From Paracoccaceae bacterium (GTDB lineage Bacteria > Pseudomonadota > Alphaproteobacteria > Rhodobacterales > Rhodobacteraceae), in assembly GCA_947468085.1 (NCBI GenBank), contig CANIKY010000008.1:1-47286 (forward strand): a stretch of DNA of 47,286 nucleotides, written 5' to 3'. Position 1 is the first letter of the stretch, and each line of letters opens with the position of its first letter. A model generated the notes under the pieces. That model was given only the letters and a program-made list of their open reading frames with translations. It did no database searches and was not told the origin of the DNA. Positions 1 through 47,286 of the stretch are shown here, piece by piece. Made by a program: the position numbers and the translations under genes.

Positions 1-43
1 TTTCGACATATTTTGCATCACTATGTTCCCCTAGGCCAAACGC

Positions 44-382
44 TTACAGCGCATCGTCATTGGTTTCGCCCGTCCGCACGCGGACCGCAGCCGCCACGTC
101 GAGCACGAAAATCTTGCCGTCACCGATCTTTCCGGTGCGCGCCGTTTTGGTGATTGTCTCAACCACTTGATCGGCCAGTCCATCGGCGACGACGATCTCT
201 ATGCGCATCTTGGGCACAAAGTTCACCTCGTACTCTGCGCCGCGATAAATTTCTGTGTGACCCGATTGCAGGCCAAAGCCTTTGATTTCTGTCACCATCA
301 TGCCGCGCACACCAATCGTGGTCAGCGCCTCGCGCACTTCTTCCAGTTTGAACGGCTTGATGGCTGCTATAATGAGTTTCAA
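44..382 (-). CDS. glnK: P-II family nitrogen regulator (GlnK-type)
   Basis: Small trimeric signalling protein that senses 2-oxoglutarate and ATP/ADP and, in GlnK-type members, gates the ammonium channel AmtB. The product is 112 residues, the usual P-II length, if translation begins at the TTG at 382, which is preceded by an AGAGGT ribosome-binding site about six bases away. Upstream in-frame ATGs would add a long tail foreign to the family. The T-loop is intact, with the uridylylation tyrosine at Y51 in YRGAEY. A C-terminal GDGKIFV segment is present. The N-terminus (KLIIAAIKPFKLEEVREAL) is closer to GlnK than to GlnB as I remember them. amtB would be expected just beyond the left edge, but only 43 bases are visible there. 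Confidence 0.93.
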   Translation of the reverse strand: MKLIIAAIKPFKLEEVREALTTIGVRGMMVTEIKGFGLQSGHTEIYRGAEYEVNFVPKMRIEIVVADGLADQVVETITKTARTGKIGDGKIFVLDVAAAVRVRTGETNDDAL

Positions 383-654
383 AATGCACCTCTTTTCTGG
401 AGCGGACCGAACCAGCCCTTGCCTCCACCAACGCCGCTTTCGCAGGTGCAGCACAAGGTTATGTGGGGCGTGCAGCAAAAACGGGCGAGTCTGTTGCACA
501 AAAAATATGCGTACCTGTCATATTGACTACAAATTAGGCAAAATGTGATCCCGAATCAGAAGCAAGACCCGCTCCACATTCTGGCCAAGCTGGGGTATGG
601 TAAGCCAAACAAGCCCAAAAACGGGCACCGCAGCAGCACAGGCACTGATTAAAA

Positions 655-2808
655 ATGGCACCCCCCCCCAAAGGTCGGCCTTTGACCGCAGACAGGCGCT
701 ATTCTTCGTCATCGGGCGGGCGTGGGAAGCAGCCTATCAAGCCGCCCTCTGCAAAGCGCACACCAAAGCGTAAGCCCGCCCGCAAACGTGGAATTACAGC
801 GGGCTTTATGCATTTTGTGTTGCGGCTGATCTGGAGCTTTTTCTGGCGTACCGTGGCCGTGGGGGCCACGGTCTTAGGCTGTGCCGTCTTATACTTTTAC
901 GTCCAACTGCCCCCCGTATCAGCCTTGATCGACGCGCGGGCGCGCGGTTCAGTCACTATGCTGGACGCCAACGATCAAGTTTTTGCGTGGCGCGGCGAAA
1001 CCTTTGGCGGGCAGGTCACGCCGCAAACTGTGTCGCCCAACCTTCTGCACGCCGTCATCGCGACCGAGGACAAGCGCTTTTACCGGCATTTCGGCATCAG
1101 CCCGCGTGGCATCATCTCAGCCGTGGCGATCAACCTGCGGGCCGGGCGCGGCGCGTTCGAGGGCAACGGGGGATCCACCATCACCCAGCAGACGGCCAAG
1201 CTGTTGTGCCTTGGCGTGGATTATGATCCGACGCAGTGGAAGTCTGAAAGCGCTTACGAGGATGACTGCCGATCCGGCGGTTTAAGGCGCAAGATCAAAG
1301 AAGTGCCCTATGCCTTGGCGATGGAGGCCAAGTATTCCAAAGACGAAATCCTGACGATCTACTTCAACCGCGCCTATCTGGGTGCAGGCAGTCGCGGGTT
1401 TGAGGCGGCCTCGCAGCGCTATTTTGGCAAATCGGCGGCCAATTTGTCCCCTTCCGAATCTGCGATGCTTGCCGGCCTGTTAAAAGCACCGTCAAAATAC
1501 GCGCCCACCAACAACCTGCAACGCGCGCGTGATCGTGCGGCGGTGATCATCGCATTGATGCTGGAACAGGGCTATCTGACAAAGGCCGAGGCGGACGATG
1601 CCTTGGCACATCCGGCAGAGCTTTCTCAAGCGGCGGCGCGCAATGCGGGCGGGGCCTTTGCCGATTGGGTGATGGAAAGCACGCCGGCCTATCTGGGCAA
1701 CACCACAACCGAAGACGTTATCATCAAGACAACCCTAGACCCGCGCCTGCAAAAGGCGGCTGAAGATGCCCTGACAGCGGTGTTCACGCTAAAGCTGAAA
1801 GACGGGTCAAACGCCCAAGCGGCCATTGTCGTGATGAGTGCCGATGGCGCTGTGCGCGCTATGGTAGGCGGACGCGATCTGCCGCAGGCGGGTTCGTTCA
1901 ACCGGGCCACACAGGCGCTGCGACAGACGGGGTCAAGCTTTAAGCCCTTCGTCTATGCCTCGGCGCTGAATATCGGGTGGAGCCCGATGGATTATGTCGA
2001 AGACAGCCCGCTCACTTTAAACATTCCCGGTTCCGGCCCCTGGACGCCCAGCAATTACGATAATGAATTCAAAGGTGTCATCCCAATTTATCAGGCCATG
2101 CAGGAAAGCCGCAACATCCCCGCCGTCAAGATTGCCATGGCTGTAGGGCTGGATACTGTGCGCACCACCGCGCGCGGGTTTGGCATCTCGGGCGATCTGG
2201 CGGCGGGGCCTGCTTTGGCCTTGGGCGCTTCGGAGGCGACCTTGTTGCAAATGACGGGGGCCTATGCCGGCATCTTGAACGGCGGGTCGGCGGTGGCGCC
2301 CTTTGGATTGCGCGATCTGTCCTTGAAGGGCGAAGAGACACCCCTGATCGGCCAAGTCGGCGGCATGGGAGAGAGGGTGATCTCGGACATCGCCGCCAAG
2401 GAACTGACATGGATGATGACCCAAGTGGTGCAAAACGGCACGGGCCAGCGCGCCCAATTGGGCGACCGCCCAGTGGCTGGCAAAACTGGCACGACGTCAG
2501 AGGCAAGAGATGCTTGGTTTATCGGCTTTACCGCCGATTACGTCACGGGCGTTTGGATGGGTTATGACAATAACACCCCCCTTAGCGGTGTCACTGGCGG
2601 CGGCATTCCCGCGGAAATCTGGCACGAGGTGATGATGCGTGTCGAAGACGGATTGCCCATCACCCCCTTGCCCTTGATCGTGCCTGAACCACGCCTGCGT
2701 CCAGCCCCCGGGACTGACCCGACACCCCTGCCCCCCCAAGGTGGCCAGCCAGAAACATCAGACCCTTTCATGTCAGTCTTGCAACGCTTGCTGGGAGACG
2801 GGACCTGA
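655..2808 (+). CDS. Class A penicillin-binding protein (PBP1A family, transglycosylase/transpeptidase)
   Basis: Bifunctional inner-membrane enzyme that polymerises lipid II into glycan strands and cross-links the stem peptides. The 717 residues start with a Pro/Lys/Arg-rich cytoplasmic tail and one membrane anchor around residues 52-83. A glycosyltransferase 51 domain follows (ATEDKRFYRHFG with the catalytic Glu, then GGSTITQQTAK). The transpeptidase domain has S-x-x-K at S427-K430 (SSFK), an SRN box, and KTG at about 610. The C-terminus is proline-rich. The ATG at 655 is the first start after an in-frame stop; its ribosome-binding site is weak. A run of nine C (661-669) falls on codons 3-5. 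The C-terminal domain order fits PBP1A better than PBP1C. Confidence 0.93.
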   Translation: MAPPPKGRPLTADRRYSSSSGGRGKQPIKPPSAKRTPKRKPARKRGITAGFMHFVLRLIWSFFWRTVAVGATVLGCAVLYFYVQLPPVSALIDARARGSVTMLDANDQVFAWRGETFGGQVTPQTVSPNLLHAVIATEDKRFYRHFGISPRGIISAVAINLRAGRGAFEGNGGSTITQQTAKLLCLGVDYDPTQWKSESAYEDDCRSGGLRRKIKEVPYALAMEAKYSKDEILTIYFNRAYLGAGSRGFEAASQRYFGKSAANLSPSESAMLAGLLKAPSKYAPTNNLQRARDRAAVIIALMLEQGYLTKAEADDALAHPAELSQAAARNAGGAFADWVMESTPAYLGNTTTEDVIIKTTLDPRLQKAAEDALTAVFTLKLKDGSNAQAAIVVMSADGAVRAMVGGRDLPQAGSFNRATQALRQTGSSFKPFVYASALNIGWSPMDYVEDSPLTLNIPGSGPWTPSNYDNEFKGVIPIYQAMQESRNIPAVKIAMAVGLDTVRTTARGFGISGDLAAGPALALGASEATLLQMTGAYAGILNGGSAVAPFGLRDLSLKGEETPLIGQVGGMGERVISDIAAKELTWMMTQVVQNGTGQRAQLGDRPVAGKTGTTSEARDAWFIGFTADYVTGVWMGYDNNTPLSGVTGGGIPAEIWHEVMMRVEDGLPITPLPLIVPEPRLRPAPGTDPTPLPPQGGQPETSDPFMSVLQRLLGDGT

Positions 2809-2814
2809 TGCCAA

Positions 2815-2846
2815 AATAAAAGGCCGGGGCGCACCCCGACCTTGGA
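2815..2846 (-). terminator. Hairpin terminator between convergent PBP and mlaC genes
   Basis: A GC-rich stem (AAGG.CGGGG with CCCCG.CCTT, one mismatch) lies between the two convergent stop codons. Read on the minus strand it is followed by TTTTATTTT, so it looks like the rho-independent terminator of the mlaA-mlaC unit. It may also slow transcription leaving the PBP gene. Confidence 0.6.
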
Positions 2847-2867
2847 TAGGCGACAAGTTTTGGCCGT

Positions 2868-3464
2868 TTAGGTGGCGTTCAGCGCTGCTATCAACTTGTC
2901 GATATCGCCACCGTTCTTGTCCAATATCGCGCCAATCTCGGTGCGTTCGGACGCCAGCATGTTGACGCCCTCAATGATGATATTGAAGAACAGGTTGCGC
3001 CCCGACTTGTCGCCCACCCACCAGCGCAGATCAAACGGCGCCTCGCCCTGCAGAGTTGCTGTCGAGATGACCTCGTAATAGCTTTTGTAGGGCCGTGCGT
3101 CTGTCACCTCGATCTTGCCGCCGATAAACTCGCGAAAGCGGCGGCCATATTTGCGGCTGATATAGCCCTTATAGGCCTTGGTGAAGGTCGCCATCTGCCC
3201 ATCGCTTGCAGATTTTGAGGCAGGACCAAGGGCCGAACGGGCAATCGTGGCCACATCAGCATAGGTCGCAAAAATTTGCTCAAAGTCCCCAAACATAGCG
3301 TCTTCGGACTTGCCCGAATTGATCGTGGTATTGATGTCAGCGATCAGCTTATCCACAAGTTGGCGCGCTTGATCGACGGTTAAGGCCCGAACGGGCAAGG
3401 CAAAGGCCAAAAAGCCTGTACCTGCTGCCAGCCCCGCGCCAAAAGCGCGGCGAGTCAGGTGCAT
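2868..3464 (-). CDS. mlaC: MlaC-type phospholipid-binding periplasmic protein
   Basis: Periplasmic shuttle of the Mla pathway, which carries phospholipid between the MlaA outer-membrane complex and the MlaFEDB inner-membrane transporter. About 198 residues. An N-terminal signal has a twin-arginine look (TRRAFGAGLAAGTGF then a hydrophobic stretch ending near VRA). The body has the family pattern: YADVATIARSALG, a KYGRRFREF segment, LRWWVGDK and a C-terminal helix. I chose the ATG at 3464, just downstream of the mlaA stop at 3481; two earlier in-frame ATGs (3491, 3503) would lengthen the signal peptide. It is the second gene of an mlaA-mlaC pair. The transporter genes mlaFED are not in the window. 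Confidence 0.85.
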   Translation of the reverse strand: MHLTRRAFGAGLAAGTGFLAFALPVRALTVDQARQLVDKLIADINTTINSGKSEDAMFGDFEQIFATYADVATIARSALGPASKSASDGQMATFTKAYKGYISRKYGRRFREFIGGKIEVTDARPYKSYYEVISTATLQGEAPFDLRWWVGDKSGRNLFFNIIIEGVNMLASERTEIGAILDKNGGDIDKLIAALNAT

Positions 3465-3480
3465 CGAGGTGGTTTCGGTC

Positions 3481-4251
3481 TTACTGCGCATAGGGGTCTT
3501 CAAACTCCGACTCGGCGGTGGGTTGGCCTAGACTGTGACGGCGGCTTTCAAGATACAATAGCCGCGCTTGGGCGTATCCGTCTGCACTATCATATAGGAT
3601 CGAATCGAACGTTTCGGAATAGCGGCCACGATCGCCAATTCTAGCCGCAACCTTTGCAAATGTGCCAATCCAGCGCTTTTGTTTAGGTACCAACAGGCTT
3701 GCAGGGTCAAGCACCGCATCCACCACCGTCCCCAACGCGTCACGTTGGGTTGAGGGGCCGTACAGCGGCAGTTCCACATAGGCCCCTTCGCCCATTCCCC
3801 AGACGCTGAGGGTTTCGCCAAAATCTGTCTCTTGGGCAAGCAGGCCCATCTTGGTGGCAGGATCAAACAGCCCCCCGATCCCAATGGAAGAGTTCAACGC
3901 AAGCCGCAGCGTGTTGTTCAACGCAGGGCGAAGCTTGGCCTGCAAAAGATCGTTGGCCACGGTGCTGGGTAGAGAAAGGTTGCCCGCAAAGTTGTTAACG
4001 CCGCGAAACACAGGGTCTGGGACAAACCGGGTGGCCTTGGTGGCCAAGGGGCGCACAACATAGGTGTCCAACTTAAGGTTCAAAGCATGTGTGGCGCGGT
4101 TTTGCGTTTCAAACGGGTCATTGATACCCTGGGGGGGCATCGCTGGCGCACAAGCTGATAGGCCAGCGACAAACACGCCTAAAGCGAGCCCGACTGCCAA
4201 CATCGGGATTTTGTGCGGTTTTTGGCTATGCTTGGTAACAAAGGTCGTCAT
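3481..4251 (-). CDS. mlaA: MlaA (VacJ) family outer-membrane lipoprotein
   Basis: Lipoprotein of the outer membrane that extracts misplaced phospholipid from the outer leaflet and passes it to MlaC. 256 residues. A signal peptide ends in the lipobox LSAC with the lipidated Cys around residue 34. The mature part begins with the family hallmark NDPFETQNRATHALN, followed by the helical body (NNFAGNLSLPSTVANDLLQ; LYGPSTQRDALGTVVDAVLDP). It sits directly upstream of mlaC on the same strand and diverges from the type I secretion gene at 4406. The 154 bp between them must hold both promoters; no clear operator was seen there. Confidence 0.92.
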   Translation of the reverse strand: MTTFVTKHSQKPHKIPMLAVGLALGVFVAGLSACAPAMPPQGINDPFETQNRATHALNLKLDTYVVRPLATKATRFVPDPVFRGVNNFAGNLSLPSTVANDLLQAKLRPALNNTLRLALNSSIGIGGLFDPATKMGLLAQETDFGETLSVWGMGEGAYVELPLYGPSTQRDALGTVVDAVLDPASLLVPKQKRWIGTFAKVAARIGDRGRYSETFDSILYDSADGYAQARLLYLESRRHSLGQPTAESEFEDPYAQ

Positions 4252-4405
4252 TCTGGTCGGGCCGTTCCAAATCCATTTGCTAGTCTTTTACTATTTGCGT
4301 GCAACGTCTATGCTTTGACGAAGAACAAGACAACGGACAAGCGCATTGCTTCTCGCACCCAAGTAATTTATCGCCGAACCTTGCGAACAAGTCAGGATTA
4401 GACCG

Positions 4406-6142
4406 ATGGCGCCGATCGAATTCAAGCGTGGCCGAGATGAGCTGGACGCAGCGCGGCGCGCGATGCGCGGCCTTTTGTTTGCTGCCTTTTTCTTTTCGAT
4501 CTTTGTCAATTTGCTGATGCTGACCGGCCCGCTTTACATGTTGCAGGTCTATGACCGCGTGCTGGGCAGCCGCTCGGAACCGACGCTTTGGGCTTTGTCG
4601 GGCCTGATGGCAGTGCTCTATCTGGCGATGGGTGTGCTGGATTATAGCCGTGGCAGGATCATGGCGCGAATCGGGGCGCGGATGCAACAAAGTCTTGACC
4701 GCAGGGTCTTTGCCGCCGCCATGAAACGCATGGCGATAGCGCCGAGTGACCCCGCAGCCTTGGCAGCCCAGCGCGACCTTGAGGCGGTGCAGAGGTTGTG
4801 GGCCTCGCCCGTCCTGATCGCTTTGTTTGATATTCCTTGGGCCCCGATGTTCTTGGCCGCGATCTTTGTGTTTGACCAACTGCTTGGCTGGTTGTCGGTG
4901 GCGGGTGGGCTTATTTTGGTTGTTGTCACGGTATTGAACCAAGCGCTGACCAAAGGCCCGCTGCAAAAAGCCAGCGCGTCCACCCTGCGCGGCGAGCAGC
5001 TTTCTGACGGTATCAAGCAAGAGGCCGAGGTGGTGCACGCCCTAGGCATGACCAATGCCGCGTTTGACCGCTGGCAGCTGGCGCGCCGCTTGGGGCTGGA
5101 ACACAGCATCGTGGCCTCAGACATAGGCGGGGTATTCGGGACAATTTCCAAAGTCTTCCGTCAGTTTTTACAATCGGGCATGTTGGGGGCAGGCGCCTAT
5201 CTGGTATTGAAGGGTGAACTAGGCTCTGGCGCCATGATTACGGCGTCAATCTTGCTGGGGCGTGCCTTACAGCCGATTGAAGTGGTGGTGGGTCAATGGG
5301 CCCTTGTCACCCGCGCGCAAGAGGGGCGGACTCGTCTTTCAGAACTGCTCACCCGCGTGCAGCCCGAACCAACCCATACCGATCTGCCCCGCCCCCGCGC
5401 CCTGCTTGAGGCGCAAAACCTGACCGTCGTGCCCCCGGGCGAAAGCCAAGCTGTCTTGCGGATGATCAACTTTCAGCTGGAACCGGGGCAGGCAATGGGG
5501 GTGATCGGGCCGTCTGGTGCGGGCAAGTCCAGTCTGGCGCGAGCACTGATTGGGGCGTGGAAACCCGCTGGCGGCAAGGTACGGCTGGATGGTGCCGCGC
5601 TGGACCAATACGATCCTGACCAGTTGGGTAGCTATATCGGCTACTTGCCCCAGCGCATCACCCTGTTTGACGGCACCATCGCCGAAAACATTGCGCGCTT
5701 GCAACAAAACCCCGACGGTGCTGCCGTGGTCGAGGCCGCGCGCAAAGCAGCAGCGCACGAGATGATCACCAAACTACCCGATGGTTATGACACCCGCGTC
5801 CAAGCCTTGGGCGGCAGGCTTTCCGGTGGACAAATTCAACGTATCGGGCTGGCCCGTGCGCTTTATGGCAACCCCGTGCTGTTGGTGCTTGATGAGCCGA
5901 ACTCGAACCTCGACAATGACGGATCGGTGGCGCTTAACCAAGCGATCCGCCAGATGAAAGAGGCGGGCTGCGCCGTTTTGATCATGGCGCATAGGCCCGC
6001 CGCTATTCAAGAATGCGAAATGTTGCTGGTCTTGGAAGATGGCGCGCGCAGGGCCTTTGGCCCTCGCGATGCGGTGTTAAAGGAGATGGTCAAGAACCAC
6101 GCCGAAATTGCAAAGTCACCAACGGCCGGAGGTGTGGCATGA
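4406..6142 (+). CDS. Type I secretion ABC transporter permease/ATPase (PrtD/HlyB-like)
   Basis: Inner-membrane exporter of a type I secretion system; it hydrolyses ATP to push an unfolded substrate through an adaptor and a TolC channel. 578 residues: a transmembrane domain in roughly the first 300 residues (MLTGPLYMLQVYDRVL is typical of the PrtD group), then an ATPase domain with Walker A GPSGAGKSS near 368, signature LSGGQIQRIGLARAL near 472 and Walker B LLVLDEP near 492. There is no N-terminal C39-like domain. The stop codon overlaps the next start (ATG at 6139), so it is translationally coupled to the adaptor. No RTX substrate or outer-membrane channel gene lies alongside. Confidence 0.92.
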   Translation: MAPIEFKRGRDELDAARRAMRGLLFAAFFFSIFVNLLMLTGPLYMLQVYDRVLGSRSEPTLWALSGLMAVLYLAMGVLDYSRGRIMARIGARMQQSLDRRVFAAAMKRMAIAPSDPAALAAQRDLEAVQRLWASPVLIALFDIPWAPMFLAAIFVFDQLLGWLSVAGGLILVVVTVLNQALTKGPLQKASASTLRGEQLSDGIKQEAEVVHALGMTNAAFDRWQLARRLGLEHSIVASDIGGVFGTISKVFRQFLQSGMLGAGAYLVLKGELGSGAMITASILLGRALQPIEVVVGQWALVTRAQEGRTRLSELLTRVQPEPTHTDLPRPRALLEAQNLTVVPPGESQAVLRMINFQLEPGQAMGVIGPSGAGKSSLARALIGAWKPAGGKVRLDGAALDQYDPDQLGSYIGYLPQRITLFDGTIAENIARLQQNPDGAAVVEAARKAAAHEMITKLPDGYDTRVQALGGRLSGGQIQRIGLARALYGNPVLLVLDEPNSNLDNDGSVALNQAIRQMKEAGCAVLIMAHRPAAIQECEMLLVLEDGARRAFGPRDAVLKEMVKNHAEIAKSPTAGGVA

Positions 6143-7605
6143 CACAATCCCCTCTCAATGACGGCCAAAACCCCGTCGATCCCCAAGGCGCAAGCGCCAC
6201 TGTGCCCGCCACAGCACAGGCCACGGCCTTGGCTAAGGCCGCCCCCACTGCGCTTGATCATCCGCGATCGACCGCGCTGTCCAAACCCACCCGCCCCCTG
6301 ACTGCGCCCAACACAGCGGCATGGTCGACGCGCCGGCCAATCTGGACAGGCGTTTTAACAGTCATCCTGTTGATCGCCTTTTTTGGCGGTTGGGGCATGA
6401 TGACCACCATCTCCGGCGCTGTCGTGGCCCCTGGCGTGGTTCAGGTGGAACAAAACCGCCAAATCGTGCAGCACCCTGACGGGGGTGTCGTCGCCGAAAT
6501 TGCTGTGCAAGAGGCGCAGACGGTGCAGTCTGGCGAGCTTTTGATCCGGCTGGATGGAACCCAAATCAAGGCCAGTCTGGCCATCGTTGAAGGGCAATTA
6601 TTTGATGCTATGGCGCGCAAATCAAGGCTTGAGGCCGAGCGCGACGATTTGACCGAACTGGCTTTTCCCGCCGAACTCACCGACCTTGCGAAATCCCGTC
6701 CCGATGTCGCTGAACAGATCGAAGGGCAAAAGCGCCTTTTTGTCGCCCGTTTGGAAACCCAAAGTGCCCAAATTGACCAGTTGGGCAAAAGGCTTGACCA
6801 AATCGCCTCGCAGGGACAGGGAATTGCGGCGCAGATGGCCGCAGTCAGCGACCAGATCGTGCTGCTGCAACCTGAAATCGCCGATCAGCAAACTTTGCTG
6901 GATAAGGGCCTTGCGCAGTCAGCCCGAATCATGGACCTGAAGCGCGAAGTGGCGCGACTTGACGGCAATCGGGGCGAGTTGCAATCCAACCTCGCCCAAT
7001 CCGAAGGCAAGGCCACCGAAACAAAGTTGCAGATCCTGCAAATCAAATCGGCGCGCCGCGAAGATGCCAATACCCAGTTGCGCGATATGGGTGACAAAAC
7101 CCTGGAACTGGCCGAACGACGCCGTGCTTTGACAGAACAAGTCGATAGGCTAGAAATCCGCGCGCCCGTTTCGGGCATTGTGTTGGGCTTGGCGGTGACG
7201 ACGCCGCATTCCGTGATCCGTCCGGCCGACCCGATCTTGTACATCATCCCGCAAGACCGCCCGCTGATTATCATCGCCCAAATCCCGCCCATCCATGTCG
7301 ACGAAGTGCGCGTCGGCCAAGAGGTGCGAGTATCCTTTGCCGCGTTCTCTGCCCGCACCACGCCGCAACTGTCGGGCACCCTGACCACGATTTCAGCCGA
7401 TGCTATGACCGATCAAGCCTCCCACCAAAGCTTTTACCGCGCCGAGATTACTTTGGAGGCTGGCGAAATGGCTAAGCTGAAAGACAACAAACTTGTGCCG
7501 GGCATGCCGGTGCAAGCCTATATTGGTACGGGCGACCGCACACCCATGGCTTACCTTCTCAAACCCTTCACTGATTACTTCCGCATGGCTATGCGCGAGG
7601 ATTAA
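6139..7605 (+). CDS. HlyD/PrtE-family periplasmic adaptor of type I secretion
   Basis: Membrane-fusion protein linking the ABC exporter at 4406 to an outer-membrane channel. 488 residues from the ATG that overlaps the upstream TGA. A long cytoplasmic N-terminus rich in Ala, Pro and Thr precedes a single membrane span around residues 66-85 (WTGVLTVILLIAFFGGW). The lipoyl-like half motif follows (VQHPDGGVVAEIAVQEAQTV), then long coiled-coil helices (about 130-330) and the second lipoyl half (LEIRAPVSGIVLGLAV). A beta-barrel and the DxxxxxLVPGMPV tail close the protein. This layout is standard for the EmrA/HlyD group. It forms a two-gene operon with the exporter. Confidence 0.92.
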   Translation: MTQSPLNDGQNPVDPQGASATVPATAQATALAKAAPTALDHPRSTALSKPTRPLTAPNTAAWSTRRPIWTGVLTVILLIAFFGGWGMMTTISGAVVAPGVVQVEQNRQIVQHPDGGVVAEIAVQEAQTVQSGELLIRLDGTQIKASLAIVEGQLFDAMARKSRLEAERDDLTELAFPAELTDLAKSRPDVAEQIEGQKRLFVARLETQSAQIDQLGKRLDQIASQGQGIAAQMAAVSDQIVLLQPEIADQQTLLDKGLAQSARIMDLKREVARLDGNRGELQSNLAQSEGKATETKLQILQIKSARREDANTQLRDMGDKTLELAERRRALTEQVDRLEIRAPVSGIVLGLAVTTPHSVIRPADPILYIIPQDRPLIIIAQIPPIHVDEVRVGQEVRVSFAAFSARTTPQLSGTLTTISADAMTDQASHQSFYRAEITLEAGEMAKLKDNKLVPGMPVQAYIGTGDRTPMAYLLKPFTDYFRMAMRED

Positions 7606-7693
7606 GGGCTCCATCATGGCCGTCTTTACGCTGTCATAAGCAGGGCGTAGCGTCACATCAAATGGTCAGCGCCCATCTTTTTTTGGAGGAATC

Positions 7694-8158
7694 ATGTCCA
7701 CAATCGAAACCCGCCTAACGGCCCTTGGTGTCACCCTGCCCGATGCCCAACCCCCTGCGGCCAATTATGTGCCCTTCGTGCAAGTGGGCAATCAAGTCTA
7801 TATCTCAGGCCAGATCAGCCGCGATGCTTCGGGCGGGTTGATCATCGGCAAACTTGGCGCCACGATGGATACCGCGCAGGGGGCGCAGGCCGCGAAAACC
7901 TGCGCCATAGCACTGCTGGCCCAGTTGAAAGCCGCCTGTGGTGGCGATTTGGGCCGCGTTGTGCGTGCGGTGAAACTGGTGGGCTTTGTGAACTCTACCC
8001 CTGACTTTGTCGATCAACCCAAGGTGATCAACGGCGCCTCTGACTTTCTTGTTGCCGCCATGGGAGAGAGTGGGCGTCATGCCCGCTCTGCTGTATCGGC
8101 CGTGGCCTTGCCTTTGGGCGTGGCCGTTGAAATCGAAGCCATATTCGAGGTGATTTAA
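7694..8158 (+). CDS. RidA/YjgF-family protein
   Basis: Member of the RidA superfamily; classical members deaminate reactive enamine/imine intermediates released by PLP enzymes. 154 residues, longer than the usual 125-130 because of an N-terminal segment, as in the clade of YjgF-like proteins around 150 residues. Visible features are the GNQVYISGQI strand, the Arg in GRHARSAV at the place of the catalytic arginine, and the C-terminal VEIEAIFEV strand. A strong ribosome-binding site (TGGAGGAA) precedes the ATG. The next gene starts at the base after its stop, suggesting a co-transcribed pair. The exact substrate cannot be read from sequence. Confidence 0.9.
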   Translation: MSTIETRLTALGVTLPDAQPPAANYVPFVQVGNQVYISGQISRDASGGLIIGKLGATMDTAQGAQAAKTCAIALLAQLKAACGGDLGRVVRAVKLVGFVNSTPDFVDQPKVINGASDFLVAAMGESGRHARSAVSAVALPLGVAVEIEAIFEVI

Positions 8159-8926
8159 TTGCGTGCCCCTTTGCCCATATCCTTTCTGCGCAGCCCCATA
8201 GCACACCGCGCCCTGCATGACCGCGCACGGCGCAGGATCGAAAACTCTACCTCGGCCATTCGGGCTGCGCGTGCTGCGGGCTATGGGATCGAGATTGATT
8301 TGCAATTGTCAGCGGACGGCGTGGCCATGGTTTTTCACGACGAGGATCTGGGCCGCTTGACCGATGAGGACGGCCCGCTTAACGCCCGCAGCGCTGCCGA
8401 ACTGGGCCGCATCAAGCTGACAGGGTCGGATGACACAATCCCGACCTTTGCCCAAGTCTTGTCACTGATCGGCGGTGCTGTGCCGCTGTTGGTGGAGATT
8501 AAGGACCAAAGCCTGACCATGACACAAACCGATGGCAGGCTGGAACAGGCCACAGCCGCCGATCTGGAAAGCTATTCTGGCGAAGTGGCGCTGATGGCGT
8601 TTAACCCCGATTCGGTAGCCCACATGGCACGGCTTTGCCCGAACCGCGCGCGCGGATTGACCACCGCTGCTTATGATACCGATTGGGGCGCATTGAGCGC
8701 CGCCACTTGCGATACGCTGCGCGATATCCCCGATTATGACCGCACGCTATGCTCTTTCATCAGCCATGAGGCGCGCGATTTGCACCGCCCACGCGTGGCC
8801 GAACTTAAGGCGCAAGGCGCTGCCATTTTGTGCTGGACCATTCGCTCGCCCCAGGCCGAGGCTGAAGCGCGCAAAATCGCCCAGAACATCACGTTTGAAG
8901 ACTACGCCGCCCCGTTCCCCGCTTGA
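8159..8926 (+). CDS. Glycerophosphodiester phosphodiesterase family protein
   Basis: Hydrolyses deacylated phospholipids (glycerophosphodiesters) to sn-glycerol 3-phosphate and an alcohol. 255 residues. The GDPD signature is present: HRALHD, then ENSTSAIRAA, a metal-binding GIEIDLQLSADG, and VFHDEDLGRLT; later VEIKDQ and the C-terminal LCWTIRS strand. The start is a TTG directly abutting the TAA of the RidA gene; no ATG is available early enough without losing the HRALHD catalytic segment. No signal peptide is seen, so a cytoplasmic location is likely. Confidence 0.9.
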   Translation: MRAPLPISFLRSPIAHRALHDRARRRIENSTSAIRAARAAGYGIEIDLQLSADGVAMVFHDEDLGRLTDEDGPLNARSAAELGRIKLTGSDDTIPTFAQVLSLIGGAVPLLVEIKDQSLTMTQTDGRLEQATAADLESYSGEVALMAFNPDSVAHMARLCPNRARGLTTAAYDTDWGALSAATCDTLRDIPDYDRTLCSFISHEARDLHRPRVAELKAQGAAILCWTIRSPQAEAEARKIAQNITFEDYAAPFPA

Positions 8927-8970
8927 CGCCCCCCCGCACCGCGCCATCATACCGTGTGATGGAGGCGCGG

Positions 8971-10131
8971 ATGACCTATGAAATAGCCCTGCTGAGCGGG
9001 ATGGCCGAGATCCAAGCTGCCGATTGGGACGGCTTGGCCAACCCTGACGGCGGCGTTCCGGTCGACCCCTTTACCACCCACCGCTTTCTTCTGGCGTTGG
9101 ACAGGTCGCGATCAACTGGGAAGGGCACAGGGTGGCAGACGCGGCCGTTGGTGTTAACCCAAGACGGCATTTCCGCAGCAGCCATGCCACTTTATGTGAA
9201 ATCAGACAGCCAAGGCGAATACATCTTTGACCATGGCTGGGCGCAGGCCTTTGAAAACGCGGGCGGCACCTATTACCCCAAACTGCAATCGGCCGTGCCC
9301 TTCACCCCTGCTACCGGCCGCCGCTTTCTGGGTGATGCCACTTTGGCCCCGTTGCTTTTGGATGCGGCGATTGGGTTGACCAAAGACAACGGCCTGTCGT
9401 CGCTGCACATCACTTTTTGCACGGCGAAGGAGGCGGCGGCATTGGCAGGCCATCAAGGCACATTGCACCGTATCACCCAGCAATTTCACTGGGAAAACAA
9501 GGACTACCCAAATTTTGATGTCTTTCTGGGCGATCTCTCCTCGCGCAAGCGCAAGATGATCCGCAAAGAGCGTGAAACAGCGCAGGGCCACGGCCTGACG
9601 ATCCGTATGCTAACGGGTGAAGACATCCAGCCCCAACATTGGGACGCGATGTGGACGTTTTACCAAGACACCGGCAGCCGCAAATGGGGCACGCCTTACC
9701 TGACCCGCGCCTTTTTCGATGAACTGCATGACACGATGCGCGGCGATGTTTTGCTGTGTCTGGCCTTTGACGGCGATCGCGCCGTGGCGGGGGCCTTGAA
9801 CTTTATCGGCCGCGAAACGCTGTTTGGCCGCTATTGGGGCTGCACGGAAACCTATTCGTGCCTGCATTTCGAACTGTGCTACTATCAAGCCATCGACTGG
9901 GCCATTGCCCACGGGCTACAACGGGTCGAGGCGGGGGCGCAGGGCGAACACAAACTGGCGCGCGGCTACCTGCCCACCCCCGTGCATTCCCTGCACTTTA
10001 TGGCCGACCCTGCCTTTGCCAAAGCCGTTTCGCGCTATCTTGACCAAGAACGCCGTGCCGTGGATGAAGAGATCGAGGTGCTTACCGCCTATGGCCCCTT
10101 CCGCAAGACAGAACAGGACGAAAAAGATTAA
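8971..10131 (+). CDS. GNAT-like acyltransferase of the COG3146 (DUF482) family
   Basis: 386-residue protein resembling the family once labelled 'peptidogalycan biosynthesis protein', a double-GNAT fold related to FemAB; its substrate is not established. Visible segments: the SSLHITFCTAKEAA region, a QFHWENKDYPNFDVFLGDLSSRKRKMIRKERE stretch (given here only as a region near residues 174-205), GSRKWGTPYLTR, and a VEAGAQGEHKLARGYLP motif near 328-344. I chose the ATG at 8971 because GGAGGCG lies just upstream; the frame stays open to 8923 but that part looks non-coding. It follows the phosphodiesterase by 44 bp and may be co-transcribed with it. Confidence 0.82.
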   Translation: MTYEIALLSGMAEIQAADWDGLANPDGGVPVDPFTTHRFLLALDRSRSTGKGTGWQTRPLVLTQDGISAAAMPLYVKSDSQGEYIFDHGWAQAFENAGGTYYPKLQSAVPFTPATGRRFLGDATLAPLLLDAAIGLTKDNGLSSLHITFCTAKEAAALAGHQGTLHRITQQFHWENKDYPNFDVFLGDLSSRKRKMIRKERETAQGHGLTIRMLTGEDIQPQHWDAMWTFYQDTGSRKWGTPYLTRAFFDELHDTMRGDVLLCLAFDGDRAVAGALNFIGRETLFGRYWGCTETYSCLHFELCYYQAIDWAIAHGLQRVEAGAQGEHKLARGYLPTPVHSLHFMADPAFAKAVSRYLDQERRAVDEEIEVLTAYGPFRKTEQDEKD

Positions 10132-10149
10132 CCTTGAAAGGGCCACCCC

Positions 10150-10518
10150 ATGGCAAACCTGCTGACCCAAGCCGAACGCACCGCTTCTCTGCCAGCTTTG
10201 GGCGATACGGGCTGGGGGGCGGTGCCTGACCGCGATGCCATTCGAAAAGTGTGGAAGTTCAAAAGCTTTATCGAGGCGTGGGGCTTTATGTCACGCGCCG
10301 CTTTGATTGCCGAAAAGCTGAACCACCATCCTGAGTGGTCCAATGTCTACAACGTGGTCGATGTGACGTTGACCACCCACGATTGCCATGGCCTATCCGG
10401 TCTTGACCTTGATCTTGCCACCCGTTTGGACAGGCTGGCACCTGAAGCAACGGTTCAACGCGACCATTCCCAGCCCATTACGTGCCTGTGCCAAGAACAT
10501 GCGGCCAAAGCACCCTAA
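10150..10518 (+). CDS. 4a-hydroxytetrahydrobiopterin dehydratase (pterin-4a-carbinolamine dehydratase)
   Basis: Recycles the pterin cofactor of aromatic amino-acid hydroxylases by dehydrating 4a-hydroxytetrahydrobiopterin. The conserved active-site block [18 protein letters not shown], with [12 protein letters not shown], is intact around residues 55-85. The family is usually about 95-105 residues and ends soon after this helix; here there are roughly 25 extra residues ([13 protein letters not shown] onward) with no obvious counterpart. The stop overlaps the stop of the convergent recombinase gene by four bases (CTAA). The extra tail next to a recombinase may reflect an insertion at the 3' end, but that is inference. 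Confidence 0.88.
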
Positions 10519-11468
10519 ACCAAAAGGCCTGCTACCATTTCGACCCGCGTTTGCAAGGTGCTTGGCGCCAGATGCGCGTAGCGTTGGGTCATCGACACGT
10601 TGTGATGGCCCAAAAGCGTTTGCACCTCATAAATGCTGGCGCCATTGTTGATCAGCAGGCTGGCATAGGTGTGGCGTAGATCATGGATGCGCACTTGCGC
10701 CATGCCAACGCTGCAACGGGCGCGGTCCCATGCGGCGTGAAAACTGTCATAAGGCTGCTTTAGGCGTGGGTTGATGAACAAATTGTCCTGCCGACCTGTG
10801 GGCAGCATCAAGCTTTCGGTCTTGGCGCGGATCTCGTCCAAAAGGGCCAAGGCGGCGGTGCTAAGCACAATACGGCGGCTGCGGCCGTTTTTGCTGATGG
10901 GTACAGTCCAAATCCGGGCTTCAATGTCGTAATGTGACCAAAGCGACAAACGCGCCTCGCTGCTGCGCGCGCCGGTCAAGATCAACAGCTTGGCAAACAG
11001 TTCCAGATAGGGATGTTGGTCGCGTGTGCAGGCGTTCAACAGCGTGCGCAGTTCGGTTGCGGTTAGAAAGTGCTGCTTATAGTCGCCCAAGGGCAGCCGT
11101 TTTATCAGGCAGTTCTGGAAGATGTTCTTGTCAATCAACCCCCAGTTCTGTGCCACGTTCAGCATGCGGTTCACCAAGAAAATGTGCTTGTTGATCGTGC
11201 CGGGCTTGTAGCGCTGGTTGATCTGGCCGCGAATCCACTCATCCAGAACAAAGCTGGACAGGTCGGCGAGTTTGATCTGGCCCAAACCGCCGCGCATATG
11301 GCGATCAAACACATATTTCACGATGCGTGGCCGGCGGCGTGTGGCTTCGGCATGGGGGTAGAAGTGTTTGTCGAAAAACTCGGCCAGAAGAATATTGCCT
11401 GGATGGGCTTTTTCGGCAGGGACTGGGTCTGGCTCTGAGAAGAGCCGCCATTTGGGAAGCATGCGCAT
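10515..11468 (-). CDS. Tyrosine-type site-specific recombinase (phage-integrase family)
   Basis: Breaks and rejoins DNA through a 3'-phosphotyrosine intermediate. 317 residues with an N-terminal SAM-like core-binding domain (about 25-115) and a catalytic domain. All catalytic residues are present: R168 (TGARSSEA), K193, H262 and R265 (HDLRHTYAS), H288 (LGHHN) and Y297 (QRYAHL). The ATG at 11468 has GAAGG about seven bases upstream. No other mobile-element gene flanks it. Its gene faces away from a 440-bp repeat-bearing non-coding stretch that ends in a palindrome at the decapitated porin gene. It could be a remnant of an island or a dedicated local recombinase. Confidence 0.92.
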
Positions 11469-11908
11469 GGATATTACCTTCGATGAGCTTGTATTCGTTT
11501 CTATAGGTTTTTTACCGGGTGACGCGCCTTACGAAAGTGATAACTTCTCTGCCCTTTCGTTAGAAAAAGCACATCGTATTTCTAAATCAATAATGATTCA
11601 GATTTATGGCGATTCGTCAGGTTTGTGTTTTAAGCGATTCAGCCTATCCCATGCCGATACCTTCCAGATCATCGTGTAAAAAACCGCCACGATTCAGCCA
11701 TGGAAAAGCTGATTGGCAAAGTGCCAGTTCATTTCCAAAAAACCTATGCAATGACGGACGGTTGAACAACAGTAGCCCTTTCTTTTCTGGTGATTGTGAT
11801 TTTGGGGGGAAACGGTCAAGTGCCTGCACTTTTAGCGCTGTGGCGGGAATTGACCAAAAAGATAACGCTAAACAAACAGTAGCCTTCATCTAATCAATAC
11901 AGGATTAG
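11469..11908. other. Lower-GC non-coding stretch between recombinase and porin genes, with repeats
   Basis: This 440-bp interval holds no gene I can support; open frames on either strand lack ribosome-binding sites and recognisable products. Its base composition is clearly more AT-rich than the chromosome around it. It contains two 10-bp direct repeats of CGATTCAGCC (11635-11644 and 11690-11699) and two of AACAGTAGCC (11768-11777 and 11875-11884). It ends in the inverted repeat at 11888-11910. The recombinase promoter must lie at its left end. The arrangement of arm-like direct repeats plus a palindromic core resembles a recombinase attachment region. Confidence 0.5.
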
Positions 11909-11910
11909 AT
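11888..11910. repeat. Inverted repeat with 7-bp spacer at the porin junction
   Basis: Two perfect 8-bp arms, ATCTAATC (11888-11895) and GATTAGAT (11903-11910), flank the 7-bp spacer AATACAG. This matches the general geometry of tyrosine-recombinase core sites (two inverted binding arms around a 6-8 bp crossover region). The right arm contains the TAG stop that cuts off the porin frame and overlaps its first surviving codon. Confidence 0.55.
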
Positions 11911-12721
11911 TCTTCTTGCTACCACCATCCTGGGCATGACCGCAGGCTTCGCTGCTGCTGAAGTTAAAGTGGGCGGTTCGGCTAAGGCTGGTATCGCGTC
12001 TGCAGATGGCGGCGACTTCGCTGCTTACAGCGCTGTCAAGATCAAGTTCACCGGCTCGGGCGTCACCGACGGCGGCCTGGAATTCGGCGGCAGCACCGAC
12101 ACTACGATCGGCAACAAGTACGATTCGCTGGGTGACTTTGATGACGCATCGGTGATCGGTAGCACCGGCACCGGTTCTTGGGGCGTTCCCACTGTCTTCC
12201 TGTCGGGTAGCTTCGGCAAAATCTCGTTCTCCAAAGATAACCTAGACTTCTTCGACGACACCAACGGCGGCGCCGATGTGCAGTATGACTACACGGCTGG
12301 CGACGTGACTGTTGGTTTGGTCGCCGACCTCGAAACCTCCAACTACTCGGCAAAGCTGTCGGCAAGCGTTGGCGGCGTGGCTTTGTCGGTTGACGCTGAC
12401 ACCTATGACATCTGGAATGCCTCGGCTGCTTACACCTCTGGCCCGACAACCATCACCCTGTCGGCCAATTCGGGCGACGTTCAGAAAGTCAAAGTGGCTT
12501 ACTCGGCTGATGGCATGAGCGCCTCTGCCAAGTTCGGCACCGACGATTCGTGGGAAATCACCGGTGGCTACACCGCTGGTGCTATGTCGCTCGCCATCTT
12601 GGCTAACAGCAGCGAATACCAGGAAGTTACCGTTTCCAGCGACCTGGGCGGCGGCGCTTTGATCGTTGCTGGCGCGAACAACGACCAGGACATGTTTGCT
12701 GGCGTAGAACTGTCGTTCTAA
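11909..12721 (+). pseudogene. Porin-like outer-membrane barrel protein lacking its start codon
   Basis: Small Rhodobacter-type porin: mature part of about 250 residues with alternating beta-strand pattern, many Gly/Asp/Ser, and a terminal Phe (AGVELSF) typical of outer-membrane barrels. The frame reads ILLATTILGMTAGFAAAEV, the hydrophobic core and cleavage site of a signal peptide, but the expected Met-Lys-Lys before it is missing; a TAG (11906-11908) sits there instead. The first ATG (11936) would leave only MTAGFAAA, too short to export. An ATT start at 11909 with AGGA four bases upstream is formally possible. The rest of the frame is intact to its stop and terminator. It could be a recent pseudogene, a silent cassette, or an ATT-started gene. 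Confidence 0.7.
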
Positions 12722-12742
12722 TCGACCCCACTTCCAAAACGG

Positions 12743-12772
12743 AAAGGGCGGGCATTTGCCCGCCCTTTTCTA
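12743..12772 (+). terminator. Rho-independent terminator after the porin gene
   Basis: A perfect 11-bp stem (AAAGGGCGGGC / GCCCGCCCTTT) with a four-base ATTT loop lies 22 bp after the porin stop. The A and T ends let it act in both directions, so it may also serve the convergent peroxiredoxin gene. Its survival suggests the porin gene was recently functional. Confidence 0.85.
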
Positions 12773-12797
12773 TTGCCCCACCTGCCGTGGTGCAGGG

Positions 12798-13286
12798 TTA
12801 CATCGCCCCAAGCAAGCCTTCGCCCGCCGATACGGAACACGCACCGGGGTTATCCTCGACGTTCAGCACCTTGACCACGCCGTCCACAGCCAGCAGCGCA
12901 TAGCGCAGCGACCGGGGCGCGCCACGCACAAAGCCTGCGGCAAAGTCTAGGCCCAGCGCTTGGGTGAAAGACGCGTCCGGATCGGATGCCATCACGATGC
13001 CCGCCGCCGTCGCACCCGTCGCCTCGCCCCAAGCTTTCATCACGAAGGCGTCGTTGACCGACACGCAGATGATCTCGGTTACGCCTTTGGCTTTGAACTG
13101 GTCCATGTTGCGGATGAACGACGGCACATGGGCTGTCGAACAGGTGCTGGTATAGGCCCCCGGCAAACCAAAGATCACCACGGATTTGCCCGCCAGCCGT
13201 TCGGCCATGGCAATATCGCTGATCCCGTCAGTGCCTGCCACCATCAAGGTGCCGGCTGGAACTTTATCGCCCACTGTAATCGTCAT
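12798..13286 (-). CDS. Peroxiredoxin (Prx5-type)
   Basis: Thiol peroxidase reducing hydrogen peroxide and organic peroxides. 162 residues, the normal Prx5 length. The active-site block is PGAYTSTCSTAHVPSF with the peroxidatic Cys at about residue 49; the usual PxxxTxxC spacing is kept. The supporting Arg is in APRSLRYA. A second Cys (PGACSVS) near the C-terminus could act as resolving cysteine, as in atypical 2-Cys members. No signal peptide, so cytoplasmic. It stands alone, divergent from the ferredoxin reductase gene. Confidence 0.92.
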   Translation of the reverse strand: MTITVGDKVPAGTLMVAGTDGISDIAMAERLAGKSVVIFGLPGAYTSTCSTAHVPSFIRNMDQFKAKGVTEIICVSVNDAFVMKAWGEATGATAAGIVMASDPDASFTQALGLDFAAGFVRGAPRSLRYALLAVDGVVKVLNVEDNPGACSVSAGEGLLGAM

Positions 13287-13360
13287 TCTTGAACCCTCGC
13301 GCGTTGCGTTTCGTTGGAAGCCAGATATAGGCTGGCCTTGGGTTTTCGACCAGTGGGGGA

Positions 13361-14572
13361 ATGATGCAACAATTGGTAATCGTTGGGGCTGGGCAAGCGG
13401 GGGCTGCGGCGGCGGCCAAATTGCGCGCCTTGGGATTTGCTGGTTCCCTGACTTTGATCGGGGCAGAGACAGCCCCCCCCTACCAGCGCCCCCCGCTTTC
13501 CAAGGCCTATCTTATGGGCGAGATGGAAGAAGCCCGCCTTTGGCTGCGCGCGCCCGAGTTTTGGGCCGAGGCGCAGATTACCTTAAAGCTGGGCGCTGCG
13601 GTGACAGCGATTGACACCACAGCGCAGACCGTGCGCTTGGGCGATCAGGTGCTGGGCTATGACGCCTTGATCTTGACCACCGGCTCTACCCCGCGCCGTT
13701 TGCCCGCCGAGATTGGTGGCGAACTGGACGGCGTTTACGCCGTGCGGACCTTGGCCGATGTCGATGCGATGCGGCCAGAGTTTGTCGCAGGACGGCGCTT
13801 GGTGATCATCGGGGGCGGCTATATCGGTCTGGAAGCCGCCGCCGTGGGACGCAAACTGGGGCTAGAGGTGACGGTGATCGAAATGGCCCCACGCATCTTG
13901 CAGCGCGTGGCAGCACCGGAAACATCCAGCTATTTCCGCAAGTTGCACCAAGACCACGGTGCGAAAGTTCTGGAATCGACGGGGTTAGAGCGGTTGCTGG
14001 GCGACAGTCATGTCACCGGCGTGCGCCTGAAAGATGGCAGCGAATTGACCGCCGATTTTGTGATTGTGGGCGTGGGCATCACCCCCAACACCGCCGAAGC
14101 CGCCGCCGCTGGCCTTGTGATCGACAACGGCATTCGCACCGATGCGCAGGGCCGGACTTCGGCCGATAATGTCTGGGCCTCTGGCGATTGCGCGAGTTTT
14201 CCGCTGAACGGTGTGCAAATGCGGCTGGAATCGGTGGGCCATGCAATCCACCACGCCGAACTTGTGGCCGAAAACATTCTGGGGGCGGCGCAAGATTATG
14301 TGCCGGCACCTTGGTTCTGGTCAGATCAGTACGACACCAAGCTGCAAATCGCGGGACTGAATACGGGGTATGACCAGATCGTCACGCGCGGGCCGGATGG
14401 CGATTCTGTCAGCTTTTGGTACCTGAAGGCGGGGGCTTTGATCGCTGTTGATGCGATGAACGACAGCCGCGCTTATATGGTGGGCAAACGCTTGATCGAA
14501 TCGGGCCGCACCCCCGATATGGCTCGCGTGGCCGACCCCGCCACCGACCTGAAAGCCCTGCTGAAGGGATGA
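13361..14572 (+). CDS. FAD-dependent NAD(P)H:ferredoxin/rubredoxin-type reductase
   Basis: Flavoprotein passing electrons from NAD(P)H to a small iron-sulfur partner. 403 residues: FAD Rossmann motif IVGAGQAGAAAAAKLR at the N-terminus, PPYQRPPLSKAYL typical of the BphA4/ThcD ferredoxin reductases, NAD-binding motif VIIGGGYIGLEAAAVG near 145, VIVGVGITPNTAEA and the WASGDCASFP FAD motif near 267, and a C-terminal reductase domain starting around YVPAPWFWSDQYD. Two adjacent ATGs (13361, 13364) follow GTGGGGGA; the second has better spacing. It overlaps rsmD by four bases. No ferredoxin or oxygenase gene is adjacent, so its partner is unknown. Confidence 0.9.
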   Translation: MMQQLVIVGAGQAGAAAAAKLRALGFAGSLTLIGAETAPPYQRPPLSKAYLMGEMEEARLWLRAPEFWAEAQITLKLGAAVTAIDTTAQTVRLGDQVLGYDALILTTGSTPRRLPAEIGGELDGVYAVRTLADVDAMRPEFVAGRRLVIIGGGYIGLEAAAVGRKLGLEVTVIEMAPRILQRVAAPETSSYFRKLHQDHGAKVLESTGLERLLGDSHVTGVRLKDGSELTADFVIVGVGITPNTAEAAAAGLVIDNGIRTDAQGRTSADNVWASGDCASFPLNGVQMRLESVGHAIHHAELVAENILGAAQDYVPAPWFWSDQYDTKLQIAGLNTGYDQIVTRGPDGDSVSFWYLKAGALIAVDAMNDSRAYMVGKRLIESGRTPDMARVADPATDLKALLKG

Positions 14573-15129
14573 GGATCATTGGCGGCCAATGGCGTGGCTT
14601 GCACTTGGCCGAGGTGGGCGCGGGCGACCCCAAGGCGCAGTTACGCCCCACCTCTGACCGCGTGCGCGAGGCGATTTTCAACCTGCTGATCAATGGCCGT
14701 CACGGCGATCTGGTGACCGGGCGGGTGGTGCTTGACCTGTTCGCCGGAACCGGCGCCTTGGGGCTAGAGGCGCTGTCGCGCGGCGCAATCGCGGCCACTT
14801 TGGTTGAAAATGGCTGCACAGCGCAAAGCTTGATCGCGCAGAACATCGCCAAAATGCGAGTACAGGCCCAAGTCACCGTTCTGCCGCGCGATGCCACCAA
14901 ACTGCCCGCAGCACTCACGCCCTTTACCCTGATCTTTCTTGACCCGCCCTATGGCAAGGCCCTTGGCGAAGCCGCCTTGCAATCTGCCCGCACCCAAGGC
15001 TGGATCGCCCCCGATGCCATCGTGGTGTGGGAAGAGGGCAGCGCCCCTGCCCCACCGCAAGGCTTTGCGATGATTGACCAAAGGCGCTATGGCGACACAT
15101 GGGTGACCCTGTTGGAGCTAAACCCATGA
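14569..15129 (+). CDS. rsmD: 16S rRNA (guanine(966)-N(2))-methyltransferase
   Basis: Methylates G966 of 16S rRNA using S-adenosylmethionine during 30S assembly. 186 residues, the family's usual size. The N-terminus MRIIGGQWRG with RPTSDRVREAIFNLL is diagnostic. The SAM-binding motif VLDLFAGTGALGLEALSRGA and the catalytic FLDPPYG (N6/N2-methylase DPPY) are both present. Start and stop overlap its neighbours by ATGA on both sides (14569-14572 and 15126-15129), so it sits in a tightly coupled reductase-rsmD-HAD operon. Confidence 0.95.
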   Translation: MRIIGGQWRGLHLAEVGAGDPKAQLRPTSDRVREAIFNLLINGRHGDLVTGRVVLDLFAGTGALGLEALSRGAIAATLVENGCTAQSLIAQNIAKMRVQAQVTVLPRDATKLPAALTPFTLIFLDPPYGKALGEAALQSARTQGWIAPDAIVVWEEGSAPAPPQGFAMIDQRRYGDTWVTLLELNP

Positions 15130-15773
15130 CGCCAAAGGCGGTGATTTTCGATTGTGATGGCGTGCTGGTGGATTCAGAGGAGATCGCCTTTGATCTGCTC
15201 ACCAGTGATTTAACCGCCCGTGGTCTAAACTTGCCCCGCGCCACGTTGGAAAAAGAACTGATCGGGCTGACCCTAGCCGGTGTCGCCGCCAAAGCCCGCA
15301 CCCTTGGCGCGGATTTGCCCGAGGCTTGGGTGAACGATTTCTACGCCAGCCTTTATGTGCGGCTTGAACAGGGCGCGCCCTTGGTGCCCGGTGTGCTGAC
15401 GGTTCTGGATGCGCTGGACACGGCCGAAATCCCCTATGCCATCGGCTCTAACGGCAGCCCACGCAAGATGCAGATCACCTTGGGCCAACACGCGGGGCTG
15501 ATCGACCGCTTTGGTGGGCGGATATTCTCTGGGCAAGATATGCCGCGCCCCAAACCCTTTCCCGATGTCTTTTTGCACGCCGCCCATTCGTTGGCGGTTG
15601 ATCCTGCAACTTGTGTGGTGATCGAAGACAGCCCAACCGGCGCGCGTGCTGCGCGTGCCGCCGGTATGCGCTGCATGGGCTATGCGCCACATGACAGGGC
15701 CGCGCTTTTGGCCGAAGGGGCAGAACCCTTCGCCAGCATGTTCGACCTGCCCCGCCTGTTGGGCCTGATCTAA
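15126..15773 (+). CDS. HAD-family phosphatase (phosphoglycolate phosphatase-like, subfamily I)
   Basis: Haloacid-dehalogenase-fold hydrolase of 215 residues. Motif I is FDCDGVLVDS at residues 6-15, with an alpha-helical cap after it, motif II IGSNGS near 105, motif III lysine in RPKPFPDVF, and motif IV VIEDSPTGARAARAAG near 160-178. This pattern fits small phosphate-ester phosphatases such as phosphoglycolate phosphatase or beta-phosphoglucomutase relatives; the substrate cannot be told. I chose the ATG at 15126, which overlaps the rsmD stop. Its stop shares four bases (CTAA) with that of the convergent GMC gene. Confidence 0.9.
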   Translation: MTPKAVIFDCDGVLVDSEEIAFDLLTSDLTARGLNLPRATLEKELIGLTLAGVAAKARTLGADLPEAWVNDFYASLYVRLEQGAPLVPGVLTVLDALDTAEIPYAIGSNGSPRKMQITLGQHAGLIDRFGGRIFSGQDMPRPKPFPDVFLHAAHSLAVDPATCVVIEDSPTGARAARAAGMRCMGYAPHDRAALLAEGAEPFASMFDLPRLLGLI

Positions 15774-17377
15774 CGCGCGTCTTCCAAGATCAAATCCGCC
15801 CCGCGCCAACCCATCATCATCGAGGGCGCGTTGGTGTTGCCCGCGATCAAATTGGGAAAAGCCGAAGCGTCGCAAACCCGCAACCCCTGAACCCCGCGCA
15901 CGCGCAAGCGCGCATCCAGCACCGAGGTGGCCGGATCAGCCCCCATCCGGCAAGTGCAAGACGGATGATAAACCGTGCCAGACCGCGCGCGGAAATCGGC
16001 GATCAGGTCGTCATCACTGTGCACTTGCGGGCCGGGGCGCAGCTCTTCGTCGATCCAGCGGGAAAAGCTGGGCTGGCTGGCGATTTTGCGCAGGAACTTC
16101 ACCGCCAGCAGCATTTCATCTACATCGTGCTGGGTCGAAAACGCGTTAGCAACGATCTTGGGGTGCTGCAACGGGTCGGGGCTTTGCAGCCTAATGTGGC
16201 CTCGGCTGGTGGGCCTACAGTTTGACAGGCCGATCGACAGGCCCTGAAACGGGTCGGGGGTCAGCAAGGGCCGCTCGCCCGGTTTGGGCAGAAGCGTGGA
16301 AAATGCCTGCATATACAATTGCATATTCGGCCTGTCCAAGTCTGGGCTGGTGCGAAAGAACCCGCCCGCATGGTTGATTGACTTGGCCAAGGGTCCGCCG
16401 CGCAACAGTGCATAGTGCAGCGCGACCCAAGCCTTGCCCCACCACGGCCGCAAGATGCCGTTATAGGTCGCAACCTTCATCCGCCATGTGTAGTTGATGC
16501 CCTGATGGTCGTTCAGATGGTCGCCCACATTGGGGTTATCGACCAAAACCGGCACGCCCATGTCCTGCAACACCCCGCCCGGCCCGATGCCCGACAATTG
16601 CAAAAGCTGGGGTGAGTTGATGGCCCCGCCCGCCAAAATCACCTCTGCCCCCTTCAGGTGCAAGGTTTGCCCGCCACGCTGGTATTCCACGCCCACAGCC
16701 TTGGTGCCTTCGAACAATACCCGTGTGACCATGGCCTTGGTGATGACTTGCAAATTCTTGCGCCCCATCGCGGGCCGCAGGAAGGCGCGCGCCGCCGAAT
16801 TGCGCCGCCCACCTTTGATCGTCATCTGGTAGTGGCCGGCCCCTTCTTGCGTTTGCCCGTTGAAATCAGGTGTATAGGCAAGGCCCGCTTCGCCTGCAGC
16901 GGCGATGTAGTCTTCCACCAGCCAATGCAGCCCACGGCGATTTTCTGAGATGAACAAGGGCCCGCCTTGGCCCCGATAGGCATCGGCCCCCGCCTCGTTG
17001 TCTTCCATCGCGCGAAAGGCGGGCAGAACCTGATCCCAGCCCCAGCCGGGCACCGCCTGCTCCCATTCGTCGTAATCCGCACGATTGCCGCGAATATAGA
17101 CCATGGCGTTGATCGACGACGACCCACCCAAGATCTTGCCGCGTGGCCAATGATCGGTGGATCCTGCAAGGCCCGGATCGGGCTCGGTCCGGTACATCCA
17201 GTTGACCTTTGGGTCAAAGAACAGCTTGCCGTAGCCCAAGGGTAGATGCACATAAAACCGACTGTCCGTGCCGCCTGCTTCCAGCACCACCACCCGATGT
17301 TTGCCCGATTGCGACAGCCTATTGGCCAGAACCGACCCGGCAGAGCCAGAGCCTACGATGATATAATCTGCGTCCAT
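15770..17377 (-). CDS. GMC-family oxidoreductase (choline/alcohol dehydrogenase-like)
   Basis: FAD enzyme oxidising an alcohol. About 535 residues from MDADYIIVG; another in-frame ATG at 17392 adds five residues. The FAD-binding GSGSAGSVLANRLS is at the N-terminus, GMC signature 1 in the GKILGGSSSINAMVYIRG region near 80, signature 2 GGAINSPQLLQLSGIG near 255, and the C-terminal active site includes YHPSCTCRMG and NTNAPSMMMGWRGADLIL. It resembles choline dehydrogenase BetA and AlkJ-type alcohol dehydrogenases, but no betB or betI neighbour supports a choline role. It is convergent with the HAD gene and divergent from the MFS pair. Confidence 0.9.
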   Translation of the reverse strand: MDADYIIVGSGSAGSVLANRLSQSGKHRVVVLEAGGTDSRFYVHLPLGYGKLFFDPKVNWMYRTEPDPGLAGSTDHWPRGKILGGSSSINAMVYIRGNRADYDEWEQAVPGWGWDQVLPAFRAMEDNEAGADAYRGQGGPLFISENRRGLHWLVEDYIAAAGEAGLAYTPDFNGQTQEGAGHYQMTIKGGRRNSAARAFLRPAMGRKNLQVITKAMVTRVLFEGTKAVGVEYQRGGQTLHLKGAEVILAGGAINSPQLLQLSGIGPGGVLQDMGVPVLVDNPNVGDHLNDHQGINYTWRMKVATYNGILRPWWGKAWVALHYALLRGGPLAKSINHAGGFFRTSPDLDRPNMQLYMQAFSTLLPKPGERPLLTPDPFQGLSIGLSNCRPTSRGHIRLQSPDPLQHPKIVANAFSTQHDVDEMLLAVKFLRKIASQPSFSRWIDEELRPGPQVHSDDDLIADFRARSGTVYHPSCTCRMGADPATSVLDARLRVRGVQGLRVCDASAFPNLIAGNTNAPSMMMGWRGADLILEDAR

Positions 17378-17518
17378 AAAGGCCTCATTCACTTGCCTTC
17401 ACGCTAGCCGAGGCGGAGATTGCACGAAGGCCAGTTCCCGACATATCGTGTCGCAGCCTGTCTCTGGACATCATACCCACGCCCCGTTAGCGGTAGCGTA
17501 GCCCTGCTGGAGCACCAA

Positions 17519-18727
17519 ATGTCCCCAATTCGTCTTGTTTTGCGTCATCCCACGCTGCGGTTGATCGCCGTAGCTTTGCTGGTGCTGGGGGGCCTGAATG
17601 CGTCAGTCTATCCCTATCAGTCGCTGATCGCGATTGAGCGGATCGGGATGAGCAAACCAGCCTTTTCGCTGATGCTGGCGATGGCGTCGCTGGTTGCAGT
17701 GATCTCTTCGGTTGTTTTGGGGATTTTGAGCGACCAGTTCGGCCATAGGCGCGTGACTGCCATTGCAACCACGCTTTGCAGCACGCTGGGCATTGCGCTG
17801 ATCTTGGCATTTCCGGGGATTTTGACACTGGTTCTGTGTTTGGGCGTTTTGCTGCCCCTGGCCTCTAGCTTGTATGGCCAGTTGTTCGCCTTGGCCCGTT
17901 TGGCCAGCCCTGACGAGGGGAAAAACCGAGATGGCATTTTGGGGGTGATCCGCTCGGCCCTTTCGTTCAGCTTTCTTGCAATGCTGATCTTTTGGACCTT
18001 TGCCTTTGGCTATGGCCTCTCAGAGATGGCGGTTTTTGTCAGCGGCGGCTTGGCAAGTCTGGGGTTGTTAGGTTTGATCTTGTTGGGTTGGCCCAAAGAT
18101 GGGCAAACCCCTTGGGCCGACCCCCGTTCTGGTATGCGCCTGCGCGATGCCTTGGCCGAGATTGCCAAGCCAAGGGTGGCGGTGCGCGTCTTTTTCATCG
18201 GGGCCATGGCATCGTCCGGTACGCTTTACATGGTTCTGATCTCTCTTATCTTTGATGCCTCGCCGGTGCGGGGGCCTTCGGATGTGGCGCTTTATGTCGG
18301 TATGCTCGCGGGGTGGGAGGTGCCTGCCATGCTGATCTTGCCGCGTCTGACGCGCTCGGTGCCCAAATCGACGATGTTGGTGATTGGCACGGTGCTTTAT
18401 GGCACGCATCTTCTGGCGCTGCCTTGGCTATCGGAATCGTCGTTTTTGTGGATCATGCCGCTGTTTGGCGGCGTCGGCGGGGCCATGGTGATCACAGCCC
18501 CCATCACCTATTACCAAGACTTGCTGCGCGAGCGTCCGGGCACTGCCGCCGCCATGTTGGCCGTGCAAAAGCTGGTGTCTGATGTTCTAACCGCAGGCAT
18601 CTTTGCCGCCACAACAAGTTTTGGCGGGTTTGAAACCGTGGCCGTCACAGGTGTGGTGTGCAGCCTGTTTGGGGCGGGTGGCCTGTATTGGGCTGACCGC
18701 GTCAACCTGTTTGCGGCCAAGGTCTAA
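17519..18727 (+). CDS. MFS transporter (first of a tandem paralogous pair)
   Basis: Major facilitator superfamily permease of 402 residues with about twelve hydrophobic spans. The inter-helix 2-3 motif appears as GILSDQFGHRRV. Segments SSLYGQLFALARLA (TM4-5 region) and YYQDLLRERPGTAAAMLAVQKL (TM10-11) have close matches in the next gene, showing a tandem duplication. The RPGTAAA element recalls sugar-efflux (SET-type) permeases, so a sugar or small-molecule exporter is my guess only. The ATG at 17519 begins the conserved part; the open frame extends upstream to 17420 without supporting features. Confidence 0.85.
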   Translation: MSPIRLVLRHPTLRLIAVALLVLGGLNASVYPYQSLIAIERIGMSKPAFSLMLAMASLVAVISSVVLGILSDQFGHRRVTAIATTLCSTLGIALILAFPGILTLVLCLGVLLPLASSLYGQLFALARLASPDEGKNRDGILGVIRSALSFSFLAMLIFWTFAFGYGLSEMAVFVSGGLASLGLLGLILLGWPKDGQTPWADPRSGMRLRDALAEIAKPRVAVRVFFIGAMASSGTLYMVLISLIFDASPVRGPSDVALYVGMLAGWEVPAMLILPRLTRSVPKSTMLVIGTVLYGTHLLALPWLSESSFLWIMPLFGGVGGAMVITAPITYYQDLLRERPGTAAAMLAVQKLVSDVLTAGIFAATTSFGGFETVAVTGVVCSLFGAGGLYWADRVNLFAAKV

Positions 18728-18728
18728 G

Positions 18729-19919
18729 GTGCCGCCCTTTGCCCTGATCTGGCGCGATCCGGCCTTGCGGATGGTATCGGTGCTGATGGTGCTGCAAGGG
18801 GCCTTGATGAGCACCTTTGGCCCGTTTGTTTCAGTTTTGGCAGTGCGGGCTTTTGGCTTGGGCGATGCGGGATATGCGGGTGTCATGGTCGTCTCGACAT
18901 TGGTGTCCGTGGCGGCGGCGCTGTATTCGGGCATCCGCGCCGATCAGACAGCCAACCGACGCGAGATCGCACTGTTTTCCGGCGCGGTGACTGTGGTGGG
19001 CGTGGCGGTGATGACCTTTTTGCCATCGACTGTCAGCTTTATACTGGCCCATGCGCTGCTTTTGCCAGCCAACAGCCTGTTCGGCCAGCTTTTCGCCCAA
19101 GCACGGCTGGCCACGGCCACCCTTCCCCCCGCGCAGCGCGACGGCATCCAAGCCACGATCCGTGCGCTTTTGGCCGTGCCCTTTCTGGTGATCTTGCCGC
19201 TATGGTCGCTGGGCTTTGCGCGCGGCGTGCCGGTAATGACGATTTATCCTGTGGCTTTGGGGCTAAGCTTGGCCGCGTTGGCCCTGATCTGGGCCAGCTG
19301 GCCGAGCCGCGATGCCATGGCGGGGCGCGACGCGCCCTCGGGCCTATCGCTGCGCGCCGCATTGGCCGAGCTTGCAACCCCCGGCCTTGCCCTGCGCATC
19401 CTTGCCTTGGGCGCGGTTTCGGCGGGGGGCACGGCCTATTGGGCGGTGATGGGGCTGGTCCTGACGCCCGCCACAGGCATAGGCGGGCACGCAGCACTTT
19501 ATGCAGGTTTGGTTGCTGGCCTAGAAGTGCCCTTTATGCTTGCGCTGCCCCTATTGCCGCGTTGGCGGCGCGCAACCCTGATCGCCATCGGTACGGTGCT
19601 TTATGTGATGCATCTGGTGGGCATTCCGCTGCTCGCCAACTCTGCCTTCCTTTGGCTGCTGCTGATACCGGGGGCGGCAGGCGGGGCGCTGACTTTGACC
19701 TTGCCCATCGTTTATCTGCAAGACCAACTGTCCGAACGGCCCGGAACAGCGGCGGCGCTAATGGCCTTGATGAAAGTGGCCGGCGACGCGCTGGCGGCAG
19801 GCAGCTTTGCCTTAGGCACAGGTTTGTCGGGATATACATTGGCGGCCATTCTGGCGGCGGCGGTCACCTTGGCGGGCGCGGGGGCTTTGGTGCTGGCCGA
19901 TGCGACCAAAGCACCTTAA
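18729..19919 (+). CDS. MFS transporter (second of a tandem paralogous pair)
   Basis: Paralogue of the preceding permease, 396 residues and about twelve spans. The likely start is the GTG at 18729, one base after the previous stop, giving VPPFALIWRDPALRMV, which aligns with SPIRLVLRHPTLRLIA of the first copy. Shared landmarks are SLFGQLFAQARLAT and YLQDQLSERPGTAAALMALMKV. The loop 2-3 motif is changed to SGIRADQTANRREIA. The two products may be separate permeases or act together; the near-zero spacing implies one transcript. Its stop overlaps that of convergent cobS (TTAA). Confidence 0.85.
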   Translation: MPPFALIWRDPALRMVSVLMVLQGALMSTFGPFVSVLAVRAFGLGDAGYAGVMVVSTLVSVAAALYSGIRADQTANRREIALFSGAVTVVGVAVMTFLPSTVSFILAHALLLPANSLFGQLFAQARLATATLPPAQRDGIQATIRALLAVPFLVILPLWSLGFARGVPVMTIYPVALGLSLAALALIWASWPSRDAMAGRDAPSGLSLRAALAELATPGLALRILALGAVSAGGTAYWAVMGLVLTPATGIGGHAALYAGLVAGLEVPFMLALPLLPRWRRATLIAIGTVLYVMHLVGIPLLANSAFLWLLLIPGAAGGALTLTLPIVYLQDQLSERPGTAAALMALMKVAGDALAAGSFALGTGLSGYTLAAILAAAVTLAGAGALVLADATKAP

Positions 19920-20692
19920 ACGCCAAGCCCGACCAAAAGCCCCACATAAAACCCAACCTCGCTGCATTGCTGGACTGCGCCCAAACAATCGCCTGTATAG
20001 CCCCCCAAGCGCGGTTCATACCACCGACGCATCAGATACTGGGCCAGCCCAAGGCCCAAAAGGCCGCCAAAAATCGCCTCGAACCTGATGCAAAAAACCA
20101 AAGGCATCACAGCAAGGGCGGTTGTGATCAACGCCACGATAACGGCATTCCGATCAATTCCCCCGGCCACCGCGGATCCTGCCCCTTTTTCACGCACGTA
20201 ATCAGACGATGCCATAACCCATACCATCGCAGCCCTGCTGGCCGTATGGGCTGCAATCAGCACGAAAAACACATGGGCGGCTGGCATGGCCTGTAGCGTC
20301 AACGCCTTGGTGCCAATGATCAAAATCAAACCAATCACACCATAGGCGCCAATGCGACTGTCGCGCATAATCTCAAGCACGCGCTCTTTTGGGCGCACAC
20401 CACCCAAGCCGTCGCAGGCATCGGCAAAACCGTCCTCGTGCAAGGCGCCGGTGGCCACAACAGCCACACCCACCGCCAGCATAGCAGCCAACTGCGGCGT
20501 TAAGCCCCAATCACCCAGCAAAAAGGCCAGCCCCGCCAAGGCCCCGATAACCACTCCAACAGCTGGATACCAGCGCGGGCTTTGGCGCATGGCCTCATCC
20601 GAATAGGGGGCAGCGACAGGCAGACGGGTTAGAAACTGCAACGCTAGTCGAAACGCGGGAATTTCGCGGTTGAAAAACCCCACTACGTCCAT
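19916..20692 (-). CDS. cobS: Adenosylcobinamide-GDP ribazoletransferase
   Basis: Cobalamin synthase: joins adenosylcobinamide-GDP with alpha-ribazole in the last steps of B12 assembly, in the inner membrane. 258 residues, polytopic. The N-terminus LALQFLTRLPV and the metal-binding motif GALHEDGFADACDGLGG near residues 82-98 are diagnostic. The C-terminal helix region ending GDCLGAVQQ is also typical. It overlaps the 3' end of hemF by ten bases, so the two porphyrin/corrin-related genes are probably co-transcribed. No other cob genes are in the window. Confidence 0.94.
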   Translation of the reverse strand: MDVVGFFNREIPAFRLALQFLTRLPVAAPYSDEAMRQSPRWYPAVGVVIGALAGLAFLLGDWGLTPQLAAMLAVGVAVVATGALHEDGFADACDGLGGVRPKERVLEIMRDSRIGAYGVIGLILIIGTKALTLQAMPAAHVFFVLIAAHTASRAAMVWVMASSDYVREKGAGSAVAGGIDRNAVIVALITTALAVMPLVFCIRFEAIFGGLLGLGLAQYLMRRWYEPRLGGYTGDCLGAVQQCSEVGFYVGLLVGLGV

Positions 20693-21546
20693 TTGGCGAC
20701 CGGCGGCAGGCTCATCAAGACGGCGTTGGCATCATGGCCGGTTTCAAGGCCGAATTTGGTGCCCCGATCGTAGACAAGGTTGTATTCCGCATAAAGGCCG
20801 CGATGGATCAGTTGGGTTTCGCGATCTGCATCGGTAAAGGCACTGGTCATGCGGGCGCGGGTTAGGGGTTCGTAAGCGGGCAAAAAGGTGCTGCCCACCG
20901 CTTGGGTAAAGGCAAAATCCGCCTCCCAATCGCCGGTGGCGAGGTCGTCGTAGAAAATCCCGCCCACACCGCGCGCGCGGCCGCGGTGGGGGATAAAGAA
21001 ATACTCATCGGCCCAAGCTTTAAAGCGCTGGTAGTAATCAGGGTTATGCGCATCACAGGTGGTTTGCAGCGTCACGTGGAAATGCTGAGTGTCTTCAGCA
21101 TATTCGATGCAGGGGTTCAGGTCCGTCCCACCGCCAAACCACGCGGCATGGGGTGTCCAGAACATCCGCGTGTTCAGGTGGATAGCGGGAGCATGGGGGT
21201 TTTGCATATGCGCCACCAAAGAGATGCCGGAAGCCCAAAATCGGGGATCTTGATCCATCCCGGGCACGCCGCGCGCGGCCATTGCCCGCTGGGCACGTTC
21301 CGCCAAGGTGCCGTGCACGGCCGAAACATTCACGCCGATCTTCTCAAACACCCGCCCGCCACGCATGACACTCATCAACCCGCCACCCCCATCAGGGCGG
21401 GTGGTGGGCGTCACCTCGAACCTTCCAGCGGGGGCGGGGCCGCCAAAATCATCCTCGATCGCCTCAAAGGCGGTCACGATCTGGTCGCGCAGGGTGCGAA
21501 ACCAAGCAGCGGCGCGGGTCTTGCGGTCGTCAAATAGGTCGGTCAT
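20683..21546 (-). CDS. hemF: Oxygen-dependent coproporphyrinogen III oxidase
   Basis: Converts coproporphyrinogen III to protoporphyrinogen IX with O2 in haem synthesis. About 287 residues from MTDLFDDRK (an alternative ATG four codons earlier at 21558). Family landmarks: GGGGLMSVMRGGRVFEKIGVN, the signature around WASGISLVAHMQNPHAP, and WFGGGTDLNP with the catalytic Asp, GVGGIFYDDL, and RGLYAEYNLVYDRGTKFGL near the C-terminus. Followed directly by cobS. This oxygen-requiring enzyme fits an organism that also carries the low-oxygen cbb3 oxidase further along. Confidence 0.95.
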   Translation of the reverse strand: MTDLFDDRKTRAAAWFRTLRDQIVTAFEAIEDDFGGPAPAGRFEVTPTTRPDGGGGLMSVMRGGRVFEKIGVNVSAVHGTLAERAQRAMAARGVPGMDQDPRFWASGISLVAHMQNPHAPAIHLNTRMFWTPHAAWFGGGTDLNPCIEYAEDTQHFHVTLQTTCDAHNPDYYQRFKAWADEYFFIPHRGRARGVGGIFYDDLATGDWEADFAFTQAVGSTFLPAYEPLTRARMTSAFTDADRETQLIHRGLYAEYNLVYDRGTKFGLETGHDANAVLMSLPPVAKWT

Positions 21547-21662
21547 CGGTGGCTCCATCGCAACAAGACAGTGCTAGCAGGAAGTTCCATGCCGCTCAAC
21601 GCGCGCCTGCCTTTCAAACTAAGAATCTCGCGCGTAATGTGACGCAGACACAGGAGACATCG

Positions 21663-22055
21663 ATGAAACCCTATCTGGCCGCCCCATTCCTGCTGGTCCT
21701 AATGGCCTGCGCCCCTCCGCTTCAGCGGTGCATCAATCAGGCCGCTCCCGATTTGCCAGTGCTGAACGGCCTGATCGCTGAAATAGAAGGCAACCTTGCG
21801 CGCGGCTACGCCTTTGCCGATGTCGTGGTAGAACGCCCCGTCTGGGTGGCGTGTGGCAATTGGCCCACAAAAAGCGGGGGCGATGTCAGTTCGGGACTAT
21901 GCATGGGCTTGGCCCCGACCATGATGCGCAAAGCGGTGGCGATAGATTTGACGGCCGAGGCGGCCAAGCTCGTCTCAATGCAGGCCCGCAGGGCCGCCCT
22001 AGAAGCCCAAGCGCAGCCCGCCATCGCGCAATGTCAGGCGCAATTTCCACAATAG
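21663..22055 (+). CDS. Small lipoprotein of unknown function
   Basis: 130 residues starting at an ATG with a strong CAGGAGAC ribosome-binding site. The N-terminal signal MKPYLAAPFLLVLMAC has a plausible lipobox (VLMAC, Cys at residue 16). Four further cysteines (RCI, VACGN, GLCMG, AQCQA) could form two disulfides in the periplasm. The middle PVWVACGNWPTKSGGDVSSGLCMG resembles short hypothetical proteins of related bacteria as far as I recall, but I know no function. It diverges from hemF and ends one base short of the convergent methyltransferase gene. Confidence 0.75.
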   Translation: MKPYLAAPFLLVLMACAPPLQRCINQAAPDLPVLNGLIAEIEGNLARGYAFADVVVERPVWVACGNWPTKSGGDVSSGLCMGLAPTMMRKAVAIDLTAEAAKLVSMQARRAALEAQAQPAIAQCQAQFPQ

Positions 22056-22056
22056 G

Positions 22057-23037
22057 TCACTTGCCCCGCACCGGATAGGCCGCGCGAAAGACCCGAAAAG
22101 CCCCATCGCCGCCAACCTCCTCGACCTGCCGGAACAGCGCTTTAAGCATTGGCTCGTAGGGCAAGTGCCTGTTTGCCACCATCCACAGCACGCCATCCGG
22201 CGCAAGTCCACGGTGGGCTGCGCGGATAAAGGCCAGCCCAAGTGCCGGATCAGGCGCGCGCGCGGCGTGGAACGGCGGGTTCATCACCACGGCGTTCCAT
22301 GGGCGTTGGGGCGTGAATGTGGTGGCATCGGCCCAGTGAAACTCAGCCCTTGGGTTGGGCACATTCAGGCGGGCGCACTCCAGCGCCACCTTTTCCGCCT
22401 CGACCACATCCAACCGCTTGACGCCGGGGCGCTGAAGAATGGCGCGCGAAAGATAACCCCAGCCAGCGCCCAGATCCGCCACCCGTGCGGGCAAATCGGG
22501 CGGCAAGGCTGCGGCGAGCAGAAGCGAACCCTTATCCACGCCGTCGGCCGAAAAGACGCCAGGGCGCGTGATAAATCCATCAATCTGCCGGTCAACGGCC
22601 GGCCAAGCCGCAGGCACGGCAGCGGCGCTGAAGGATACAAACTTGCCATGGGCCTTCGAGATGACCTCACCCAACCCAAACCCCGCACCGCGCAAGTCTT
22701 TCAACGCACTGTCAAATCCGTCGGTTTTTTGCCCATCCACGGCGATCGACCCACCGACCCCCACCAAATCCACCGCCTGCGCCATCATCGCCCAAGCCTC
22801 AGCCCTTGCACGCGGCAGGCAAATCAAAGCTGCCGAGAAAGCTTTGCCCTCAACACGGTAACCAAGGGCAGCAAAATAATCTTGATCAGGGCGAAAACCC
22901 GTCAAAACCACCGTGCGCGACGCAGGCAAGGCCGACAGGTCATCTCCTGCGCGCGGGCGCATCACGGCAATGTCACCCGCAGGCGGCAAGGCCCAGGCCC
23001 CCGCGCGCAGGGCCATCTCTAAACGAACTGCTCTCAT
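22057..23037 (-). CDS. RsmC-like class I SAM-dependent methyltransferase
   Basis: 326-residue protein with an N-terminal pseudo-methyltransferase half (to about 150) and a C-terminal catalytic half, as in 16S rRNA G1207 methyltransferase RsmC. SAM motif VADLGAGWGYLSRAIL near 190 and the catalytic NPPFH near 255 are present. The ATG at 23037 gives MRAVRLEMALRAG. Before the mobile element inserted, this gene would have begun 16 bp after the clpS stop. Its native upstream region is now the left end of the element, which also creates a 16-codon upstream TTG extension (from 23085) whose use is doubtful. Confidence 0.85.
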   Translation of the reverse strand: MRAVRLEMALRAGAWALPPAGDIAVMRPRAGDDLSALPASRTVVLTGFRPDQDYFAALGYRVEGKAFSAALICLPRARAEAWAMMAQAVDLVGVGGSIAVDGQKTDGFDSALKDLRGAGFGLGEVISKAHGKFVSFSAAAVPAAWPAVDRQIDGFITRPGVFSADGVDKGSLLLAAALPPDLPARVADLGAGWGYLSRAILQRPGVKRLDVVEAEKVALECARLNVPNPRAEFHWADATTFTPQRPWNAVVMNPPFHAARAPDPALGLAFIRAAHRGLAPDGVLWMVANRHLPYEPMLKALFRQVEEVGGDGAFRVFRAAYPVRGK

Positions 23038-23055
23038 GATCACCGCGAAGCGGTC

Positions 23056-23065
23056 ATTCCTTTTC
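23056..23065. repeat. Left attachment repeat of the element
   Basis: ATTCCTTTTC, identical to 28924-28933. On the minus strand it reads GAAAAGGAAT followed by GA, which supplies the original TGA stop of clpS. The adjoining host sequence holds a small ACCGC/GCGGT hairpin. Confidence 0.8.
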
Positions 23066-23068
23066 AAT

Positions 23069-23096
23069 AAAACATATGTCTTCAACCATATGTTTT
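23069..23096. repeat. Palindrome just inside the left attachment repeat
   Basis: Perfect 10-bp arms AAAACATATG (23069-23078) and CATATGTTTT (23087-23096) around an 8-base loop, three bases inside the left repeat. It could be a binding site for the integrase or an excision factor, or a weak terminator at the element edge. The remaining 138 bases to the next gene hold one further hairpin. Confidence 0.55.
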
Positions 23097-23204
23097 TGCT
23101 GTGTTTTTTTGGTCTTTGTAACCAATTTGTAAATCACGAACCGCTAACTCGATTTCTCCACGACAACCTTTAACGCCAAACTTCAACTATTGCGAAGCGA
23201 AAGT

Positions 23205-23222
23205 GACGACATTTCTGTCGTC
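23205..23222 (-). terminator. Hairpin after the last minus-strand gene of the element
   Basis: Perfect 7-bp stem GACGACA/TGTCGTC with a four-base loop, 12 bp beyond the stop of the gene at 23235. There is no U-run on the minus strand, so it is at best an imperfect terminator or an RNA-stabilising end. Confidence 0.4.
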
Positions 23223-23234
23223 GCTGCTTAACAA

Positions 23235-23639
23235 TCATCCTGCCAATTTACTTGTTTTGGCTTTCTTCTTGTCATTCGACGCGACTGATATACGCTTTAT
23301 CTCTTCATCCGCCTCACCTGAAGCGATGTCGTCCGCCAACTCCAAACAACACTTCTTTACTTCATCTCTATCTGTCGTCGCGAAGTAGAGAGATTTTCCG
23401 CCGATCAATGTTGTCAAATAATGCACTGAAATCTTCGTTTCGCTTTCTCCAATCGAAGTGAAAGGTTTTCCCTTCCAACCCTCTTCTGAAAGATCGTTGT
23501 CGACCCACTTTTTTAGTCTATCTGCAATTTTTTTCCGCTCACTCTCAATCGACCACCCGCGACTCGACGATTGTTTCTTTGGTTTTTTTGGCTTTTCCGC
23601 CAACAAACCCCGACGCTTGATTACATCTGCCCATGCCAT
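23235..23639 (-). CDS. Hypothetical protein of the element, downstream of the serine recombinase
   Basis: 134 residues, highly charged and soluble. The N-terminus MAWADVIKRRG precedes a Lys/Pro/Ser-rich linker (EKPKKPKKQSSSRG), then a compact region of helices and strands (WSIESERKKIADRLKKW; ISVHYLTTLIGGKSLYF; DEVKKCCLELADDI) and a basic tail. I do not recognise the family. The ATG lies four bases past the stop of the serine recombinase, so the two are almost certainly co-translated; a role as recombination accessory factor is a reasonable guess only. Confidence 0.6.
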   Translation of the reverse strand: MAWADVIKRRGLLAEKPKKPKKQSSSRGWSIESERKKIADRLKKWVDNDLSEEGWKGKPFTSIGESETKISVHYLTTLIGGKSLYFATTDRDEVKKCCLELADDIASGEADEEIKRISVASNDKKKAKTSKLAG

Positions 23640-23643
23640 GTTG

Positions 23644-24201
23644 TCATCCCTCGTTGATTGACATCTCCAACGCACGATAAACTGACATTCTGCTGATCGT
23701 CAACATTTTCGCTATGTCTGACACGCCAACACCTTGCTTATGCATCGAAACGATCTTGTCGTCATCGACTGTTTTGACGCGACCCTTATAAACGCCTTTT
23801 GCCTTCGCTTTCGCGATACCTTCCAACTGTCGTGACTTGATCAATGACCGTTCAAATTCCGCAAATGCTCCCATCATCTGCAACTGCAAACGCGACATCG
23901 CGTCTTTGACATCATGCGAAAATGACAAACCTTCCGTCACAAACCGAACAGTGACACCCTTATCGTTTAACGTTTTGATGATATTTTGCAGATCTGCCAA
24001 ATTGCGCGCTAAACGATCAATGCTGTGAACGATAACCTCGTCCCCTTCCCTGACCCATTCGATCATGTCTGCCAACGCTTGCCGACCTGAAGTCGAACCA
24101 CCTGACACTTTGTCGACGAAAATCTTGTCCATCCCGTCCATCTGTTGACGATCCGTGTTCTGTTCGTCAGTCGACACTCTGATGTAACCAATCTTCGCCA
24201 T
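23644..24201 (-). CDS. Serine recombinase (resolvase/invertase family)
   Basis: 185 residues, the size of Pin/Tn3-type resolvases. The catalytic serine is S10 in YIRVSTDEQN; the supporting Arg residues lie in SIDRLARNLADL near 66-72. A long helix E follows (LQLQMMGAFAEFERSLIKSRQ), then the linker KAKGVYKGR and a C-terminal helix-turn-helix (ISRMSVYRALE). The ATG at 24201 has GGAG eight bases upstream. Possible jobs are resolving dimers made by rolling-circle replication, or inverting a segment; no inverted crossover pair was found. Four TGTCACA/TGTGAC boxes lie upstream. Confidence 0.93.
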   Translation of the reverse strand: MAKIGYIRVSTDEQNTDRQQMDGMDKIFVDKVSGGSTSGRQALADMIEWVREGDEVIVHSIDRLARNLADLQNIIKTLNDKGVTVRFVTEGLSFSHDVKDAMSRLQLQMMGAFAEFERSLIKSRQLEGIAKAKAKGVYKGRVKTVDDDKIVSMHKQGVGVSDIAKMLTISRMSVYRALEMSINEG

Positions 24202-24248
24202 CGTCTCGCTCCGCTGTAACATTTGCCTCTGTGATGTAAATGATAATA

Positions 24249-24343
24249 TGTCACAAATAAAAAAACACAACCATCTGTGACGATGATTATGTCGATCTTG
24301 TTCATTCTTCTGTTGTCACACACGAGTACTGTCTAATGTGACA
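24249..24343. promoter_or_regulatory. Cluster of four TGTCACA/TGTGAC(A) boxes upstream of the serine recombinase
   Basis: Half-sites in alternating orientation: TGTCACA 24249-24255, TGTGAC 24276-24281, TGTCACA 24314-24320, TGTGACA 24337-24343. They form two inverted pairs with centre distances of about 26 and 23 bp in the 159-bp gap before the recombinase gene. This could be its operator, the resolution (res) site it acts on, or both; res sites typically have several such inverted subsites. Confidence 0.5.
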
Positions 24344-24360
24344 CCGTTCGTGATGTTCGA

Positions 24361-24861
24361 TCACTCACCACAATTCTTGTAACCGCTGCTCATGCACTCC
24401 TGTGCCATCGCTTGTGCTTTTGCGATTTCTTCGCGTGTCATGTATTTTTCTAACAAGTCTCGCTGTTGACCGCCAAATAGCCCGCCGTTTGCTGAAGAAA
24501 TATTGAACCACATGTGTGCTTTCACATAATTTTGCTCAACTGTTTTGCCGATTTCATATGTAAGACCAAGAGTATCATAAGCGTTTGTCGCCCCATGTTC
24601 TGCTGCTTGGCGAAACCACCGCATTGCTTCTGCGTAATTTTTAGGAACACCTTCACCATCCTCATACATCGCCCCAAGTGACATCATAGCGCGCGAATCA
24701 CCCTTTTGTGCAGCATTCAAATAATTGATTAGTGCTGCTTTAAAATTACCCTGTTCAGCACTTTTTAGACCTTGCTCCCAATCCTGTGCGTTTGCACCTG
24801 ATACGCTCACCGCCAAAAGTGCTGAAAACGCCAAATACTTACAAGTGCATATGATAGTCAT
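24361..24861 (-). CDS. Secreted Sel1-repeat protein (copy A)
   Basis: 166 residues with a signal peptide (TCKYLAFSALLAVSVSGANA, cleavage before QDWE) and Sel1-like repeats: AAQKGDSRAMMSLGAMYEDG, then GVPKNYAEAMRWFRQAAEHG, then ATNAYDTLGLTYEIG and VEQNYVKAHMWFNISSANGG. Sel1 repeats are helical hairpins used for protein-protein contacts. The C-terminus (REEIAKAQAMAQECMSSGYKNCG) matches the next gene's end closely, including two cysteines. Tandem paralogue of copy B, 22 bp apart, probably one transcript. Likely cargo rather than a mobility function. Confidence 0.85.
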   Translation of the reverse strand: MTIICTCKYLAFSALLAVSVSGANAQDWEQGLKSAEQGNFKAALINYLNAAQKGDSRAMMSLGAMYEDGEGVPKNYAEAMRWFRQAAEHGATNAYDTLGLTYEIGKTVEQNYVKAHMWFNISSANGGLFGGQQRDLLEKYMTREEIAKAQAMAQECMSSGYKNCGE

Positions 24862-24883
24862 TTCCACTGCTTCCTATCCTCAC

Positions 24884-25348
24884 TCACCAACCGCAATCTT
24901 CATATCCGCTGTTAACACAGATCGTTGCCATTGCTTGCGCTTTCGAAACATCCTCAATCGTCATTTTCTCTGCAATAACATCTCGAGATTCACCTGCCAA
25001 CGCTATATTGAACCACATGTGTGCTCGAACATAATCTTGCATCACACCTCGACCATACTCATATATAAATCCAAGTCCAAACTGACCATCATGATTTCCC
25101 TGCATCGCTGACAATCGATACCATTTCATTGCTTCAACATAATCTTGTGCAACTCCATAACCATACTCATATAACATGCCAATTTGCGCTTGCGCTTTCG
25201 CATCACCTTGCACAGCTAATGGCATATCTTCTTTAAATAACGCCTGATATTCCGCCTGCGTCAATGAGCGCCATTCTGCATGTGTGCTTGTCCCTGATAC
25301 ACTGATAGCAAAAAGTGTCGAAAACGCTAAATACTTGAAAATTGTCAT
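24884..25348 (-). CDS. Secreted Sel1-repeat protein (copy B)
   Basis: 154 residues from the ATG at 25348, which has GGAG upstream; a farther ATG at 25378 lacks one. The signal peptide FKYLAFSTLFAISVSG mirrors copy A. Sel1 units include GDAKAQAQIGMLYEYGYGV, QDYVEAMKWYRLSAMQG and NHDGQFGLGFIYEYGRGV. The conserved C-terminal part ends EDVSKAQAMATICVNSGYEDCG. The two copies share layout end to end but differ in the region after the signal peptide, as expected for diverged duplicates exported to the periplasm or beyond. Confidence 0.85.
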   Translation of the reverse strand: MTIFKYLAFSTLFAISVSGTSTHAEWRSLTQAEYQALFKEDMPLAVQGDAKAQAQIGMLYEYGYGVAQDYVEAMKWYRLSAMQGNHDGQFGLGFIYEYGRGVMQDYVRAHMWFNIALAGESRDVIAEKMTIEDVSKAQAMATICVNSGYEDCGW

Positions 25349-25407
25349 ATCCGACGCTCCACTATTGCGCTTAACCAATCATATTCTGAAACTGCTGACC
25401 CGTCAAA

Positions 25408-25608
25408 CTAATGATTTTGTCCTGAATTTGAACCACTTGCCTTTCCCTGACCCTTGATCCTTGTCATCTCATCGCTGAATCGCTTCTTTGCCGCTGCTGC
25501 TTGTAATACCCGCTGCTGTGCTTGTTGTGCGTCCATGACCTTCTGCCGCGCTTGTGCTACCTGATCCTTGTGATCTGCTGCTTCGATGAACTGCTTGAAA
25601 CTGATCAT
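25408..25608 (-). CDS. Small hypothetical protein of the element (66 residues)
   Basis: Starts MISFKQFIEAADHKD and is rich in Gln, Ala and Lys, predicted helical and probably coiled-coil (QVAQARQKVMDAQQAQQRV), with a Gly/Ser/Asn tail. The ATG overlaps the TGA of the preceding small gene (ATGA), a strong sign that both are translated. The opening SFKQFIE recalls N-termini of small phage proteins, but that is a weak resemblance. No function assigned. Confidence 0.6.
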   Translation of the reverse strand: MISFKQFIEAADHKDQVAQARQKVMDAQQAQQRVLQAAAAKKRFSDEMTRIKGQGKASGSNSGQNH

Positions 25609-25793
25609 GACTGCACCACGATTACATCGACTGATCCACTTTTGCCGATGCATGCTTGAACGATTTTCGACACTTCTGCTGTGTCTGATTTCGACACCGA
25701 TTTGATGACAGTCACATCGCTGATTTTTGATGTGCTGATCTCTGCTACCAATGCGTTTTTTGTGATCTTCATTGTTGATATTTTGTTGAACAT
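25605..25793 (-). CDS. Small hypothetical protein of the element (62 residues)
   Basis: Sequence rich in Val, Ile, Ser and Lys (MFNKISTMKITKN then ALVAEISTSKISDVTVIKSV), suggesting a small alpha/beta domain, with one Cys (VQACIGKSG). The ATG at 25793 has GGGAGAG seven bases upstream; an internal ATG at 25772 has none. It is coupled to the next gene by ATGA overlap and heads the minus-strand run of small gene, small gene, Sel1 B and Sel1 A. Not recognised. Confidence 0.55.
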   Translation of the reverse strand: MFNKISTMKITKNALVAEISTSKISDVTVIKSVSKSDTAEVSKIVQACIGKSGSVDVIVVQS

Positions 25794-25856
25794 TATGCTC
25801 TCCCTATATGTGTTAATGATTGTATTTAATAGTATTCTGAATGTGTCGTTCAGTGT

Positions 25857-25912
25857 TACATTGTCATGTGATGTGTTGCTTTAAGATGTGATGTGTCCGC
25901 TGTGACAATGTA
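25857..25912. repeat. Inverted repeat enclosing direct repeats; candidate replication origin or operator
   Basis: Perfect 10-bp arms TACATTGTCA (25857-25866) and TGACAATGTA (25903-25912) enclose two identical TGTGATGTGT copies (25867-25876 and 25887-25896) spaced exactly 20 bp. It lies in the 216-bp gap between the rep stop and the next minus-strand genes. Such a structure next to a rolling-circle rep gene fits a double-strand origin with iterons; it could instead be the operator of the small-gene operon. The rest of the gap is AT-rich and shows no gene I trust. Confidence 0.5.
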
Positions 25913-26009
25913 TGCCCGCCGACGATAGAATTGATGACTTAAATAACTGATTTTATTGATATTTTTATCAAAACCCCTAACCCAAATCTGTTTGACGCGT
26001 GCAAACCCA

Positions 26010-27020
26010 TCAAACCCCGATTTCTCGATACAACGATCTCCAATTTGAACCCTGAACATCGCTGTATAACTTGACCAATCGACCCAAATCTTGCCGATCA
26101 ATCTCTTCACCACCCTTGTAATCTGAACCCGCAAATGTGTGCTTGTATCTTACAGCGTTCTTGAAATTGTATGATGTGATACCCGTTATGTTCTTTTCTA
26201 AACTTTTGCTCTTGTGAAACTCCTGAACAAACAAACCACTTTCCGCTGTCTTCTTAACACGCTCTTTGACACTGATCGTTTCGCCATTCTTCACCGTGTC
26301 ATATTCGACATGATACAAATCACCGACCATCCTTTCGATCTGATCCTTTGTTGCACAGAATATGCCATGCCAATGAACCCACAAAACATGACTGTCATCT
26401 TGCGACAACGAACCTTGCGTTCGTGCTTGTTTGATCATCTGCGCCAATGCTGCTTGCTTTTTTTCATCCTCATTCGAACGAAGCATAAATTCGAAATCTA
26501 TCAGTTCGAACTCATATGTTGCGATTCCCCAAATGCCTGATGATGCGTTTCTTTCTCGCATCTTACGCCATCTAATCTTATCTCGCTCGATTGCTTGACC
26601 CAAACTATCGATGTCGAACCGACACACTTCACAATGACCCGTCACATGAAGCAGATTGTCTGAAACGAATTTTTCATCATGATCTGATCCATACTTCGCT
26701 ACAATTTGCTTCTTAACTTTATTCTTGTATGTCTCTGCTGCATTGTTTCGACACGATTCACACCATATGCTTTGACACTTCTTTCCACGACCACAATTTT
26801 CGATCTTATCTGCCAAATCGTTGCATCCTATCGACAACAACGCTTTCTGAACTCGATCCTTAATAAATTTATACTCTTCTGCCAAATCGCTATAAAACTC
26901 TGACTTCCTCGTTTTATACGATTCTTCTAACAATGCTTCTTTGATGCGCTCGAAACTTGCTCGACGCTCGTCATCTGAAAATTGTTCCTTGAATGTCTTG
27001 ACCATCATCTTGCCTGTCAT
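26010..27020 (-). CDS. Rolling-circle replication initiator-like protein (HUH motif)
   Basis: 336 residues. A Cys cluster (C76, C82, C87, C90 in CGRGKKCQSIWCESC) resembles the zinc site of plasmid Rep proteins. A strand LLHVTGHC (about 123-130) stands where Rep motif 1 is expected. W215-H216-W-H218-G (WVHWHGIF) is an HUH metal-binding motif, and candidate nicking tyrosines are Y284 and Y292 (ITSYNFKNAVRYK). The spacing matches Rep_1-type initiators that nick one strand and attach covalently to its 5' end. Similarity to known Reps looks remote. It diverges from the small RHH operon. The start is uncertain; ATGs at 27020, 27008 and 27005 are possible. Confidence 0.72.
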   Translation of the reverse strand: MTGKMMVKTFKEQFSDDERRASFERIKEALLEESYKTRKSEFYSDLAEEYKFIKDRVQKALLSIGCNDLADKIENCGRGKKCQSIWCESCRNNAAETYKNKVKKQIVAKYGSDHDEKFVSDNLLHVTGHCEVCRFDIDSLGQAIERDKIRWRKMRERNASSGIWGIATYEFELIDFEFMLRSNEDEKKQAALAQMIKQARTQGSLSQDDSHVLWVHWHGIFCATKDQIERMVGDLYHVEYDTVKNGETISVKERVKKTAESGLFVQEFHKSKSLEKNITGITSYNFKNAVRYKHTFAGSDYKGGEEIDRQDLGRLVKLYSDVQGSNWRSLYREIGV

Positions 27021-27072
27021 TTTCGCTGTTTGATGTATTTATGAAATACATGATTGTATAAATATATTGAAC

Positions 27073-27255
27073 ATGTCCATAAGTAAGAGAACAAGAAACA
27101 TGAAAAATGACATAAATTCGCGTCTTGAACACATCGAAACCAACATCTCGATACTGTCCCAACAACTGCTCATCTTAAACGATGCGCTGACCGACCTCGA
27201 AACTAAATTTGAAATTCAATCAGTTCAGAAAGTTGACCATGAAAACATCGTATGA
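27073..27255 (+). CDS. Small coiled-coil protein of the element
   Basis: 60 residues from the ATG at 27073, or 51 from 27100. Heptad-like leucine/isoleucine spacing (IETNISILSQQLLILNDALTDLETKF) predicts a coiled coil. Divergent from rep with about 50 bp between the starts, and overlapping the next gene by 17 bp. It could be a partner of the downstream regulator or a replication accessory protein. Unrecognised. Confidence 0.5.
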   Translation: MSISKRTRNMKNDINSRLEHIETNISILSQQLLILNDALTDLETKFEIQSVQKVDHENIV

Positions 27256-27430
27256 CACCGAAACCCGCGCCATTCACTTGCTTCTACCCCGTGATCTCGT
27301 GTCTTCGCTCGACATGCATCGAAATCGCTATACCACCCGCACATCGCTCATTGCCCATGCCATCGAACGCTATGTTGCTTCGTTACCTGTCGTCGATGAT
27401 GCACCAAAACTGACATGGTCTGCTCGATGA
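27239..27430 (+). CDS. Ribbon-helix-helix (CopG-like) DNA-binding protein
   Basis: 63 residues. The strand AIHLLLPRDLVSSLDMH, followed by helix, turn and helix (TTRTSLIAHAIERYVASL), matches the ribbon-helix-helix fold used by CopG, Arc and ParG-type proteins. CopG-type repressors control rep expression in rolling-circle plasmids, and here the gene diverges from the rep-like gene, so autoregulation plus control of rep is the natural hypothesis. It begins within the coiled-coil gene and ends with an ATGA overlap with the next frame. Confidence 0.72.
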   Translation: MKTSYDTETRAIHLLLPRDLVSSLDMHRNRYTTRTSLIAHAIERYVASLPVVDDAPKLTWSAR

Positions 27431-27645
27431 TCGCTTTATATGACCGTAGACCCGTCAAAAACGCACGCACAACGATGATCATGCGTTTGCCGTTCCATGC
27501 CTATGCCATGCGCTTTTGTTCAGCGTATTACGATTCCGTCTTTCGATATGCTGAAATTCTTCATTGCCACAGACTTCGCCATCGCTTCGTCAAAGTGTCC
27601 ATAATGCTTTTCGATGAATCCGACGCTCGTTCCCGCAATCTTTGA
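27427..27645 (+). CDS. Possible small protein coupled to the RHH gene, overlapping the integrase end
   Basis: 72-residue frame whose ATG overlaps the stop of the RHH gene (ATGA at 27427-27430), which favours translation. The last 126 bp run antisense over the 3' end of the integrase gene, which argues that at least that part is a shadow. The first third (MIALYDRRPVKNARTTMIMRL) is outside any other gene. No recognisable domain. Doubtful. Confidence 0.3.
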   Translation: MIALYDRRPVKNARTTMIMRLPFHAYAMRFCSAYYDSVFRYAEILHCHRLRHRFVKVSIMLFDESDARSRNL

Positions 27646-28770
27646 AATTTCGTAAATCGACGCGCCCGCTTTCAATCGACATGTAATGCCAAAATGTCGA
27701 AGCGAATACCATGTGATGTTTTCCGCTTCGTAATCAAGACCGATGCCTTTCATCAATTCTGACCATGCCGAATAGTAGTGTCTCAAATTGAATCGTTCTG
27801 CACCCGTTTTACCGCAAAATATGTAATCTGTGCTTTCTTTGAACTTCACTCGTTCGAATAGTCTTTGAAAATATTCGCCGCCTCTTGCCGTGACATTTCG
27901 GGTTTTTCTGTTTTTTGATGTCTCTGCCTTAACGCGCAGCGTGACCAACTCAACATCGTTCCAACCATCCTGCTTCATCGTTTCGAACTTTTCGATGTCG
28001 CCCCACTTCAATTGCCACAACTCGCCAACCCGCAACATTGTGTTACTTGCTATCAAAATGCAGTCTCGAATCAGCAAACGCTTGTTTCGAAGTTCTTCGT
28101 CATCCCCACACTGTGCTTTTGAAGACCATGTTCGCATGAACCTTACTAATTCATCATATTGTTCCAAAGTGAATGTTCCGCGTCTACCGTCATCATCTTC
28201 TTCTGTTCTTATTCGTAGCTTTCGAAATTCAAACTGTGTGAAATGACTATGTCCTTCGCGAAATGCGAACTTCATCATGTGATTTATAGTCGTCTGTTCG
28301 TTTCGAATTGTGATGTCGCGAACTTCTTCATGCCTCAAACGTCGCCAATTTGCGTAATCGAATGCACTTTTCATATCGAAACTTGCTACTTTTGATGTCG
28401 CACCTGCAAATGCGACAAAGTGCTTTAACTGCGAACTTAATGTGACATGGCGTCCCGCTGTGATGTTTTTCGTCTCCACATCTTCCTTGCGCCACTGCAA
28501 ATATTCGATGACAAGTTGCTGAATTGTAAGACCAAATATCTTTTTCCCGTTCTGAACCTGCGCCAATGTCTCAATGACTGTCTGCTCTGCGCGTTGCTTC
28601 GCTTCCGTCAAATTTTCCGTCCGCAACGATTTCCGCATGTACCGATTTTCGCTCGATACCCACATCCGTAACTGATAGCGCTTGCCCGACTGTGTTGTCC
28701 GCAAAACTGTTGCTTTGCCGCCCAATATGTCATGCTGCTCAACGATGAATGCGTTTTCTGTCTTTGCCAT
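27520..28770 (-). CDS. Tyrosine integrase of the element
   Basis: Catalyses integration and excision of the element at clpS. 416 residues from the ATG with GGGGA upstream. An arm-binding/core-binding N-terminal half leads to a catalytic half with R247 (MLRVGELWQL), a likely Lys near 286, R358 and H359 (WYSLRHFGIT, where the usual first His is Tyr) and the nucleophile Y390 in FIEKHYGHFD. The GTS...IEKHYGH ending is common in phage and island integrases. It lies 151 bp from the right attachment repeat and reads away from it, the standard position for an integrase at an element end. Confidence 0.94.
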   Translation of the reverse strand: MAKTENAFIVEQHDILGGKATVLRTTQSGKRYQLRMWVSSENRYMRKSLRTENLTEAKQRAEQTVIETLAQVQNGKKIFGLTIQQLVIEYLQWRKEDVETKNITAGRHVTLSSQLKHFVAFAGATSKVASFDMKSAFDYANWRRLRHEEVRDITIRNEQTTINHMMKFAFREGHSHFTQFEFRKLRIRTEEDDDGRRGTFTLEQYDELVRFMRTWSSKAQCGDDEELRNKRLLIRDCILIASNTMLRVGELWQLKWGDIEKFETMKQDGWNDVELVTLRVKAETSKNRKTRNVTARGGEYFQRLFERVKFKESTDYIFCGKTGAERFNLRHYYSAWSELMKGIGLDYEAENITWYSLRHFGITCRLKAGASIYEISKIAGTSVGFIEKHYGHFDEAMAKSVAMKNFSISKDGIVIR

Positions 28771-28818
28771 GTCTGCGATCCCCACTTCGTGCGTCAGAAA
28801 AGCACACAAAGTTTGTAA

Positions 28819-28831
28819 GTGTCTTTGACAC
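28819..28831. promoter_or_regulatory. Small palindrome in the integrase upstream region
   Basis: GTGTC-TTT-GACAC, a perfect 5-bp inverted repeat 49 bp upstream of the integrase start, between the gene and the right attachment repeat. It shares the GACA core with the boxes ahead of the serine recombinase. It may be an operator or an arm site. Confidence 0.3.
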
Positions 28832-28921
28832 AATGATCGCTAACGTAGTGATTTTCAACCGTTTTTGTCTCGTCTTTGAAATATAAAAATCGTTCAAAAA
28901 CAAGTAATTATGTGAAAATTT

Positions 28922-29245
28922 CTATTCCTTTTCCATCGTGCATTGCAGCGGATGCTGATGCCTACGGGCAAAGTCCATCACTTGCGCCACTTTGGTCTCG
29001 GCAACCTCGGCCGAAAACACCCCAACCACCGCCAGCCCTTTTTTATGCACCGTCAGCATAATTTCGAACGCTTGCGCGTGGTTCAGGCCAAAGAACCGCT
29101 CTAACACATGCACGACGAATTCCATCGGCGTGAAGTCATCGTTCAAAAGCATCACCTTGTACAAAGGTGGGCGTTCGGTTTTCGTCTTGGTCTTGGTCAG
29201 AACCGAAGTGTCCTGACCCGGGCCCTTAGGGCCGTCAGACATCAT
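28922..29245 (-). CDS. clpS: ATP-dependent Clp protease adaptor ClpS
   Basis: N-end-rule adaptor that binds ClpA and delivers substrates with destabilising N-terminal residues to ClpAP. 107 residues from the ATG at 29245 (a TTG at 29263 is also in frame). Core features are [24 protein letters not shown] with the NDD and F/M binding pocket, then [12 protein letters not shown] and [11 protein letters not shown]. The end [10 protein letters not shown] is encoded within the right attachment repeat of the mobile element; the present TAG stop comes from element DNA. No clpA gene follows, since the element and then the methyltransferase gene lie downstream. Confidence 0.94.
28924..28933. repeat. Right attachment repeat of the element, inside clpS
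   Basis: Second copy of ATTCCTTTTC; on the minus strand GAAAAGGAAT encodes the last Glu-Lys-Glu of ClpS. Element DNA adds AG to complete a TAG stop. Confidence 0.8.
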
Positions 29246-29367
29246 GTCAGGAAAAGAGGTCAAACCAGAGCTCCGGTGCGAAAGGGGGGCGTGTTGCTTA
29301 TCGAAACATTATAGACGATTTTGCGGCCCATGAAAGGCCCCCACCGCCTTTGCTGCAGGAGAAGTCT

Positions 29368-30069
29368 ATGCCGATCACCACAATTGGCTTCGATGCCGAC
29401 GATACGCTGTGGCATAATGAGACCTTCTTTCGCTTGACGCAGCAGCACTTTGTCCAACTGCTGTCTGATTCGGATCCGATCCACCTGACCGATCGGCTAG
29501 AAGCAGCGGAACGGCGCAACCTTGGTTACTATGGATTTGGCATCAAAGGTTTCATGCTGTCGATGATCGAAACCGCGATCGAGGTCACTGACGGCCGCGT
29601 CGCAGCCCCCGTTATCGCCGAGATTCTGGCGGCGGGGCGCGAAATGCTGCGCCATCCTGTCGATCTTCTTGCCCACGCGCGTGACACCGTCGCGACGCTG
29701 GCGGCCCATCACCGCGTGGTTTTGATCACCAAGGGCGACTTGCTGGATCAGGAACGCAAACTGGCGCAATCGGGCTTGGGCGATCTGTTCCATGGGGTCG
29801 AGATTGTGTCAGACAAAACCCCCGCGATCTATCAGGCGGCCTTCGCGCGGCACGGCGCGGGGGCCGCTCAGGCGGCCATGGTGGGCAATTCGTTAAAGTC
29901 AGATGTATTGCCCGCGCTGGCTGTTGGCGCTTGGGGTATTCATGTGCCGCATGATTTGACTTGGTCTTATGAAAGGGTCGAACCGCCAATTGATGCAGCA
30001 CGGTTTCGCGCCATTTCTGACTTGGGCGCGCTGCCCGCCTTGATTGATGAGCTTAAAAATACACAATAG
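29368..30069 (+). CDS. HAD-family hydrolase (COG1011-like)
   Basis: 233-residue HAD-fold phosphatase. Motif I is FDADDTLWHNE near the N-terminus, with the two catalytic aspartates; a helical cap follows; motif II VLITKGD near 120; the motif III region DLFHGVEIVSDKTP with the Lys; and motif IV GNSLKSDVLPALAVGAWG near 173-190. The ATG at 29368 follows a strong AGGAGAAG site. Divergent from clpS. Substrate unknown. Confidence 0.88.
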   Translation: MPITTIGFDADDTLWHNETFFRLTQQHFVQLLSDSDPIHLTDRLEAAERRNLGYYGFGIKGFMLSMIETAIEVTDGRVAAPVIAEILAAGREMLRHPVDLLAHARDTVATLAAHHRVVLITKGDLLDQERKLAQSGLGDLFHGVEIVSDKTPAIYQAAFARHGAGAAQAAMVGNSLKSDVLPALAVGAWGIHVPHDLTWSYERVEPPIDAARFRAISDLGALPALIDELKNTQ

Positions 30070-30098
30070 CTTGTGGTTTGTCTGTGCAGACACACAAG
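30070..30098 (+). terminator. Hairpin directly after the HAD gene
   Basis: CTTGTG...TGTCTG pairs with CAGACA CACAAG, giving a 12-bp stem interrupted by a three-base bulge, starting at the base after the stop codon. There is no following T-run, so termination is possible but unproven. The remaining 157 bases to 30255 should hold the carboxypeptidase promoter. Confidence 0.45.
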
Positions 30099-30255
30099 AT
30101 AGGGGTATACAACCCTCGCGTCCCGAATTATGAAATTCTGCGAAGCCCATGGAAACAAAGATGTTTTTTCTGCCGCAAGCCCGTGCTAGACTAATGACGA
30201 GTTGAAAAGCGAAACCTCGGAATAACCGCGGGCGCGAGCAGTGTGAGGCAGGCAT

Positions 30256-31746
30256 TTGGCACGGGTTTGGGCGGATTCTGTCCGCAGTTTAATATGGGCG
30301 TTGGTCATCGGCCTTTGGGCCAATATTGTGCTTGGGTCTGCCGCATATGCTGGGCCGCAAGCGCTGTATCTGATGGATGCCCGCACGGGGGAAACGCTTT
30401 ACGCTAAAAATGCTGACACGCCATTGGCGCCAGCGTCTTTAACCAAGATGATGACGCTTTACATCACCTTTCAAGAAATCGAAGCCGGCCATGTGACCTT
30501 GGACACGATGATCACCGTGTCCAAAAATGCGGCCAATCAGGCCCCATCCAAACTGGGCTTAAAAGCGGGCCAAAAAATCGCCCTGCGTTATCTGATCCGA
30601 GGCGCGGCGGTAAAGTCAGCCAATGATGCCGCCGCCGCCATTGGCGATCACTTTGCAGGCTCTTCGGAAAAATGGGGGGCGCGGATGACGGCGACCGCCA
30701 AGGCGCTTGGCATGAAGCATTCCACCTTCAAGAACGCGAACGGCTTGCCGGCCAAGGGGCACTTGTCAACTGCGCGGGATATGTCAATCTTGGGGCGGCA
30801 TTTGTTTTATGATTTTCCGCAATATTACAATATCTTCTCGCGTCGTTCGACCGATGCCGGCGTAGCCAAAGTGGCCAGCACCAACCGCAAGTTTCTTGAC
30901 GCCTATGAAGGCGCTGACGGGATCAAAACCGGTTTCACCAATACAGCGGGCTTTTGTTTGACAGCCAGCGCGGAACGTAACGGCGTTCGCCTGATCGGCA
31001 CGATCCTTGGTGGCACGTCAACTCCGATGCGCAACCAAAAGATGGCCGAACTGCTGGACAAGGGGTTTAAGATGGCCAAGCCGGGCGTTGCAGTGGTGGC
31101 CCCCAAGCCCGCCGATCCTGAAATGGCGCTTAGCCCCGACACGGCCCTTGTGGCTGAGGCAGAAGGTGATCTGGCAACCGATGACACCCAACTGGTGATG
31201 ACCACCTCTCCACGCCCTATGCCGCGTCCAGACACACTCGGCGGGGCTGAGACAGCGGTTGCTGCCACGGAATTGGATAATGCCGTGGCTTTGGCCTTAG
31301 CCTTGGCCACAGACCCCGACGCCGTGCCAGAAGTGCAGTCGGCCTCGTCTGTCACCATCAAGGCGAGTGCCGCCGCCCAACCCATGATCTTGAATGCCGC
31401 GACCCCGCCTCCGCCCAAAAAGAAGGCGCCGATTTACACGGACCAAGATGCCCAGCCTGTCCTTGTTGTCTCTAAGCCGCAGGTCGTGACGCGGGTGTCC
31501 ACCTCGTCTGGGGGGCAGACTTGGGGGGTGAACTTGGGGTCTTACCCCACCACAACAACGGCCGAAAAGGCGCTGATGAGTATTCAGTTTGCTGAAACGG
31601 CGACGCTGGGGGCGGGCCTGCGCAAAGTGGTCTTGCGATCCAACGGGTACGACGCTGTTGTGATGGGGCTTGACCGTGACACAGCTGATCTGGCCTGCCG
31701 CAAGCTGCAGGCCCGCGCCGTGCAATGTTTCACAATTGGCGAGTGA
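30256..31746 (+). CDS. D-alanyl-D-alanine carboxypeptidase with C-terminal SPOR-like region
   Basis: Periplasmic low-molecular-weight PBP trimming pentapeptides of peptidoglycan. 496 residues. Signal peptide near residues 10-32 (LIWALVIGLWANIVLGSAAYA). Catalytic motifs: S-x-x-K in APASLTKMM, S-x-N in VKSANDAA, and KTG in DGIKTGFTNT. A long Ala/Pro/Thr-rich linker (about 280-410) leads to a C-terminal segment (QTWGVNLGSYPTTTTAEKAL) that looks like a SPOR domain, which binds denuded septal glycan. The start appears to be a TTG at 30256; no ATG retains the signal peptide. Its stop overlaps the next ATG (TGATG). Confidence 0.9.
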   Translation: MARVWADSVRSLIWALVIGLWANIVLGSAAYAGPQALYLMDARTGETLYAKNADTPLAPASLTKMMTLYITFQEIEAGHVTLDTMITVSKNAANQAPSKLGLKAGQKIALRYLIRGAAVKSANDAAAAIGDHFAGSSEKWGARMTATAKALGMKHSTFKNANGLPAKGHLSTARDMSILGRHLFYDFPQYYNIFSRRSTDAGVAKVASTNRKFLDAYEGADGIKTGFTNTAGFCLTASAERNGVRLIGTILGGTSTPMRNQKMAELLDKGFKMAKPGVAVVAPKPADPEMALSPDTALVAEAEGDLATDDTQLVMTTSPRPMPRPDTLGGAETAVAATELDNAVALALALATDPDAVPEVQSASSVTIKASAAAQPMILNAATPPPPKKKAPIYTDQDAQPVLVVSKPQVVTRVSTSSGGQTWGVNLGSYPTTTTAEKALMSIQFAETATLGAGLRKVVLRSNGYDAVVMGLDRDTADLACRKLQARAVQCFTIGE

Positions 31747-32423
31747 TGGACTATATTTTTCCCCCACCGGCGATCCCAAGCCTAGCGGTTCATAACAGCT
31801 CGGCGCAGTTTCCCGTGCGGCGTATATTTTGCGTTGGGCGCAACTATGCCGATCATGGGATTGAGATGGGCGGCGACCCTGAGAAGGAACCTCCGTTTTT
31901 CTTCACCAAGCCCGCCGATGCTATTGTGCCATCCGGGCAAACCATCCCCTATCCCCCTGCCACCCAAGACTTGCACTACGAGGGCGAGTTGATCGTGGCC
32001 ATTGGTCGCGGTGGGGCAGATATTGCGGAAGAACAAGCGCTGGCCCATGTTTGGGGCTATGCCGCTGGCAACGATCTGACACGGCGCGATCTACAGGCCG
32101 AAGCCAAAGCCACCCGCCGCCCTTGGGACATGGCCAAGGGGTTTGACCGCTCGGCCATTGTCGGGCTGATCCATCCGCAAACGGCCTTGGCTGATGGCAT
32201 GCTGACCTTGGCGGTGGATGGCGTGGTGCGCCAATCCACCCTATTGTCCAAGATGATCTGGGATGTGCCCGGCATCATCGCCCACCTGTCACGCTTGGTC
32301 ACCCTTGCCCCGGGCGATTTGATCTTCACCGGCACGCCCGCCGGTGTCGGGGCGTTGCAGCGGGGCCAGACTTGCACTGTCACGATTGATGGCCTGTCCC
32401 CCGCTATCGTCACGATCGCCTGA
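31746..32423 (+). CDS. Fumarylacetoacetate hydrolase-family protein (FAHD1/acylpyruvase-like)
   Basis: Mg-dependent C-C bond hydrolase or decarboxylase family acting on beta-diketo or acylpyruvate compounds. 225 residues, like single-domain FAHD1 proteins. Motifs: FCVGRNYADHGIEMG near 30, PPFFFTKPADAIV, the metal ligands in DLHYEGELIVAIG (E-x-E) and GNDLTRRDLQ, AKGFDRSAIVG, and GDLIFTGTPAGVG near 195. The ATG overlaps the carboxypeptidase stop. Convergent with ccoS, whose stop is immediately adjacent. Confidence 0.9.
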   Translation: MDYIFPPPAIPSLAVHNSSAQFPVRRIFCVGRNYADHGIEMGGDPEKEPPFFFTKPADAIVPSGQTIPYPPATQDLHYEGELIVAIGRGGADIAEEQALAHVWGYAAGNDLTRRDLQAEAKATRRPWDMAKGFDRSAIVGLIHPQTALADGMLTLAVDGVVRQSTLLSKMIWDVPGIIAHLSRLVTLAPGDLIFTGTPAGVGALQRGQTCTVTIDGLSPAIVTIA

Positions 32424-32582
32424 TCAGGGCGCGGGCCTATCGTCGTAGTCTTTGGTCAGGATGCGATTGGCATCCCCCTTCGGGTCGTCAAACTGGTGGG
32501 TGCGCAGGGCCCAGACAAAGGCCACAAGGCCGATAAAGCCCAAGAACAGCGACACGGGGATCAGAACGGCTAAGATTTGCAT
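32424..32582 (-). CDS. ccoS: cbb3-type oxidase assembly protein CcoS
   Basis: 52-residue single-span membrane protein needed for cofactor insertion into cbb3 oxidase. It reads MQILAVLIPVSLFLGFIGLV, then AFVWALRTHQFDDPKGDANR. The pattern of one hydrophobic helix followed by W-x-x-x-x-x-QFDD is the CcoS hallmark. The ATG overlaps the stop of ccoI, placing it last in ccoGHIS. It is easy to miss because of its size. Confidence 0.93.
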   Translation of the reverse strand: MQILAVLIPVSLFLGFIGLVAFVWALRTHQFDDPKGDANRILTKDYDDRPAP

Positions 32583-34771
32583 CAGCGCAGCCTCAAGGCG
32601 TTCAGCGACACGGTAATCGAAGACAGCGACATCGCCAGCGCCGCCGCAAGCGGGGTCGCCCCCCCTATCAGCGCCAAGGGTACGGCGATCACATTGTAAG
32701 CCGCTGAAATCTGGAAATTCTCCACCATCCGCTTGGTCGCCTGCTTTGCGATGCGCGTGGCATCGGCAATGGCTGACAAATCACGCCCCAACAGCACAAT
32801 GTCCGAAGCCACCCGCGCCGCATCCAGCGCCTGCGCTGGAGAGATGGACACATGCGCCGCAGCCAGCGCCGCCGTATCGTTCAACCCATCCCCCACCATC
32901 AGCACCTTGCGCCCCTGTTCAGCCAATCCGCGCACAATGGCGGCTTTTTCGGCAGGCAAAGCGCCAGCTACCCAATCGGCAATGCCGACCCGTTCGGCAA
33001 AGGCGCGCACGGCAGGCTCGGTATCGCCAGACACCAGTTTGATGCGCTTGCCCTGCATGGTTAGCCCTGCAATCGCAGTCTCTGCCCCCGGGCGGATTTG
33101 GTCGGTGAAGGTGAAGGCCACGGGGTCGTGCCCCGCGATGGCGAGATAAGTCGCCGTTTGCCCCACATCAGCCGCCCCAACCCATAAAGCCCGCCCCAAG
33201 CGCACGGTCTGGCCGTTCAACTGCCCCTCGATCCCAAAGCCCGGCACTTCGCGCAGATCGCTGACAGCGGCGGGGGGGCCTGAAATTCCACCCGCCAAGG
33301 CCATTGCCAGCGGGTGAGACGAGCCCTTGGCCAAAGCCAGCGCCACCGCCTTATCCGCTTCGCTGACACGGTCCAGATTTGTCGGCATGGGCGCACCCAA
33401 GGTCAGCGTGCCGGTTTTGTCAAAAACCACCACATCCACTTCGGCCAACCGCTCTAACGCGGTACCGTTCTTGATCAGCACGCCCTTGCGAAACAGTTTC
33501 CCCGAGGCCGCCGTGACCACAGCAGGCACCGCCAACCCCAAGGCGCAAGGGCAGGTGATGATCAGAACGGCAGCAGAGATATTAACGGCAAAGCGCACAT
33601 CACCGCCGGTTTTCCACAGCCAAAAGGCAAAGGCCGAAAAGCTTAAGATATGCACCAAGGGCGAATAAATCTGCGCGGCGCGTTCGGCAAGTGTGGTGTA
33701 ACGGGTGCGCGCAGATTCGGCCACGGCGACCAGATCAGCCATGCGGTGCAGCGACGACTCTCGCCCTGCTGCTGTCACCCGCAGGGTCAAGGGGCCGGTC
33801 AGGTTCACCTCGCCCGCCGACACCAGTAGACCGGGGCCGGCAAAGGCGGGCAGGCTTTCGCCGGTCAGAAGCCCTCGGTCGACTTCTGACGTGCCGTCAA
33901 CCACCACCCCATCCACCGGCATCCGCCCGCCCGGTCGCACCAGCACCAGATCGCCTTTGGCCACTTGGGAGATGGGGCGCAGAAACTCTTGGCCGTCTTG
34001 CATCACGATGGCGCGGGGCACCTCGAGCGCTGCCAGTTCTTCTGCGGCCGATCGTGCCAAAGCGCGGCTGCGGTGATCCAGATAGCGGCCCAGCAGCAGG
34101 AAAAAGGCCAGCATCACGGCTGCATCAAAATAGGCCTTTTCGCCCGAATGGATGATTTCATACAGCGAGATGGACGAGGCAAGGATCAGCGCCAGCGATA
34201 TCGGCACATCCATCCCCAACCGCCCCACCCGCAGCGCTGCCCATGCCGATTTGAAAAACGGCTGTCCCACGAAAGCCACCGTGGGAATGGCAATCACGGC
34301 GGAAATCCAGTGGAACATGTCGCGGGTGGCGGCCTCTGCCCCTGACCATACAGCGACCGACAGCAGCATGATGTTCATCATCGCGAAAAAGGCGACACCC
34401 AGCCGCATCAGAATCTCGCGCCCTTGTCGGTCGGTTTCGGTCATCGACAAAAGGCCCGGGTCCAGTTCATGCGCCTCATAACCCACGGCTTCCAGCACTT
34501 GCGCCAGTTCGGCGGCGGTCACCGTGGCCTCTGCCTCGACCGAAACGCGTTTCAGCGTCAGGTTCACGCGGGCCGACTGCACGCCGTTGTGGGCTTTCAA
34601 AGCGCCCTCGACGGTTGACATGCACGCCGCGCAATGGGCTGTGGGCAGCGACAAGATCAGCCGCGCCGTTTGGGGGCGTTGCAAAGCCGCCAGACGTTCA
34701 GCCGCAGGCGCGGCCACACAGGCGGGGCAGGCCGCTAAGCTTGGGTGATCGGCGGGGGAGTCGTAGGCCAT
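32582..34771 (-). CDS. ccoI: Copper-translocating P-type ATPase for cbb3 oxidase assembly
   Basis: P1B-type ATPase (FixI/CcoI) exporting copper for the CuB centre of the oxidase. 729 residues. An N-terminal heavy-metal-associated domain with HCAACM near 47-52, preceded by an extra CPAC motif; eight predicted membrane helices; the metal site CPC in ITCPCALGLAVP; the phosphorylation site DKTGTLT; and the hinge GDGLNDTAALAAA. The order of genes, ccoG-ccoH-ccoI-ccoS, is the classical one and supports the CcoI assignment over CopA. Confidence 0.94.
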   Translation of the reverse strand: MAYDSPADHPSLAACPACVAAPAAERLAALQRPQTARLILSLPTAHCAACMSTVEGALKAHNGVQSARVNLTLKRVSVEAEATVTAAELAQVLEAVGYEAHELDPGLLSMTETDRQGREILMRLGVAFFAMMNIMLLSVAVWSGAEAATRDMFHWISAVIAIPTVAFVGQPFFKSAWAALRVGRLGMDVPISLALILASSISLYEIIHSGEKAYFDAAVMLAFFLLLGRYLDHRSRALARSAAEELAALEVPRAIVMQDGQEFLRPISQVAKGDLVLVRPGGRMPVDGVVVDGTSEVDRGLLTGESLPAFAGPGLLVSAGEVNLTGPLTLRVTAAGRESSLHRMADLVAVAESARTRYTTLAERAAQIYSPLVHILSFSAFAFWLWKTGGDVRFAVNISAAVLIITCPCALGLAVPAVVTAASGKLFRKGVLIKNGTALERLAEVDVVVFDKTGTLTLGAPMPTNLDRVSEADKAVALALAKGSSHPLAMALAGGISGPPAAVSDLREVPGFGIEGQLNGQTVRLGRALWVGAADVGQTATYLAIAGHDPVAFTFTDQIRPGAETAIAGLTMQGKRIKLVSGDTEPAVRAFAERVGIADWVAGALPAEKAAIVRGLAEQGRKVLMVGDGLNDTAALAAAHVSISPAQALDAARVASDIVLLGRDLSAIADATRIAKQATKRMVENFQISAAYNVIAVPLALIGGATPLAAALAMSLSSITVSLNALRLR

Positions 34772-34774
34772 GGG

Positions 34775-35260
34775 TCAGTCCCTGACGTAAAAGAAGGTCC
34801 GCGCCTGATACAGGGTGCCATCTGGCGCGTGCGCGACGATTTGCAGCATCCATTTGCCCAATGGCAACACGCTTGGGGCAACATAGGCCCCATCCGCACC
34901 CTGCACCATCACGGGGTGCTGGTCTTGCGCCGCATCCGTGGGGCGACCGATCAGCACGTCGATGTCGCGCAGGGTGACGGGCTGGCCATGGGCATCGGTG
35001 AACGCCAGCCGAAGTTGGGCGGCTCTGCGGTCATAGGCCTGCTTTAAGTGCCAATTCAGCCCCTCTTGCGCCACCTTCTCTTGGTCAAAGGTCTGGCTTG
35101 CGACATAGCTGTTGTTCACCTCTAACCCCGGAAAGGTGGACACGGCCTTATAGGCCAACAGCCCGTTGACCGCGATGATGACACCAAAGAAGCTGCACGT
35201 CAGCACCAGCATGTGCCAGCCGGTAAAGGGGCGGACGGGTTTTTGGGCGGTGTTGGCCAT
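34775..35260 (-). CDS. ccoH: FixH-family protein CcoH
   Basis: Single-span membrane protein required for cbb3 oxidase assembly or stability. 161 residues from MANTAQKPVRPFTGWHML; the membrane helix is LVLTCSFFGVIIAVNGLLAY. The periplasmic part has GLEVNNSYVASQTFDQ and a beta-rich domain ending LGKWMLQIVAHAPDGTLYQARTFFYV. It begins one base after the ccoG stop and ends three bases before ccoI. The in-frame extension upstream lies inside ccoG and is not used. Confidence 0.92.
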   Translation of the reverse strand: MANTAQKPVRPFTGWHMLVLTCSFFGVIIAVNGLLAYKAVSTFPGLEVNNSYVASQTFDQEKVAQEGLNWHLKQAYDRRAAQLRLAFTDAHGQPVTLRDIDVLIGRPTDAAQDQHPVMVQGADGAYVAPSVLPLGKWMLQIVAHAPDGTLYQARTFFYVRD

Positions 35261-35261
35261 G

Positions 35262-36695
35262 TCACTTGTCCTCTTTGCCGTTGAAGATCGTGTCTTTATA
35301 AATTCGCTCGGCCTTGGGGGTTTCGGTGCCTTCGGCATCGGTGATCCACAAGCGCAGCGGCAAGTGGTGGGCTGCGGCGGCGACCGTGCCTGCCGAGGCT
35401 GTCACATAAAGCCGTTGCACCAGCGTTTCGTTGGCCTTGACCAGCACGCGCAACGCGTCAGTCCCCTCTAGCGCCAAGGTCACATCGCCCCCCGCCGTGG
35501 CCGTCACGGTGAACCAGCGATCCGTCCCATGTTTGTTGCGCAGACGCATGTCATAGGTGTTGCGAATGGCCCCGTCTGACAAGATCACAAAGGGCGGGTT
35601 GCGCACCGGCGTGATCGAGGCATCCAGATTGGCCCGCAAGAACAAGGCCGCCACAAGGCCAAGCCCGATGCCCGCCCACAGCACCGTATACACAACCGTG
35701 CGCGGGCGCAGAATGTGTTTCCAGATGGGTTTGTCAGCTTTACCTGCCCTTTCAAGGGGCTCATCGGTCAGGGCCAGATAGCCCACCAAGCCGTGCGGCT
35801 TGCCGATCTTGTCCATGATGCCGTTGCACGCATCAATGCACAGACCGCAGGTGATGCAGGCCAGTTGCTGGCCATCGCGAATGTCGATGCCCATCGGGCA
35901 GACGTTCACGCAGGCCATACAGTCGATGCAATCGCCGCTGGTTTGCACGCTTTGCTTGCCGCGCGGTTCGCCCCGCCATGACCGGTAGCCGATGGTGATC
36001 GTGTCTTCGTCCATCATCGCGGCCTGAATGCGCGGCCACGGGCAGGCATAGATGCAAATCTGCTCGCGGGCAAAACCGCCGAAGAAGAAGGTGGTGAAGG
36101 TCAAAACCGCCATAGTGATATAAGCGACAGGGCTGGCGGTGCCGTCTAACAGGCCCCAGAACAGCGTGGGCGCATCGGTGAAATAAAAGACCCAAGCCCC
36201 GCCAGTGGCCAGCCCGATCAGCAGCCACAACCCCCACTTGATCCCGTTCTTGATCAGCTTTTCCCAGTTCCACGGCTGGCGGTGCAGACGGATGCGGGCG
36301 TTGCGGTCACCTTCGACCCAACGTTCGACCAGTATGAACAAGTCGGTCCACACCGTTTGCGGGCAGGCATAGCCGCACCACACACGCCCTGCGGCCGAGG
36401 TGAAAAGGAACAAGCCCAATCCGGCCATGATCAACAGGCCCGCGACAAAGTAAAACTCGTTCGGCCAAATCTCGATCATGAAGAAAAAGAACCGGCGCGA
36501 GGATATATCCAACAACACCGCCTGATCGGGCATCTGTGGGCCACGGTCCCAGCGCAGCCATGGGGTGATGTAGTAGACGGCCAGCATGGCCCCCATCAGC
36601 CACCATTTCAGCGTGCGGAACTTGCCCGTCACCCTTCGTGGGAAAATCGGTTCATGCGCGGCGTAAAGCTGCGAGGGGTCTTGGGCGTTTGACAT
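35262..36695 (-). CDS. ccoG: Cytochrome c oxidase accessory protein CcoG (polyferredoxin)
   Basis: Membrane iron-sulfur protein (FixG/RdxA) implicated in reducing copper for cbb3 oxidase. 477 residues with several spans. Cys motifs: CGYACPQTVW near 115, CIYACPWPR near 215, then two 4Fe-4S motifs CIDCMACVNVCP and CITCGLCIDACN around 255-290, and a C-terminal Ig-like domain (TVTATAGGDVTLALEG). It leads the ccoGHIS operon; an FNR-type box sits 53 bp upstream of its start. Confidence 0.95.
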   Translation of the reverse strand: MSNAQDPSQLYAAHEPIFPRRVTGKFRTLKWWLMGAMLAVYYITPWLRWDRGPQMPDQAVLLDISSRRFFFFMIEIWPNEFYFVAGLLIMAGLGLFLFTSAAGRVWCGYACPQTVWTDLFILVERWVEGDRNARIRLHRQPWNWEKLIKNGIKWGLWLLIGLATGGAWVFYFTDAPTLFWGLLDGTASPVAYITMAVLTFTTFFFGGFAREQICIYACPWPRIQAAMMDEDTITIGYRSWRGEPRGKQSVQTSGDCIDCMACVNVCPMGIDIRDGQQLACITCGLCIDACNGIMDKIGKPHGLVGYLALTDEPLERAGKADKPIWKHILRPRTVVYTVLWAGIGLGLVAALFLRANLDASITPVRNPPFVILSDGAIRNTYDMRLRNKHGTDRWFTVTATAGGDVTLALEGTDALRVLVKANETLVQRLYVTASAGTVAAAAHHLPLRLWITDAEGTETPKAERIYKDTIFNGKEDK

Positions 36696-36747
36696 GACAG
36701 GGTCCTATTCGCTGCCCCTGTTCTGCACCGCAGCGACAAGCACCGCC

Positions 36748-36761
36748 TTGACCTAGGTCAA
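36748..36761. promoter_or_regulatory. FNR-type box upstream of ccoG
   Basis: TTGACCTAGGTCAA, a perfect palindrome matching the FnrL/FNR pattern TTGAN-x4-NTCAA. It lies 53 bp ahead of the ccoG start and implies induction of ccoGHIS at low oxygen. Confidence 0.8.
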
Positions 36762-36785
36762 TTCCCCCCTCTTTGGCCCTCGGCA

Positions 36786-36820
36786 CAAAAAAGACGGGGC
36801 ATGGCACAAGGCCAGCCCCG
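36786..36820 (-). terminator. Rho-independent terminator of ccoNOQP
   Basis: CGGGGC/GCCCCG stem (36795-36820) with a long loop, followed on the minus strand by a T-rich run (36786-36793). It separates the ccoNOQP transcript from ccoG. Confidence 0.7.
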
Positions 36821-36873
36821 CAAAGGTGGTACAGGAGGAGAAAGCAACCCCTGCGCGGGGTCGCAGTTAGAAA

Positions 36874-36916
36874 GCACCGGCACCCAGGAACCGCGCGAAC
36901 AGGAAGGTGCCGGTGC
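36874..36916 (-). repeat. Long hairpin in the ccoP 3' untranslated region
   Basis: Perfect 11-bp arms GCACCGGCACC (36874-36884) and GGTGCCGGTGC (36906-36916) around a 21-base loop, 40 bp after the ccoP stop and before the terminator. It probably protects the transcript 3' end or acts as a first terminator. Confidence 0.55.
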
Positions 36917-36956
36917 CCATGCCGCCCACAAGGGATGCGGGCGGCACAGCTCGGAA

Positions 36957-37895
36957 TTACTCGCCGCCACCCAAAGAGTGGACGTAAACCGCAACGGCGC
37001 GGATGTCGGCCTCGGTCAAGCGGGCGGTGCTGCTGGCGGAGGCATAGCCCCAACTGGGCATCACGCCGCCACGACCTTCGGTCAGGGTCTTGGTCAAGGT
37101 GACCTCATCCCCGCCATAAAGCCAGATCGCGTCGGTCAGGTTCGGGGCGCCCAGATCACGGTTGCCCTTGCCGTCTTCACCATGGCAGGCGACGCAATTA
37201 TCTTTGAAAAGTTGCGCCCCAGCCGTGGCTTTGGCCTCGTGCGCCGTTTGGCCCGAGAGTTTCAGCACATAGTGGACCACTTGGCCGATTTGGTCCGCAC
37301 TTAGCTTGGCCGTGGCCATATCGGCCAGCGGTCCGCTGGCCTTGTCCGACCATGCGGGCATATAGATGCCCACATTGCGCGCATCGGGATCAACCGTATT
37401 GCGGACGCCGTGGGTGATGGTGGTGTAGATGGCGTCAATCGTACCGCCATAAAGCCAGTCGTTGTCCAAAAGGTTGGGGTAGCCCAAGCCCTGCACCCCC
37501 GCCGCACCAGAACCGTGGCAAGGCGCACAGTTGGTTGCGAACAGCGACTTGCCCGCCGCCAAAGCATAGGCCTTCAGCGCATCGTCGCCTTCAATGGCGG
37601 TCAGGTCTGCCGCGACCAGCTGGGCTTTGATGGGCGCATTAAGAGCGTCAAAATGCTGGATGTCGGCGTCAACATCCGCACGGGTCGATGACCCCAAGAC
37701 CCCCGGCGTTGCCCCGTAAATTAACGGCCATGCCGGATAGGCGATGGTATAACCGATGGCAAAGAGGATGGTCAGATAAAAGGTCCAAAGCCACCAGCGC
37801 GGCAAAGGGGTGTTAAGCTCTTCGATACCGTCCCAAGAATGGCCCGTGGTGCCGACCTTGGCTTTGGCATCGTCTTTGATTGGCTTGGCACACAT
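36957..37895 (-). CDS. ccoP: cbb3-type cytochrome c oxidase subunit III (di-haem cytochrome c)
   Basis: Membrane-anchored di-haem c subunit passing electrons from cytochrome c to CcoO/CcoN. 312 residues. The N-terminal TPLPRWWLWTFYLTILFAIGY is typical and includes the anchor. Two CxxCH haem sites are CAPCH (about 122) and CVACH (about 220), with axial Met residues in YMPAW and VMPSW. Last structural gene of ccoNOQP, three bases after ccoQ. Confidence 0.95.
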   Translation of the reverse strand: MCAKPIKDDAKAKVGTTGHSWDGIEELNTPLPRWWLWTFYLTILFAIGYTIAYPAWPLIYGATPGVLGSSTRADVDADIQHFDALNAPIKAQLVAADLTAIEGDDALKAYALAAGKSLFATNCAPCHGSGAAGVQGLGYPNLLDNDWLYGGTIDAIYTTITHGVRNTVDPDARNVGIYMPAWSDKASGPLADMATAKLSADQIGQVVHYVLKLSGQTAHEAKATAGAQLFKDNCVACHGEDGKGNRDLGAPNLTDAIWLYGGDEVTLTKTLTEGRGGVMPSWGYASASSTARLTEADIRAVAVYVHSLGGGE

Positions 37896-37898
37896 CGC

Positions 37899-38090
37899 TC
37901 AGCCCTCCTTCGAAGGTCCGGGCAGGGGCCCGGGGGATTTGTCATGCTTGAAGATCACGTTGGCGGCGTCTTGGTGGATGGCGCGGCTGCCCGGGCGAAA
38001 AGCCCAGAGAGCAGCGCCCACAAAGAACAGCGTCAGCAGCAAAAGCGCCCAGCTGTCGGCCAGTTCGCGCAGGAAGGAATAGGTTTCCAT
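37899..38090 (-). CDS. ccoQ: cbb3-type cytochrome c oxidase subunit CcoQ
   Basis: 63-residue single-helix subunit that stabilises the complex and, in Rhodobacter, has been linked to oxygen signalling. METYSFLRELADSWALLLLTL is the membrane part, followed by the conserved FRPGSRAIHQDAA turn and an acidic/proline tail. It lies between ccoO and ccoP with short gaps. Confidence 0.93.
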   Translation of the reverse strand: METYSFLRELADSWALLLLTLFFVGAALWAFRPGSRAIHQDAANVIFKHDKSPGPLPGPSKEG

Positions 38091-38099
38091 ACCGCCCCC

Positions 38100-38828
38100 C
38101 TACCGCGACGCATCAGGCGTGAAGGTCGAAAAGTCGACCAGCGTGCCCAGCATTTGCAGATATGCCACCAGCGCATCCATTTCGCTGACACCGGGCTTGC
38201 CGTCAAAATCCGCCACCGTCACCTTGGCCCCGTAGCGGCCAAGCAGGCCCGAGGCATCGCCATCAGGCGCGTCTTGCGCCACAAAGTCGGCCTTGGCGTT
38301 GGCGATTTGATCGTCGGTATAGGGCACGCCGACCATGCGGTGGGTTTTCATCTCGTCCGCGATGAATTGCGGATCAAGCGGAGATGTCGCAAGAAAGGCA
38401 TATTTCGGCATGACCGATTCCGGCACGATGGCTTCGGGGTTCGACAGGTGGTCAACATGCCAAGCATTGGAATACTTGCCGCCCACACGGGCCAGATCGG
38501 GCCCCGTGCGCTTGGACCCCCATTGGAACGGGTGGTCATACATCGATTCCGCCGCCAGCGAGTAATGGCCGTAGCGTTCGACCTCATCGCGCATCGGGCG
38601 GATCATCTGGCTGTGGCAGACATAGCACCCCTCACGGATGTAAATGTCGCGGCCTGCCAGTTCTAAGGGCGTATACGGGCGCATGCCTTGGACGGTTTCG
38701 ATGGTGTTTTGCAGATAGAACAGCGGCACGATCTGCACCAAACCGCCGATCAGCACGACCAAAAGGCTTAGAACCAGAAGGATCGAGGCGTTTTTCTCGA
38801 TGATCTTGTGTTTGTCTAGAAATGCCAT
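38100..38828 (-). CDS. ccoO: cbb3-type cytochrome c oxidase subunit II (mono-haem cytochrome c)
   Basis: 242 residues: an N-terminal anchor ([20 protein letters not shown]) and one haem c site [14 protein letters not shown]. The conserved [33 protein letters not shown] region (about residues 92-124) and the axial Met in VMPKYAFL follow. The start [15 protein letters not shown] at 38828 is the usual CcoO N-terminus. It begins 10 bases after the ccoN stop. Confidence 0.95.
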
Positions 38829-38838
38829 CGTCCCGCTC

Positions 38839-40440
38839 CTATTCAGCCGGGACGGCGGCGGAAGCACTGGCCTTGGCAGGCTGGGCGTTCACCGTCATCC
38901 AAAGATTGTAAACCATGATGAGCGCACCGGTCAGGAACATCGTCCCACCCAATCCGCGCACCACATACATCGGGAACTTGGCCGCCACCGTGTCGGCGAA
39001 AGCGTTCACAAGAAAGCCGTTCGCATCCACTTCGCGCCACATCAGCCCTTCCATGATGCCCGTCACCCACATCGAAGAGGCGTAAAGAACGATGCCGATC
39101 GTCGCCAACCAGAAGTGCCAAGAAACGAGTTTCAAAGAATAAAGTCCCGCGCGGTTCCACAGACGGGGGGTCAGGAAATACAGCACCGAGAAGGTGATCA
39201 TTCCGTTCCAGCCGAGCGCGCCGGAATGCACATGGCCAATCGTCCAGTCGGTATAATGGCTTAGCGCGTTGACAGCCTTGATCGACATAACCGGGCCTTC
39301 AAAGGTCGACATGCCGTAAAAGCCGATGGCAATCACCATCATCCGCAACACCGGATCGGTGCGCAGCTTGTCCCATGCGCCAGACAGCGTCATCAAGCCG
39401 TTGATCATGCCACCCCAAGAGGGCATCCACAGCATGACCGAAAACACCATGCCAAGGGTTGATGCCCAGTCGGGCAGTGCCGTGTAGTGCAAATGGTGCG
39501 GGCCAGCCCAGATATACAGGAAAATGAGCGCCCAGAAGTGGATGATCGACAGCTTGTAGCTGTAAACAGGCCGCTCGACCTGCTTGGGCACGAAGTAGTA
39601 CATCATGCCCAAGAAACCCGCCGTCAGGAAAAAGCCCACGGCGTTGTGGCCATACCACCACTGCACCATGGCATCTTGCACGCCCGAATAGACCGGCACC
39701 GACAAAGACCCCAAGATCGACACCGGAATGGCCGCGTTATTGACAAGGTGCAACATGGCCACGGTCAGGATCATCGACAGATAGAACCAGTTGGCGACGT
39801 AGATATGGGGTTCGCGCCGTTTGACCAAAGTGCCGACAAACACCGCCAGAAACGCCACCCAGACCACGGTGATCCACAGGTCGATGTACCACACCGTCTC
39901 GGCATATTCCTTGCCCTCGGTCCCGCCCAGAATGTAAGACGAGGCCGCCAGCACGATCATCAGCTGCCAGCCCCAAAACACGAACCACCCCAAATTGCCG
40001 CCCCAAAGCCGCGCAGCGCTGGTGCGCTGGACGACATAAAACGCTGACATGATCAGTGCGTTGCCGCCAAAGGCAAAGATCACGGCTGAGGTATGAAGGG
40101 GCCGCAAGCGGCCAAAGTTCAAAATCCCCTCAGTGACATTCCCTAAGTTCAGCGCGGGGTAGGCCAGTTGAAAGGCGATCACCACGCCCACTAAAAAGCC
40201 CACAATCCCCCAAAATGTGGTTGCAATCACGCCAGCTCGGATCACCCCGTCTTGGTATTCGTCTGGCGTGTTTGGCGCATCCTCGCCCACATGGCGCAGC
40301 ACATAGATAAAAGTGATCGCTGCCGCGATGGCCACCTCTATGGCGTTGACCATGTAGGGCAGATCACGCGCGTAATTGGCGGCGATTGCGGCCAAAAGCC
40401 CCACGCCCGCCAGCACGATCAATTTGACGTAGTCCCACAT
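38839..40440 (-). CDS. ccoN: cbb3-type cytochrome c oxidase catalytic subunit I
   Basis: Haem-copper oxidase subunit reducing O2 to water and pumping protons; high-affinity enzyme for low oxygen. 533 residues and about twelve spans. Key ligands are in [35 protein letters not shown] (CuB His), [14 protein letters not shown], and [14 protein letters not shown] (haem b/b3 His pair). The start [14 protein letters not shown] at 40440 follows AAGGA. An upstream FNR-type box (40543-40556) fits oxygen control of the ccoNOQP operon. Confidence 0.96.
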
Positions 40441-40542
40441 TCCTTGTCCCTTCGTCTTTTGACCCAGCTTTGCGCGCCGGTTCTTGCGCCGCGATAGGGG
40501 TTCTAACTGGCACCAATTTTGCAGGTGCGGCGCGGGGATGCT

Positions 40543-40556
40543 TTGATCCATGTCAA
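40543..40556. promoter_or_regulatory. FNR-type box nearer ccoN
   Basis: TTGATCCATGTCAA, matching the FNR/FnrL consensus TTGAT-x4-(A/G)TCAA. It lies 103 bp upstream of ccoN and about 90 bp from the stress-protein start, so it may control either. Confidence 0.75.
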
Positions 40557-40574
40557 TTGCGCGTGATGGTGAAC

Positions 40575-40588
40575 ATGATCCGTATCAA
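40575..40588. promoter_or_regulatory. Second FNR-type box, nearer the universal stress gene
   Basis: ATGATCCGTATCAA, one base off TTGAT-x4-ATCAA, centred about 63 bp before the ATG of the stress protein gene. With the box at 40543 it gives one FNR site per divergent gene. Confidence 0.65.
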
Positions 40589-40644
40589 GGCGCGGCCATC
40601 CGGGTACTGCCATAAAGGCCCCATCGTGGAATTCGGAGGCGAAT

Positions 40645-41511
40645 ATGAGCTACAAATCCATCCTCACCGTTGTCACCAACCCCCGCATGGCCAAGGCGCA
40701 GGTGACCGCCGCGGCCCACATGGCCTTGGGCTTTGATGCGCATTTGGACATTTTGGCGATAGGCGTTGATCAAGCTCAGATGGGCTATGCCTATATCGGC
40801 GCAGGTGCTGTCTTAAGCGAGTTTTCTCTGGAACGCGCCGAGGCCGATGCCCACGCCGCAGCCAAAGCCGCGCGTAGCGCCTTGGCGGAAATGGACCCCG
40901 CCCTGCGGTTTAGCGTCGAGACAGTCGTGGCCGAGATGGGCAGCCTGACCTCGGTCGTGGGCAATGCCGCAAGCTTTGTCGATCTGGTCGTGCAATGCAG
41001 GCCCTACACGGGCGATCAAAACTATCAGGCCGAGGCGGTGATTGAAGCGGCCCTGTTTGAAGGCCGCGCACCGGTGCTGATCATTCCCGAAACCGAAATG
41101 GGTACGGGTCTGCGGCTGGACACCTTGGCCAATCCCCGCCGCGTTCTGCTGGCTTGGAACCAAAGCAGCGAGGCCTTGGCCGCCGTGCGCCGCGCTTTGC
41201 CCTTGCTGAAGATGGCCGAACTGGTCGATGTGACCGTGATCGACCCACCCGCCCGTGGACCAGAGCGGTCGGATCCGGGAGGGGTCTTGTGCCAATACCT
41301 CGTGCGTCACGGCGTGAAAGCGCAGGTTTCGGTTCTGGCTAAGACCATGCCGAAAATCTCGGACGTTTTGGCCCGTCATGCTTTGGAAGAGGGGTGCGAC
41401 ATGATGGTGATGGGGGCTTACGGCCATTCTCGGCTGCGCGAGGCGGTGCTGGGTGGTACGACCCGCGCGGTGTTGGAAGCGGTGGCGATCCCTGTTTTGA
41501 TGGCGCATTAA
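40645..41511 (+). CDS. Tandem-domain universal stress protein
   Basis: 288 residues made of two UspA-like domains (about 1-145 and 160-288). The second keeps the ATP-binding G-x2-G-x9-G pattern (MGAYGHSRLREAVLGGTTRAVL). The first is more diverged. A GGAGGCG site precedes the ATG. Sharing FNR boxes with ccoN, it is probably induced by low oxygen, as usp genes next to cbb3 or fix genes often are. Confidence 0.88.
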   Translation: MSYKSILTVVTNPRMAKAQVTAAAHMALGFDAHLDILAIGVDQAQMGYAYIGAGAVLSEFSLERAEADAHAAAKAARSALAEMDPALRFSVETVVAEMGSLTSVVGNAASFVDLVVQCRPYTGDQNYQAEAVIEAALFEGRAPVLIIPETEMGTGLRLDTLANPRRVLLAWNQSSEALAAVRRALPLLKMAELVDVTVIDPPARGPERSDPGGVLCQYLVRHGVKAQVSVLAKTMPKISDVLARHALEEGCDMMVMGAYGHSRLREAVLGGTTRAVLEAVAIPVLMAH

Positions 41512-41605
41512 ACGCCAAAAGCCTGTGGCATAAACCTGCAAAGAGGGCGGAGAAACCCTGCCCCTTCTTTTCGCGCAGGCCAGACCAAGCCGTTGACGGC
41601 GCAGA

Positions 41606-42643
41606 TCAGGCGACGGGTGCCCAAATCACATCGTCGATTTTAGGCGCCCCTGTGGCCAGCATGACCAAGCGTTCAAATCCCATGGCAATGCCAGAGGCGG
41701 CTGGCATGAAGGGTAAGGCTGCCAGCAAGTCTTCGTCCAAGGGGTAACGCTCGCCATAAACCCGCTGCTTTTCGTCCATCTCGGCGACAAAGCGCAGGCG
41801 TTGTTCGGCGGCGTTGGTCAATTCGCCAAAGCCATTCGCCAGTTCCACCCCGCAGGCATAAAGCTCAAAGCGTTCAGCCAACCGGGCATCACCCGGCATC
41901 CGCCGCGCAAGGGCTGCTTCGGCGGCAGGATAGCGGTCTAGAATCGTGGGACGGCCTTGGCCCAAGTGGGGTTCAACCTTGGCGACCAGCACGCGGGAAA
42001 GCATGTCTGACCATGTGTCATCTTCTGCCACCCGCAGGCCAATCGCTTCCATCTGCCGCGCAAGCGGTGCTGCATCGGTGGTGCCATCGGCGTGGATTGA
42101 GGCGAACAGGTCAAGCCCCGCATAGCGCGCCACGGCCTCGGCCACACCCAAACGCTCTGGTTCGGCGAAGGGGTCGCAGGTCAGATCGCGGTAGCGCAGG
42201 GTCTTGGAGCCTGCAACCGTACAGGCCAGCTGCATCAGATCGGTGCAATCTTGCATCAATTTGGTATAATCTTCGGCCACGCGGTACCATTCCAGCATGG
42301 TAAATTCCGGCGAATGCAACGGCCCCCGTTCGCGGTTGCGCCAGACATGGGTTAGGGCGAATATCCGCTCTTCGCCCGCAGCTAACAGCTTTTTCATCGC
42401 AAATTCTGGCGAGGTGTGCAGATACATGGTGCGCGCCAAGCCGTCATTGCCGATGGCTTGGGTGGCAAATCCGTGCAGATGCGCCTCGTTGCCGGGGCTG
42501 GTTTGTAGGGCTGTGGGGTCAACCTCGATAAAATCGCGCGCACCAAACCAGTGGCGCAGGCCGGTTTGCAGCCGACTACGGGCCAAAAGGGCGGGTCTGC
42601 GGTCGACGTGACGCTCATGCGACCACCAAGGCTTTTGGGTCAT
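41606..42643 (-). CDS. epmA: EF-P (R)-beta-lysine ligase EpmA (GenX/PoxA)
   Basis: Class II lysyl-tRNA synthetase paralogue that attaches (beta-)lysine to EF-P. 345 residues with no tRNA anticodon-binding domain, which separates it from LysS. Motif 2 is THVWRNRERGPLHSPEFTMLEWY, motif 3 GIAMGFERLVMLATG near the C-terminus, and GCGVELANGFGEL-like text appears as ACGVELANGFGELTNA. It diverges from efp, its substrate gene, with 100 bp between the starts. epmB, which makes beta-lysine, is not in the window. Confidence 0.94.
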   Translation of the reverse strand: MTQKPWWSHERHVDRRPALLARSRLQTGLRHWFGARDFIEVDPTALQTSPGNEAHLHGFATQAIGNDGLARTMYLHTSPEFAMKKLLAAGEERIFALTHVWRNRERGPLHSPEFTMLEWYRVAEDYTKLMQDCTDLMQLACTVAGSKTLRYRDLTCDPFAEPERLGVAEAVARYAGLDLFASIHADGTTDAAPLARQMEAIGLRVAEDDTWSDMLSRVLVAKVEPHLGQGRPTILDRYPAAEAALARRMPGDARLAERFELYACGVELANGFGELTNAAEQRLRFVAEMDEKQRVYGERYPLDEDLLAALPFMPAASGIAMGFERLVMLATGAPKIDDVIWAPVA

Positions 42644-42743
42644 GCTGCTTCTCTCTGGCGATTTGTGAAAATTACAGGTAAAGGCTGCGCCAATAAGGCC
42701 CTTCCATAGCGATCAAGGCCCAGAGAAACAAGGAAACCGTCAC

Positions 42744-43310
42744 GTGAAGGTCATCGCATCCTCGCTCCGCAAGGGCAATATCGTCGAATTGGACAACAAA
42801 CTTTATGTTGTCTTGAAATCGGAAAACTTCCACCCGGGCAAGGGCACGCCGACGACCTCGGTCGATATGCGCCGCATCTCAGACGGCGTGAAGGTTGCTG
42901 AACGCTGGCGCACGACTGAGATGGTCGAAAAAGCCACAGTGGACGAACGCGAATATGACTTTTTGTATGAAGACGGCGAAGGGTTCCATTTTATGGAGCC
43001 GCTCAGCTACGATCAGATCACGGTTTCGGAAGATGTGGTGGGCGACAGCAAGGTGTTTCTGGGTGAAGGCGTGAAAGCCTATGTCCAGACGTTTGAGGGC
43101 GTCGCCATCGCCATAACCCTGCCGTTGAAAGCCGTGGTCGAGATTGCCGAGACAGAACCCGTGACCAAGGGACAGACCGCCTCATCCTCGTTCAAGCCCG
43201 CGATCTGCACCAACGGGCTGCGCGTGCTGGTGCCGCCCCATATCGGGCCAGGCACCAAGATTGTGATCAACACCGAAGACCTGACCTATCAAGAGCGCGC
43301 CAAAGACTGA
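42744..43310 (+). CDS. efp: Elongation factor P
   Basis: Relieves ribosome stalling at polyproline. 188 residues in three OB-like domains. The modified lysine is K33 in [11 protein letters not shown], consistent with modification by the adjacent EpmA. The domain 2-3 signature ([20 protein letters not shown]) is intact. The start is a GTG at 42744; no ATG is available. Divergent from epmA. Confidence 0.96.
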
Positions 43311-43369
43311 TGGTCTTGGGTTGATAGAACAAAACCCAGAGGCATCGAGCCCCCGGCTTTTGTGTTGCC

Positions 43370-43396
43370 AGCGCCCCACTGGCGGGCGTTTTACGG
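43370..43396 (+). terminator. Weak terminator-like hairpin after efp
   Basis: GCCAG/CTGGC stem followed by GGGCGTTTTA, about 60 bp past the efp stop. The stem is short, so this is tentative. Confidence 0.35.
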
Positions 43397-43519
43397 GCTG
43401 AAATGTCCGGGGCTGGCCCGGGGGTTGCGGGGGACAAAAGGTCCCCAGCTTTTGGGTGTTTTTGGGGCAAACGCCGAAGGGATTTGTGCGCAGGCGGCGA
43501 TATCAGCTATTATAATCCC

Positions 43520-43700
43520 TTAGACAGGAAAGATATGCGCCTGTGCGGCGTCAAATGTCAGCCCTAAGTCGCCACCAATGGGGAAGACAGCATCGAGCGC
43601 CAGTGCTGCAATCAGGCGGTTACCGTCGCCCAGCGTCAGGTCAACCACGGTTTCCGACCCCAAACGCTCGGTATTGGGTGGAATGCCACATTCAAGATCG
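43520..43700 (-). pseudogene. Remnant of an ABC-transporter ATPase C-terminus (TOBE domain)
   Basis: On the minus strand the frame from about 43700 to the stop at 43520-43522 reads GIPPNTERLGSETVVDLTLG, then DGNRLIAALALDAVF, then GGDLGLTFDAAQAHIFPV. This is the C-terminal TOBE-type segment of UgpC/MalK-like import ATPases (ERLG-E...V-G...L-FD...AH-F). Everything upstream (Walker motifs, signature) is gone, and the preceding 200 bases hold stops and only a small GCCGCC/GGCGGC hairpin. The 593-bp gap between efp and the dehydrogenase therefore contains gene debris rather than nothing. Confidence 0.65.
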
Positions 43701-43903
43701 TGGGGATGTCACGTTTGGATCATCGCGGACGAAGTTGTCTTTCCCGAAAGGGGCTGAGTTCAACTTTGGTCCCTTGGGTGCAAGTGGATGTCGGATCGCC
43801 CAACCCCTATGCCGCCGATAGCTTGGCGGCTTAGGCGCGTGAATAGCCCCAATGCCCCAAGGGGGTGCAAAAAGGCCGAAGGAACACCCTCCAGCCCGCT
43901 CCC

Positions 43904-46402
43904 TTAGCCATCGATGCGAATGCGCGCGTTTGACGGGTCAAACGGGCTGTCTTCCACCACCACGGCGTCCCACAGTTCGCGGTTGATGCGTACCTTTAGC
44001 TTGGTCCCCACCTCGGCCAGATCGGGGCGCACATAGCCCATGCCGATTTGCTTGCCAAAGGCCACCGAATACCCGCCCGAGGTCAGACGGCCAATCTTTT
44101 CGCCGTTCAGCAACAGCGCCTCTTTGCCCCACGGGTCTGTGTCAGACGGCCCGTCGATCAGCAAGGTGCAGCATTTTGACCGAACACCGATGGCCAGCAT
44201 CGCCTCTTTGCCCTGAAAATCCTTTTTCAGGTCAACAAAGCGGTCCAGCGCGGCCTCTAGCGGGCTGGCATCGCGGCCAAGTTCGTTGCCAAAGGCGCGG
44301 TAGGATTTTTCCTGCCGCAGCCAGTTTTGAGCCCGAGCGCCGACCAGCTTCATCCCGTGCTTTTCGCCCGCCTTCAAAAGCTGTTCCCACAAATAGCGCT
44401 GCATTTCGATCGGGTGGTGCAATTCCCAGCCCAACTCGCCGGTATAGGCCACACGAATGGCATTGACCGGGCACATACCCAGTTCGATCTTGCGCGCCGA
44501 CAGCCACGGGAAGCGCTTGTTGGACAGGGCGGTTTCGGGATCGGCGTCTTTGATCAGTTCAGCCAGTATTTTCCGGCTATTGGGTCCAGCAAGGGCAAAG
44601 ACGCCCCATTGGGTGGTGACATCGTGAATGTCGATATGGCCAAAGGTCGGGGCCATATCTTCGGCACATTTGCGCAGATAATCGGCGTCATAGGCCGTCC
44701 ATGCGCCAGCCGAGACTAGGTAATACTCATTCTCGCCATTGCGCACGATGGTGTATTCGGTGCGCGTGGTACCTTGGGGTGTTAGCGCATAGGTCAGGTT
44801 GATGCGGCCCACCTTGGGCAGAGTGTTGCAGGTGAACCAATCAAGGAAAGCGGTCGCCCCCGGCCCGCGCACGATGTGTTTGGTAAAGGCGGTGGCGTCG
44901 ATCAGGCCAGCGGTTTCGCGCAGGGCTTTGGCCTCGTCCACCGCGTATTGCCACCAAGCGCCACGGCGAAAGCTGCGGGAGGTATGGTCGAAATCTTCGG
45001 GCGCGTCTTTGGGGCCGTAGTAGATCGGGCGCTCCCAGCCATTCACTTGGCCAAACTGCGCGCCTAGCGCCTTTTGGCGGTCATAGACGGGGGCAGTGCG
45101 TAGCGGGCGGGCGGCCTCACGCTCTTCATCGGGGTGGTGCAGGATGAAGACGTGGTCGTAGCACTCCTCATTCTTGCGCGCGGCATATTCGGTCGTCATC
45201 CAGTTCTGCGCGAACCGTTTGGGGTCGAGCGAGGCCATGTCGATTTCTGCTTCGCCTGCCGTCATCATCTGAGCAAGGTAATAGCCCGTCCCCCCTGCAG
45301 CGGTGATGCCGAACGAAAAGCCTTCCGCCAGCCACATATTGCGCAGGCCCGGCGCTGGGCCGACCAGCGGGTTGCCGTCGGGGGTATAGCAGATGGGGCC
45401 GTTGTAATCGTCCTTCAGCCCCACCGTTTCGGACGACGGGATGCGGTGGATGAAGGACATGTATTCCGCCTCGATCCGTTCCAGATCAAGCGGAAACAGG
45501 TCGGCGCGGAACGCCTCTGGTACGCCATATTCGAACCGGGCAGGCGCGCCCTTTTCGTATGGCCCCAGGATCCAGCCGCCGCGTTCTTCGCGGACATACC
45601 ATTTGGCATCGGCATCGCGCAGCACAGGGTGCTGGGGATGGGTTTTGCGGTATTCCACCAGCGCAGGATCAGGTTCGGTGACGATGTATTGGTGTTCAAC
45701 GACGACGGCGGGGGTCTTGATCCCCAGCAGTCGCGCGGTGCGTTGCGCGTGGTTGCCGGTTGCGGTGACGACATGTTCGGCGTGGATTTCAAACTTGTCG
45801 TCCGACCCGACCAACCGGCCGCCCACTTCGTGCATCCGCGTGCAAGAAACGATCCATTCCGACCCAGTCCAGCGATAGCCGTCAACCTGTATCTTACGCT
45901 CGATCGTGGCCCCCAACTGCCGGGCACCCTTGGCCATGGCTTGGGTCACATCGGCGGGGTTAATGTAACCGTCTTGCGGGTGATACAGCGCCCCCACCAG
46001 ATCATCGGTACGCACCAAGGGCCAGCGGTCCTTGATTTCTTTGGGGGATAAGAATTCGTGGTAGACCCCGGCCGTTTCCGCAACCGACGAATAGAGCATA
46101 TATTCGTCCATCCGCTCTTGGCGCTGGGCCATGCGCAGGTTGCCCACCACGTAAAAACCGGGGTTCAGGCCCGTCTCGGCCTCGAGCCCCTTATAGAAAT
46201 CGACCGAGTATTTGTGGATATGGGTCGTCGCATATGACATGTTGAACAAGGGCAACAGCCCCGCCGCGTGCCAAGTCGAGCCAGACGTTAACTCGTCACG
46301 TTCCACCAGCATTGTGTCCCAACCGGCTTTGGCCAGATGATAGGCAATGCCAGTGCCCACGGCACCCCCCCCGACGGCCAGCGCTTTGACATGGGTTTTC
46401 AT
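43904..46402 (-). CDS. FAD-dependent dimethylglycine/sarcosine dehydrogenase with GcvT domain
   Basis: Demethylates N-methylated glycines, passing the one-carbon unit to tetrahydrofolate. 832 residues from MKTHVKALAVGGGAVGTGIA (ATG 46402, GGAG upstream). The FAD Rossmann motif is at the N-terminus, and STWHAAG near 45 contains the His that carries covalent FAD in DMGDH/SARDH. The DAO domain runs to about 430, followed by a GcvT-like folate-binding domain and C-terminal barrel (YTGELGWELHHP; GGYSVAFGKQIGMGYV). The family cannot be split into DMGDH and SARDH by eye. Glycine-betaine catabolism genes would be expected elsewhere. Confidence 0.9.
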   Translation of the reverse strand: MKTHVKALAVGGGAVGTGIAYHLAKAGWDTMLVERDELTSGSTWHAAGLLPLFNMSYATTHIHKYSVDFYKGLEAETGLNPGFYVVGNLRMAQRQERMDEYMLYSSVAETAGVYHEFLSPKEIKDRWPLVRTDDLVGALYHPQDGYINPADVTQAMAKGARQLGATIERKIQVDGYRWTGSEWIVSCTRMHEVGGRLVGSDDKFEIHAEHVVTATGNHAQRTARLLGIKTPAVVVEHQYIVTEPDPALVEYRKTHPQHPVLRDADAKWYVREERGGWILGPYEKGAPARFEYGVPEAFRADLFPLDLERIEAEYMSFIHRIPSSETVGLKDDYNGPICYTPDGNPLVGPAPGLRNMWLAEGFSFGITAAGGTGYYLAQMMTAGEAEIDMASLDPKRFAQNWMTTEYAARKNEECYDHVFILHHPDEEREAARPLRTAPVYDRQKALGAQFGQVNGWERPIYYGPKDAPEDFDHTSRSFRRGAWWQYAVDEAKALRETAGLIDATAFTKHIVRGPGATAFLDWFTCNTLPKVGRINLTYALTPQGTTRTEYTIVRNGENEYYLVSAGAWTAYDADYLRKCAEDMAPTFGHIDIHDVTTQWGVFALAGPNSRKILAELIKDADPETALSNKRFPWLSARKIELGMCPVNAIRVAYTGELGWELHHPIEMQRYLWEQLLKAGEKHGMKLVGARAQNWLRQEKSYRAFGNELGRDASPLEAALDRFVDLKKDFQGKEAMLAIGVRSKCCTLLIDGPSDTDPWGKEALLLNGEKIGRLTSGGYSVAFGKQIGMGYVRPDLAEVGTKLKVRINRELWDAVVVEDSPFDPSNARIRIDG

Positions 46403-46567
46403 GGATCGGGACTCCGCAAATTTGGGGGCAAGAAGGTTTGATCCCTTATGTGCCCCAAAGCCCCCTTGAAGGGCAAGGCGACCCGACACTTGTTGGCCAA
46501 AAACGACACGAAGCCGCAAAAGCGGCAGGGTCTTGACGCTTGAGGGCGCAGCGACTAGGCAAAGGAT

Positions 46568-46963
46568 ATGGGTTTTGCATGGTCCATATCTCGCTTGCAG
46601 AAAGTGGCGCTGCGTTTGCTCGTGGTTTTGCCGCTGCTTGCGCTGGGGTTGTTTCCGGCCGGCGTGATGCCCGGACAGGGCAACGATGGGCAAATGGTTT
46701 GGGTGCTTTGCACCGGCGATGGCCCGATGTTAATGACGCTCGATCCTGCCACGGGAACGTTCAAACAAGCCCCGCCCTCTTCGCCCAAGTCAGCCTGTGA
46801 CTGGGCTATGGCGCAAGCAGGCGGCACCCTTCCCGCCGCAATGACCCTCCCCTTGCCGCCGCAAACCGTTGAGCGGGCAACCCCCGCATTGGCCAGCCTT
46901 GATTTTCGCCCCGCCCATGATCCGCGCGGCATTTACGCGCGCGGCCCCCCATCCCTGATCTGA
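46568..46963 (+). CDS. Secreted/anchored hypothetical protein (DUF2946-like)
   Basis: 131 residues with a hydrophobic N-terminal segment (VALRLLVVLPLLALGLFPAG) that may be a signal peptide or anchor, then GNDGQMVWVLCTGDGPMLMTLDP, an internal Cys (SACDWAMA) and a Pro-rich tail. The two cysteines and placement just before a PepSY-type membrane protein fit the DUF2946 proteins often seen beside copper- or iron-related membrane genes; this link is from memory and uncertain. Confidence 0.65.
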   Translation: MGFAWSISRLQKVALRLLVVLPLLALGLFPAGVMPGQGNDGQMVWVLCTGDGPMLMTLDPATGTFKQAPPSSPKSACDWAMAQAGGTLPAAMTLPLPPQTVERATPALASLDFRPAHDPRGIYARGPPSLI

Positions 46964-47003
46964 TTTCGCAGCCCTAATCTGAAATCACATCTGGAGATGT
47001 TCG

Positions 47004-47286
47004 ATGTCACAGGTCGAAACCACAGCCCCCAATGGGGTCAATAAATTCTACTTCGCCGCATGGCGCTGGCACTTTTACGCTGGGCTTTTTGTGGTGCCCT
47101 TTTTGCTGATGCTGGCGCTGACCGGCGCTTTCATGATGGCTTATAACTATTACGGCAACGAACTGGGCTATACGCCAGACGTGGCCGTCACAGGCCCCGC
47201 GCTGCCGCCGTCGCAACTGGCAACAGCGGCGCTTGCCACAGTGCCCGACGGCGCGGTTGTCACCTATATCACCCCCGCCAGCGAAA
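47004..47286 (+). CDS. PepSY-associated transmembrane protein, N-terminal part (cut by window end)
   Basis: At least 94 residues, continuing past the right edge. MSQVETTAPNGVNKFYFAAW then RWHFYAGLFVVPFLLMLALTGAFMM is the classic first helix of PepSY_TM/PiuB-type iron-regulated membrane proteins, with the conserved WRWHFYAG. A CTGGAG ribosome-binding site precedes the ATG. It lies 40 bp after the preceding gene and is probably co-transcribed. Likely a membrane reductase or metal-uptake accessory protein. Confidence 0.85.
   Translation, partial: MSQVETTAPNGVNKFYFAAWRWHFYAGLFVVPFLLMLALTGAFMMAYNYYGNELGYTPDVAVTGPALPPSQLATAALATVPDGAVVTYITPASE

Follow-up and report, generated by a model that had tools for sequence, protein, structure and literature searches.

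A probable integrative element of guaA-site kinship at the 3' end of clpS in a Paracoccaceae bacterium

Introduction

How site-specific integrases change their target is, to our knowledge, an open question. It is raised by the window considered here (the whole 47,286-nucleotide stretch of DNA that was analysed), in which an AT-rich insert of 5,868 bp, with an exact 10-bp repeat at both edges, lies between clpS and an RsmC/RlmG-like methyltransferase gene. What is this insert, and how did it come to use the end of clpS? In this work, we consider it likely that it is an integrative element carrying an integrase of a clade otherwise found at guaA, and that integrases of this clade switched to clpS on two or more occasions, the host lineage being one whose guaA core is broken.

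The insert and its borders

The original prediction described a 5.87-kb integrated element that uses the end of clpS as its attachment site. The element itself was borne out, while its size and coordinates need stating with care, the unit being 5,868 bp and positions 23056–28933 spanning both repeat copies. A pattern count in the window returned the two predicted exact copies of ATTCCTTTTC, at 23056–23065 and 28924–28933, and no others (0.09 expected; two or more in 0 of 100 shuffles). The whole 3.22-Mb assembly adds two more, on contigs C61 and C62, which makes four, and a reversed control pattern also occurs four times; the 10-mer is therefore not rare genome-wide by itself, and its placing is what counts. 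Read on the minus strand, the copy at the right encodes the end of ClpS, GAA AAG GAA, followed by TAG, of which only the T lies inside the repeat. The left copy runs into a TGA whose T belongs to the repeat, and after a further 16 nt comes the ATG of the methyltransferase, both as foreseen. The two stops thus differ, TAG in the integrated state with AG from the element and TGA at the empty junction, with the ClpS end unchanged. The predicted shift in composition at the borders is likewise present: G+C is 0.433 inside, against 0.616 in the left and 0.594 in the right 5 kb (flanks about 0.60). The empty site of G015, a genome of the same genus, aligns with the joined flanks over 795 of 795 columns, ungapped, at 90.6% identity. 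With direct core repeats at its two borders, a relative whose empty site is intact, and an open-frame tyrosine recombinase beside one border, the insert is a probable site-specific integrative element.

Table 1. Features of the element and its flanking genes (positions in the window)
Feature	Position	Strand	Evidence and remarks
Methyltransferase, MTS domain, RsmC/RlmG-like	22057..23037	-	Pfam MTS 8.3e-42; NCBIfam RsmC 3.3e-21, under equivalog cut-off
attR core repeat	23056..23065	-	then GA of TGA stop and methyltransferase; empty site in G015
Arm-type double site TACAAATTGGTTACAAA	23115..23131	-	66 nt from core, same distance in G870 guaA element; putative binding site
146-aa ORF	23235..23675	-	no significant family
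Small serine recombinase (resolvase/invertase)	23644..24201	-	Pfam Resolvase 3e-37
Sel1-repeat protein	24361..24867	-	signal-peptide-like start by eye; Pfam Sel1 1.1e-15
Second, paralogous Sel1-repeat protein	24884..25378	-	Pfam Sel1 1.7e-16; DNA repeats D1, D2
81-aa ORF	25408..25653	-	no significant family
62-aa ORF	25605..25793	-	no match
336-aa orphan protein	26010..27020	-	Cys pairs and HWH motif by eye; REP-tyrosine-transposase profile matched weakly (E 0.059, under cut-off)
62-aa coiled-coil-like ORF (by eye)	27067..27255	+	all matches weak, the strongest IcmG/DotF (E 0.0007, 19.4 bits vs cut-off 200)
73-aa ribbon-helix-helix-like ORF (by eye)	27209..27430	+	BrnA antitoxin profile matched weakly (E 0.029, under cut-off)
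Tyrosine recombinase (integrase), guaA-site clade	27520..28785	-	adjoins attL; start codon uncertain; Pfam PF00589 2e-10, PHROG integrase 4.4e-27, trees
Arm-type double site TTCAAAGACGAGACAAA	28864..28880	-	53 nt from core, same distance in G013 and guaA-type elements; putative binding site
clpS	28922..29263	-	113 codons from TTG; stop TAG, T in repeat, AG in element; Pfam ClpS 8.3e-35; NCBIfam ClpS 1.3e-45, above cut-off
attL core repeat	28924..28933	-	clpS final codons GAA AAG GAA T; exact copy of 23056-23065; empty site in G015

Occupancy of the clpS site

The methyltransferase gene normally sits immediately downstream of clpS; of 80 named loci in the family, the best of 538, 79 have the two within 305 bp of each other. 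Among 52 genomes with ClpS, the loci available and inspected came from 30, of which 14 belong to the genus and 16 to the family; 20 near genomes were chosen by ClpS closeness among the matches listed, and some genomes belong to more than one set. Relatives lacking the element were expected to keep the pair together, and clpS and the methyltransferase gene do adjoin in 11 of the 14 same-genus genomes in which clpS was found, with the core GAAAAGGAAT present in the empty sites of G015 and G004; neither of the results named as contradicting the prediction was seen. Other insertions at clpS had also been anticipated: the pair is interrupted in 3 of the 14, namely in the genome of the window, G013 and G005, and in the latter two other DNA begins directly at the clpS stop. 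The end of clpS is a recurrent insertion site in this genus. G010 is probably a fourth interrupted pair, viewed from the methyltransferase side only, where an element-like junction shows GAAAAGGAATAG before the gene and, ahead of that, the first part of a resolvase-like protein. Promoter-like matches stand at chance level (12 against 11.6 expected), and terminator-like matches number 8 against 4.9 expected.

The integrase clade and its guaA sites

In a class-wide tree, with five of the more distant integrases as outgroups, the window integrase lies inside a clade of guaA-site integrases (branches 100/99 and 98/97). Of the nine clade copies from outside the genus, eight sit behind the final guaA codon, the gene product being identified as GMP synthase by NCBIfam (1.8e-230), and the ninth comes after a guaA-like core elsewhere. 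At E <=1e-35, the clade has members in 6 of 318 class genomes, our own included, and the remaining five are all after guaA; four further copies were found in the family at E <=9e-45, three of them after guaA and one, a copy of G612, not. The family search gave 19 more rows (best E 1e-28), of which three adjoin tRNA genes. The window element itself is at clpS, and the 80 nt after its host's own guaA, a gene with an altered core, hold no insert of such kind.

Two clpS-site integrases are known, that of the window and that of G013. The latter is broken into two reading frames, of which the C-terminal piece represents it in the trees (L059 and the N-terminal piece of G013 were left out). The two integrases are placed separately among the guaA-site integrases. 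Forcing them together is rejected (p-AU 1.7e-28), also when partial rows other than the G013 piece are removed (p-AU 3e-5); the position of the window integrase beside those of G966 and G870 has moderate support only (91/88, 82/83). Arm-type double sites stand at +53 from the core in the window, G013, L065, L066 (51 when a shorter core string is used), L067, L068 and L204, at +63 in L201 and at +65 in L202. On the opposite side they stand at -66 in the window and L201 and at -77 in L204; L200, L203 and the attR side of G013 yielded none.

The ends of guaA and clpS

In each of the 14 genomes of the genus whose guaA could be read, a Leu codon replaces the Trp codon of the published core GAGTGGGA and GuaA ends in TIELE (of the 16 genomes, G008 is without the end and G010 without a match). 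Outside the genus, guaA ends in TIEWE in 17 of 22 readable genomes out of 24 chosen by hand (18 from the ClpS genome list and 6 by ClpS closeness; G449 without a match, G036 without the end). Insertion site is associated with genus at a Fisher p of 0.022, relatedness being ignored in this value. Four family genomes of other genera have a TIELE guaA, yet their clpS site is empty, so losing that core is not enough by itself.

The clpS and guaA ends differ at 5 or 6 of 15 nt, depending on the guaA used. Over this length, none of 352 sampled gene ends of the same genome is as near to that of guaA as clpS is, and over 12 nt 10 of the 352 are equally near, the result being length-dependent. A clpS core fitting GARWRGGART occurs in 46 of the 80 named family loci (again the best 80 of 538), so clpS would be open to the clade elsewhere also. 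A 16-nt pattern spanning both gene ends has two matches in the genome, at clpS and on C118, against none for a control; it proves little because about 0.8 matches are expected by our own reckoning.

Class of element and carried genes

Profile searches of the 10 element proteins, 8 of them in NCBIfam too, found no relaxase or mating-pore genes, the conjugation-like matches being weak coiled-coil ones (IcmG/DotF, TraP) far under cut-off. The same proteins matched capsid, terminase and tail genes no better than weakly (scaffold 0.029; head-tail adaptor 0.057; terminase 0.018, through the helix-turn-helix of the resolvase). The element DNA has no match among phages, and among plasmids its match is confined to the resolvase gene (12 records); the integrase found nothing in viral contigs, nor in plasmids at 1e-10, and the attP 27-mer of a circular form is absent from viral contigs. 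Six element proteins are without a PADLOC match, the G005 cargo gives two weak ones (E 0.005 and 0.006), and Rfam and tRNA scans of the window are empty. Relatives of the serine recombinase occur in the G612 locus (42%; close to the integrase but on the opposite side of the core) and, within the element, in the G870 locus (47% over 70 aa). The 336-aa orphan may tentatively be read from its motifs as an HUH-type replication protein; a search of viral contigs, phages, plasmids and 390 genomes of the order hit nothing but the protein itself, the PDB offers no credible relative, and a single-sequence structure model (pLDDT 33.6) was set aside.

How the element may have come to clpS

In the reading that we favour, the tyrosine integrase would recombine the 10-bp core of the element (GAAAAGGAAT) with the identical core at the end of clpS, and the element would bring a replacement stop, TAG for TGA, so that ClpS keeps its sequence, with the methyltransferase gene displaced by 5.9 kb, still downstream of clpS and in the same orientation. 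The integrase is probably active and the element is expected to excise. Its origin would lie in the clade otherwise placed after the last guaA codon (core GAGTGGGART); with the guaA core of the genus broken by the Trp-to-Leu codon change, two separate lineages of this clade would have settled at clpS, a gene with a 3' end similar to guaA's.

An ordinary site-specific integrative element at clpS, with its guaA kinship and the guaA codon change coincidental, would be a rival account, and we regard it as unlikely, if a real contender. Protein-coding sequences hold 43.4% of mapped genomic islands in the available text of PMC12424338, so that new target genes are to be expected, and the four other-genus genomes with a TIELE guaA and an empty clpS site also speak for it. 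However, it predicts less than is seen: two lineages of one guaA-site clade occupy the same new site, clpS use is seen solely in the genus without the guaA core, and the clpS end is nearer that of guaA than the 352 sampled ends. Far less probable is that clpS was the ancestral target and guaA derived. Both clpS integrases do branch outside the guaA group in a family-only tree, but adding class-wide members overturned this hint: guaA integrases then branch next to both clpS ones as well as outside them, and a clpS-first history would need more changes. An assembly in 196 contigs, of a genome that is possibly a metagenome bin, could point to a chimera, or homologous insertion could have replaced site-specific recombination; exact core repeats at both ends, arm sites at the distances of relatives, the predicted empty site found in G015, and inserts in G013 and G005 that also begin at the clpS stop make this scarcely credible.

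Within the favoured account of a guaA-clade element moved to clpS, loss of the guaA core may have come first and favoured the switch. A bolder version, which we put forward tentatively and rate below even chances, is that the Trp-to-Leu change near the GuaA C-terminus closed a widespread integration gateway, and that guaA-clade integrases answered twice, independently, via the look-alike clpS end. If true, nature would here have run an evolution experiment on integrase retargeting, and both its states could still be read. Related integrases at two target genes are here combined with an altered old target and a short sequence likeness that possibly explains the new choice, and retargeting becomes testable with natural enzymes and natural sites.

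Comparison with known systems

ICERspD18B is reportedly an integrative element of the guaA 3' end. A search of open-licence PMC literature found no clpS attachment site among the papers listed; one candidate paper, PMC3390384, was rejected, its term standing for cyclic lipopeptides. In GIsul2, according to the available text of PMC9376610, the integrase and element lie at the guaA 3' end at GAGTGGGA, with resG on the map. The clade of the window integrase consists of alphaproteobacterial integrases at this same guaA position, whereas the window element uses clpS, with the core GAAAAGGAAT and a length of 5.9 kb. Streptococcal ICEs are described in the available text of PMC4701971 as inserting, by tyrosine integrases, into the 3' ends of housekeeping genes such as guaA, with flanking direct repeats. 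The window element resembles them in this, but clpS is not among their targets in that text and the window element is without recognised conjugation genes. Excision of ICEBs1 from secondary sites is impaired, as far as the available text of PMC3715440 goes; in contrast, the two cores of the window element match exactly, as if adapted to clpS.

Integration at the end of clpS

The 5,868-bp element between clpS and the gene of an RsmC/RlmG-like methyltransferase is bordered by a 10-bp repeat that is present only twice in the window. The right copy forms the end of clpS (GAA AAG GAA) and is followed by TAG; after the left copy come TGA, a 16-nt spacer and the start codon ATG of the methyltransferase, which has an MTS domain. 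G+C content is 0.433 in the unit, as against 0.616 and 0.594 in its 5-kb flanks. The joined flanks align with G015, a genome of the same genus, over 795 of 795 columns, ungapped and at 90.6% identity. The original prediction of an element using the clpS end is right: the border repeats, the composition shift, the empty site and the exchange of TAG for TGA at an unchanged protein end were all borne out.

Coordinates of the features discussed
Feature	Location
Core repeat, left copy	window 23056-23065
Core repeat, right copy (clpS end)	window 28924-28933
Short hairpin (CCGC..GCGG) in the clpS-methyltransferase gap	window 23042-23054
Two paralogous Sel1-repeat genes (element cargo)	window 24361-25378
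474-aa protein with peptidoglycan-binding domain (G005 insert)	L037:4979-6403

The integrase lies at the clpS end of the element, and the other genes are a resolvase-type serine recombinase, a 336-aa orphan, small ORFs and the Sel1-repeat genes, whose starts resemble signal peptides by eye. In the element, nothing beyond weak matches pointed to a capsid, terminase, relaxase or mating-pore gene. Read by eye, the orphan contains Cys pairs and an HWH motif that recall HUH replication proteins (the only supporting match has E 0.059), and a plasmid-like replicating stage is our guess. Since the element ORFs, except two small ones, are codirectional with clpS and the methyltransferase, the insert, judged from gene orientation, need not silence the methyltransferase.

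The clpS-methyltransferase pair in relatives

Adjacency of the two genes in relatives lacking the element had also been predicted, and the pair is adjacent in 11 of the 14 genomes of the genus in which clpS was found (16 sampled) and not in the other three. It is likewise adjacent in 16/16 same-family loci outside the genus; in 20 near genomes the gaps measure 13-204 bp. In the 80 named loci (the best 80 of 538), whose names are the basis for the family assignment to Rhodobacteraceae, the two genes lie at most 200 bp apart in 77; two more have gaps of 201 and 305 bp and no integrase match, and L102 shows no methyltransferase match within the 2.9 kb examined. Gaps of 201-305 bp occur in L078, L079 and L244, the first two sharing a palindrome-like stretch, CGGGCGATTTCTGACGCAGAAATCGCGG. 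The hairpin in this gap has a constant stem and a variable loop in G015, G004 and G005. In L238 (G653), clpS ends with GGAAAAGGAATGA and a second GGAAAAGGAAT follows 18 nt on, ahead of the methyltransferase; this may be what an earlier insertion at that site left behind.

A search for further insertions, as originally proposed, found the pair interrupted in G013 and G005 as well. In G013, clpS runs into a different integrase that is broken across two reading frames. The methyltransferase lies on a separate contig there, and the insert repeats are degenerate (GAAAAAGAGT vs TAAAGGAAT). In G005, 1.9 kb without a match to the window integrase separates the genes, and the repeats, also degenerate, have GAATAAC in common. 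A stretch near the G013 methyltransferase shares 79% identity over 188 bp with the terminal part of the G005 cargo gene. For G010 the analysis covered the methyltransferase side. This side opens with GAAAAGGAATAG, and ahead of that lies the start (39 aa) of a protein that matches the resolvase domain at E 1.2e-4 and 22.7 bits, below the cut-off of 23.3. Neither gene was found in G008.

Integrase relatives at guaA

Among 394 family genomes, 18, including the window's own, match the window integrase at E 1e-15 or better. Apart from the window's copy, 9e-45 is reached by just four (G594, G123 and two in G612); the best of the remainder stands at 1e-28. Three of the four are preceded by the stop of guaA (GMP synthase, NCBIfam 1.8e-230), at GAGTGGGAGTAG. 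The fourth (L043/L066, G612:C24) sits after AAGTGGGAGTAG with no guaA upstream, and marks either a secondary site or a remnant. A search with a clade profile found five more members in 318 class genomes, all five after guaA; among them is G966, which encodes the nearest relative of the window integrase (47% over 319 aa). In 380 order genomes the profile matched G000 and G123 only. Three more distant integrases outside the clade adjoin tRNA genes. Second core copies were seen in two of nine loci read, G870 and G808, delimiting units of ~5.3 and ~7.2 kb.

Apparent switch of target gene to clpS

The interest added to the original finding is an apparent change of target from guaA to clpS, which integrases of the guaA clade appear to have made twice. 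The pieces of the G013 integrase share 50-54% identity with guaA integrases of their own subclade, but 33-40% with the window's integrase. In a 15-row tree, G013 groups with G594, G123, G612, G808 and G047 (support 100/100), and the window integrase with the guaA-sited G966 and G870 at moderate support (91/88 and 82/83). Forcing the two clpS integrases together cost 94.9 log units (p-AU 1.7e-28), and 68.1 units (p-AU 3e-5) when L043, L180 and L183 were left out. These constraint tests were run after the identities and a first, family-only tree, which gave long-branch warnings, were already known.

The coding ends of guaA (ACGATTGAGTGGGAG) and clpS (ACGATGGAAAAGGAA) agree at 10/15 positions, or 9/15 with the G612 guaA. 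Over this length, which was our choice, a 400-kb sample of the own genome with 352 gene ends contains none as close, the nearest differing at 7 positions; 10/352 are as close over 12 nt, and 0 to 2 over 18 nt, depending on the guaA used. In the genus, guaA ends TIELE in 14/14 readable genomes, the core TGG being replaced by CTG, CTC or TTG. In other genera, where 22 guaA genes were readable, 17 end TIEWE, four TIELE (G512, G106, G677, G620) and one TIEME (G025); the loss of the guaA core is therefore wider than the genus. These four TIELE genomes have clpS and the methyltransferase adjacent, and occupation of clpS was seen only in the window's genus. Clade members sit at clpS in 2/2 cases within the genus vs 0/8 elsewhere (Fisher p 0.022, kinship ignored and the L043 copy excluded). 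We infer that the change in the guaA core preceded the move to clpS. At the clpS end, G013 has GAG where near relatives have GAA, as would be expected had the element carried in a guaA-like half-core, but GAG is also present in the unoccupied genus members G014 and G001.

Putative arm-type sites and the guaA site of GIsul2

The window, G013 and five guaA-type loci each carry a putative arm-type double repeat at 53 nt from the core. In L201 the distance is 63 nt and in L202 65 nt; the pattern search did not find such repeats in L200 and L203. On the opposite side, the distance is 66 nt both in the window and in G870, and 77 nt in G808, while in G013 the pattern was not found there. A narrower version of the motif has three matches in the window, all of them inside the element, where 0.05 would be expected; because it was derived from these sites, the equal core distances are the fairer evidence. 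According to PMC9376610, GIsul2 is inserted at the same place in guaA, 5'-GAGTGGGA-3', and the GIsul2 integrase is reported there to excise and integrate GIsul2.
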